Assembly: GCF_026151205.1 (NCBI RefSeq) | Contig: NC_087080.1 | Span: 13,277,337-13,341,336, forward strand | Direction of reading: 5' to 3' | Length of the DNA: 64,000 bases | DNA from: Bolinopsis microptera | Taxonomy: Eukaryota > Ctenophora > Tentaculata > Lobata > Bolinopsidae | Shown here: piece after piece, positions 1-64,000 of the stretch | Layout of the letters: the number at the start of each line of letters is the position of its first letter | Position numbering within the stretch: the first letter of the stretch is position 1 | The notes under the pieces: model-generated | The model's input: the letters and a program-made list of their open reading frames with translations, nothing else | What the model was told of the DNA's origin: nothing | The model's database searches: none | Translations under genes and position numbers: made by a program

Positions 1-11
1 ACATCACTCAC

Positions 12-3000
12 CTCGGTTTTTCCTCGGTTTTAGGACTACCATTAGTAGTTTCAGCACTGCTGGAAACCGCTGCCTCACTCTTCACAACAGTTGCATCGTC
101 AGGGGAGGTGGACACCGCCTCCGCAGCGCTAGTACCGGTTGTGGACCCTGGTACAAAGAGGGCAAGACGTCCTCCACAGCCAGAGCAGAAGGTTACTGAG
201 TTCTGGCAGGAGTTACACTGAACCTGAAAGTGGGGTCATGGTTAGAGTTGTTATTATTGTAGTATGTGACCACAAGGCAGGGTATTATAGTAGGACAATT
301 ACAAGTAGTTACTACTAGTTACTTAGTAGTAGGACAAGTACTCGAGTAGGTTACTACTAGTTACTTAGTAGTAGGACAAGTAGTTACTACTAGTTACTTA
401 GTAGTAGGAGAAGTAGTTACTACTAGTTACTTAGTAGTAGGACAAGTAGTTACTACTAGTTACTTAGTAGTAGGACAAGTAGTTACTACTAGTTACTTAG
501 TAGTAGGACAAGTAGTTACTACTAGTTACTTAGTAGTAGGACAAGTAGTTACTACTAGTTACTTAGTAGTAGGAGAAGTAGGTTACTACTAGTTACTTAG
601 TAGTAGGACAAGTAGGTTACTACTAGTTACTTAGTAAATAGTAGTAGGAGAAGTAGGTTACGTGTAATAATAATTGTAGTATCCTGGTCACCCTACAGGG
701 CAAAAGTGGACCAGGTTCCTTCACATTATATAATGGAAACTTGAGCATTGATACTCGAAGTGGCTTGCTACAAGTGAGAGATCCCCAATATCTGTGGTTT
801 TAAACACCCTATGGCCCGCCACAAAACCAGTTAATATAGTATAATTGCGACCCAGCTGCTGCCCCTACTAAACAAGTTACAAATTGTTACCAAATCCTCC
901 GCAATTAGCCATCCCAACTAGATAATGTAAATAATGGAGCGAGATCATTATTGGAAGCTGCCCTGAAGTAGAGGATATTTGCACTTGTAGGGGCGGGGCT
1001 CACATGGGTTTTACTGGTGCCGCGCAATTCATTGCAATGTGCAGCAAACTACTCTCCTTTGTAAGTACAGGGGCGAGGTGTGATCCCTCATATTCATAAG
1101 ATCGTGATCATGATCTCATATTGTCACGTTAAGTCATATTCAGATCAGGAGATATGCTATCATCCTCCTTGTAAGCATGGATACAAACTGGAGAATATGA
1201 GAAATTGGATATACCGTGGGAAAGACTGGTTATCATTCAGTCCATTTGACCTAATCAGAATGTTCCGATTTTATGTGTTGAGGAAACTCGATTACAGATA
1301 CGCTGAGATAATAGCCTTGCTTCGATACGGATGAAGTCAGAAAGTGTTAAAAATATTTTCCATGATTGTACCCCACATTCATTGTTGAAACCTTATTAAA
1401 TAACAAATTATTTAACCTAGCGTGGGTACACGTAAAATGTGATAATTCCATATCTCCCCACCCACATCTCCTCTCCGTTTGTCATCAAGTTTCTTTTTCA
1501 ATAAATTTCCTTTCATTACAATGACCAGAGATAGTGTAATCATTGACTGTTAGAACAAACTTATCATTGACTCGCATACTTCACTCCACGTTCCAGCAAG
1601 AGCGACGACTCGTGCGATATAATAAAACCTGAACACGATCCAACCCGCGAACAGCTGCGTGATACAGAAAACAATCCTCTTTTAAAGTTGGTCGTTTTAC
1701 CTTGGACCTGGCAAGCAAGAAGCTGTAAACACTCACGTTTTGTAAAGAGATATACATGTATTACAACATAATAATCCTCTCCACCATTGGACGTTATGTA
1801 TGCATATGATTATGTACAATAACATTATTATATATCCATTATTACCGGGGCATATTTTTCTTTGTAGAAGTTGCCGGATGGTGAAGCGAGGGATGCATGA
1901 CAAAGGACACTTTCAGTCAGAGGTTACGGCAAGTTGCGAGTTTATGTAGAAATATTTATGAAGGAGCACCCAACGTGCATGTCACAAAAAATAAAGGATG
2001 TTCAGGGAGGTTATGTCATGCGGAGGAAAACGGTTGTTGAATGTTGATTTTCATTTTACACGCGGTTATTTTCTGTGTGAAATGTAAGAAAAGGGAGAAA
2101 GTGCCGACACAAGGCAAAGTCAGGAAGATCTTTCCAACACCAAGCAGTGGTTAGTAACAGGTATGTATCTGTCCGCCGCATTACATCCCTCACTTCATAT
2201 ATACTGAATACATGCGGAGGTAGCAATAACCACATACACAGGCTCACTTGCAAAGTTAATGCCCGTGTGTGTTGAGACTCAATATTTATGCAGGAAGACG
2301 CGTATACACATTACATTTATAAAGGAGTATTCAGTATATTCCTGCCTGTAGGTGTAGGGTAGAATTGTTGAGGAAGTGGCGCAATGTGACCATCGGATAG
2401 TTTATAATGTACAGTATCACGTGATTACTACTTTTGTCGGGTAGCAAAGTTTTCTTAATGTTAAATATCACGTGATTTACTTTTGCACAGTTCGATATTT
2501 TCCGAAAATCTATAATAATATTATGGTAAATGTGACGATGAAATTATAAACTTAACTTATGCCGTTTTATGTGACTATTTAGAAATATTCAAGAAATTAT
2601 GGTAAAGATACTGAAAATACGATATATGTCTGCTGTTTGATCCAATCAGTAGCAGTACATCGAGTTTCGGCACGCAGTTAATCTTCACGTCCCCTTGACA
2701 ATATCGCAAATTACACTTTTTAGAGCAAATGAAAGTTGAAATGAGCGAGGACGTAACATAATACAACATCTAAAGTGATTCAGGTTAAGTGGTATCTTTA
2801 TTCAGGGCCTAACTTAATTACACGTGGCGCAGGATCACTCTGATCAACTTTATTGGACTAAATGACAATTAATTGGAAATGTTCGTTCACTGAGAGATCT
2901 TACAGCGCCATTTTCTACCCTCATGAACATATCCATCTAGACACATGAAAATGCAGAGAAAAACCTCTGCCTTTCAGATTCGCGCCACTCTAAAATCGAC

Positions 3001-6000
3001 AGTTTGATGTCGAGACAGACGCGACTCAGTCTCTTAAAGAGACAGACGCGACGGACAGACAGACGTGACGGACAGACGGACTAACCAAGACTTCTCTGAG
3101 TTTCTCCAGCTCCAAGTTGATGCCAGATGAGGGATCTGTCTCCGTGCTCTGGTCTACAAGTCTCCCATCTCCGTCACACTCTAGCTTTATAAACCCTGAT
3201 CCTGATATATTAGCATTAGAGGTTCAACAAAGCGGTTAAACTATAAACATGTAGGTTAAATTCAGTAACAATGTTTTTTGTTTTATTCCATTGTTTATTT
3301 CTACTGGTAGGGAAATATCACCATCATGGTAATAATATGATGATTGTTTGTTACAAAAAAGCCTTAAATGTTGAACTGTAGCCTTAGCTTGGCCACATCG
3401 TAATTATAATAATACTATGATAATTCCGGCCCCAAACAATTAGATCCGCTCTGTAATAAGCCGCCCTGAAAACTCACCACTGGCTGGAGAAACAAAAGCT
3501 TTCTTATCAACTGAGTTAATCTTCTGGTTCAAATCAGCAGTTTCGTTTTTCAGCAGTAACATCAGCCTCTCCATATCCGTGTTCAGCTTCTGTAACTGCA
3601 GGGTTATATTATGTTACTCTATGATAAGATCAGGAAGCTGAAGTATGATACACATTCAGCAGCTTTGGTCATAACATCAACCATCCAGTTTGATATATCG
3701 TTTGAAACTCAGTACTGTACTTAATCAACATTAATTTTCAAACACGTTTTAAATAAAAGGCTCTAATACCACACATTTTGAGGAAGATAAAGATTGAAAC
3801 GGTGTATCATGATACTTTTACCGATAAGTTTCCATATGTGTTGAGGCACTTGTGTTGAGGCACTTGTGTTGAGGCACTTGCACTATCATTTTAATCATAC
3901 TAACAGTTTATCACTTTATCAATGTGGGGCAGAACTAGAAAAGCTCAAGATACATCTAGATCTTAAGATAAATCTCAATTGCTGCAGTGTACACATCTTG
4001 AGACACTTTATATTTAAAAAAATGCTCTCCGCATGACTTAACACATAATGGGAATTGGGACCGTTACAAAGCGCCAACCTTCCAAAATAACCCATGCATG
4101 TGGTTGCAGTAGAGACACGACAAAGACAGACAATAGGTTTGGGTTGGCCAATGTGAGCTATATCTAGATCTATATCTAGTTGGTGTGATACTCAGGAGGT
4201 CTCAAAGAGGATAATCTCACAGCACAATGGGACAACAAGCTATTTTCAGGTCTTAGAAACCAGAGTAACCCCATTTCTATAGAAAACATAATATAATGGG
4301 CATGTTGAATTGTAATAATATAATATATACATAATAAATAATATAATATATAATATATATAATAATTTTTATATAATAATAATATATAATATCTGATAAT
4401 AGCTCGTTGGTAAAAATAGCTCCGGTGCTGGGTTGCCTTAAATTTGCATTTTGCAAAGGTTTTCGTTAAAGTACAATTATATGTTCTAATACATATTATT
4501 ATATACAAATATAAACATAATATCATATATATATATAATATATATATTATATTGGCATTCGGCATATTCCAATAAATATATAATATATTATATAATAAGC
4601 AATATTTACATTTCTGGTCGATAAAAATATAGGTCCAACGCTCGTTTGCATTAAATTTGTACAGATTTTGCCTTGAAGCCAATTCCATGAGCATGTTACT
4701 GTAACTTTGATATTTTTAAATGGAGGATCTGACTGGGATGATGTTGCAGACTGCCAAACTTTCTATCTACCAGGGTGCTATCCAGTAGTCTAATCTAAAT
4801 TCTACGGAACGCCCTAAATTTCAATCGTGTAACCTAGAAAGGGCTGGTTTTTTTTTCAATCTAATCAATCTCGTGGGTCTATAACAAGCGAGACGAGCGA
4901 GACAGACGAACGGGACGAACGAGACAGACGTTCACGCCCGAACGCCGCGACCAGGTGCCAAGTCTGAGAAGTCTAAACTCTGTCTCTAACACTCCTCCTT
5001 TTTTTTCTATTTCTTTCATGATCAGCTCCAGGCAGTTTTTGAATCAATCAATAATTGGAAAAAACCATCCAGCTTTAAAAGAGTAGTACACTCCGGTACT
5101 TTTCAACAGTTTTTAAAGATGACAAGGAACATTTATTTCACACAGCATGTATACACAAGGTACATTATAACGCTATAGCTCTTTGTATAAGTACTGCCGC
5201 GTACAGACTAGAAAAAACTGATTAACATGAAAATTTTAGAAATAAAGAACGACTGACGAAAGCGAAAGTGAAATGCATAGCACGTACCTGAATAAGGTTC
5301 ATCTTATCGTCCTGTTGTAGAGCGTAGAGTGAGTTGATGAACAGTTTCAGCTGTCTGATACACTCCGTCATGTTCACACACATGTACCTTAGGATACAAA
5401 GAGATGTTATAAATCTCTTCCCTTCAGGAGGGGAGGCGATGAATTATTGTGCTGCCTGGGTAACTTAACATCCAGTACGATTTTAGTTTTGCAATATCAT
5501 AATATTACTGAGCTGGGGTTACTATCTACTGTCTTAGGGCTCTATTTAAAGTTGCCCCCACAAGTAATAGTAAGCAGATAAGAAGTATCATTAGAAGTAT
5601 TTCCCTCGAATAGTAGGACTAATAAAGTAGGCTCTTTCTGGCTATAAAACGGCACTTGAAGGCGTTCTATAAGGGCTAAATTTCAAAATAAAACGGCTAA
5701 ATTGATAACTGGGAGGTGGCTGTCGCTACAAAACAAAGCCATGATATGCAAACGCAAAATACTGTTAAATTCCACCTAATTTAATTCGAGACAAAACTTT
5801 ACGATAACATTATCTCACTATCACGTTTCTTGCTGATCATGCATTCCTATGTACTGCATTGAAGCATTGAAAGCGAATCTAGAATTATTTTAGGAATTTA
5901 AGTAGAAGACGTGACTGGAAATAAAGCGTAACTTGATAATTCAGACACGAAATCATAGGTGCTTCCCTACTTTTGTTTTCTTGGAACGAAGCTAAACATA

Positions 6001-9000
6001 CCCAACATTGCAATTAATATTTAAAATTTACGAAATGGAGCGTGAGAAGTCCCGAAAGTTCAATAAATGCGAATATAAATAATATGTAATAAAGTGTAGC
6101 TGTTATAAAATGTACCTGGAGAAGGAGCTGCGATTTGGGGTGAGGGTACCGTTGGAAGGTACACTGGTCACTGGGGAGTTACTCGCGTTCATAAAGTTGG
6201 GTAGACTCTGAAAGAGGGGTAAGTTGTAACCTTGCTTTAGAGCTTTAGATATTTAACCATCATCATTAATTTATATTTATCCATTTCGTTCTTCAATCAA
6301 TCAAGCCTGTGCTGGAAATCCCAAAGAATCTAACCTCTAAAATTTATGATTTATAACCCTTCCCACAAATTACCAGAATATCCCCGATAACTTACCTGCA
6401 TGAACCGGGGGGACAACATGTCAGGTGAAACTGATAGCATGGAGTTGATACCACTCTGCATGAGCTGACCGTTCAGTGGTGGCATTGTCAGACCCGCGAT
6501 CGGCGAATTCTGAAAAAGTATAATTTTAGATTTTATATTAAATTATTATATTATTTTGGCGGAATCCCGTAACATAGAGAGTTACTGATAATGATATCAG
6601 TTGAAAGTTTTAAAACAAACAGTTCCGTCGCTATAACCAAGTACCAGAACCGGATATAATTTTAATTCCACATTTACAGGGTCCCTTCAAATGGAGATTA
6701 CGGCTGTTTCATTATATTGCAACCGAGACAACTTCCTGAAACTTGGTAATCAAACACAAGAAAATGTCTGGATATATATTTTGAGCAGTGAGCATTTGAA
6801 CACGTATCCTTGAGTACCCACTTATTAGAACCTCTTTTAGCCTCTATTCCAGCTCCGATTTTAGCCGATAGTCTAAAAACCCAGTACTTCAACAGATCGC
6901 GTCTAGACATGGCAGCCTTCTTTATACCTTTACAGATACGAGATTATTCAATGAGACTAAATAATAGCTCACGGCTATCTAACATGATCCCTAACTCCCT
7001 ATACTCGCAGTACAGGTAGTAGTAGTCTGCAAGTGTGAATAAGCTTAAAGATGTGCTACCTCAGTTATATCATTATTTAGATCTGACAAAGGAGAGAAGT
7101 GGAGGCTACCAGGTGGTTAATGTTCACAACATGTTAACGCTTGGATCACAGCAGTACCATATGGGCACCTAGTTATTAGCCACGAGATGTTCTGATCAGA
7201 TCGTGTTGCAGAGAACGGGTCGTTCGTCCGGAATATTATGTGGCGTCTGAGTGATATCTATCTTTTCGCTGCGGCTACAATTAAACATGTTCTCATTCTG
7301 TGCGAACACATCAATATTCATGGAAATTAGCAATGATTTCGTAAATATCACATTTCTGTTGATCGGAAAAAATGAATGTGTTAGAAATTGTAAACAATAT
7401 CAGGATCACGTACCATAGAAGTAGGAAGTTTGCCTCCGGGGTAAGTGAAGGGGTTCTTCAGATTTCCTGTGTGGTTGATATTCCGGTATCCCTGACTGTC
7501 GAGATACTGTGACAACGGCTCAAACAAACTCGCTGAAATGACGCACTCTGTCAACTTTTGTATCTTGTCGAACACTAGGAAAAGTTTTATTATCTTGTTT
7601 ATACGGGAGATAGAAACCACTAAAGTTTTTCCATTTTTTTTCAGAGACAACAGCTTGAGCATTCTCGGTGCAATTATGAGACACAGAACTGGAGGTAAAT
7701 TATGCCGTTATTGTTTTTACAATCAGAGTTGACAGGTCTAGGTGGTTGACATGTGACGTTTCAAAGTCCAAGCCATTAGGGTGCGGCCCACTTGTTCTAT
7801 TTTAGTCCACCAGTTTTCTGACACTTTGTAGCCCGATAGCCCAAGTTATTTACGTAGTTATTTACGTATTAATTATTTACGTATTAAGCCGAATTTTTTG
7901 CGTTTCCAAAACCGCTCGATGGGCAGTTAAAATTAGTTTTGTTCCAAACCAGACATTTATAAATGTCTTGAAACGATGTAATCTCGTAGCTGGAGTGAAG
8001 AAACTTTTAAGTTTGATTAATGCTGTTAAGCGAAAACCGTGACTAGATCGGGCACCAATAAAAGTGAGATCAACGCGAGTTCAATCATTGATTTAGGTAT
8101 ATTGTCCGAGACAAATGATTTCTTCGATCTTCAATAATTAAATCATAATCAAGTTATGGATAATTTACTTGTCCCGCTGCTTTTAGAAGTCATTAAAACT
8201 ATTAACACTATCCGTGAACAGCTGTTAGTTAAAAATGTGAAGCGATTGAGAAGAACTTATTATTGGCGCTACAAATAAAAACGGGAGATAAAGAAAACCG
8301 AGTATGTAATTGATAGTCTCTAAGTCTTTGTTGCAAGATGAAAAATGGAAAGTAGTTACTAGCAAAAGCGCTGGTTTCTGCAGAGTTATCGATATCATAA
8401 TATTATGATCGTTTGTTTGTTGCTGATCGGAAAGTTACAGATCATTTGTCTCGTTCTTAATAGAGGTCATTAAAACTATTAAACGTTTCCTTAAACTTTA
8501 GATCAGGACTATAAAAAGTTTCCGTATACTTCGAACCCCAAGAACGTGCGATTAAGAAGATCACTTAATTATGGTCCTGGTAAAAAAGGAAATTAACGCA
8601 CGGAATGCACGGACACCCCGGGAAATTGTAACAATCCTCAAGGGTCCAAGCGCCGAGGTAAGATACTATTAAACCCTTTTTGTTTTACATGATGTTGTAT
8701 CATGAATAACTGAGGTGCTTAAATGATTGAGAAGGAATATTTTATTAATATTAAAGTATTAATGCCTGCCTCATGTTTATGATGATTTTAAAATATTGTG
8801 CTGAAATTTAAAATTTTAGGAACCGAAAAAAGTGCTCCCCCACTGACATTTTCCTCAAATTGTGATTAAATTTTGATTTTTTAAATCCGCACAAATTGTC
8901 AAAATAACAATCCCATTAATAGAGAGCAAATTTCTGCAAAGTATTAGTATGATGTCATGGCAAGCACGGAGTATTAATTTGAGTACGGTTGCATAAAGGT

Positions 9001-12000
9001 ATGAAATCTGGCCCGTGACAGCAGTAGCTGTTTTAAAAGTTTTAAAAGTTTAAAATTTAAAGCACTCGAAGGCCTGAGTATTTTGGTTTCAGTTACAGTA
9101 CTCACCTTTTGCTAGAACATATTTTAACTACTGTCTTTTTAAGCTCATTGACAGGCAATTTCTCGATATTGATGCCGAAACCTACACATTCCTTACTTCC
9201 ACCAGGATAAATACTGCCACTGGTATAATAGCTGGCAGTTGTCCCCAGGATATCAAAAGCAGTAGATATTTATTTTTTCCAGAATAAATTGAAAGATGTC
9301 GCCCCGTGCCCCTAATCATTAATTCAGTTATGGATAATTTTTGTCTCCTCAATATTTAGAGGTAATTAAAACTATTAACATTTTTCGTGAACTAAATTTT
9401 TAAATTCTGAAGCGACTAAGAATAACTTACTATTGTCTCTGTGCAAATAAAAACGGGAAATAAATAACTTATCGCTAAGTGAGCCCCATGAAAAATAAAA
9501 TCATATGATCACTATAAAATCTCATTCAGTGGTATAAAAATAAAATGATAAGTTGAAGAAATAGTTGATAATATAAGGCTGGTACTTACCATTAGCTCTG
9601 GATACAGGAGAGATAGGGCTGGGCAGATAGGTGGGAGTAATAGCACACAACTTCTCCTCCTGTTCTGTTGCTAACAATTGTTGTAACACCGCACTCCGAG
9701 TCAGGCCGAAGAAGTCAGGTCCTGCCCACGCTTTCTTTGTCGGGATATCAATTTCCTGGTGTGGATGTTTTTCAAGGGAGGAAATGTTAACAGCCCGGGT
9801 TGGATTAACGGCATTTGCCGTAATAATTGACCATATAATTATAGTTTGTGAATATATTTGCGTTTATGGATAAGGATTGAGGTTTCATCTAGGTTTCATC
9901 TAGCTACTGCAGAACATTGGTCCGTTTAACTCACCTTCATGAACTCCTGCACAACTTTGGTTGAGTTGAAGTCTTCCCGGGAGGAATTCTTGCAGGAGCA
10001 TCTGTAGAAAGGCCGACCTTCTTTTGCGAGAATCTGAAAAATTGTCAATATAAAGTGATATTAACTATGTTTAAATTTCGGACGTAAATCTGTTTCCAGC
10101 AATAAAAAGATAAATTTCTTTCAATGTGGCTCCATTCCACTCAGCAACTTGTTACTTGCTTGACTTCAGTCAATAGTTACTAAATCATATCTTACGCAAT
10201 ATATAACGGCCACTTGATGTGTCGCTATGGCAAACAGTAAGTTTACAGAGTTACAGATTCCTTTATTAACCTATTAACGTAAAAGTGGGTTTGCCACGGG
10301 CCACGGCGTAGAAAAATATAATTCTTCGCCGTACAACAAGGAAATAGGGTTGAAGAGATCAATCTTGGAGATAAGTTATGATCGAAGTCACTAATGGACG
10401 GTAAAATTGCTTCCTTTAAAGAGTGCTTCCGTGTAATTTTCAGTATATTAGGCAGCAAAAGATAAGACTACTGTGACAAAGTATTGATAAATCTATCTTC
10501 GGGATACTAAAATGTTTAAATTTAGGATAAATTACAAGCTGCAAAGAGTCAATTAAATATTTTGGTGTTAGGTCATGGCCAGAAATTATTAAAAATTGGA
10601 ACAAAACGATAAAATGCGGATTAACAATTAACATGGATCTAATTCCTGATCTCGAGGAATTTTCTGGACAGTAGATTGCAAGCTAATTGAGATGGTAACA
10701 AGGCCTTTATTTGGTTATTTTTGGCACATTAAGTAAATTCCATTTCAATCTGTTATCAGGTTCAAGATTGAAGGCTAGTAATCTGAGTTTTAATCCAGGC
10801 CTGGATTAAATTATCATATAATTATTATTTTATTTAATAAATTCTTAAATTAATTGAGTTTTATGATCCCTTAGTCCGTGGTTCACGGTACGTTTAATTC
10901 TACGTTCATAAATTAGACAAGTTAACAATATTTATTGGAAGCCCAATTCGGAAATAGACTTTAAATGATTTATTTGTGTGACAAACTCGATCTCTGCTTT
11001 TTGGGGCCGAATGTGGCTGTTATGGTTCTCATGGCAACCTCTGAAATCTGAATCTTAGCAATAACCATTATAACAATTATAAATTTGTAGCCGTTGAACG
11101 ATCGAAAAGTATGTACTACGGTCGGAATTTTAAATAAATACTATAACTTTGAGTGAAATGTCTCAAATCTCACCTCGCTGAGGATGAAAACTTCCTCGTT
11201 GCTGGTGTTGCGCGCGCACCGCAGAGCGCGGTACCCCGGCTGCAACCTGTACCTCCGATTGGAGTGCTTGTAAAACCAAAACTGATCCTGTAATTGGAAT
11301 TATACTGCTAGTATTGTAAGGCTGATTCAGAGATTCAAATGAACCAATCATACCAATCATAAACAAGTAAGAAACACTGATTTTGGATAATAATAAGTGA
11401 AAGGGAGAAATAAATACAAATGTGGGGCTGCAGCCCTCTACTCTCTTAGATAACATGAACAGTAAATCTTTGCTCCAAACTCCAACAACACTAACCGGAG
11501 TAGGATAGGCTTTTCCCACGCTCTGCAGTTCAACCCAGGTTACATTGAGGGCTTCCTCGCTTCTTGAACCGGTTGATACGGGACTGAAAGGGTTAAACCG
11601 TTACAGAGATCCTGAATGTTCGAGTAACACCATCTGCATCATGTGGTGACTTGCAGTAATCGGGATTCGGGACTACTACAGTTTAACGTATGAGATTTTA
11701 GCGTTTTAGAGGTATAAATGCACCTGATTTCCTTATACGATTAATAGTATGTTAAATGGTCACCAAAGCTTTAAAGTTACAGAAGCTATATACTTCGAAA
11801 GATATATTTCGAAAGATTCATCAAAGTTGACATTTACCTTGTGTTGGAGGTGACAGGTGAACTGTGGGTGGTAGCCAGAGAGTTCAGTACCAGACCAGGA
11901 AGTGAACCGTTACCGTTCAGCAACAACCCGTTCAACCTGAGGTTAGAGGGGCGTTAAATCTCATTAAATCAGTTGTAAGAGGGGCGTGGCATCTTGCCAG

Positions 12001-15000
12001 GAACTTGGAAGAGCAGTTTCCAGGCTGTTTCCAGAGAAACACTAAGTGTTATGAAAACAGAGCAGAATTGAGTAGTCACGTACGCGTGGTTATCATTGTT
12101 ATCATTCCGAGTGGGGCTGTTGTGGTTGGAGGTGGAGGAGAGACTGTGGATACCGTTCTCCAGGTTCTTAACCATGGCATCGTTAGCCAGGGAGCTGACC
12201 ATGGTCGGGGCGTACAGGTTGGAGAACAGCAGGTCTTTTGGAGCGGAGTATTTTACCATGTTCCAGCTCTGGGAGGGAGGGGTTGTTAGAATGGTACGTG
12301 GGGGGGGGGGGAGACAATATATTATATCTCCAGCTCTGAGAGGAGGGGTTGTTAGAATGGTACGTGGGGGAGACAATATATTATATCTTTTATTTTATCA
12401 AATAATGGTTATATTATACTGAGATCTGGAGTAATTAATAATAAATAAATACTTAAGCAATAAATATTAAGACTTCATATTACCTAATTTTTAAAGGACC
12501 AGTTAACTGAAAAAAAAGTTATCCTCATATTTTGACAGATTGTGACAAATAGCAAACTAAGCAACGAGTCGAAATTCCTAAATCTCTAACTGCTCTCTAA
12601 CGCGTGTAAATAGCGTTTGTATTATTTTGGCGATGACGTCATAAAGTCCCTCTTGCGCGCAGAGTAGCTCGTGAGACTGTATTTTACAGGTAAAAAATGG
12701 ACATAATACAATCTTTTCCCCCGAATAACTCGAAAAGTAAGTAATTTAGGGTACATGTTGCTTCATAAGTTGTATATAAACATGGCCATTCTGCACAATT
12801 TGCACACATTCAAAAACCTTTAGCGCCTTCATAGCCCCATTAACCAGATACCCATAGTTTTGCATGATTTCTGGAACCGAAAATCAGTTTTTCGCCAATA
12901 ACTGAAAAAGTAAGCACTTTAAGGCATATGTTTGTTCGTAAGTCATATATTAATATGCTAATTGCGGTTCTTTTGCATCCTGTCTGAAGACTCCATCACG
13001 ATCATATCGAAAATGGGCTTAGCACCACGCCCAAAATGGTTTTTGGCGAATTTATCGAAAAGTAAGGATTTTAGGCCATGTGTTGCTCAATAACTCCTAT
13101 ATAAACATGCATATGCGGCTTCGTTCAAGCCTATTTTGAAGTCTCTACGACCTTCAGAAGCAAGGGGTCGGTTACGTTATTGGGTCAATATGGGCGTGGC
13201 CCTCCTGGGTTTTCTCCACGGTCAAAAAAATGTCTCCAAACGAAAATCGTTTAATCATAACTTCGGGAAGGTCTGTGCAAAGTTTCGTGAGTATTAGAAC
13301 ATTTGCAGGTTCATTTCCATAAATGTCCATAAATGACTGGACTACACAACTTTAGAGTTAACTTTAGAGAAACTCATAAGTCATTTATCTCAAATTAAGC
13401 TGTTAGTGTCCATGATCAACCTCTGGCGACAATGTTTTACGTGAAATGTAAAAATCAGGAGTAATATAAAAAAGGTATTTTAGATTAAAGTGCTAGCTCA
13501 TAGTTTTAGAATTGTATAGATTAACGTTGGTCATTTAGCCATCTAACAATCGATCGTGCCGTAATACATCGCCAGAGAATAATAGGGTCTTGGAAATTCT
13601 ATAGTTGTTCAGTGGGTCGATCGACTGAACACGTTTGCACTTGGTATTTAAACTTACCAGTAGTTTATTTATATTATGCACCGATGATAATGCAATTAGG
13701 ATAACAACTAGGTAAGCCGGAAGTCTAATTCAAAACACACCTCACACCGTACACACCTCCAATCAGTAATTTTACTATTTGGTAGACCGGGTATTTTGGC
13801 GGGAATTCTGTTCCACGGCACTGTTCTGATAGAAGCTACTTCTACTAATGGTCCCAGAGGAACGGCCGTAAAGTAGCCAGACTTCTTGTCTCGTGTACTG
13901 GCAGACACTTGCAGATTAAAGTTAGAAATTTCGCTATGCTATAAATATAATTGCTCTCGGAATTGAACAAACTCCTACTTATCTGTATCCTTTCTAAATT
14001 CGTTAGAGTTTCATGGACTGGGGAAAAATAATCGGTACAGTCTCCCTGCTTGTGTAATTAAGCAATGAAAACAATCCAAAATTATCACATATGACATAAG
14101 TTGTAATAGCAGAAACTTTCTAACCGTACATTCACCCGCCACTGTTCAAGAACCTATATCACTGTTTAAAATCATAACGTGAGCACTGTACATCCAATCA
14201 GCTATTCCTTTAGTTAGGATGATAGCCAAAACTATAAGGATTTTGGAGAACTAGGGTAATAGTCACAATTCTAAAATTTGAGTGAGTTACACGTGTTTTA
14301 TTGACGATGATAAACATTTGTAATGTAAATTACGCTATGCAAGCGCGCACTGAGGGACTTTATGACGTCACGAGGCCACAGCTTATTATTGCAATAACAC
14401 GCGTTACACGTACGCTAGAGAGTTGGTTCTTTCGGCGATACGATTCTTTACCAGTTTGTCACAGCTGATTTAAATCTTAGCCAAATTGGAGACTACAAAT
14501 TTTTCAGTTAACTGGTCCTTTAAGTAGGTTATTACCTACAATTTATGGCCTAGTATTATAGTGACCAATGGGTCACATTTAATGTGATTTTCTTTTATTT
14601 ACATATTATTATAGCACCAGTAATTGCCAAGATAACATCTCAAAATTGAGAACCAATCAAATATTAAAATACAAATGAAAATATAATTTAATAATTTCAT
14701 TCGGGATAATGCTAGATTGATCTCTTCAAATTGTTCATCTCCATTCATTTAATTAATTTATCCATTGAATAATTGAATTATTTGTGATGCATTTCTCGCG
14801 AATGGATTTATTAATTATACGATTATTTGTTCACTTCTTGCTTTTCTTACTTAACAATAGAGTGGACACTGGTAAGCATGTATTATAATTTCTATTTAGT
14901 GAAATTAAAGGCCTCTAAAGGCCTCTAAATTAACAGTTATCAACATAATTCAGGCATTTGAAGGGTTCACACGATATAATGCAAGCTAGCTGAAGTCCAA

Positions 15001-16587
15001 TGAGGGATGTCTCATTCGGCTGATATAGGGCTACATCTGATTAGACTAACTTTAAAGTATGTGTTAATAGAGAGAGAGACTGGTCTCAAGAGGTATAATT
15101 ACACATTATTATTGTGTTATATCCCAAAACAATAGCTACAAATGTGTACTGTGTAACCAATAATAATTCATATTGATTCCCTGGACCCTGAATAATATCC
15201 ACCAATATGTCCACCCTTATCATAATATTATGTATCATCATATTATGTAACCTAAACAAAGTTTGAGCCCTATTAATATACTGTCGGTGTAAAAGGTGAC
15301 AAAAGGTGAAAAAAGGTGTCTTACCTCAATGGCTTGGTTTGTGCTGGCGTTCTTCTCATCCATGAACTTCTTGCGTTTGTTAAAGTGTTCGGGAAGGAAA
15401 TGCTCGCTGTCTTTCATCAGCTCGCGTGCAACATCTGGCTTCGTAAAACCGAAGAACTCGGGACCTGACCACCTCTTGTTGGTGTTCACATCTAACAGGT
15501 CCAGGATTTTGTTGGCTGCTGCGCTCGCTGAAGATTCTATCACCTGAACAATTGTGGAGGTAGACAACACGCCGATAAAATCTGTCATTAAAAAGAATCT
15601 GATTATAACTTTTTATTATTATAGTGATGGCCGACTTTGATATGTATCGAATTATCGTTATACGGTGGGTGAGTGATTTGATACTGTACAAATTAATGGC
15701 GGTGGATAATGATAATAACTATAATTACCAACAAGGTGTTCTATTATTCCAGAGAAATTTATCCGCAACTTGGTATAACTTGGTATGTATAACTAAACAA
15801 GTGCACTGGCGGAGGGATCGGGATACGTTTGAAGTTATAATCATGTCACAGAACAGCCATATTTTAAAGATTGTCTTGATTTACAATCACTAGACATCCA
15901 TCAAGAAACTGGCTGCAATGTCCGGCTGCAGAGCAGCTGCCATCTTATTTTTAAAGAGCTGTGTTTTGTTTAACACGGTGTTTGGAGTTCAGTTCCAGAT
16001 ATTGAGGCGTGACAGGACAGCTGCAGGAGAGCAGGTAATGTATTGACACATTTTCAAATTGCAGCTCCCGTCTTCAATATTCGCTTTCTATTTGATTGAC
16101 TGCAAAGTATCGGCTAGTTATAGCTTATTGGTCGGCGCGATTGCCGCTAATCGTGCGCCGCCACTGCGCAAACTGTGCGGCGCCACAAAGCTTACCCCGT
16201 TAATTCCTCTGATAATAGCACTTTAATATCCCTTCAACAATATCGGAAATTCTATTTAACCTGTGTCGAGAAGCCGTGCTGTAAACGGCTAGATCCAAAC
16301 GCTAACATATATATCATATTGTGAAATTTGAGAACAGTCCCCCTGAGACGATCGTGAGACTAAATATACCCCATATCTCTACTGTTCAAGGCGGGGGATG
16401 GTATCCAACTTATCCCACCTATCATATAACCAGTTAGTATTTTAGAGGCAGGTCAAGTGGAGGTGAAACAACATTGAGTGTGAAGTGTGGTGGAAGCTGG
16501 GCTCGGCTGCCGACTCAAGTGTTAACTTGAGTAGGCGGAGACTGGAGAGAGAGAGTATGACTGTATCTGTAGGCGGAGACTGGACAC

Positions 16588-16619
<32 letters not shown>

Positions 16620-17681
16620 AAAGAGAGAGTTGTATCAGTGCTCTCCGGAGAGTGTCACGCCCTTTTAATCACGTGATTCCCGGCTAGCAAGTAAAAACAT
16701 GTGTACCACTCCAGTGTGATATGTGTAGAGGGCAGGTTCAGGTGTGACGTCATATTCGCCCCCACAAGGTGTAGGGGGTAACCAGAATGTGAGGAAGAGT
16801 GGTGGGAGAGGGTGGCAGAAGGTGGTTGGGAAAGGTGTGAGTTTCATATTGAGTTTTATAAAGTCAAGTGGAAAACTTGAGGAAGTTTCCTGTGTAATAC
16901 GTTGGAAGGTGCACTTGTGATTTGCGTTATAAAGCGGTTGAAAAAGGGTCAAACAGTCTAGCTGGCAACCTCTGTCTGGGATACACCATAGACGCTTAAA
17001 ATTCAGATTGAACATCAAAGTAAACATTTGTGGAGCTTTATCTTGGTTAAGAGTTCATGATCTTGGGTTTGCTTGTTTTAAACGACTTTTAACTTTGCAC
17101 TGTACCAAGGTCCAAGCTACGATATGGTATTAAGATACTATAAAAGTATAAGCCTTGCCATGTCCGTGTATCTGGTATTAAAAACAGCAGACGCACACGA
17201 TTAATAATTCAGCAGTGATCTCAGGAAACGCGTACACAACATCAAACACATTTGTAATCCAGAACTACTACTCACATCGACAATCAGGCCAGTTTTAGGG
17301 TGGGTGGCGGTACACTTGAAGCGGGGTGCGATGACGTTATCCAGCCGGACAACCCGGCAGTCTATCCCGGACTTTGTTCCGTCCGGGAAGGTAACAGGGC
17401 GTTTTGAGTGGAATCCCGGCTGGTAACGGTAGTGTTTACCCGTCCTTTCAAAATGCCACCTGAGGAATAGGGAATTGTAGAATAGATTGTAGTTTTGTAC
17501 TTTAGTATTGTAGTTCTGATGTGATCAATTACACATTTGAAATAACAATTGAAGAATGATTAAAATAAATAATCTCTAACCAGCTCATCTGTTTGGACAT
17601 TTCCTCGTTGATCTCTCCGAGGCTAATAACGCTAACTCTTCCCACGATTCCATTGCTCAGTCTATAGTGCTTACGGGACAT
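12..17681 (-). CDS. Tandem FYRN-FYRC domain protein with coiled coil and zinc ribbon (3' end beyond window)
   Basis: Sixteen exons join in frame with consistent phase: 17681-17581, 17459-17276, 15543-15325, 12268-12084, 11936-11838, 11583-11496, 11287-11174, 10033-9935, 9755-9590, 7532-7414, 6509-6396, 6207-6116, 5387-5288, 3595-3478, 3201-3086, 223-12. They give at least 708 residues. The ATG is the first after an in-frame TGA in the same exon, so a 5' UTR exon must lie upstream of about 17711. Residues 35-95 look like FYRN (YRYQPGFHSKR, then APRFKC) and 96-150 like FYRC (GPEFFGFTKPDVAREL). A second copy follows: FYRN at 293-345 (YRLQPGYRALR, GRPFYRC) and FYRC at 346-390 (GPDFFGLTRSAV). Then come a Ser/Pro/Met-rich linker (390-527), a probable coiled coil (528-600) and a C-x2-C-x6-C-x2-C ribbon at C641, C644, C651, C654. 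FYR modules occur in KMT2/trithorax proteins, TBRG1 and some histone demethylases, so a nuclear chromatin role is inferred. It is not a clear orthologue of any of these. Both FYR modules are divergent; domain naming is from motifs only. Confidence 0.75.
232..3085. other. Intron of the tandem-FYR gene
   Basis: Apart from the 33-bp tandem array at its left end, I see no coding sequence here. Near 3008-3085 there are short irregular runs of GACAGACG-type repeats just outside the exon ending at 3086, and similar ones recur at 4883-4935 in a later intron. Confidence 0.5.
301..660. repeat. 33-bp tandem repeat array
   Basis: About ten to eleven copies of a 33-bp unit, typified by ACAAGTAGTTACTACTAGTT followed by ACTTAGTAGTAGG. 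Units vary by GACA/GAGA swaps and one-base insertions (AGTAGG). Each unit carries an imperfect palindrome (TACTACTAGT against ACTTAGTAGTA), so single strands could form hairpins. It lies in the intron between the FYR-gene exons at 12-223 and 3086-3201. Confidence 0.9.
3842..3881. repeat. Short tandem triplication
   Basis: Three consecutive copies of TGTTGAGGCACT(TG) lie in an intron of the tandem-FYR gene. A minor local duplication. Confidence 0.7.
4310..4605. repeat. AT-rich low-complexity block
   Basis: Two blocks of irregular TA/ATA repeats (about 4312-4400 and 4495-4605) are separated by about 90 bp of more complex sequence. The long open frame across it on the minus strand (4694-4176) is low-complexity Ile/Tyr coding and not a gene. 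It sits in a FYR-gene intron. Confidence 0.7.
8152..9465. repeat. Dispersed repeat, two copies (8152-8297 and 9327-9465)
   Basis: Both segments start GTTATGGATAATTT, share ATTAAAACTATTAACA and GAAGCGA, and end with AAATAAAAACGGGA followed by an A-rich stretch. They are direct copies of about 140 bp with roughly one mismatch in five. A fragment of the same family lies near 8437-8505. No inverted termini are seen. The A-rich ends would suit a short retroposon, but that is not shown. Confidence 0.65.
12260..12388. repeat. Tandem duplication of a 3' splice-site region
   Basis: A unit of about 67 bp, running from CCAGCTCTG through GGTTGTTAGAATGGTACGTG and a poly-G run to GAGACAATATATTATATCT, occurs twice in a row (from about 12263 and 12330). 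The unit contains the 3' splice site used by the FYR-gene exon starting at 12268. A second intact AG acceptor with the same context therefore lies 67 nt upstream on the minus strand, at 12335. Confidence 0.85.
12495..14519. mobile_element. Non-autonomous DNA transposon with TTAA target duplication
   Basis: The element is flanked by TTAA at 12491-12494 and 14520-14523. Its ends are perfect inverted repeats starting AGGACCAGTTAACTGAAAAA. Weaker inverted similarity continues inward for about 190 bp, including a shared TGACGTCATAAAGTCCCTC block at both ends. Inside, from 12720 to 13130, are three degenerate direct repeats spaced about 150-175 bp apart, each with a (T)CGAAAAGTAAG-like block followed by TATATAAACATG. 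No transposase frame is present. TTAA targets suit piggyBac or Kolobok types; the class is inferred. It lies in the FYR-gene intron between exons 12268-12084 and 15543-15325. Confidence 0.8.
16531..16628. repeat. GA microsatellite with duplicated flank
   Basis: A (GA)n run occupies 16587-16628. The 16-mer GTAGGCGGAGACTGGA occurs twice, at about 16531 and 16570, and the first copy also leads into a short GA run. It lies in a FYR-gene intron. Confidence 0.85.
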
Positions 17682-20600
17682 AGGCAGCTCTCTTCTTCAC
17701 CCGTAGCCTGCGGAGATTTGGGTTATTAGTCAATCAATTAATTAATGAGATAATCAGTTAATTAGTTAGATAATGAGTCTACAGGCCAACTCTCCAGTGC
17801 AGTACAGGAGGGGTTTAGACTTTACAGGTTAACGTCCATATCAGCTAAGAATGTTTACAGTTTTACAGTCAGATACACGTGAGGGATTGAAGCAGTCATG
17901 TAGCCTGATTGATTTGGCAAAAACTAAAATGTTCGGATATAATCACTTCACCGTGAACAAGTCCAGAACAAGAGTTAACATGTCCAATTTGATTCGGAGT
18001 ACTTACAGACAAGGATACTTTAACGAACCGACAAAGTGATAAGGATACGAATAATGAGTGAAGGATGGCAAAGGACGCTCATTTTCTTGAAACTTAAATC
18101 TGAGGCGCCGGAAAAAAGTGTCGCAGTGTATTTTACTGGGTTAATGGACCATGTTGGATAACAGAGCAAACAGTAGTCAGTGTTTAGGAAATGGCTATGA
18201 CAAAGAGTCGCAATAAACGGTTAAAGGCTTTCTTATTTATAAAGAAAACTTACTACAGTGCAGTGCTAGCTCGTACGGTAGGAGGACAAGCTTGGAGAAT
18301 CTGTTGATCTAATGTTGAAGCTCAATGGTAGAGTAAGCATTCATAGGAAATGCAGTTTAGCGATACAAGACATACAACTACAGACCATGAAGATATTTCT
18401 ATTTAATAAGCAGCGGACCATGTCCATTGACTACTTATTACAATTGCCTCTATGGTTAACATATCTTGGACTAAAACCAGTGTTCCTACGTCGTATCGCA
18501 ATCAACAGAGAATAGAAGGATATATGCCTTATCCATTGTTGAGTTTATGACTAATTTAGACCAGGGATTTTAAGAATGCAAAGAGGAGGGGGAAAATAGT
18601 TTCACTGCATACTTACGATTTAAAAGATATTACTCCAATTGAATCCAACACGTACACGCACGGGGATAATATAGAGAAAAATTACAAGGTTGATCATTCA
18701 GCTGTGATTCAGCAGGGTATAAAATCTATAAGATCCTAATTTTTGATCGGAACTAGAGAAAACGACCAACCCAAGAAGCACGATCTCCGAGTATTTGACC
18801 GTCTAACTGGAGAAAAGATAGGGTGAGGCTAGAAAAGAGGGCAGCTTATTTAAAGGAGTTAAGTGTGTTAGTTGGCAGAGCTGGGTTTGCAGCGTGTTTC
18901 TCCCTCCAGAACCCACTTTGATATAACCCACAATATGTTAGACATCTCTGCTAATCACAGGACTGGCATTGTCTGCACTCTGCAGCCGGCATTGTTTATT
19001 TGCAAGTCCTTTACTTCTACCTTTTGTAATAGTCGCTCACACAACCGTGCGGCTGGGTTTCAAATGGCTGATTTTTGGCATGTATGCAGGATTTGCGTTT
19101 CTTTAAATGAGGCTCTCAAAGGAGGGGTAATTGAAGGGGTTGCACGTAGCTGAAACGAGTAGCATGCAAGTGGATAAGTCAACCACGAGCCGATTATCTG
19201 TATTACTTGGCAAAGTTCCATCACCACAGTTATTTCAAATGATGAGGAAACTAAAGCAGTGTGTCCACACGCAGTGTTGGAGAATCATTACCAGGGGCAG
19301 GGTCCAAAACAATGTAGTTCATTACCCTTGTTTCAATGGAAATGTCCTTCACAAAGGATAAAGATATGCATCACATCTGCAGAATAACAAATGATACGTA
19401 TAATTAGAAAACAACGTGACGTTGTCTACAAAATCACTTAAATAGATCTGTGATCAGCTAAGTGAATACACTGTCAAGTTACCATTCCTGGAACCAATAA
19501 TTACTTACTAAGTCAACTGATCACCGTCACAACAACAACACTGGTTTTTACTCAAAAGATTACAAAGACAATGATTCGACCAAAATCCAGAAATCTGTAA
19601 AATCTTTAATCGGGGGGCATGACAAACGTATCGAATAAATTCTTTGATGGCCCACTGTAATTTATTGTGCGTAATGAAGGGCAGACTGGAAATCTCCCCC
19701 TGACAAAGAAATATTATCCAGGCACTATCATGGTATCGATACTTAATCTATATAATCTTATTGGGGCTTTACACCAGTGAAGTCTATTAACATTAAGACT
19801 TGATTTCAAGACTTGCAAATAACATACTTGCAGTAGGGGGCACCAGTTAATCAGTGAGTCGTGATAATTTGCACTAATAAACATTTTTAGGGTCGAGGTG
19901 TGCGTGATCTAGCTCTATACATTGCAAACCTTTGATTATTTCACGTTTATAGAGAAAGAAGTGCCACAGAGCAGTTACTACAATGTCGTTCCTCAGAACT
20001 ATAAGTGAGAGCTGTCTCCGAAAGAGAGAGAGAGCGAGGGAGAGAGAGAGAGAGGGGGGCGAATGTCACAAAACAAAAAGGATATATGGTTGAGTCAATG
20101 CAATAGCGTGCGACGAATAAGTTCAGCAGATCAAATAAAATATATTACGAATTATCCGGGGGTGGTACACGGTTCAGGCAACATGAGTGGTGACCAGGGC
20201 AAAGACTAGTGATCCCAACCTATATATAATATATCATGTGTGGTATTATATATAAGATAAATTTTACAATTAAAGTTTCTAGAGCTGAGAGTGCGGGTCA
20301 GGGAGCAGGTGTCCGTATGACTAGTCACTAGCACCCAATATAGGGATATTGATGACAAAAGTCCAATAATCACTTAACGACGAGGGACCTTTCAGGCCAG
20401 CTGAGGTGGTATGATGTTTTTTGAAGTACTACTATTGTAAAAATGGAGGCTCCGAATCCTCGAAACACGATATTTATGTTAGTCGAATTATATAGTTTAT
20501 TGTTGGGTGGTTGGCGCGCTTAGCAGGCTAATGCAAGGGAGATGCTGGCAGAGGAAGTGAGGTTGTTGTACTGTGATAATATGAACATAATACTAAACTG

Positions 20601-23600
20601 TGATTATCTACAATTCATCAAGTCAGTGTCGTGAGTCTTACTGAGGAGCAGGGGCACATCAAAACATGTGCGCAATTCTCAGTTCATCTTGATACGGGCG
20701 CTATAATAGGTTCAGCGCACTATAAGTTATAGCCCTACACTACGTGCTATAACCCTATGCGTATTCTCACGCATATTCTTGTAACTCACCACTCACCAGG
20801 CATCAAGAGCCACGTGCCTGACACCAAACAATATATTTCTAACTGCAAGAAAGAGAGACCAAAAAAACCACGACAATCAACAAAAACTAAAAAAGCGATT
20901 AAAGCGACTGAGGGAGGGCTCCACTATATTGTATTTTTTAGCTAAAGTTTATATATCATCACTCAATAAGTGGTAGCGGCAGGGCTCACGTTACGAGTAG
21001 GATCTATATATAAAGTTCCTGCCGAGGTCTGAATTGATTTAGTGAACATATTATATTTTATATAATACACCGATGTTCAGCTGGGGAGGCAAGTCGTTAG
21101 CCGCGCGCTGCGAGAGGGGGGTTAGAACTATACTGCAACCTCTCTCTCCTGGTTCGCAACACCTGGCGTACGCGCTGTTCACTAGTCTCCCCCACTGCGG
21201 GTCGGTGCGCTGGTTCGAGCATATAATAATATCCTGGTGGTGCTATTTGTATAGCGACAGTGCACCAGGTCATAGCGCGCTGCGGCAGCGCCCAGTTAGT
21301 AACTTAAGCTAGTGAGTTAGGATCTCTTACAATGGATTGCTCTCAGCTCACCCGCTGTGTGCGCACCAGGCCCAACAGGGCCTATCATTCTGCAGTCCTA
21401 ATTGCTGTTGTAGTATGCCTTAGAATTTCGATTAATCGCCTGCGGCCTGGTTGCTATCCATGGTTGCCACCACCATTACCCCACGGGAATTTCGTTACCA
21501 TCAGCCGAAATTCGGTTCCATTAAACGGCTAAAGATGTGTTGGGATAATTCTGATTACTACTCAGGTAGCTAACGAAATACGGTGAACTATACTTTTAAG
21601 AGGGGCCTGATCATTAACACCCTAACTCTATTACCTGCTATGCGCATATATGATATAGTACACATACTTAGTTCGTTTATAATAAGGTAACTATTGTAAC
21701 AGTACTACTCCTTAACTTGTTTATGATAAATGCTATTACTGTTACAGCAAACCAATTACCAAGCAGACAAATGACCACCCCTCTGCTGGATAATGGTATG
21801 GAACGCAATAATGCATGCCCCCTACAAAATAATTCCGACTAAGGACCAGCTAGTTATCGGGTGACCCTGTTGAAACATTTTTGAGGGTCGAAGAAGGGGA
21901 TGATCGCTGATCAGGTGGCGTTTTTCTCATAAATCCATTAAATATCTCTCGGACCACCGCATTTTTGTCCGTTCTCAAATGCCAAATCTGATGTTGTAGA
22001 TTACTTGAACCTTAGTAAGAATAGTGTAGTATGCACAGTTCCTAGATGGACAATGCTAGTGGTTTCATAACAGTGTGATGGAAGCAGATGTTGCAAAACG
22101 TGGCGAGGAGGCGGGATATAGCACTTAGCACAATGGTCAAGTGTTTTGTACAGTGCAGGGGATCTCTCGACTGGCAGAGTTCGTAAAAAATACATGGAAA
22201 AAAATACAAAAGTCAACATAATATGATTCCATTTATCTGTAAAATCCGCTGAATCACGAACGTTTGCCATCAGAGTTCAGACATATCGGTCACTTATATC
22301 GTCTAATTGCCATGCTCAAGACAATAATACAAACACACATACTAGAAACATAACTTACGGACGAAACTTACTGGGAAGTTATTCAGGACATTTGTCTTCG
22401 AGGAAGGATGGAGGACATTTTAGGTGCTGAGCGCCATGCTAGGGAGAGATAATTAGTTAATAAGTTAATTGGTCATTAAAATTGCGAGGTTTCATTGTCA
22501 ACGAACATTAGTGTTTTTTTTTCGAGGAAACAATTTTCTGTTGCAACACAATGAATAATGATCAATTGCAATGGTGACATAGTATATTAATGAGAATTAA
22601 GATGTATGCAAGATTAAGTTGACAAGAAAACGATCATGTTCCTATCAGCAAAAACAAAATAATGAAATTGTAATGTTAAAACAATTATAAACAGCAGATG
22701 CTTCAATCACCGTCTAAATTTGAGAGTATCACCTGTTGTAAGGTTACACTTGAAACTTAACGTTTCGAAAATAAACAAATTCCGTATCCACTTCTCGCGA
22801 TCAAATGAATTAAACCAAACTTTTAAGTGCACGAATTTTTCAGAAGAAATATGAAGATATCATGACTGGCGTGGATATTGGATAAAAATGCTCGACTAAC
22901 CACAAAGCTAACATAATATTAGTTCCAGGTTCCTATATCAGAGTATTGGGGGAGATTTAGGAGGTTAATTCATCAAATGTCTGGGATATCAATTAACAGC
23001 AAACTATAGGCAGGATTTGGTAAAATGGTATCGGAAATTCAGTTCCTTAACTTATTATAGGCTTCATCAAATTTATGATTGACTAAGCCATCAACAAATA
23101 TTATTATGAACGGATAAAATTCAATGATTAAACAATCAGCGGGTTATCTAAATTGACGTAAACGTCTCGCCAGCTCTATATAAAAATAACAGCTTACTGC
23201 ATGACTTAACAGATAGGTAACCATAAGATGTTAAAACAAATAACATCTCACTCGAAGGATTACACAAGAGATGAAAATACACGTGTCACAACGTTACGAA
23301 GATAAACCTAAAATATTAACCAGGAAGTAACCCTGTATAATACACATATTTCAAGTGAGCGTACTAAGCAGGAAAAACCTATCCAGTATATATAAATATA
23401 TATATATTTACATGCACATATGTTCTGACTCGCATACCCTGGATGAATATATTATATTATATGTGTTTTTAATTTGTGAAGTGAGGCTAATAACTGGGTA
23501 AAGGGTCGTGATATCAAAGGGGTTGCCGATTTGTATGTGGGCATACTGTATGTTTACTTTCAGACGTAAAGGAGGGAGCGGGGAGGTTCACTTTCGTTAC

Positions 23601-24033
23601 TTCAGAGGGCATCTTTACCCTTACATATTGTTTATCTTTCATAAAATTGTGCTGCGCAAAGTTTTATTAGCTCCCCGCTGTTTTATCGTTCTATCTATAT
23701 ATTACAATTTTTGCTTTTAAAATGATAATTTGCGCGATTTCAAGTTTCAGGTTTCGAAAATTTACGTGGAAGTTTGAATTTTGACGAAATTTTGAAAATG
23801 TAGCATAGAATATTATAGTCCAAAACCAATTTCTTTAAAGAACACATTCGTCCCAGCCATTTCATGAATAAGTAAAAACAATGTATGGTTAGAAATTATT
23901 AATAATTTAATAATTAAAATCGAACTTGTTAAGCTCTAAAATTAAAACCTAAAAGTTATATCATTAACTTGAAGCTAAAAAATAATTACACGATGACATA
24001 ATATACATTTTTGTGTTTACCTTCTCGGCAGAT
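17682..24033. other. Intergenic or 5' non-coding region, no recognised gene
   Basis: The short open frames here resemble no family I know. It should contain the promoter and 5' UTR exon(s) of the tandem-FYR gene on the minus strand. Good minus-strand donor motifs (GTAAGTATG near 18616; GTAAGTTTC and GTAAGTTATG near 22350-22370) are candidate UTR-exon ends, but no exon can be fixed. A GA run is at 20021-20059, and the segment 21090-21300 is locally GC-rich. Confidence 0.4.
20021..20059. repeat. GA microsatellite
   Basis: An imperfect (GA)n run with a few C or G interruptions, in non-coding sequence upstream of the tandem-FYR gene. Confidence 0.85.
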
Positions 24034-24864
24034 TTAAAAATACAAGACGTAAACTAGTCGAAACAGACTGGGATCCTTTATGATGATCTGCTCGCAAAAC
24101 CCCTTCTCGTCACTCCTGTATCTGTTGTGGTGACCTGACACCACCAAAACTTTGAATACCAGCAAACAGTCCCGTCCATACTGAAAACTGAACTCTGGAT
24201 ACTCTGAAAAGTAGCACCCATCTCCAAACCTCCGTCCATGTTTAACAGGGTGGTTTGGATCGAGATTGTTCCTGATGATACTGGGAACATTGGTTAAAGC
24301 TGTGGCGTGGTAAGCAAATATTTCTTTGTGGTGTGTGTGATTATGAATCAGTCTGTTCTTTGAAGAGGTATAATTTGCCTCGATAAATAAGTTTTGAACT
24401 AGCCCGATCACTTTCACTCTCTTTAGTTTCGAGTATTTGTCATCTCGTGATCTCTTTTGACAGTGGCCATCAAACAGAGCTAGAGCGGTTCGTACACCGT
24501 CGTATTTCGTGTTTCCGATGTCTCTTAGGTCAACAGAATCAACATCAAATTTAGTCTCTCCAATTTTATCGATAAGATATTTCAAGTGCAACTCATCAAA
24601 ACTGTATAATTCCTTTGCCCGATCAACAGGTTTTGATCTGTCATCCTTTGTATCCATACAGATGCAATCATGACTCGGGTCAGTTTTCAACTTGGACTTC
24701 ACCCCCGATCCAGAAGATCGGACTTTGCTACTAAGGTTTAAGAGTTGCATCTCGTAAACTTTCCTGGTAGTACCAGTTATAGGTCCAGGTTGAGTGCCAT
24801 ATTCTCTTAGCTTCTCCCTTAGTTCACGGTCAGACAACTTATAAATATCTCCAGAGGTCAACAT
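24034..24864 (-). CDS. LEM-domain / PARP catalytic-domain fusion protein
   Basis: A 276-residue protein from one uninterrupted frame. Residues 4-44 match the LEM domain, including LSDRELREKLREYG followed by GPITGTTRKVYEMQL. LEM domains bind BAF and so tie proteins to chromatin at the nuclear lamina. A basic linker and a helical region (about 85-175) follow. Residues 180-276 look like an ADP-ribosyltransferase core of the PARP type: H186 in the YHATA motif, Y218 in FGDGCYFSE with FQYGRD after it, and E258 in FCEQIII, which falls where PARP1 has its catalytic Glu. The H-Y-E triad of active PARPs thus appears present. The catalytic region is short and no transmembrane segment is visible. It lies 383 bp downstream of INTS14 on the same strand. 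I know of no described protein with this pairing; the function (lamina-tethered ADP-ribosylation) is inference. Confidence 0.85.
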   Translation of the reverse strand: MLTSGDIYKLSDRELREKLREYGTQPGPITGTTRKVYEMQLLNLSSKVRSSGSGVKSKLKTDPSHDCICMDTKDDRSKPVDRAKELYSFDELHLKYLIDKIGETKFDVDSVDLRDIGNTKYDGVRTALALFDGHCQKRSRDDKYSKLKRVKVIGLVQNLFIEANYTSSKNRLIHNHTHHKEIFAYHATALTNVPSIIRNNLDPNHPVKHGRRFGDGCYFSEYPEFSFQYGRDCLLVFKVLVVSGHHNRYRSDEKGFCEQIIIKDPSLFRLVYVLYF

Positions 24865-25247
24865 CAGTCCTTATTATAAAGCTATAAGGTAATAAGTTAA
24901 GAAAATTAACACGCTCACGACAACAGAGAAAAACGTTGGGGAAACAAAGGAACCGTAATTTTTAAATGCCATTGGATGGCAAAAATTACTACGACAAATT
25001 TTTAAATCACAATAATCCACGTAATGCTAATGAAGAGAATTAAAGGCATAAAAGTTACATTAAATCAATATTCATGTGAATTGTGAAATATTATGTCGAA
25101 GATCAAAGATAAAAATGAAATGATATCACGGCTCAGGTATCCCAAGTTGGCCTTTCTTCCATGATAATATAAATTCGTCGGAATTTGGACAAATACAATA
25201 GAACTAGCTACTTTCCAAGTATTAACAATATTCAGTTCATCTAATTA
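24865..25247. other. Spacer between INTS14 and LEM-PARP genes
   Basis: 383 bp of AT-rich sequence that must hold the 3' UTR of INTS14 and the upstream region of the LEM-PARP gene, both on the minus strand. No repeat or further gene is seen. Confidence 0.5.
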
Positions 25248-26582
25248 TCACTTTATAATTTTTGCTGGGTCAGGCTCATCCCGAAGCTGAGCAATGCAAT
25301 TATCCAATATCTCAGTATTTTCTGGAGTTTTCTCTTTTTCCAGCAGCTGACACAACACGTCCATCATATCAGTGAAGCCATAGAAAAGAATGCTCCTTCT
25401 CACCTTGTTCAACTCCTTCAGAAACATGGCTGATCCTTTATCCGGGAGTCTCTTGGCGTACCTAACTACTTTCATGATGTTCTGTTTCAGGGTGCTGGAT
25501 TTTATCCAGACCATCCCGCTACCTGATTTGTTGTCGTAACTGTTACTGTATTCTTCCTTGTACGGCATGTTCGACTGCTTATCCACACTAACTAGTCTTT
25601 TGAGTCCAAGGAAGTTAGGGTTGCCAAGCCAAGAGAAAGCATTTGGAGCAATAATGGAGAAGACTAAATTAGATTTTTTAAGATTTCGCTCCGATTTAGG
25701 GAGGTGACTAGACACAACTCCAAACCAGCCCAAGCCTATATCCACAATAGCTACACAATCCTTAGCCCGGAGACCTTCATTGAGAATAACTCTCAAGTCT
25801 GGTGTCTTGGAGGTCACTTTAACTGGTGACCGGGGTCCCGCGTGTAACAGAACGTGTCTGGAAACATATGGTGGGTTGTGAAGATCAGTGGCGGGGATGA
25901 AGCCGTGTATTCTCAAGGTAGCAGGGAATGTCTTGGGAGTGGGTTTCAGAGTGATACCAGCAAGATGCGCCACATCAGGTGAGGGTGAAATAGCCACACT
26001 GGTAGTTTGATGTCCAAACCACAGAGCCGCTTCAAACTTAGAGTAGTGATCCAGCATGATACTCTCGAATATTCTATCTACTGAATCTTTACCTAGGACA
26101 GGCCCCGGATAAAGCTTGCCCTTTAAGTTGCACGATCTCAAAAAAGTCTGAGCCCTGTTGTTAACATCAGTAGTGGGAGTCAAGGCAACTAAGGACATGG
26201 AGCACCCATAAGGGAACCCTTCAATAGAGTCCTTGAGAGCATTAGGAATCTTATCAGTTATAAGGACAATGTGAGTAGAAGTGAGCACGTTCCATTGCTG
26301 GCATTCTTTGAGACACAGCTCCATAGTTTCCTTCATACAGGTCTTGTCCTGACATTCAATCTCTGATAAACTGTTTGTTAGCTGAGTGGTGTTTTTTGTG
26401 AATTCCACCAGTATTGAGGGCGTGTGGGAAAATGTTATGATCTCGATGAATTCGTTAGGGACCACAGTTTGAAGATTAGAAAAGAAGCTTTTTAGGGATG
26501 AAAGGGAATGGTCCAGAAGAGATTCCTCTGCTGCTTTCTGTTCCATTGAAAGAGAAACATCGATACATATTATAGTCGGCAT
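25248..26582 (-). CDS. INTS14: Integrator complex subunit 14 (VWA9)
   Basis: A 444-residue protein from one frame. Residues 1-190 form a von Willebrand A domain starting MPTIICIDVSLSM, with the DxSxS MIDAS motif at D8-S10-S12. The conserved DKTC stretch near 97 and IVLITD near 125 also match the family. The middle part (about 195-375) matches the INTS14 beta-barrel region, with SRHVLLHA, VAIVDIGLGWFGVVSS and WLGNPN. The C-terminal helical part has MVWIKSS, RYAKRLPDKG and ELNKVRRS. INTS14 works with INTS13 and INTS10 in the nuclear Integrator complex, which cleaves snRNA and other nascent transcripts. The protein is shorter than the human one (518 residues), mostly by losing loops and tail. 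A 97-nt 5' UTR intron is likely: acceptor TTTTTATAG one base before the ATG, donor GTAAGTGCAG at 26680. Confidence 0.93.
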   Translation of the reverse strand: MPTIICIDVSLSMEQKAAEESLLDHSLSSLKSFFSNLQTVVPNEFIEIITFSHTPSILVEFTKNTTQLTNSLSEIECQDKTCMKETMELCLKECQQWNVLTSTHIVLITDKIPNALKDSIEGFPYGCSMSLVALTPTTDVNNRAQTFLRSCNLKGKLYPGPVLGKDSVDRIFESIMLDHYSKFEAALWFGHQTTSVAISPSPDVAHLAGITLKPTPKTFPATLRIHGFIPATDLHNPPYVSRHVLLHAGPRSPVKVTSKTPDLRVILNEGLRAKDCVAIVDIGLGWFGVVSSHLPKSERNLKKSNLVFSIIAPNAFSWLGNPNFLGLKRLVSVDKQSNMPYKEEYSNSYDNKSGSGMVWIKSSTLKQNIMKVVRYAKRLPDKGSAMFLKELNKVRRSILFYGFTDMMDVLCQLLEKEKTPENTEILDNCIAQLRDEPDPAKIIK

Positions 26583-27284
26583 CCTATAAAAATTTCGATC
26601 AGAATAGTTTCAATATCCGATATTAATATTACACAACACAAGTACAACAATATCAAGATCAAAATGTGAGCTGCACTTACCACGATGAAGGTGATCTAAT
26701 CGGGCACCAAAATGATATTATGAAAGATGATCAAACTCAAATGACTACCGCTATCAACCCACCCAATAAAGCGAGAAATGCTGCACTGGTCTTACATACT
26801 ATTATATAGGAAATACTGGTGCAGTAGTTTAAACTTTTAAACGTGCCAAAAGATCACATACATTTTTAATAAATCATGTCAAAGGAATTTAGATAGACTT
26901 ACCCTTCCATTTAATCGATCTAATGAGATGACCGATATTCGCCTTTACAGCTTCGAATTCACGTGCCTTCATCAGAGGCAACAAATTAGAAATGGTCAGT
27001 TAGTTAGACTGAAACGCACTTAGCTAATATTCAAACTGATATCGAAGGATTTCAAGAATTACAAAAAGTATAAATTTCACATAATATTATCTATCATCGA
27101 ATATCGCAAATAAAAATAATACAAACGCAATCATTATGATTTTAAGATACATAAACTGTTCAAAATTACCCAAATTGAATCATAATATTGAATATCTGAC
27201 TGCAAGACTATATCACACTTAAAAATATTTACACAATAATGGCATCTGCGCAGAAAATTTTACAATAGCGTTATATAAAAAATG
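26583..27284. other. Spacer with probable INTS14 5' UTR intron
   Basis: On the minus strand a donor (CGTG then GTAAGT) ends an apparent UTR exon at 26681, giving an intron of 26584-26680. A second donor-like GTAAGTC is near 26900. The rest is AT-rich with no gene seen; it should include the 3' UTR of the DNase-like gene. Confidence 0.5.
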
Positions 27285-28311
27285 TCATGTTATAACCAAA
27301 TTAAAATAACCTACGATACGCCTACAGATCAAAATTGAAACAATAGATAAAAACAATACAGCGGATTCCAACCATTCCGCGTCTTTACATTCGTTCAAAA
27401 CCGGAAAACAGCGACACAGGAATTCTTTCAAGATGTTTCTGAAATTCGATATGGCCTGACTGGTATCAGCAGTATTTCCACCATCATAGTCCCCCATCTT
27501 CCATGTTACATAGATAGGGTAATGATCGCTGATCTTCTTCGCCATATCATTCGTTATTTCTCCATCAAACAGGTCTATAGCCGGGTGGGTGAAATGACGG
27601 GGGTCCAGGTCACCACACAGCACTATCCTGTCGTAGTAACAGGTTGTCGTTTTAGAGACTGTCGTGTCCAAATCATTGACTCCCAGCCATTTGAACCTGT
27701 CATCAGATGTCATGAGCAGGTCATGGTACTTTCTACTGGAGAGGTAGCTACAGTCAGCGTTCATGTCACCCATGAATATCCCCTGAGGAGGGTAGCCCTG
27801 GGACACAGCGTACTCGTACGCAGCAGGAAACTCGTTCAGTTCTTGGACCACATCGTCAGGATCCACGTGGACTCCAAAGACAGTGAAGTCGGCGAACTGG
27901 TGATCTGGTGAGGTGAAGTGAGCGATTAGGGGGGGGTCTACTGAACAGATTTCTGGGGTTGTCAAATACTGTCTGCTTCTTGACACTTAGTTTCAAGGTA
28001 TCAAATATTACAGCGTACTGTTCTTTGTACGAGGAGCTGCCCAGTCGGGGACTAACAATGAGATCCAGTGTGGAGCTCTCAGCTTGGCAATCTTGGATAA
28101 AGTTAAAAATCATCGTCTCGGAAACGTCTTTGATCTCTTGGATGAGGATGAGGTCATACTTTAAAACGACGGTTACAAGGTGATTCCTCAGAGTTAAGTT
28201 GGAGTACTTAGCTTTACCAAATGTTTGTACGTTGAATGCTCCTATCTTGAGGTTGCAGTACGAGGTGGAGATGATTAGGATTAGCTGAAGTAGGGCATTG
28301 TTCCTCTTCAT
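27285..28311 (-). pseudogene. DNase I-like endonuclease with a single frameshift
   Basis: Two overlapping minus-strand frames together cover a DNase I-type protein of about 340 residues. The first (from 28311) starts with a signal peptide (MKRNNALLQLILIISTSYC), then KIGAFNVQTFG, LIQEIKD with catalytic-type E59, and SSYKEQYAVIFDTL. The second frame continues with TVFGVHVDP (catalytic-type His), GDMNADCSY, CYYDRIV and SDHYPIYVTWK. The break is exactly at a run of eight C (27929-27936, G on plus): one base fewer restores the family-like FSRPP...HFTSP context. The gene is otherwise undamaged, so an assembly or sequencing slip, or a polymorphism, is as likely as a dead gene. After the nuclease comes an extra hydrophobic C-terminal segment (SAVLFLSIVSILI), which could be a membrane anchor. 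The family hydrolyses DNA outside the cell or in the secretory route. Confidence 0.85.
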
Positions 28312-31300
28312 TACATTCTGCCCTGCTTACAAAAATAAATTCTAGTGAGGTTACTTAACTTTCATCAAGCATAACAAGCAATTTATTTCGGTTTATTTAG
28401 TTATAATAATGAAGCAATAGCTAAATTTGTGTGTATGTATCCGTTATAACCCGTCACGGTTTTTATGCCAAAATTGTCGTCGCCAAAATTAGTCTTCAGT
28501 TATCAATTCACATAATATATTGATATGTGTTTTGAATATGTTTTATTTATCAGAATTGTGATGTCGCGTCTCGCTTTGAATTGTACCAGTAAATTCTGGT
28601 TATTTTTGTGCGTATTTATCCAACAACTGGTTTGGATGACTTCAAATTTGCTAGTTTGGCGGAAGATATTATTGTGGGCAAGGGATGGGGAGTTGGGAAC
28701 AGGGAACCAAGGGTGTTAAATCATTCTCTGATCACCATGAATATTATTATATCCGTTTATTATTCAAACGCAAATCAGTTATAGTAGTACGATTATTTAA
28801 AACACTTACGATTCACGCTGATAGTAAGTCTTTCCGAACACGTACGATTGAAAACTTACAACAAAGAGAAAGAGAGTTGTAACATTACGAAATGTTACCA
28901 TGTAAACAACGGAGATCTACTTGATCATCACTAAATAAAATATCCGGAATATAACAAGCGTTTTCCTTTTCACATGTTCAAAGAGATACAATAAAGCAAT
29001 AAAGATGAGAGCACCGAGTTTTAAAGCACCGTGACCGCTCGAACTGTTGAATACATGTTTCAGTGCTGGCACGAATCGTAATGCTACAAAACAAGAAAAC
29101 AAGCTACGCCAACGATTAACACAGACATTCTGCCGCATAAAAACATAATATCAATAGCACATTATGACCAGCTATGTAAAATATTCAAGCTAAGTTTTAA
29201 CTTACGCGGGGAATATATATTAGTGTACAAATTTCTGATTGATGATACGGTATGCTCGGTTTACAGCAGGTAAATGAAAGATCAATATCACGACTGCGCT
29301 GCGGTAGTAACTGCAACTATTCGTGCCTCAATTTCTACCAAGCTAACTTCCTTGAATGTGTATATAATGCAATGACTTTGGTGATATTTCTGTGTATCGA
29401 AGGTTTTATCTTGTATTTTCCTGTTTAATTATACGTATACATACCATATCCTGTAACTTAGTGTGTAAAGAAGTAATGAGAACAATTGAACAAATTCAAA
29501 AGCAACAATTGCTGAACTACGTTTTTGCGACTTTCGTTTAGAATGCAAGAATGACGGAATTTGGTTAAAAACTCGCCATTCATTTTTGGAGATTTCTGGA
29601 ATAAATGGCGAAAAGGGGAAATTTCCAGAATGATTGGCGAAAAGATGATATTATCAACAAATAACACGAACAGTAAGTGGTGTAAACTAAACAATCGGCA
29701 ATCTCTTACCACAAAAGTAAATAAATAATGTTGTGAAAAGCGTGTATCTCGCATTATACCTACACTTGTCATATCCTATGTCTGATTGTGTCAACATAAG
29801 ATCAAAGGAACAAGGGCGGCAGTACGGGGGTTTCACTATTGGCAGTACGACTGCCACTCCTTCGGGAACCATCGTGTCCTGAACACGTGCGAAACAATAA
29901 TAAAAATATGCAACACAACGGAAGTTAACAGATAGCTGTCACACTTTCTACCGAATCATATTATCAACTTCCACAGAAGTAGAAACTTTAACTTGTCTAA
30001 ACATTATGGGACACAGCAAAAGGTAGTAAACGAATAAATGGATGACTAAACTCAAGTGTGTTTACACGTTTAACACTTGAACTGAGATACACCTCAAGAT
30101 ACACCTAAGTCATTCAAGTTAAATGAATCACAGTTAAGACAGCGACAGATAACAATATAATATTCGAATGTTCTAAATAAATAACTTTAACCCTACATTA
30201 AAGTGAAATAAACCTCAGCTCAATGTAGACTCAGAGAGGCTCATCGGATTGCGGCAGGTCAGATCAGGCATTAACCATGTTCAACATAAGGTAAAATAAC
30301 TCGCGTTATGATTGTATGTACAGTTTTTAGTGATACCTATCTTCACAGGTTATCTAACGAAGTGTATAGTTAGAATGTTATACAAATGCAACAATGGAAT
30401 TATTGTTTATTTTGTAAGGAGTAGCTTTTCGATGGGGCTCGAACCAAAGGTTATAATTAGTCGAGCAGACTACACGCACTGGGTGGGAAACAAACATTCT
30501 GGAAGAAATAAAGTTAGGTTTAGAAAACAAAAAGCCGACAAATGATGATTCATGTTTATTAGTATAATAATATGATAAATCCAGGAATTGTTACTTATTT
30601 CACGCTGGGTCACGAGGAGTTTATATCATCTTCCTTAGATGGACAACTGGAGTTTGACATAGCTGTAAACAAAAACCTCAGCTTGCAAGTATTTCACGTG
30701 AAGTTGCTATCAGAATCGTGCATTTCTTCTTTTTTTTGAAAAACGTGCACTGCACTGACAAAGAAATGTCCCTTTATGGTAGCATTGATTGGTTGTAATA
30801 CTATGAAAAGCTCAACAATATAGATTATCTATACAAAAGAAATCTATCTTCTTGATAACGAATAGATATTGGGGTTTATATACCTCCACAACTCCACAAG
30901 TATCTTAACATGAATATTTTAATTATACAGATCGGCAACATAATATAAACTGAGCGGGGATACCGCATTTGATTGAAAGTAAACAACAATAATAACACCC
31001 AATAACCATACTGATTACTGTACTTAAATATTTAAGTAGTTAAATATGCAGGGATAATTGTCGAATTTGGGGCATCAAATCTCAATATATCGCGCCTTAT
31101 CGCAAGTCTTACCACTATTCACAGCTACAAGCCTACGTAGAGATCACGGGTGATAAACAATGTTTACTCTTTGATATGCAAATACGGCTACTAAGTCAAG
31201 AGCAGCTTCAAGACTCTGCCACTTTGCATAACATTGAATTTGGTGCGATAATAAATTGCCTTCTGAATAATTCAGAGTTTCCAGTGAGGGAGTAATCGAT

Positions 31301-32110
31301 GTGAGGGGCCAACTTAGGCTGGCACCAAGCAAACATGTACAAGCAAACCAAATCATGGGAGCATATCAGTATAAATACAAACTGTTAGGTTTGAATATTC
31401 AGCGTTTTCAATCGGCTGGTAAAGGGGGGTAATTTGACAATAAGTACTGATTACAACGGAGGTTACTGAGGATGATTCGACAATTTTATCACAATGGAAT
31501 TGGGAAGTTTCACTATTATCTACCCATAAATCCATAATCACATAATAATCATATAATATAATGTCAGAATTGTCCTATGAGAACCAAGTCAAGCCTTTAT
31601 AAAAATGTCGTTTCTGATTTGTCAGCCTCCGTCTAGAGACACTTAATCGTAATCACACTTATCGAATTTAAACCTAGTCGAAAGTTCAAAATTTAAACCA
31701 CAACAGAAGCAATGTCCAGAGAACTGTGACTGATATATTAAAGTGATGATCTAATTTTACAGTTGATGGAATGTGTAGGACTGTTTAACAGACTCTAGGC
31801 GGAGATACCGGACATTACAGGATCACGGCTAAAATAATCACCCAAAGATATACTGAACCCGTGGTGAGCAAAACAAAAGAATAATTTACTCATTTACATC
31901 TGACGGCCGCAACAAATCTCATTACCTTGCTGTCAGACCCGAAATTAAAAGCAATCCAAGTTTACGCTCATTAACACAGGGAAAACACCAACACCCTGAT
32001 ACAGCCCTCAGTTATTCAAATTTCAAATCCTCTAATGAAATTACATATACTTTGATAATGATTTCATCTTTATGAATGGCGAGTGATTCCGAGAATAAAC
32101 AGGACCGAAT

Positions 32111-33026
<916 letters not shown>

Positions 33027-35639
33027 TTCGACAGCAATTACAAGCGAAAGGGTGCTTCCAAATCAAGGATAGTACACTGTTAAAGTATAGTTAAGATACG
33101 TTAAGATACCTGGTGTTTCTACCCATGGTTAAGATACGGACTCTGCAAAAGAAGGGGGTAGGATTAGACAGACGTAGCCTGGTCAACTATTAATATAGCC
33201 CTGGGGAGCGAGAGAGAGAGACCGTTTGACCCGTGATGACAGTTATCAGGTGGAACTGACCGTGAGGTTACGCTCTACAGCTCCAAACCTGATAACACTT
33301 CAAATCCATGCCATGGTTTAAGATATGCGTTAAAAGGTGGTAAAGTGATAAAATGCTTGTGTGAACACTGGAGTTGTGGATAAAGTACCTAAAGTAGTGG
33401 ATATGGTGATAAATACTAGTTAAATGGAGCAGACCATTTTTGTCAAATATATATATCGAATATTATATCAACGGTTTGTCAGGTGTCTGGATCCGGAGAG
33501 TTAAAACTCAGAATATTCGAGCAGGTCAGGGCGGTACTAGAAATGTGAAAGATTGGATATATCCCGCAACATTCGGGAAAATTTTAACGGATAGGATACT
33601 TTGAGATTTAAAATGTTGTTGAAAGTCGTTGGCCTGAAAGCTGGTGAGCACTACTGAGAAATAGCTCACTCGGTAAGTACGGGCTGAGAAAATTTCGTCA
33701 CTTGGACTTTTAAAAATGCTTGACCAGAACCTGTTCAAGCGCAGAGTTAGTGGTTCGGATTGGTAGCCTCGGAAACCACTGTTTCAGGCCACATGCAGCC
33801 CGAAAACTGAAGCAGCATGTTATATTTTTATAATACCATATCAACATGTTGTATTTTAATGACATTCGATTTAAAACACGAGCAATTTGGGTGGATAGTT
33901 CTAAAATACATGTCAACGCGTCCAGAAAAAACAAACTCAAGGGAAAAAGCATTGGGAAAAGTCACAATGTCCATGAACTCACAACAACACTTCAGATTCA
34001 ATCCAGGCGTTTTCAAACTTCTATTATAGTTTAATATCCAGACAAAGCGACGCATAACACAGACAGCACCGAATAAAATTTAGCGAACTAAGAAAACAAC
34101 AAAGGTCTATAACATTAAAGGAACACAGAGGATACAATGTCTTATATATAATAGGCGAATAATGTACCGAGTATTCAGCTCGCTGCAACAAAGAGAAAAA
34201 TGAACGGTAACGTCCTGTGCAATCGAGGGAAGAGAGGACAATGGGAGCAGGAAAAGCATGGATTAGCAGAGACTGAGTTAGGGAAGCAGAGAGAGAGAGT
34301 GTGGGGAGCTACTCAGCTAGGAGTGGAGACTGGAGCGAGGCAGACTGTGAGGACTGAGGAGTGTGCAGCACTGGGATCGGTATAACAATTGGTATACACA
34401 CTGAGAGAAACTGGCCTTTGTAATGATTCTAGGCGCTGGCAGATAAAAATGTGAAGGAAGATGAGGTAATCGGAACAGGGACTAGGGGGCTGGATTCAGT
34501 TATTTCAGAGTGATCAGCATCAGTTAACAAAATCATGATTAAGATAAGCAGTAAGCACAGTTAATCACGCATTTGTGAATGAAAGGATCAACGTGGCATC
34601 AAGCGGACTTGCTGACTTGGCATTCGGAAATAATGAAAATAATAAACAAGAGAGAGCCGATGATCAACATTTTGTATACATAAATATACCTCGGGCAGTA
34701 AAACTATGTAATTCTAACGGCAGACAAGAAGCCCCCCTATGAGGAACACCTTGATAAAGTACGGTAACACACGCGTTAAGATCAGTTGATCATGTGAGCC
34801 GCTTGGGAACACAGGGAGGGGGCAAAACGAGGGAGCGCGAACAAAACGAATAGCTTTCCGCTTGACGGGTAATGAGGAGAAGTGTTCCGGTAATTGTCGC
34901 GATACAAGGTTCCGAGGAGAAAGGGAACAAAACGTTCCGCTCATTTTCTAAACTCGACCAATCAGTAGCTGCAGATACTAGACTAGGACTGCCTTGGTTT
35001 CAGGCTGCAGACACATTCTTGACTAGCCCACTATCTAGTACAGTCTGCTGGCTGCTGGGAGATATACTGTGTAGCTGCCCGCAAGCTAACTACCTGTGTT
35101 AAGTGAGCAGATCTGAGGAGGGAAACAATGTGAGAGACGGAGCAAAGCAGCCGAGAAATAGTCAGTCAAATCCAACAAAAAACACGCCAGCCACAAAATA
35201 TAACTCGGTATAAGTACAACTAAACATGTAAAACGTAACAAATTTAACGTGCAAAAATGAGCATATGTATTATCTACGCTTCGAGTCAACTTCCTGCAAT
35301 ATCATTCAATAGAATGCAGCGGTTGTTAGGTAAAACGAACAGCATTATTATAATACACCAGTCTATATGTAAGGAATATATAGGATACCAGTTAGAACGT
35401 GCTAATTGAAAGCGTTGTCTTTGATTAAACTCTCGACAAATGGTGGGGCCAGAAGGCTCAGTCCGACATCTAGACTACATGGGGCGACAATATAAACGGT
35501 CCCCTGTATCTTACCAGCTCCTTATGATAAAATGTGTTTTAAGATGGCCCCGCTCTCCGATTAAAATCAGTGAACTTGATATATCAGTTTGTAGAGCCCA
35601 GAAGGAAGAGTGTTGGACGGGGCCCGGACAACCAACCAC

Positions 35640-36075
35640 ATTCCATCTCCGCCCCCACGTGACCAAGTCCGCCAATCCTGCCCCGGATGCGATATATGCA
35701 GTATATATGAGCTCAGTGGAGATAACACTTAATTTCATAAATTCAATAGCACGATAGTATTTACGGAAAGGACCAATCAGGAGGGAGCAGGTGAGTCACG
35801 TGGCTCCGAACACTGGTCACGTGACTAACCAGTACCGTAGGATGGCCGGATATATGCAGCGAGATACTCGCCTTCAACCAACCTTGAATATTGGTGAAAG
35901 TCCGCGCCTTCCTTCCCGCCCGCCAATCGGCGGAGCTGCAACAAGCTGCCAGCCAATCAGCGCCACTCTGTCGAACTCACAGCCAATCAACAATCAGATA
36001 GTGAGTCCCACGTGGGCGCGGCTAGCCAATCAGTGGCCGCGGACAGAGTGCGTGACTGGGGATAATCCAATAAGG
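35640..36075. promoter_or_regulatory. CCAAT-box and CACGTG E-box cluster (candidate promoter or enhancer)
   Basis: Eight CCAAT pentamers occur within 400 bp: 35672, 35773, 35890 (reverse), 35923, 35953, 35983, 36026 and 36067. Most are in the extended form GCCAATC or ACCAATC, which suits NF-Y. Three are spaced exactly 30 bp apart and the next two about 42 bp apart. Four CACGTG E-boxes are interspersed at 35656, 35797, 35818 and 36009; the one at 35816-35825 is the full palindrome GTCACGTGAC. The block is GC-richer than its surroundings. No gene is recognised within 7 kb on either side, so the target is unknown. Confidence 0.65.
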
Positions 36076-37387
36076 AAGTGTAGGAGATATCCGAATAAAA
36101 CAGAATATATTTGTATTTATATGCGGGAGCATTAGAGCAGGGCCCCAATTCGTCTGCATTCATTATGTGAACACGGAATAATATGCTAATATAACGTGTA
36201 AATTTAACGGACGAGCTGATCCACACAAGGCTCGACCTTGCGAGTTGGTCGGCATCTCCTCCGATTTTTACTGGAAATTACAATTTTACAAAAGAGATCA
36301 ATAGACACTGAGTCAATGGAGCACGATATATGTAATGATAAGCCAAACAATGAAACCACCCCTAATATAAAAATACCTTGAGCAAGACGTGATATTACTC
36401 GACCAGTAATTGCTATGTAATAATCGTTTAGCGAAACTATCGTGAAACTAACGACAACGGGAAACAAGGAAAATTTTAAAGCGGTCATTTATATCAATTA
36501 TCATAAAATAGGCCGTATTAAGATATTCCGATCTAAATGATAACATCTTTTGATTTTAAGCCAGGACGCGGAGACCAGAAAAGAGTTCTTCTTCCATGAA
36601 ATATTCCGGTAACTAATGCTGGATAGCAAGAAAACAATGGAAAGCAAGTTACAGCTGTGCGGTGGAATGCGTGCTGTAATCCAATTCAGTCTATAACTGT
36701 ATAGTGCAACCTGAACCTCCGCAGTAACAAAATACAATGTCGTTTAAACGGCAATCTTGTGGTTTAAATTTTGAAACGTAATAAAAGTTATAATGAAAGC
36801 AGGTTAAATATCCAAATGGATACTAAGTTTAATCGACGCTAAGGTTTGTGAACCTCATGATTGGAAATGAGATCGTGATGGTAAGTAGGGTTACTGTAAC
36901 CAGGCTTCGAGTAAATCCAAGTAGCAGAGCAATCAAGAAAGGACGAAGTACCCGAGTACTCTCACCGAATAAGCCGGTAACTCATCCCATTAACCTCAGC
37001 GCTCGTCAAAGTACTGACTCACAAATCGGAGAGAATTGTCGCACGAATTGCCGGGCCTCACCTAAGTTGTGTCCCACGCAATGTTACTAAATCCCGCATT
37101 AACTACAATCCTTTGCAGAGTACTCAGCTCGGGGGGCGAGTGACCTGGGTGTCGGGCCGAATACTCGAGGAGAGGAGCAAGACTCCGGAGCTGGACCTAC
37201 TCAGCCGAACAATCAACTGTTACAAATGAGAGGTGTTGTTAGGGAGGGGGTTAACAAAGCAACAATGTACGGGATTATATAACCCTATCAGGGAGAGATG
37301 GTTCTGTATCGGTCACCTTTATCCTTAGATTACTAGTAACTCAGCTCTATTCTCACTCTCTTATTTCTCTAAAACTGGAGATCTGCT

Positions 37388-37436
37388 CCTCTCTCTCTCT
37401 GCTCTCTCTCTCTCTCTCTCTGCTCTCTCTCTCTCC
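37388..37436. repeat. CT microsatellite
   Basis: A (CT)n run broken by two TG steps. A further GA run on the same strand lies at about 37752-37785. Confidence 0.85.
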
Positions 37437-37751
37437 CTGTTGAGCTCCGCCAACAAACCATGAGGGACTCATAGTTCGCTACTCACTAGTCCGTAACACC
37501 ACCTCCCTTCCCGGCAATCCGGCACATATTATTGTAACACACTACTATCAGTATACACATAATATAAATGCATATATATCGCAGCGGAGAATGGATCCCG
37601 AGCAGAGAGGAACGAAGTGAGGGCACAATACAAATACAGATCATGGTTAGGTGAACAACTGAGCTCACGGCTCCAACACCACCAAGAGGATATTTAGTTA
37701 CAATCACATGAACGGTTTCTACTGGGGCACCAATATTACGAGAACAGCTTT

Positions 37752-37785
37752 GGAGAGAGAGAGAGAGGGGAGAGAGAGGAGGAGG
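37752..37785. repeat. GA microsatellite
   Basis: An imperfect (GA)n/GGA run in the gene-poor region, of opposite polarity to the CT run 320 bp to its left. Confidence 0.8.
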
Positions 37786-38206
37786 ACAGCTAATGATCCG
37801 GCAGCACATTTATATATGTTATATATAGATGAGTGCGGTGGTACAGATATAGGGCATATATTAAATGTGTTAAAATATGTGTCCTGATAATGGAGGGGAC
37901 AAACCTTTTCTTCTCCCACACCACCTGCCATTAATAAGTCACGAAAAAAGAGGAGGGCAACAGAGAAGATGTAACATGTGAGGTGGAGGGATCTGTGAGG
38001 TGGAGGGATCTGGGGCGAGTAGGGATCTGGGACCCCACAGGCAGGTAACTAATGTCTATAGTTTCGGTGATCTTACGGTCGGGGGATGTTGAGCTCCGCA
38101 CGTTTCTCTACTCGTCATCAGCCCCGGCTACATATTATATCCTGATCGGGTAATCTCGTTATGATTGTTTCCGAAATGTTATCAGAGAGCGGTTTTTTGT
38201 GAGAGA

Positions 38207-38208
<2 letters not shown>

Positions 38209-38252
<44 letters not shown>
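38209..38252. repeat. GA microsatellite
   Basis: A clean (AG)n run of about 44 bp in the gene-poor region. Confidence 0.9.
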
Positions 38253-38254
<2 letters not shown>

Positions 38255-39089
38255 CTGAACTCGGTGAAAGAATGTGAGGAGCTGTTATGGTGTTGTGTTG
38301 TCACGGTGGGTAATCTCCGGGTCATCACGCTACAAATCTCTGCAAATCAATCAGACCGGGCACGTAATATAGTAATAATATGTGCTGCTTCTCAGCCAAA
38401 GCCTAACCAAACCTGTAAGCAAAGCAAATCAAAGAATAGATTCGGTGAATTAGATATCAAGCATTGACTATGAACGTAATACTGTCAGCGCATTTATTTC
38501 AAATGTGCAGCAGTCAGAAGTCTTCAAGTCCTGCCAAGAGCTGACACAGTATCTCACTGCTTTCAAAATGCCATCAAAAGTTCTGCAAATAATGTGAACT
38601 GACCGTGAGCCCTCCGAGAATTGCCAGAATTTATTAGCTTAACCTATATAATAATTGAGGGTAAACAATGCGCAAGATTCATGTCTGCGGTGAATAAAGT
38701 CCAGAGAATGGAAATAAGGAGGAGACTAATTTGTAGGATAGCATTGAGAGTAATTAAGTGGAGGTCTGTTCTCTTAGAAACATCTAGGAATGGAGGCCGA
38801 GCAGGTCCTAGACTCATGAACCAGACCACGTTGTCTCTGGTGAAGCGTTTTACTGTTGATCAGGACTGGCTGCCTGGAATTTCGACCACCCTCCTAGGAA
38901 CCGGGTTGTCGCCATTCCTTGGAATTCCATTCAAAACGAATTGTCATTTAGATTGTTTCATTAAACTGTATCCTTGAGGAGGAAAAATTAGCCACATCTT
39001 AGGCACGGTAAATAGTTGGATGATTCGAGTAGGAACTTGGAGCGTCAGAGCTAAGAGAAAGGGTTTAAAGTGAGGACATCCTATTAGAC

Positions 39090-39199
<110 letters not shown>

Positions 39200-42125
39200 A
39201 GAAGCCTGGGTTAAAGTCCTGATCATATCACTTTATATGCAGATCTCCAAGCTCCTGCTTTTATATGACAAAAAGGAGACGACAAAGCTACGACATAGTT
39301 GAGTCAGAGTACATATATATGCATATTTAGACACCCCACAACAATCCCTCCGCAATCCCTCCACAACACCTGGCCGGAGCAGATGCTAATAAGATGTGGA
39401 AGATCAAGCAGATTCCAATTGAATCTCCCTCGCCACAATCTCCCCAGGGGTACCTACAGAAGGAGTTATTATAATGAATACATTGAAATCTTATATGGAT
39501 ACTGTCATGTCTAAGTAGACTAAATGCCGTGCAGTTGCCCTATCAAATGGAGAGGATGGAGATCCGTTATTCAGGATCATTTGTCAGGAATAACAATAAA
39601 CAATGTGCTAGTCAGACGTTTACAAGTGTGTCTATTGCGGGAGAACAAATGCCATACGTCTGGATATCAACCTGTACTAATACCGCCGGTTAGCCAGTCA
39701 TTGAGACAGCTATGAATTACTTGTCTGTACTGGGTTAGAAAATGGTAAGTTCAACTGAAGGAGGAAGAATGCTCCCGCTATTGTTGTATCAGCCAATATT
39801 CAGCTGATATTCAGCGTTTACCTGGACAGTAACCACGGGATAAAATGCCTGGATCAGGTCTTCTGCCATTTGTCGGGGAGGTAAATTTGAGAAATAGACA
39901 CGCATATCTGAATGAGTGCAGCTGTCCTATAGTAGCCATTAAAAGATTAAAGGCTTAAAACGAGAGAGAGAGTTAAGTTTCATTGTTTTAAAAGTATTAT
40001 TGCTCCATAGTTCAACACGAGTCACGCTAAGCACCTTCACCCTCCGAGACTGATTATTTCCATTGACGAGTCTCCCTCTCCAAGTCGGTTTAATAATTTC
40101 GCAGAATTATAAAAGATCACGGTTCACGAGGATTAACTACTCTCCCAGCTAAAGATCCAAGCAAGTTATAATTAATTGTCATAACGGGAGCTGTGAGTGG
40201 ACAGAGTCCGTTTAACGGACAGATTACTTCTTTGTGATCCCGCATAAAGAGGGCGTTATTTGGAGGAATGTTTTTAAACAATAGAGTAATTCGAACTAAG
40301 CTAAGCTAAGTAACTTAATCTATAGACTAATGAAAAGGATGAAGATCACTATCACCAGGTCATGTGGTGTGCTTACAAAATAAAACCGCTGTTAGTAGAA
40401 AATGGTAATTTAATATGAACTATTATTTCAGTATTAAACAAAAGTAAAAGGATAACGAATGAATAAGAGTCAATTGTTATAACAGTATTAAACAGTATAA
40501 CAGACGTAAAGATTATGACGATGCGGTCGTTCCTGATCCGTGGAGTATTAAAATAAAAACAAAGTGAGCATTTTTATATCAATGAGGTCGTAAAACATAT
40601 TAATCATCAACAATCTAGTATCTATCAGCACTGTTTAATGAAAGTGACTTGACACTCTGAACATTTAACATAACAGCTATGTTGATCTTATATATTTAAA
40701 TATTATCAGATAATATTTAGGTTTTTTGATGAGTCAGCAAACGTCAGTTTAAATCTTAAAATAACCCTGATTTTTTTGCATAATTCAGGGATATGAATGA
40801 CGCATTAATGACGATAGTAAGTGTTCATGATTAAGTTTGGGTTCAGTTAGATCAGAGATCATGCCCTTTATTTGATTTCCCGAGAGTGACTATTCTCTTC
40901 ACGCAAGCTAACCCCTTGAGTTAGATAGTTAAAAGTATTATCGACGATTAATTTGGGATTCAAGTCGGGGAATAAGAAAGTGGCCCGTTTCTTCGGATTT
41001 CTTAATTGATATAACGTGATATAACGTGAAAACTAAATACTTGTGATTAAGTTTACGTGGCTCACTTTATAAGCAAGCCTATAGCTTACTGCTTAGGTCG
41101 GACAATACGATCAATGAAATCTAAGCTATGCAACAACTTTTTCACCGTTGACGAAGAAACTTTTTAAAACAATCCCCGCGAAAATGCTTAGATATACCTC
41201 ACCACAGTGCATTAATTATCTAGAACAGAAAACGTATCCTAACATATTGTTATAAAAGCGGATAACACATATAAAGATATAATTACAGTTCACTATCTAG
41301 TAAGTCAATAACCTATCGACCTAGCGTAACTAGTAACTACTGTATCTATTCATACCGACTCACATGAGTACATCGTATTGTATATTATATTATTCTATCC
41401 TATATACTATTATTCTACCCTTGTTTCAGTAGTTGGTGTATAGAATCCTGAGGGCCACAACTTCTGTGGAATAGCGAATATAATATACTGCTGACAGTTT
41501 TAAACTCGACTACTTCACTGGGAACTTGTTCGGAAGTTAGCAATTACAACAGAGTAAACTAAAGCGGATAATAAGATCTGAGGTATAAAGCTGAAAGATA
41601 CCAGTCGAGACTTGGAAAAGTGTGACAGTTGAGAATTGAGATTAGTTAGAACTGATACATTAAAGTAAGTATCTATACTATATTTTAAACTTGACGAAAT
41701 CCCCCTGGCAACGGGGACATTGAAGAAAAAACACTGAAAATTGACCAAAAAAATACCCCTTCGTTGTGACCAATTTAAGCTCGCAAATGGAGTTGAAACC
41801 TCGCGATTTTTAGCAAGATTATAAAAAGTATCGTTTAGGGAAAATCCAAATATTTACAACGTTGTCGTTATTGTCAAATAAAATCCATACTTTCTACAGT
41901 ACAGACTACAGAGCTAGATGATGAAGAGCAATGAAAACAAAACTGAATTTTAATATTTCCCCGAACAAAGCTTTCCACTAGCGGGTTTTTAGTATACTAT
42001 AATATAGATGGGGGCGGAATCTTGAGGGGTGGGATCTTGAGATAGTGGGATCTTGAGGTAATATATAAATTATTTATATAATATTAATATCATATATTTA
42101 GACATAAAATGGTTAAATAAGTGTT

Positions 42126-42392
42126 ATTGAGTGAGACTCTGATGTTAACTGTACAAAGAGGAGTACTCGATTTTGTGTTACAAAATTTCGGCACCGTAGA
42201 CATATAAATAAATTAGTTAGAACTGAATGATTAGTTAGAACTGAAACATTGCGGTATATAGGGGACGGAGGTGGATCTTGAGATAGTGGATCATAATAAA
42301 CAGAAATATTGAGTGAGACTCTAATGTTTACTGTACTAAGAGGACTACACCATAAATTTGTGTTACAAAATTTCGGCACCGTAGACATATAA
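42126..42392. repeat. Direct duplication, copies at 42126-42210 and 42308-42392
   Basis: Both copies run from TTGAGTGAGACTCT through ACTGTAC and a shared TTGTGTTACAAAATTTCG to GCACCGTAGACATATAAA, about 85 bp, 182 bp apart. The sequence before each also shares GGATCTTGAGATAGTGG-type words (42014-42058 and 42262-42290), so the duplicated unit is probably about 180-190 bp. Not a gene. Confidence 0.8.
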
Positions 42393-45082
42393 AACTGTTC
42401 ACATGTACGTGTTTAACACAGGTTACAGGTACCAAAACTTGGTACACTAGTGATCTGTTCTGTTCTGTTACTTACAAATAAAGGTCTAAAGGATCCCTTA
42501 CCTATCAAATGAAATTATAAGCAAATTGTACCAATTGTCATCGACATCGGCAACTTGTCTATGGAAACAAATTTTATAATAGGAAGGTAAGGTAATCATA
42601 GAATTATGTTTCATTTACCAATGATAACTGTAGTTATATCTGATTATCGAATAAATTGCAAAGTGGATAGCCGTATTTATATATGCATAACACAGCTGTA
42701 TTTTATTCAACAAATAGAAGACCAAGGCGGAAGACTCAATAAATTTAAATGTAGAGCATTCTGGAGAAAAGAAGCAATGAAACTTCACTTTGGTATATTA
42801 CTAAAAACTCAAGTATTCATAATAAGTCTCCGGGTTGTCTGAAAGATCACGTTAAACATTTGAGGGAGACGTGAAATGAAATGAAACATTTGGGTATTTA
42901 TATCCAGCTCTCTCATCATCAACAATTGATATCAAAGGGAATTATAATGACAATGTCAGGACTCTTACTAATAATGCAACAAAGATTCAAAAGAAGGAAC
43001 TTAACAATTTAAGACAATAAATTCTACCTCGTTCAAGACAACTTAGAGCAGACGTAAAGGGCCGGGAAAACTTTAAAATGATTTTTTCTTTTTGAAAGTT
43101 CCTGAACGTTCTAAATTATGAAACTTCTTATGAGAAGTGGCTTACAAATAAAATATAGGATGAGCTGTCTCTCATATAAAGCTATAAAGTCCCGAAAATG
43201 TATATCTTAACTTTGATTTGGTGGATATTGGGGATGCCTTTTGTTTAAGTTATATATCATTATATTATTTCTTTAAATAACCTCACGCACAGTGTGCTAT
43301 ACACAACATCATAGAAAACAATTCTAAAGAATTTGAAACTTTAAAAGAGACAATATTGTAACTATACAACTAAAGTTCATAGAATGATATCCCGAATTTA
43401 ATATGGGGTACATTTGGGGTAGTAATTTATCAATGGTTCATTTAGTGGAATAGCACAAACGAAAAGAATTACACACAACTAAATGTACAGTATTAATACA
43501 AAGATTTTGTTTTTTTAAATCGCAGATTACTAGAATAATCTCGAAAGATCCAGAAAGCATCTAAAAATGGTGTCAACACGGCGGTCGGCGAATTGCTACA
43601 ATTAATTTGATCACTCTAAACTAACGCCAAAACAAAAAACATTTATAGTTTTGAAACAAGATCTCCCCCACTGAGAGCTGAGCAAGCTACCAGGCTACCC
43701 ACTATCTGGCTAGTAACAGAACCATGTTCTATATAATCTATTAGTAACACGTGAGCACAAATCAATGACTGGGATAAGGAGCGAATGATAATAATATTCC
43801 GTAATTCAACGTATTACTTGATACCGAATAGATTACAGGAACATAATTAATATTATGTAGATTAAAGACTCGGATAAGTATGGGCAGATCTTTATCAAAT
43901 ATTTCAGTAAATTGATAAGACGAAACATAAAACGCTCCTCCAAATAACGCTCCATGTGGTTTGTAAATGTTCAATGTTCATCAGCCAGATCAATAACATG
44001 GTTAAAACGGGCTCCAGAACACAAATTAAGGATAAGCTCAGCGTCAATTTGTAAGTAGATTATAAGAGGGTCAGCAGTACAGTGTCATAAGCGGGTATTA
44101 CTTATTCTAGAAGAACCTAGAAGAAGAACCTAGTACCCGTGTATCGGCTGCCCAATCAAAACTAAAGTAATATTTATAAATGAGCTCTGAGTTGCAACAC
44201 AGTCTAACGCCACCTCACGACAGATAAAACTAGTCGGAATAAATAGCCGATAGTTGATAATAATATACTTGCCCAATTATTAGGACGTATTATTCTGACC
44301 TATCGGCATAAAACAAAATTAAACCGTGAACCACATCTGCCGTCAAAACACCGTTACTAAAACGGCAAATTTGCACCTGAGAGTTGGATGCCGTCAAACA
44401 CCCATTCAATAGTCGGACTGTCGAAATTTTTAGGACAATATTAGATTAGGGTAGTTTAGAACACGAAATTGGTTCGTACCCCGTTCAACCTGTTGGCAAC
44501 CAATCCAAAAGAGCAATTAACCGTGCCGTATGTACTAATATACGTGTAATGGTTGATCGGTATCTAAATAATTAAAACACAGCCATCGGTTGCCCTGGGA
44601 GAGTTCAGGTCCACTTTCGTGTTCTGACGGCAAAAGTAGCCTGGAGTTTTACCAGCTGACAACCCACTCAAACGGTCACACCTACAGAGAGCAGTAGTTA
44701 AGAAACGCTACTTCTAATTGGAGCTAACGAGAGGGTATTAAACAGGGAGTTTGAAATCAATAGTAGTGCACTGTGGGGCTAACTGTAGCGAGTAGTCAGT
44801 AGGCAGATTAGCGGTCAGATTCGGGGAATCATCCATGATAAGGGAGAAATAAAGAGTAATTGTTATCGTTGAGAAGCGGAAATAATATCCAGTCCACGCT
44901 CGATTCGTCATCACTAATTAATCGATCGGCCGGTAAAATTTAGGAAATTTTAGACTACACCAAACTAAACTATCGACAAAGCGAAACATGAAGGGCTGGA
45001 GAAGCTGAGGCGGCGAGTCACACAGCCACACAGCCAGGCAGCCATTCTTCAAAGGAGCAAGGGTTCACTCAACCTCTTCTGC

Positions 45083-45117
<35 letters not shown>

Positions 45118-45121
45118 GGGA
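45083..45121. repeat. GA microsatellite
   Basis: A (GA)n run with two GGGA interruptions, about 1.6 kb from the 3' end of OSTM1. Confidence 0.88.
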
Positions 45122-46709
45122 GGGCGACACAGGGCTAAATTTAAAACGTGTACAGTGAATGGGGAAATAATTCACTAAATATTATGTGCCATGCGATAGG
45201 ATAATCTAATAAGGGCTATATCTCTCTCTCTCTCAGTCCCAGATATCAAATATTTTATGTATATTTTATGTATGGTCGTCATGGTTACAAATAATGTTAC
45301 AGTTCTAGTATAATCATCAAATCTTTATATTATATTCATCTGTTGTCCACCAGCTGAACAAGTAGCTTTCCCAGAGTTTCAAAAAAATTGAATTTTCTGA
45401 ATAAATAATGCCCTAATTGAATCATGGGATAAATTTGATGTAATTACGATGAAAATAATACCGGGCCAGAAACTTTCAGGAACTAATGAGGGAGGGATGA
45501 GAGAAGTCGCAGAATTGTCGTTGCCAGTGAGCTTCACACTTGGGATCTTGATGTGATCAGGATAAATTAATTCCGGCTACCAATTGTAATAATTGTATCA
45601 AGAAAAAGGGATCTGGCGGCCGCCGTGGGGTCGGTACTTTCTCTGCATTCGAGAATTTCGGGGAGAAGAATTTGAAAATTATGAAAAACAGATTAGGCAA
45701 ATTACTTGTGTCCGTTCTTTCTAGAATTCTGGTTCTTTTACCGCGTGTCTTGGACACGTGACGGGCTATAACGGGTATGATTCTTATGTTTAGACAAATA
45801 ACTGGAAACAGAGCTAGGTATCGGAGCAAAACAAAATTAATAAAACATTACATTTGTACATCAAGATATTATCATCCATGTAAATTGAATAGTGGTTGAC
45901 GAAAAGTGATATAAATTTCAAGTTCAAGCAATCGAGTCCAGCTCAATGTTTTAAATTGCATCGATAATAAAAATCTTAATTTATTACAAACGTAATCCAC
46001 TATTAACTCAATCAAAATACAAATAATCTTAAAATCTTGAACCACAAGCGCAACCGTCGAACTAGTTTGCAGTGACTGAATTGTCACGAACAACTTCGTT
46101 ATTATTCGTGGTGTTATTCGGCAGCTTATAATTTACTTAATTACTTTTGCTTAATCGGATAACCTCATTTATTAACTGTTAACCAGAAGTTGCGATTAAC
46201 AAATAAAATTTTAAAATTCTAAGAATTCTCTGAGTTGTGACAATATTTCGTGATGGGCTGGATTATTTTCAAAGCATATCAAATTTCAATAATAGTTATA
46301 AAAATAGAGCTGAGCCTTTCTTTTGAGTAATAAAAATCTCATAAATTGAGTTGTCCTTTGTGATCAAAGCATAAAGATATAACTTACTATGTTAGTTATA
46401 AAATCAGTCTTTGTGCAAAACAAATAAGCACTTCTCAGTGCCAGAGCCTTGAAACTTTAAAAACAATTTTCTCGGTTAAAATTATTCCTGCTTAATCCAG
46501 TTCAAGAAAAACACGGACGTGGTAAACGTAAAATTTTAAATTTAGCATGTAATCTGATAACGTAAAACAAAAATAACTTAAACATTATATCGAAGAAAAT
46601 AAAACCTGAAACATGAAGAGAAAGATAAGGAAACCCCAGTTCCCGTCTATGAAGTAGAAAGCAGAAGACCCTCTCGTCAAGAGTCGTGATGATGTCACGT
46701 GTCGTGATG

Positions 46710-49700
46710 TTAATCTGTTAATTTCCAGATAAGAGAATAGAAAATAATAGGAACGAGAGAGACCCCAATAGTCATAGCTAGAACCGGTACGAACTCGACA
46801 GGAGGATGACCACACCCAAATTTGACACTCCACGTTTGAGCTGTGCTGTTCATCGAATCTGCTAGGTCCGCACACGCAAACCCTGGAGAGTGGAAAGGTC
46901 TGGTTAAAAATAAGTGTGTTCACAGTAATTGTGATAATTCTGAGAATTGACCGGTTTACAGTTAAAGTATCGTTCAAAGGCTGAAATCAACTGGAATTTT
47001 GTAATTAGGATTTAGCATTGTGGGGATTATAACCTGTGGTACTACATAATATATGCGAAACATTTGTTGATCAGTAATCCCAAACGTTAGTCTAAAATCT
47101 AGCCGGTATCCGGAAAGTAATTGTCACATTGGCATCATGCCAGAAGCAGGTATAGTAAAAGTGGAAACCTGCTAATTGTGGACCTAATTATTACAGGGCT
47201 ATTCGATCTTATTTGGTTTAATTAGTATTAATGGGACGGAAAACCATTTTAGCTGTTAGCAAACCATCATTATTCCAAGAAACTGAGATAAACCCTAGCC
47301 TCTCCCATTTCATAAATTCCGGTCGACCTCAGTAACATTGAGGATGGTTTAAGCGCACCAGTGTGAGAATAAAATCAAAACAGAATTAACCACACTGAAA
47401 TGTGATATTGCTACATCTGGATGCAGGATGGCGACAGTATATGAATGACTAATCACTCCTGATTTATCTCAAATTAAAGATTATGTCTTTCTAGAAGCTT
47501 TCCGATAACGTCATGATACGATTATCGAGATAAGAACCTGCTCACGCACATGATATGATACGGGTACGGTGTCACGCACATAATATCTGCAACTGTCCAA
47601 CAAAATCTTACCGGCTCCCTGGAGGTCCTTAAAGAGGTTTAACAGGGCATCGTATCGCTTGTTACACTCGATACAGATAAGGTCTACATTGTGAGTCGTC
47701 TGGTGTTCATCAAAACACTGTATAACATCGTCCGTCTGCAAATTATTGCTCCTTCATAATACTCATAAATGAAGGATAAATAAAGGAAATTTCCTAATTT
47801 TTAAGTGAAAAAAAAGCCGAACACGTGGATTCCAACAGTTGGAAGAAGCCATAAACACACTTTAAATCACGTGGACAAGAAAGACGGATTGATTGAAATT
47901 AGATACCCTGTTTCTGAACTCATGTGTTCTGTTTTCCGTGAGACCAGAGCAAGTGCTGCAGAGCGCGCTTGTCCACATGTTGTGATAGGAGTCCCACAGT
48001 CGGCGTATTACCATGGCATTGTCAGACTCTAGCAGTACGTCGGAGCAGTTGGTGCTGGTTGTTATGTTGTAGAACGAGCTGTTCAGAGTCTGATACTGGA
48101 AATATAAAGGAACTGTGTTAGTGGATTGGATTAAACGTGCAGATGTTGTGAAAAAAATGCAACAACTTGTTTTTTGCTGTTGCACTAATGATCTAACAAG
48201 ACAATCTGAAGAATGATTAATCGGGGTAGGCCGTAGGAATTAAGTACTGGTATATAATATGATCCCACAAAATTACACAATTGATAATAAAATTTAATTG
48301 TACAGTAAAATTCCTGTGGGGAGAGGTGAATCATAGCTATTTTTGTATAAGTGGTGAATTTTAGAAGAAAAAAACACATTCCTGCCATCCATAAATATAA
48401 TGAAGCTCATATAAAAATCCAAAATAGAATAATATCGCCACCTTCCAACTATTTTTGGAGAGCTTAAATTGAGAATTTCTAGATCAAATAGCAAATGGTG
48501 ACAGCTGATGACCCCCTGGCCCCAATATGGCTCAGCAAATTGTCCAGACATTCTTAAATAGTTAAGTGCCTTGAGTTCACTAAAAATATGATTTTAAAGG
48601 GATCATGAAGTGTCCCCGACTTAATCGTCAAAACATTTCACATATACTATCACATAGAAACACTAGTATAAGAATAGGGCTCGGAATTCCCAGATTCGTA
48701 ACTTAATTATGTCTCGTGAAATCGATACTGGAAGATCGCCCTATTTTGTTAGATTGCGGCTAACTGTCAGACACCGCAATAGAAACAGTGTTAAAATGCA
48801 CATTTTTATTCATGTGCTGTGGCGCCAATTTAATTGATAAAATCTTCAAATTAACGACACTTGATAGATTTGACTTTTATCTTTCGAAAATTGTGGTTGT
48901 ATTATAATGTGCATAATATACACAAGCGTCAAATAATTGTCTTATAAATTTACTAGTAAAAGCTCTTACGGGCATTTTCTGCTCGATACCAGATACGTTA
49001 GGGACTCCACATACATCTTTCTAGACGTACTTTTGACCGTAGAATCGATTAAACGTGGTTTTGAAATGATAAGTCTGAGTTTCCCCGGGCAAAATCGCAA
49101 AAAACCGATTTTTGGGCCAAAAATATGCCAAAAAACCATGTTTTTTGAATTTTTGAGCAAGTTAATTTCGTTGGCATATCAGCAAAATGTGCATAAAGAT
49201 AGCTGAAACACAGCCGCACATGATGGCATTAAAATTAAGCTGTTATTCCAGGATTTCGTGCTACATTCAAGTTCCATGAAGTGGGCTGCCTTTAATTGCT
49301 TGTAGGAACTAGATTAATCGCTGTACACCAAATTTAGGAAGATATGTGAAATATAATGGTTTATACCTGATGGTAATCTTGTCGGTTCAAAAAAATAACC
49401 AACAGAAAACTAGTTATGGACGAATAAAATCAGGTGTTTTTACACATGTCGTATATGCTATCCTGTCACCTAGCGCAACTTGGAAAAATGTAATTGATAT
49501 GCCCCATATTATCTCAGCTTGTGAAGCAATTACGACGGAGCTATTTTGGGATTGCGGCAGAATTACCAAGCCTAGCTCACTACCCAAGTTTCAAGTATTT
49601 TTGAAGAATTCGCAAATTTACACTTCATGATCTCTTTAAAAGCAGGTCTCTCTTCATAAAATAACAGATTTTGATGAACAATTCTTCGAAAGTCTTTGAT

Positions 49701-51057
49701 TAGAAGATCTCATATAAGGCCTCAAACAACTCAAGGATAGAATATCAGGATATTAAGTATACGCACTGTTCATGAATGCAGTGCAGCATAAAGCTGAATA
49801 TGCTGCAAGGTGGCAACAAATGTAATATATATTGGAAGCATTAATTCTGCCCCATGGAACCTACGAAAATCTATTTGCAGCATGGCCATAGTCAGGATTT
49901 TTCATAGTGGGGGGGCCGGGGTTGCTAGAAATAGGCTTGCTAGAAATCAGCAATGAGGTGTTCAATTGTTATACCAATTTTGAGTAATATAGGTGGCTTA
50001 ATTCGCAGAATGTTTTTAAAGGGAGTAAAATTTATAGAGGAAAAAAATGCCACAAGTTAATCTTTGGTGGGGAAATTCTGAAATCTGGAATTCATGAATC
50101 CGAAACATTTTGGAAACATTGAACCAGAATTAAACCAACTTTGAAACAACCTTTTTTGGCTATATTTATCCCTGGACTGAGTTGGAATCGATTTGGTATG
50201 ATATGGGGGCAAGTACACTAACTTTTTTAGCCACTCAGAAATGTAAAATATTCCCCCTGGTTTATGAAATGAACAAAATGAACAGAAAATTAGTATTATC
50301 CTAGAATCCTCTGAGATGAGCTGAAAACGGTTTAAATCAATTCCAATTCAGTTCAGGGATAAATACAGCCAAAAAATAATGCTTTAAAAGTTGGTTCAAA
50401 TGTTTCCAAAATTTCAGATACTCTGAAACGAAAATGGAAACATTGCCCCAGAAGCATTACTGAACATGCTAGACCAGCTTTTTCAGGGACGCATAGTATT
50501 AATACCAATGGAAGCCAACAGGGCATTCTGGGACAAGGTTCATTTTTGTTTATTTTCGTTCATTTTTGTTCATTTCACTCATTTCGTGAACCAGGGGGAA
50601 ATATTTCGCACTTTGCCTAAAACGTTAGTACACCTGCTCATTGCCCCTCCACTATGCCAAATCCTTTCTAACTTAGTTTAGCGACACATACAGCAAACAA
50701 ACCATGGTTCAAAAGTTCTCGGATTCATCTCCTGGGAATCTGATACACAGATGAAGGCACACAAATTCCTGTCAAGGTGGACTTTGGGAAATTAAAAACA
50801 GGTTTAAGCTTCCCTTAAAAACTCTACATGTAAAATAAAATCAAAGAATTTAGAACTAATTAAATAAATAGGATACTAACATCTTGAAAACAAGTGACAC
50901 AAATGCGGACTGGTTTGGTGTTCTTCCCAAGGCATGTTGTGAAGTCAGAGGAGGCTGTGGCAAATTGAAGCTGCAGTTTACTGCATTCTGCTTCCAACTT
51001 GGTACCAGTGAAAACAACTGTGGGGCAAAGAAGGAACACACATAGAAAATACCACAT
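46710..51057 (-). CDS. OSTM1: Osteopetrosis-associated transmembrane protein 1 (complete, four exons)
   Basis: Exons 51057-50881, 48095-47907, 47735-47612 and 46882-46710 join in frame into 220 residues with a TAA stop. Residues 1-17 are a signal peptide (MWYFLCVFLLCPTVVF). The lumenal part carries the paired-cysteine motifs of the family: VRICVTCFQDYQTL across the first splice, ALCSTC near 112, CFDEH and CIECNKRYDALLNLF in exon 3, and FACADLADSMNST in exon 4. Five N-glycosylation sequons are visible (NSS, NIT, NCS, NRT, NST). One transmembrane helix spans about 194-216. OSTM1 is the glycosylated beta subunit of the lysosomal chloride/proton exchanger ClC-7, needed for its stability. Compared with human (334 residues) the N-terminal region is shorter and the cytosolic tail is only four residues (KLTD). 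Intron 1 (2.8 kb) holds inverted-repeat sequence. Confidence 0.88.
50060..50612. repeat. Imperfect fold-back repeat in OSTM1 intron 1
   Basis: Left-arm words AACATTTTGGAAACATT, ACCAACTTTGAAAC, GGCTATATTTATCCCTGG and TTGGAATCGATTT (50110-50192) recur as reverse complements at about 50336-50425. Outside these, TTCCCCCTGGTTTATGAAAT (50251-50270) pairs with ATTTCGTGAACCAGGGGGAA (50580-50599). The two nested pairings suggest inverted duplications of related elements. Nothing protein-like is seen. Confidence 0.65.
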
Positions 51058-51501
51058 CAGTCAAGATTTGAAATTAAAATCTACATCAGTGTTTTCCAAT
51101 GACATGTAACTATATAAACATATCCTGAAAAAGTAATGCTGTTAGATAACATAGTGAAAGCAGTATTAATCTTTTGAAGAGATCTAGCCAGATGTATTAC
51201 TTCAGTTGTCTTAGAAAGTGTCTATCTTTATAATTAATCAGAATAATAATGAGGGCCAGGACAAGATTAAGATATTCGGCTGGAGAATCAAGGGACAAAA
51301 TTTAACACTTTTGTCACATTTTTATCAATTTCACTATGGTAGGGGTTCAAAAAAGGAATTTTCTGAGGGCTGGGGATTGGTTCTAATGTTTTCCGATGGT
51401 TTTAGAGATAGTTCCCTAAAATAAAATTTGGATAAAATAATCCAAACATTCAAGAGTGGTCTTTAACACAGAGGTGTTTAAGGGGGCAGGGGGGTCTTCA
51501 T

Positions 51502-52183
51502 GAAAATTTTCTCAAAATCGACTTTTTAGTTGTTTCTGATAGAGGGGAGTAATATCTATCAGATGCTTTTAATCCCGTGAAAAAATATCGTTTCTAGCCG
51601 AAATTATTGCTGGTCAAAGTTCAGCGCGTGTGTGTAATTGTGTTGCGCAAGCGATTTTTGATAGCATGCCCTGAAAATCGAGTCTAAAAATCTATCTTCT
51701 CCTACATTTTTCGAGCAATCACCCTGAAACTTTCATGATATGTTCTAGGGATCATTTAGAAGAGATGAGCTGGGCAGAATTTTGAGATAGGCCTTTAAAA
51801 ATTTTTTATTCGATTTAGAAAATCTTGGACCTTGTCTTTTGATGATTTTTCGAGGTCCACGATTTTCAAAATCGAATACAAAAATTTTAAAGGCCTATCT
51901 CAAAATTCTACTCGGCTCATCTCTTCTAAATGATCCCTAGAACATATCCTGAATGTTTCAGGATGATTGCTCAAAACATGTAGGAGAAGATAGATTTCTA
52001 GACTCGATTTTCAGGGCATGCGATCAAAAATCGCTCGCGCAATACAATTACACACACCCGCTGATCTTTGACCAGCAATAATTTCTGCTAGGAACATTAT
52101 TTTTCTATCGGATTAAAAGCTTCTGATAGATATTACTTCCCCTCTATCAGAAACAACTAAAAAGTCGATTTTGAGAAAATTTC
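51502..52183. repeat. 680-bp near-perfect palindrome (fold-back element)
   Basis: The two arms of about 330 bp are reverse complements of each other with only scattered mismatches, meeting at about 51842 around GGACCTTG...CGAGGTCC. For example, CTCAAAATCGACTTTTTAGT at 51511 pairs with ACTAAAAAGTCGATTTTGAG at 52156. Both arms also contain matching TCTATCAGA, TGCTGGTCAAAG and GGGATCATTTAGAAGAGATG words. RNA across it would form a long hairpin. It lies 445 bp upstream of the OSTM1 start codon. Confidence 0.9.
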
Positions 52184-52213
52184 GACTTCGAATAGAAAAA
52201 AAAAAAAAAAAAA

Positions 52214-52330
52214 AGGGGGGACCCCCAACCCATGTAGCTGATACACCTCACAGCAAGTAGACCAAAGTGGCTCTTACTTGTGAAGGGTGTATCAACTACC
52301 CGCCGAGGCGGTGGGTTGGGAGTCCCCCCT
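52214..52330. repeat. Short inverted-repeat element
   Basis: About 116 bp whose ends are inverted copies: GGGGGGACCCCCAACCCA on the left and TGGGTTGGGAGTCCCCCC on the right, with further inward pairing (TGATACACC against GGTGTATCA). An A16 run precedes it at about 52197-52214. It directly adjoins the palindrome. Confidence 0.75.
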
Positions 52331-52406
52331 GGGATCATTTCGTCCGTAAAATTTTACACATTACAAAAGCTACAATAAATTATCTATAAAATTTACATAA
52401 ACAAAC

Positions 52407-53197
52407 TTAAGAGACCTCAAAGCTCGTCTTCTGAGGAATGAGATTGAAGGATACGTCATCCAGTCCAAGGTGCTGGGCTTTTTGTCTTCCTCTGATTCCC
52501 CTGAGTGCTATGAGTGTGCTTCGTAGCAGATCAAACCTGAATCGTGTTCTGATGTGATTTTTGACCTGGCTCTTAGCTTCTTTATTGTGGTCAGCTCACG
52601 GGTCCGTATATAGCCGATTTTGCAGATTTAAGTTAAAGAAAAGCTAGCGGACCTAGCGGCAATATCGGATAGCTAGCGGAAACTAGCGGGTGTGTTAATG
52701 AAGCTAGTACTATTCTCCGCTAGTTTGAGCGCGGCGTCCGCTATACTCCGCTAGCCATTCGCTAGGTATGAATGCTGCATTTTAGTGCATCTCCGTTAGG
52801 CGCCCGCTAGCCATCCGCTGGCTTTTCTGTAACTTAAATCAGGCAATACGGACCCGTGAGCTATCCTTTCAGAAATACGATCTACAAACACAGTGCAGAG
52901 TGGGCCCATACCTCCGGATGTTGTAAAGACTTGTGGGACAAAGGACCCTTTCTCTGACTGAAGTACTCTCTGCTCATATAGATCTTTCTTCTCTTTCTCA
53001 TGCGCACTGTAGATTTTATCTAGTGGCTTAAATGTATTGGAGTCGCAATTAGGATGGGTGACCCTGATGTCAAAGAATGTTCTTTCGAATGGTGCATACA
53101 GTCCAACAGCTGCTACGTCCAGACGGGCTTCATCCTGGGTGTTGGTCTTCCTGGAGAATGAAGTTGGTTGGACAGGTAGGAGTGCGAATATAGTCAT
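52407..53197 (-). pseudogene. Retroelement ORF fragment (C-terminal part), interrupted by a 262-bp element
   Basis: The minus-strand frame has ARLDVAAVGLYAPFERTFFD, a KIYSAHEKEKKDLYEQRVLQ stretch and SFVPQVFTTSGGMGP. This is a pattern I recognise from the C-terminal region of retroelement proteins common in cnidarian and other invertebrate genomes. After the insertion the same frame resumes with SQVKNHIRTRFRFDLLRSTL, ALRGIRG and a terminal SFNLIPQ before a TAA at 52407-52409. No reverse transcriptase remains, so it is a truncated copy. The identification is from memory of sequence style and could be wrong in detail; the two-part frame is directly visible. Confidence 0.65.
52597..52858. mobile_element. 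262-bp inverted-repeat DNA element with AGCT target duplication
   Basis: Termini are CACGGGTCCGTAT and ATACGGACCCGTG, and inverted similarity continues inward for about 50 bp (TTTAAGTTA.AGAAAAGC). AGCT flanks both sides (52593-52596 and 52859-52862). Removing the element and one AGCT rejoins the surrounding retroelement frame in phase. The interior holds about ten copies of CTAGCGG or its complement CCGCTAG. CAC ends with a 4-bp duplication would suit a Chapaev-type (CACTA-like) non-autonomous element; that class is inferred. Confidence 0.85.
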
Positions 53198-53556
53198 TTA
53201 TAATTTGGTATCAAATCAAAGATATAAACAATTACTACACTTCAAAGTACTAGAATAAATGTTATACTAGAGTAAATGTATAAAATAAAACAAAAGTTTA
53301 TTTTGGAAGGAGATCTCTGTCCCCCTGTATCGTCGAAACTCTACAGGGGTTCACTATAGTGAAGCGACAGTGGGGGTCACCACGTGATACAATTAGCAAG
53401 CTGTTTGCCTCTTTTGCCCGATATTTTGACTGATATCCGCTTTATTGTGGTTCTGGTGCAGATTGGTCCTGGCCAAGGGATTCAAATGATTCTTATTCAT
53501 ATTGCGAGACTATTGATAAACGTTTTTATTCTTCTTTTCGTTTCTTGTATGTATTG

Positions 53557-54960
53557 ATTCACGATGTCAATCCTTCGCAGCTCAGCAAGGCCCAGTGGTG
53601 CATCTTGCCGATCTACTGAAGCATTCTTGTGGTTGCAAGAAATATTATTTGATTCGCAGCCCAGTACACAGTAGTGCATCCAGCATCGCACTACAATTGT
53701 ATGTAGTGTAAAATAATTCAGTACTATTTCAAAGGATAAAGGAGATTTTTGTAATTACAGTTTGGTTTTATGACCCTGTAATTTTGAATTTATAAATTGA
53801 TATTTTCCATAAAATAAAATTGTATAATGATTTTTGATTTAATTGAACCAAGAAAAACAAAAATAGTTTGAATATTTTCAATTTTCCAGTTTGTACCGCA
53901 AGTTATTCGACTTTTTTTTAACAAAGTTGCCGTTCTAGTGTTTGTTTGTATAATTACAAAACAACATTTGACATTGCAGACTCGATATTCAAATAACGTA
54001 GGTTACCTGTTATTTGTTACTGGGCGGCGCTCAGCCTGTCATTCCGCCGAACATGAATTTTTATTTATGAACATAATAGCCTGGGGTCCGATCCCCAGGT
54101 AAGGGGGGCTAGTATTGAATAGTAGTGGACTCTATGCAGCTCTCCCAGCACTTTTAATTTTACTGATCTGGAGGTAATATTTTATTGAGCCAGGTAAGTT
54201 ACCAGGGGACCCCAAGTTATTATATTTATGTTCTTAATCATAAATGGATATTTGGTGGAATTGATCGAATGACAGGCTGAAGTGATTCACAATGTTGATC
54301 AGGTGCATAGCTCGCCGATCTACCGAGATCGGCGAGAAGAATTATTTGATGCGCGGCGCGGCACAGTAGTGCATCGCGCTACAACATGCTACCATAAAGA
54401 TTGTAACACATAATTGTTTTAATTGGCGATGTCAATTCATCTCAGCTCGGCGCGGCACAGTAGCGCATCCCGCCGTGAGAAGCCTCATTGAGTGCGCGGC
54501 GCGGCACAGTAACGCATCGCGCTACAAATAATTGTTCGTTGTTAATGATATAGTATGGACTGACCCGGCGCGTTCTACTTCGTTCCATTTGCCTCCAGCC
54601 TCAGGTCTAGGTCAATATTTGAAAAAAGCAGCGCACGCTAGTCGCTACCTCGACGAAATTTAGGTAAGTATCATCTGTTTAGGCCGTGACAAGCTAAAAT
54701 TAATTAATATTGTCAATTGCAATCAAAAATTGTGTCAAACAAAATTTTTTGATTTTGATCTGAAATATCATCTAACATTATGTATTTGTTGTTTTTAATT
54801 ACTTTTTTTTATTTAAAATTTTTTTTCAATTACACCTACGTTACTGGGCGCGCAGCGTCGCTCAGCCTGTTCATGTTGTAGCGCGATGCACTGCTGTAGA
54901 TCGGCGAAATGCACCACTGGGCCTCGCCGAGCTGCCAAGGATTGACATCGTGAATCAAGA
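53557..54960. repeat. Cluster of a GC-rich dispersed repeat
   Basis: Related segments lie at about 53557-53700, 54305-54395 and 54435-54530 in one orientation and at about 54875-54960 inverted. Shared words are CGATGTCAAT, CACTGGGCC (or its complement), GATCGGCGA, GCGCGGCGCGGCACAGTA and GCATCGCGCTACAA. They differ by indels. No protein or tRNA fold is evident. Part of the space between is the element at 54032-54283. Confidence 0.65.
54032..54283. mobile_element. Short inverted-repeat element (~252 bp)
   Basis: Ends are CAGCCTGTCATTC and GAATGACAGGCTG. Inward pairing continues through ATTTATG.ACATAATA and CTGGGGTCC. A GGGTCCGATCCCC hairpin near 54090 mimics a tRNA arm. No clear target duplication is seen. 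Confidence 0.65.
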
Positions 54961-56557
54961 TAGCATGCAAAACGCACTATAATACGACACTCCAACTTAC
55001 AGAATGCTTGCTAGAGATAAAACAAAATATTATCAGACTATACATGCAGCATGAGTAACTGGTGGATAAGCCTTCGGTAAAAACGGATCCGGAAAAGTCA
55101 ATGCGGCACTCGGGTCCTTGGTATTGTCGTCGGTATATTGTCCATTATTTACGTTCTGCTTTCATAGTTCAAACAATAGTGAGCTCTAAATATACAGCTT
55201 TAAACCGATTAAGTATGAATGAATGAAATACATGACAATCCGCACTCCTATAATTCAAAAGCATGAGTAACTCGTAGTGATGTACGATTTCTAGAAAGTT
55301 TAAATTAAATTTGGCGCTCACAGGTCCTCGTGATCATGTGATCGCCGTATAATGTTCTGTAAATGCGCAGGGCACCTTCAAGCTTAAATTATTCACCATA
55401 CTGAGGCAGTCAACCAACGCGCGGCTTTATTTCTATGATATGATATGTTTTGATTGTTATTAATAAATACCAAAATTTAAATTTGTTTTACTAAAAAATT
55501 TGTTTTACTATTCGAGGTAAGCAGTTTAAAAGTGCATCACGCTATTTACCGGTACCTAGCTTGCTAAGGAATGGCGTGCAAGGTGATACAATTTTGTCAT
55601 ACGTTGTATGACCAGCCGTGCACGAGTGCGCGGCTCCCCCTGTATCGTTGAAACTCTACAGTGAAACGCTATAGTGAAACGACCGTGGGGGTCACGATGT
55701 GATACAAATACAATCAACAATATAACATACGTCGTATTTTCAACGAGATCGTCCTGATTACCTAAGTGTCCGGTCAATCCCCATTTCTAAGTGTTTTTTA
55801 GGTATGTATTTTTAACTTCAGGCAAAAAGGTTTCTAGGAACTGAACTACTTTTTAATACTATGATCAGATATTTGATGCTATTTGTTGAACCACTGAGTC
55901 CTTTGATAGATACATGGTTAGAGACCTTCTTGAACAACGTTTTCCATCTTGTAGAATCTTTTTTACTGGCTATATTAATTTTAGAGTCAGTCTCTCTCGT
56001 TTAAATCGTGTTGTCAAATCAGACCTTTTTAAAATGAGGAAATTTTCTCAAAACATAATAATATTTTATAATAGTGCCTTTTATAGTAGATTTTTGATTC
56101 TTTGAGCCAGACATTATACCTATTTTTGGATAAATCATATATATGGCATAACGTTGCCTGTTGGCGCCCCTCCCCCTCACTGTAAAAGCGCCCCTGGCCC
56201 TCTACATGTTGGCGCCCCTCCCCTCTTAAAGTAGAAACGCAAAATAGGACAAATTAGGTGATTTTAGAGGATACGCCAGTAAAATTTCTAATAAAGTGTG
56301 TTTCAAGAGCAAAACGCGCAGTTTTGTTAGTACCTCAGTTAAGTTTTTCAAAATTGCCTATATTCAAACGACGATTTGGTGCCCCCCCTAAGATGAACAA
56401 AATTATCATCTCTCATTGCAAATTTTAGTTCTGTTGGGCACATTGTACCAAACTTTCCAGGAGTCTTTCCTGCACATATGCTGCTTGTAACTGCACCGGT
56501 GGGACAAAGCTCCGCACTTGCTTGGACCCTCTGATCAAATTATACAAAACCTTCAGG

Positions 56558-56653
56558 CAGTGGCGTAACATACTTTTTTAGAGATTTTACTGGCGCATCC
56601 TCTATTGGGCAGGAGGCTGGGGGGGTTGGCCAACATGCAACGTAACACCACTG
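56558..56653. mobile_element. 96-bp hAT-type MITE
   Basis: The element starts CAGTGGCGTAACAT and ends ACGTAACACCACTG, matching the usual hAT terminal pattern. It is flanked by a perfect 8-bp direct repeat, CCTTCAGG, at 56550-56557 and 56654-56661, which is the target duplication length of hAT transposons. Confidence 0.88.
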
Positions 56654-56884
56654 CCTTCAGGAGGCTTAACAATTGAAATTGTCCACCTATTTGCAGACAG
56701 TGCTGACTATGGAGCACAGTAACTAGAAATTCCATTTGATGACTAATGTTAAAGCTCATATTATTCAGATTCAAAACATTCATTGACCGCTGGGACATAA
56801 TCCTGCTGTCACAACGTTACTTAACCCTCTCTAATTTGAAATTATTCAATTTAGTGAGCCATGGAGAACACAGCTTCTATCCAG

Positions 56885-59800
56885 AGGAGATAGAAGATCT
56901 GAAGAAGAAGCTCCAGCTTACAGGTTTAATATTAATGATGAATAGCCCAAATTCAAGCTTACCATACTACGAAAAGAATATAAACATCAGGTCAGATACC
57001 ATAATTCTGTTACCTTAACACCTGGCCTAGCCTTAACATATTTCTTGTTCACAGATGGGGACCAGAAAGCTTATTATGAGAGTTCTGAAATAACGATGAA
57101 CAAGAACAAGGACACAATTGCAAAGCTGAGGATGAGTAACAAGAAGCTCCATCAAGAGCTAGCCGTGGCTAAGGGTCAGGCTGGTGATGAGGAAGTTATC
57201 TTGAGTGCATTCAACGCTTCAAGCCGAAATGAAGTTTCTCTTGTTAGAAGTGGAATTCTTAGCCAGGTTTTCTTGACTCAAATAAACTTTAAAGCTGTGC
57301 AAATTTGTTGAAATAAACGAATAGATAAAGTCAAATAACATACATCAATTTATTGATAAATATTCTCCCCACTTATGTAAGAAATAATACTTATTAAGTT
57401 ATTATCAAACTTTACACAAATCCAAAGTAGTTACTAGGAACATCCTAAAGACCTGATAAGTCTACTTAAAAGACTTGTAGAACTGAAAACTTACTATAAA
57501 TACAAAAAATGGAACTTAAAACTGAACTTATCAAAATCAAAAATTATGCAAAAAATTGAACTTAAAACTGAAATTATCGAACAAACAAATTTAAAATAAA
57601 TTTCTCCACAATTGGCGGTTCGAGGCTAAATACCTTAAGTCTGTCAAGTTGTCACTATTATTCAAATTAATCTTTCTTTTATTCAAATCGTCTAAAATAG
57701 TTTTAAAAATATTACATTGATGTCTACCAATCCTTCCCCTCATATTTGACATACTATCAACAGCAAAATTTAGAGCTAGTTGTGGTGGTGAGTTGCAGTC
57801 GCTACGAAGAATGTGCCCAAACATTTTCCAGCGGGATTTATGAACTCTCTCTGAAAGTGGAGTTACATTGCAACGAGCATACAAGTCCTTGTTGCTGATG
57901 ATGCGGGGATAGGTCATGTTGATGATACGTCTTAGATGTTTGCGTTGACACACATCAACTTTATTGATAATGTTCTGTGGAGCTGCCCAGCTGTTACAGT
58001 TGTACAATAAAACAGGGGTAACAAATGCTTCATACAGCTTGATTTTTACAGGAAGAGAAATGCGGGATTTCTCTGCCCATACCTTGCTGTATTTCTCAAA
58101 GGCAACGTAAGCAAGGATGCATCGGCGAGAGATATCAGCCTTACTGCAGAGCTTGGATCCAAGAGAAATAGTGTTGCGCCAGGGCTCTCTGTTCTTCACG
58201 GGTTCACCCTTGGCGTCTACCTCGTCCTTATCTGCAATGTAGAAGTGGACATGTTCTGTTTTGTCCTCGTTCACAAACAGGTTCCATTCTTCAAGGATCT
58301 CCTTACATATGGGTAGCATTTCTTTAAGAGTTTCCTCATCCTCATCTGCAAAATCGCCATCGTCGGCGTATTCCCATTCAATAGGCATGAGGGTCTCGGG
58401 GTTGAACGGTGGGTTAGGCCGAATGGTAATCACTACTGCACGGAAGTGGTACAAAGCTCCAGCAAAGTACAGTGTGAAGAATGCACCAGATGCAGCATCA
58501 CCTTGAAACGAACCCTCGGATGTTTCAAACTCTAAAGAAATGGTGTTGTTGATTTTTATCCTCAATTTGGTGTTGGAGAGCAAGTATCTCGCCAAACGAA
58601 TGTCATCCTCACAACAACCAGCATCAGCCAAAAGATCCAGGATAACTGATCTCTTGATGGTATCGAAGGCCGAGCTCATGTCGATTCCCATCTTGTGGAA
58701 CTCCCATCTCTTCTCTTTCACAACAGAAATCAGAATTCGTTGAGTCCAGACAATATTGGCACAACTATGACCAGCCTTGTAGGCATTTTGCCATGGTCCT
58801 GTGTACTCTGCAATTTGTCTTTGAATTCTGTGTAGAGTAATCAAGGAGAGCAGTTTCCTAGTTCCATTCAGAAGGCAAAGAGGTCTGAGGCTCTTTAGAG
58901 GTCCTTTTGGTTTCCCTGGCTTCTGAAGAGGGGTTAGAAACCCTTCCGTGAAAGAGGGTACATGCTCATGTACTTCGAATGATCGATTAATGAGACATGC
59001 ATATTGCTGGAAGAATACAGGTGGTGCGTACTTCAGCAGCTCGTTAGGAATCTCATCAGGACCTACTGCTTTTCCATTTTTCAACTTTGAAGCAGCATAT
59101 TGGACTTCTAAGGAAGTTATAGGAGTATTCAGAGGACGTGGGAGTCCAGTGAAAGGTACCAAAGGAGGGTCTGAGCTGGTGTAGTGATTTTTAAACCACT
59201 CTCTAATGATACTTGCTTTCATATCGTCACTTGCAACTAGCTGATTTTCAGAGTTGAAGACAGATATTGGCTCTGACTCTTTGTTGGCAGCAAGAGCTCT
59301 GGTAGCCTCGAACATCCTCTTCGTGTCATCTGCAGCGTTGATGGTGTCAGCTAGTTGGTTGGCTAGAGCTGTCTCTAGCACTTTAAGACGTTTATTGATA
59401 TCGTTCTTGAGTTTATTGATACGTTTTCTCAATACTGTCCTGTCTCTAACTGAATTGTCGTTCAGTTCTTGTAAAAGTTTGTGTCTCTCGTCAGACATAT
59501 TACATACATGCTGATCTGATGAATGATGATGTCTTTGGGTTTTCTTCTTGACACCCACAGTGTTAGAGGCTGAAGACTTGATAGTTTCAAACAGCTGTTC
59601 GAATCCTGTCTTAGTGTCAGCGGAAGGTGGAAGACTGTCAATTTGCTGAGTGACAGTTTGCTGGTACTGATCTTGTAGTTCCTTGTTACAAACCAGCGAT
59701 GTCGTGTTGTACCTTTTAGCAGCTGATGTACTGTTTCGGTATAACTTAGTTTGCTGCCTCAGGTCTATGGTAGCTTTTACAATCTTATGATCAGAATGTA

Positions 59801-62779
59801 GTTTAGCTCCTGCATAGGCCCTTGCATCATTGAGAAAAACAGTGCTGCGTGACCGGCATAAAACATAATCAATCTGAGAAAAATAAGGGCGACTTCTTTT
59901 GGTCTTCTTGTCTTTCACCCAACCAGTTCTTGTGGTTATATGACGACTGGAATGACGAAATGCAGTGTTTGCAGCAAACAAACCATTAGAAACAAGAAAA
60001 TCCAATAATCTCCCACCATTTTCATTTCGTCTTCCAACGCCATGCCTTCCAGTGTTCTTATGAAGGCCATTTTGAAAGTCATGATCAGACCTTTTGCCAA
60101 GTTTGGCATTGAAATCTCCTAGGATCCAGATTTCATGTCTTGCAGGCACATTAATTGCTTCCTGAAGCTCACAGTAAAACTGGTCAGTAGCAGCCGGATT
60201 TGATAAAGTTTTTGGGTTGGTTGGACTGTAACAGTTCACGATTCGCATTTTGCATGGTGGTTTGTTAACAAACTTGGATGGAATAAAAAAGTCCATGAAA
60301 GCAACTCGATCGCTGATCTGATGAAATGAACGGAAATAATGATTTACACGAGCGTTGATTAAGAAACCCAGTCCACCATGACGTCCTGTCTTCTGATCAA
60401 ACAAAAGGAGGCGATGATTTCCTGGTAGTTTCTTATCCTCAAACTGACAAATTTTAGTCTCTTGAATCCCTATAATGTCCAAGTCATACCTGTCACAGTC
60501 GTTAGCAAGCAAGCACTGCTTGTCTGTCTTCGTCAAACCTCGAACATTCCAAGTAGCAAAGCCGAGAAGAGCAATTGGTAACAAGGATTACGGTGTCCAG
60601 TTCTACAGCGATCCTTCGCGTAGGGGTAGATAGTCTGGTTGCAGCAACCATGCGAGTTCATCACGAACTACACGCCATCCTAAAAAATTATTATTATTAT
60701 TAAGTATAAGGAACTATAGAAGATGCTGTTGAAATAGCAATAAATTCTAATTGTTTGTCTTAAAGTTGTTCCAGAGTTTTAAAATTTAGCCATTCATTAT
60801 GTACAGTGAATTAGTCTTCTATTGTAATTATGATATTGAGGATCAATGGCCTCTTAAATTTAAAATATCTTAAATTCTCTCGTGTTACACCAAAATTGTC
60901 ACAGGAGAAGGTGATAACAAAGTATGACCAGAAAGTGTGTGAGCTGATTAAACAGTATAACGCTCTTTGTCACAGAGCTAATTCCAAACAGAAGAAAATA
61001 CAGCAACTCCAGGTTTACTTCATATTATTTTGAAATCACATCTTGATTCTTTTGAAAGTTCTCTACATATTTCGCAAATATCAATTCGACTAGCTAGATC
61101 CTAACCTAATACTCTAGATTTTGTTCCATATTTAGACAGAGCTGATGCAAATGAAGGACGATGCACGAGTAGCAGAGCAGGGTGCAGCAGGAGAGAGTGA
61201 GGGTGCACAATCACTGAGAGTGCTGGAGAATCGCCTTGATAAGGCTAACATCAAGTGTGTCGAGGCTAACCATATCAACAACACCTACAAACAGATTTTA
61301 ACTAAACTGCAAGATGTAAGCGGTTTTTATCAAGCTGCGATTTTAATCTTCGGCCTCGATTTTTACTCGCTGCCTGAAAAAGTCTCACTAAAAAGACGTA
61401 ACAATGACTTGTTACCTATAATTGTAAAGAGTTACAAGTATTAAGCGTCAATATTTGTACACAGGAACGCTTGGAGTTCGATAACCATGTTGACAAACTT
61501 CAAATGATGATAAAGAACAAAAAGAAGGAGTATCAGGAGATTTTGTCAATGAACAAGGACGCTGAGCTTGCAAAGGACAGTGCCAAGGATGAGCTGACAT
61601 ACCAGGTACATTCGAGTTTTTATTTTTGTTTGTTGCTAAATTTAGGGCCCTAGATTACATGAAGTTGTAACTTGTACCTCAATATGTCTACTCTTGTTGT
61701 CTGTAAATAGTCTTCGATTATTTTATGATAACTTTTGATTTCTCTTCAGGATGGAAAACTGCAACAAGACAAGAAGGAAAGGGAAAAGGCCCTGTTCGAA
61801 TACAGAAAACAAGCTGACGAGAAGAAGAACCATGCTGAGAAAGTTGAAAAGAGGGTAAGTCGAATCTCGAACATAAATTATACGTCTTATTGAAAGATTT
61901 TAGACTTAGAATTGAAATGTGTACCAAATACTCTGAGAAATATAACTCAAGTTAATATTCTCACAGATGGCGAGGTCAAGTATACACACTGAGGAAGTCG
62001 CTGGAGTAGACAAGGAAAAGAAACTGATCTCTGGAGAGGAGCAGGAAAGGAAGATAATGGGATACGAGGAGGCGATGCACAAAATTAAGGAGGCTACTGG
62101 TGTCTCTGATATTCAGGTATCGCGGTGTCGTGAAATAAATAACTTAACGTTTATATTCCATATATTTTGTTTCTTGTTTTTGTCCTAGTAGTTCCTCACG
62201 ATCAGTTTAATAATAACGTTGGATGGAATGTAGGAATGGCTTTTCCACAATTTGTCTTACAGGAAGTGGTTCAAAGATTCCTGCTACAAGGAGAGACTCA
62301 GAAACATCTCGAGAAACTGAAGTTCGATAACGAGAAGACTCTTCTCAGACTCCGAGAGGAGAAGGTAAAATATATATTAAAATGCACGTTCATCATTTCT
62401 TTTCCCTTTACAGCAACTTATCAGACACTTCACCGTGCAATATTATGCCTTTACTCCAAGACTCTCAGTAAACTGAGAAACTAGTACAGTTCATTAGTTC
62501 AGTGCGACCTTAACGCTGTTTTAAATACTATACATGACTATATCTGATTTCATTCAACTCCAGGCCAAATTCCAAGCTGAATTTGAAAATATGAAGTACT
62601 CTGGAGAAGCCAAGTTGTCCAGTGGACAGAGAATCCTGGAGGACATGCAGGCTAAACTGGAGGAATGTGACGGAAATTCCACTGATAGCAGACTCAAACT
62701 GGAAAGAATGGATAGAATCTTACTCAACGTAAAGGCTGGAATCGAGCATCTTTCTGACAAACTCATTTCTCTTAAACTT
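56885..62779 (+). CDS. ODAD3: Outer dynein arm docking complex subunit 3 (CCDC151), partial
   Basis: Nine exons join in phase: 56885-56923, 57055-57266, 60905-61012, 61136-61315, 61465-61605, 61750-61854, 61967-62116, 62263-62364 and 62564-62779. The product is almost entirely coiled coil and follows the ODAD3 order throughout: KKKLQLTDGDQKAYYESSE near the start, LRVLENRLDKANIKCVEANH, YRKQADEKKNHAEKVEKR, EEAMHKIKEATGVSDIQ, EVVQRFLLQGET with LKFDNEKTLLRLREEK, ENMKYSGEAKL and GIEHLSDKLISLKL at the end. ODAD3 is part of the docking complex that fixes outer dynein arms to doublet microtubules in motile cilia. The first exon(s), with the start codon, lie left of 56885 and were not found. The C-terminal exons lie beyond 62779, probably past the window. 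Intron 2 (57267-60904) holds an antisense LINE; the other introns are 81-231 bp. Confidence 0.92.
57300..60700 (-). mobile_element. Non-LTR retrotransposon (APE-type LINE) inserted in ODAD3 intron 2
   Basis: The element surrounds the reverse transcriptase ORF. On the minus strand about 100 nt of leader precede the ORF and start near an (AAT)n run at about 60690. About 200-290 nt of AT-rich 3' sequence follow, with two copies of a CAGTTTTAAGTTC...TTTTTTG motif. Neither end is sharply resolved and no target duplication was identified. The missing ORF1 means it is either 5'-truncated or of a single-ORF family. Confidence 0.8.
57591..60584 (-). CDS. LINE ORF2: endonuclease and reverse transcriptase, intact
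   Basis: A 997-residue uninterrupted frame. The N-terminal 280 residues are an APE-type endonuclease: ATWNVRGL (N13), GIQETKI (E42), ILGDFNAKLG (D157, N159) and LHSDHKIVKA (H266). The reverse transcriptase lies at about 480-790, with KLKNGKAVGPDEIPNELLKY, LKSLRPLCLLNGTRKLLSLI, DMSSAFDTI, the SFQGDAASG turn and the catalytic EWEYADD at about 737-742. The C-terminal part has the RWKMFGHILRSD motif seen in many RTE/CR1-like elements. No RNase H or zinc knuckle was noticed. No ORF1 lies upstream. The protein copies its own RNA at nicked target sites. It sits antisense in ODAD3 intron 2, so host transcription opposes it. Confidence 0.93.
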   Translation of the reverse strand: MLPIALLGFATWNVRGLTKTDKQCLLANDCDRYDLDIIGIQETKICQFEDKKLPGNHRLLLFDQKTGRHGGLGFLINARVNHYFRSFHQISDRVAFMDFFIPSKFVNKPPCKMRIVNCYSPTNPKTLSNPAATDQFYCELQEAINVPARHEIWILGDFNAKLGKRSDHDFQNGLHKNTGRHGVGRRNENGGRLLDFLVSNGLFAANTAFRHSSRHITTRTGWVKDKKTKRSRPYFSQIDYVLCRSRSTVFLNDARAYAGAKLHSDHKIVKATIDLRQQTKLYRNSTSAAKRYNTTSLVCNKELQDQYQQTVTQQIDSLPPSADTKTGFEQLFETIKSSASNTVGVKKKTQRHHHSSDQHVCNMSDERHKLLQELNDNSVRDRTVLRKRINKLKNDINKRLKVLETALANQLADTINAADDTKRMFEATRALAANKESEPISVFNSENQLVASDDMKASIIREWFKNHYTSSDPPLVPFTGLPRPLNTPITSLEVQYAASKLKNGKAVGPDEIPNELLKYAPPVFFQQYACLINRSFEVHEHVPSFTEGFLTPLQKPGKPKGPLKSLRPLCLLNGTRKLLSLITLHRIQRQIAEYTGPWQNAYKAGHSCANIVWTQRILISVVKEKRWEFHKMGIDMSSAFDTIKRSVILDLLADAGCCEDDIRLARYLLSNTKLRIKINNTISLEFETSEGSFQGDAASGAFFTLYFAGALYHFRAVVITIRPNPPFNPETLMPIEWEYADDGDFADEDEETLKEMLPICKEILEEWNLFVNEDKTEHVHFYIADKDEVDAKGEPVKNREPWRNTISLGSKLCSKADISRRCILAYVAFEKYSKVWAEKSRISLPVKIKLYEAFVTPVLLYNCNSWAAPQNIINKVDVCQRKHLRRIINMTYPRIISNKDLYARCNVTPLSERVHKSRWKMFGHILRSDCNSPPQLALNFAVDSMSNMRGRIGRHQCNIFKTILDDLNKRKINLNNSDNLTDLRYLASNRQLWRNLF

Positions 62780-63065
62780 GTGAGTAATTATGAACTATCT
62801 TAAATTCCGCGGACAAATTCTTCGAAAATTTGACGAATTAGGGTACATTTTAATCAACCTAAATTATCACTAGTAAAAGTCTCTTCGGAATATTCAAATA
62901 ATGCTGGACACTGTCTTAACATTGTTTATAATCTGTTCACCTTCCTTTTGCTTCTACAAATCCGACTATCTTCAAGCATGAGCATGAAAAGTTTTTCATG
63001 GTTTTAAGGACATTGTTGAACTGTTATTGTCAAAATATCGTCGTTTTAATAGTTCCTGTGCTGGT

Positions 63066-64000
63066 TCAAGGGTACTGCCGAACTGATGAACTTCGTTTCC
63101 AACACAGAGTCAGAAGTTTCTTCTTAGTGAAATCTCTGAACGTTGGGTTGACTACCAAATATATAAACGGATTAATCCAAGATGATAGAAAGCATATTGC
63201 CCAAGCTACTTCGTCGAACGCCAGTCGTGTTGCGATTATTGGCATAACAGAGATAAAGTAAGGAATAATTGAAATCAAGAACCCGGTCGTTACGAAAACA
63301 ACTGCCAGCAAGCTCTTAATGTTTATTGCTGAATTTGATTTAATGATCGCAAAGATCACTAAAACAGTGTTTAAAGCAACTAATGTAACGCAAGGTAGTG
63401 CATTAAAAATGCTGATAATCGTGAAATGAATAATCTCCCTTGTGTCGCCTAATTTATCAGGTCCTTCATATCTCACATAAGCATTGCCTAATTCTGAGGC
63501 TCCAAGATACCATTTGTCACTCCAGTGTTGACTGATGTGTAAAAAACCATCTTGAAGTCCGTACGCAATCTAGAGTGCTGGTACTATGCTGACCAAAACC
63601 GTAGATATAGTTACGCTGATTCTTTGACGTCTTGTAGTATCCAAGTTCCTCAAAGGAAATACACATCTCATCAACTTGTTGAGAGACAAGACATTCACAA
63701 GGAAAAGATTAGCCACAAAGAACGTAAACAGGTAGCATCCAAAAACGTCATAGAAGGTGCTCCCAAAGACTTGAGCGTGGAACAGTTTCCAATATTGAAT
63801 GAGGATCATAGGCATCAGAACCAAGACACAGTTACAAATATCCGCTACTGCTAGGTTCTTGATTATCCAGATTGACATTTTGTCCAGCTTTATGGCACTG
63901 TGACCAATGGTGGCATAAAGGACAAACTGTATTTCCAAAAATGCCCAAAATAAAGCAGATCGGTTCCCATATAAACTGAAATATATGCTCGAAAAACATT
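63066..64000 (-). pseudogene. Rhodopsin-class GPCR, decayed, 5' end beyond window
   Basis: The minus strand encodes a seven-helix receptor. Helix 1 (FILGIFGNTV, with the class A G-N) ends at about 63930, where the frame shifts by one base in a short T run. Helix 2 has NLAVAD, the loop Cys before helix 3 is in FGCYLFTF, and after helix 3 the usual DRY is replaced by NKL (SLNKLMRCVFPLR). Helix 4 ends VSIVPAL and is followed by an in-frame TAG at 63570-63572. The same frame then continues through helices 5 and 6 to helix 7 with INPFIYLVV, and a short basic tail ends at 63066. The frameshift, the stop and the lost DRY together point to a pseudogene. The ligand is unknown. It lies antisense to ODAD3, probably in a later intron. 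Confidence 0.82.

Follow-up and report, generated by a model that had tools for sequence, protein, structure and literature searches.

A single open reading frame in the genome of the ctenophore Bolinopsis microptera joins a LEM domain to a PARP-type ADP-ribosyltransferase domain, a new architecture built from two known domains. The gene lies on the minus strand at 24034..24864 of the window, by which we mean the whole 64,000-nucleotide stretch of DNA analysed here, and runs from ATG to stop over 276 amino acids. An earlier note on this DNA had read both domains in one uninterrupted frame and proposed checking them against the Pfam LEM and PARP profiles, by structure prediction and by a search for the same two-domain order elsewhere. 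Each of these approaches bears the architecture out, and we regard it as confirmed. The explanation that we favor, and to which we give about an even chance, is that the protein is a soluble, BAF-guided LEM-domain mono-ADP-ribosyltransferase of the ctenophore, perhaps directed against foreign or mobile DNA.

The LEM domain spans residues 6-44 (..PGPITGTTRKVYEMQLL..; 24733..24849, minus strand) and is recognized by PF03020 with an E value of 2.6e-16 and 59.4 bits, against a curated cut-off of 24. Single-sequence searches also find it, matching LAP2 (1h9f, E 1.5e-7) and emerin (6.7e-4), with LAP2 isoform alpha as the best match, and in the predicted model this region contains helices at residues 4-8, 12-21 and 34-51. 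The PARP-type domain occupies about residues 97-276 (24037..24576, minus strand). PF00644 matches residues 152-232 with an E value of 4.5e-9 and 36.5 bits, above its curated cut-off of 26.7, and the match covers profile positions 27-102 of 199, the first half only. Single-sequence searches with the PARP part gave weak matches to tankyrases, PARP15, PARP14 and PARP12, the best at 0.0078. By profile and in the predicted model, which is of medium confidence (mean pLDDT 66.6, pTM 0.55), the C-terminal domain has a PARP/ART fold; residues 224-228 and 253-256, near the active site, fall below a pLDDT of 50, and a model of the homologue P0002 reached a mean pLDDT of 67.8 and a pTM of 0.48. A search of NCBIfam with the window protein gave one chance-level match, while Rfam and a tRNA scan returned no matches.

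In a homologue search over 5.8 billion proteins, we recovered nine matches, to which a search using the alignment added three and one using P0006 added none, for a total of 12. Six of them (P0001-P0006, 41-95% identical to the window protein) share the LEM-PARP architecture, and the other six (P0007-P0012) have a PARP match only. P0001 is 95% identical, has the same length of 276 aa and carries one LEM; P0002-P0006 (51-60% and 41% identity) each carry two LEMs and the PARP domain. The second LEM is absent from the window copy and P0001, where alignment A3 has a gap at residues 77/78 (24633..24634, minus strand). In a tree of 17 PARP domains, comprising the window protein, the 12 homologues and four paralogues from the genome, the seven LEM-PARPs form one clade with support of 100/99, and thus one fusion event explains all seven. 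We infer that the LEM-PARP homologues are ctenophore proteins; three of the six (P0003, P0005 and P0006) are on contigs of 1.4-2.6 kb, which would fit transcripts in size. Because the domain order is kept in six homologues, one of identical length, it is next to impossible that two unrelated adjoining coding stretches are read through here by chance, and we ruled out this artefact. In regard to viruses, a scan of viral contigs with alignment A2 gave six stretches that fit a pattern, none of them confirmed, and a Foldseek search of viral models gave, among the matches listed, two of 151 at E <=0.001 that are named ADP-ribosyltransferase or PARP.

The earlier note had also proposed an H-Y-E catalytic triad, and two of its three residues stand. 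H186 (AYHAT; 24307..24309, minus strand) and Y218 (GCYFSE; 24211..24213, minus strand) are invariant in all 13 aligned proteins and are 32 residues apart, a spacing that the available part of Table 2 of PMC2848248 also gives for PARP7, PARP12 (H564/Y596) and PARP14 (H1682/Y1714). E258 (24091..24093, minus strand), however, is probably one residue short of the true third position; residue counts and the structural alignment favor Q259 (24088..24090, minus strand), so that the triad most likely reads H-Y-Q, and E258 was rejected as the probable catalytic Glu. Of the 17 sequences compared over their C-terminal 30 residues, 12 have Glu at position 258, four have Gln and one has Arg; at position 259, 15 have Gln, one has Glu and one has Met. 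The last aligned residue in both models, those of the window protein and P0002, pairs with residue 677 of PARP12, 1004 of PARP10, 893 of PARP13 and 1799 of PARP14, and the third residues published in the accessible text of PMC2848248 (PARP12 I660, PARP10 I987, PARP13 V876, PARP14 L1782) each lie 17 before it. In the window protein, counting 17 back from the last aligned pair leads to Q259, and in P0002 it leads to Q348, on the assumption that the last hairpin has no insertion. Q259 is therefore probable as the third residue rather than proven, because a one-residue insertion in that hairpin would restore E258. A profile of the C-terminal 60 residues, built from nine sequences, had no match in the PDB at E values up to 10.

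The class of the domain can be judged from the same region. Y218 and Q259 are 41 residues apart; in the passages available of PMC2848248, the corresponding distance is 64 residues in PARP12 and 92 in PARP1 (Y896 to E988), and Table 2 lists a beta4-beta5 loop of 37 residues for human PARP1. By this indirect measure, the long beta4-beta5 loop of PAR polymerases is missing from the window protein, and the short stretch appears to fit mono-transferases better than PAR polymerases. Poly-ADP-ribose polymerase activity was rejected as the probable function. PARP12 is the best profile match (3.4e-13), with PARP13, 14, 15 and the tankyrases among the other top profile matches. PARP12 also came first in one structural comparison, tankyrase 2 was top in Foldseek, and tankyrase-1 ranked above PARP12 by single sequence. 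By profile, then, the domain would be closest to PARP12, a mono-ADP-ribosyltransferase type, and overall it appears to resemble the short-loop mono-ADP-ribosyltransferases (PARP12, 10, 13 and 14) more than the PAR polymerases. PARP12, PARP10 and PARP14 share with it the ART fold and, probably, a third position without Glu, and PARP12 and PARP14 share the H-Y spacing of 32, but the window protein differs in its LEM partner, in its probable Gln at the third position and in the shorter stretch from Tyr to that position. PARP12 itself is joined to zinc fingers and WWE, and PARP14 to macrodomains.

Activity is uncertain because Gln at the third position matches no human PARP in the table passage of PMC2848248. 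The PARP-type domain could instead be a pseudo-enzyme that has lost ADP-ribose transfer and acts as a binding module, like PARP13 or the pseudo-PARP of TASOR, with the LEM domain targeting BAF. We consider this somewhat unlikely, given that all 13 aligned proteins keep the NAD-contacting H186 and Y218 while PARP13 has lost its triad His, and that PARP10, 12 and 14 are without the Glu, yet are classed as known or predicted mono-transferases (both from the part of PMC2848248 at hand).

Under the favored reading of a BAF-guided mono-ADP-ribosyltransferase, the LEM domain would dock the protein on DNA-bound BAF. Binding to BAF is plausible from the conserved LEM motif and the presence of BAF exons in the genome, where PF02961 has two match sites on a single contig, both of them split in two, with a best E value of 2.1e-18. 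The genome also encodes a LEM2/MAN1-like LEM+MSC protein at two loci, Pfam-checked at one. Once docked, the C-terminal ART domain of the PARP12/10/14 kind may transfer single ADP-ribose units, as PARP10 does, and by analogy with PARP10 the substrate may lend catalytic help. Likely targets would be BAF itself, other BAF-associated proteins or the bound DNA. We judge defense against foreign or mobile DNA to be the likeliest setting, because related PARPs are fused to ZNFX1-type helicases and several mobile-element families carry pieces of the LEM-PARP gene. The defense role proposed in the earlier note thus appears to gain indirect support from these kin and copies, although kinship and mobile-element copies as a basis have other explanations. 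As for the repair and lamina roles that the note also raised, our results speak neither for nor against them.

Five further PARP loci in the genome match the window protein. Two of them, 42% and 43% identical to it (L029 and L030) and among its best PARP matches in the genome, end in ..LFKPQ[YF]VL[YR]F. Each is a single long frame with ZNFX1 and AAA_11/AAA_12 helicase matches and a C-terminal PARP: 1,948 aa at L029:2080-7923 (G000 C11:2721379-2727222) and 1,922 aa at L030:1755-7520 (G000 C11:2693754-2699519). They are like the window protein in having a related C-terminal PARP domain in the same genome, and unlike it in their size and their helicase and ZNFX1 domains, with no LEM match in Pfam. 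We found no description of ZNFX1 joined to a PARP catalytic domain in the open-access literature. PARP matches were also seen in frames of 724 aa (L031) and 514 aa (L004/L040).

Fragments of the gene occur at many other places in the genome. A search of the 264.65-Mb assembly (232 contigs) gave at least 77 matches at no fewer than 35 loci, namely the window gene, the five PARP loci, the two loci of LEM2/MAN1-like type and 27 that contain incomplete or disrupted pieces, and the window gene is the sole intact full-length copy among them. We retrieved 26 of the 27 piece loci and assigned them to families by shared flanks and arrangement. Family 1 comprises 11 loci, ten of them retrieved and one, C10:10250715, placed by its terminus; family 2 comprises nine, with flanks compared in three and the others placed by a like arrangement of pieces; family 3 comprises six; and L025 was left unassigned. 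When window positions 22801-25250 were compared by blastn with L001-L028 and with L025, L026 and L045-L048, all matches to the retrieved element copies fell within 24026..24934 (minus strand for the gene), that is, from about 70 bp before the ATG through 8 bp after the stop.

Maverick/Polinton elements are recognized by terminal inverted repeats starting with AG and by 6-bp target-site duplications. Family 1 termini begin AGTAGTAT, and in all four family 1 loci with both termini seen (L010, L011, L012 and L013) we found such termini together with 6-bp duplications; the left end of L009 could not be placed. One element of family 1 is about 20.6 kb long, and a 3-kb piece of it (L052) contains a 551-aa frame in which polymerase-B-like motifs can be picked out by eye but which has no meaningful match in Pfam, PHROGs, NCBIfam or the PDB. 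One family 2 locus adjoins a frame matching adenovirus endoprotease (1.7e-6). We infer that the elements are Maverick/Polinton-like, most firmly for the 11 loci of family 1, which we take to be a single such family. In family 3, five of the six loci have termini that start with AGTAGATATAAT, and L048 differs slightly. A search of the open-access literature on ctenophores and Polinton found nothing on such elements.

Five family 1 loci (L009-L012 and L015) that carry the 5' part of LEM-PARP have a 308-aa frame that combines C2H2 and coiled coil. Eight of the ten retrieved family 1 copies (L009-L015 and L046) have a 37-nt stretch identical to the window gene, the whole piece being 76-79% alike. 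At the nine loci L016-L024, LEM-PARP residues 141-227 and 19-124 stand head to head with one shared joint; eight of these are 90-94% identical to the window gene and L024 is more diverged.

These copies raise the alternative that LEM-PARP was at first, or for a long time, a passenger gene of Maverick/Polinton-like elements, used for example to control BAF, and that the window copy is a survivor retained by the host while element copies decayed later. The 27 other piece loci (11, nine and six in families 1, 2 and 3), the 6-bp target-site duplications in all four family 1 elements with both termini, and L026, where an almost complete copy sits some 0.5 kb in from the end of a family 1 element, are in keeping with it. 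So are the values of dN/dS against the window gene, which lie at 0.10-0.53 in the ten retrieved members of family 1 and at 0.26-0.35 in L006-L008 and L028, four of the six in family 3, if read, informally, as below neutral decay since capture. The values for the short L047 and L048 pieces were 0-0.07, or undefined where dS is zero, those for L025 were 0.43-0.69 and those for family 2 were 0.28-0.72. All are rough, since both branches are mixed and some rest on 15-40 codons, but the low ones suggest a period of coding-gene evolution in some of the element copies or in their donors. We nevertheless hold a cargo origin to be unlikely. We found no intact element copy; the window gene lies 383 bp downstream of the INTS14 frame; neither of the two terminus patterns occurs in the window at up to four mismatches; and family 2, the nearest in DNA (mostly 90-94%), has dN/dS up to 0.72. 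Furthermore, the element pieces are much closer to the window protein than are the homologues (51-60% and 41% identity), and the LEM-PARP fusion is thus older than the element copies.

In family 1, the piece is present as an inverted pair in seven of the 11 loci, and all four that were tested (L009, L011, L012 and L015) contain palindromes whose longest arms are 1.05-2.44 kb and 100% complementary, with several nested inverted pairs in L012 and L015. The palindromes retain exact matches of 37 nt to the window gene, and those in the other families of elements are as long as 68 nt. One could imagine an arms race, in which LEM-PARP is a BAF-guided effector that ADP-ribosylates foreign or mobile DNA-protein complexes and the Maverick/Polinton-like elements, once bearing functional copies, now carry near-perfect LEM-half palindromes whose transcripts form hairpins that give rise to small RNAs targeting the host gene. 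This elaborated scenario is speculative and, in our view, quite improbable as a whole.

A further alternative, unconnected with foreign DNA, places mono-ADP-ribosylation at BAF-bound chromatin during DNA repair or the reassembly of the nucleus. The consulted portions of two papers offer precedents: oxidative lesions favor an association of BAF with PARP1 that keeps the enzyme from binding NAD+ (PMC6890647), and in Caenorhabditis elegans the LEM nuclease LEM-3, which is without a transmembrane domain, acts with BAF-1 in the damage response (PMC3285610). However, the PARP domain is not nearest to the DNA-damage enzyme PARP1, its best profiles being PARP12, 13, 14, 15 and the tankyrases, and its kin in the genome include the ZNFX1 fusions, which leave a purely chromatin-based role doubtful. 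For the defense setting that we prefer, there is precedent in the accessible parts of reports that BAF and LEM proteins take part in defense against cytoplasmic DNA (PMC7378220) and that ANKLE2 restricts vaccinia via BAF, using its LEM domain (PMC12724269).

Among known systems, LEM-3 is the nearest comparison in plan, as it likewise joins a LEM domain to an enzyme without a transmembrane domain; its enzyme is a GIY-YIG nuclease in the available text of PMC3285610, whereas here it is of ADP-ribosyltransferase type, and LEM-PARP would be the ADP-ribosylating counterpart. LAP2alpha, the best LEM match, is alike in having a LEM domain without a membrane segment. The BAF-PARP1 interaction also ties BAF to an ADP-ribosyltransferase, but it acts in trans and is inhibitory (PMC6890647, in part), whereas here a predicted BAF binder lies within the enzyme. 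The earlier note knew of no described protein with both LEM and PARP, and our search of the open-access literature, by titles and the starts of abstracts, found none. The available part of a PARP survey (PMC4245714) does not mention LEM domains, 'LEM' occurring there only within an author name, and those of PMC11377751 and PMC12221973 contain nothing bearing on a LEM-PARP fusion.

The window contains several other features. Upstream of LEM-PARP on the same strand is an INTS14 homologue in a single 444-aa frame (25248-26582, minus strand). Beyond it lies an endonuclease/exonuclease-like gene, DNase I-like by eye (27285-28311, minus strand). It is read in two overlapping frames, each of which matches Exo_endo_phos weakly (0.03), and an intron or a frame break may separate them. 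An array of 457 copies of the AG dinucleotide with 99% matches occupies 32111-33024, and a 997-aa non-LTR retrotransposon frame with endonuclease and reverse transcriptase matches occupies 57591-60584 (minus strand). A piece of a rhodopsin-type receptor gene at 63570-63938 (minus strand) matches 7tm_1 at 2.7e-5, below the curated cut-off, and the frame beside it at 63066-63476 has no Pfam match. Elsewhere in the genome, a frame at L035:1954-3069 that matches GDSL esterase and, weakly, 2OG-Fe(II) oxygenase stands beside an endonuclease-like frame and is perhaps a LINE ORF1.

In human cells ADP-ribosylation and BAF are linked via separate proteins, whereas LEM-PARP joins a predicted BAF docking domain to a predicted mono-transferase, and it thus offers a compact system in which one can test whether BAF-coated DNA carries an ADP-ribose mark. 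The probable Gln at the third triad position raises the question of how far a PARP active site can vary and still work. With its ctenophore host, its ZNFX1-PARP kin and its pieces in mobile elements, the LEM-PARP gene bears on genome defense in early animals.
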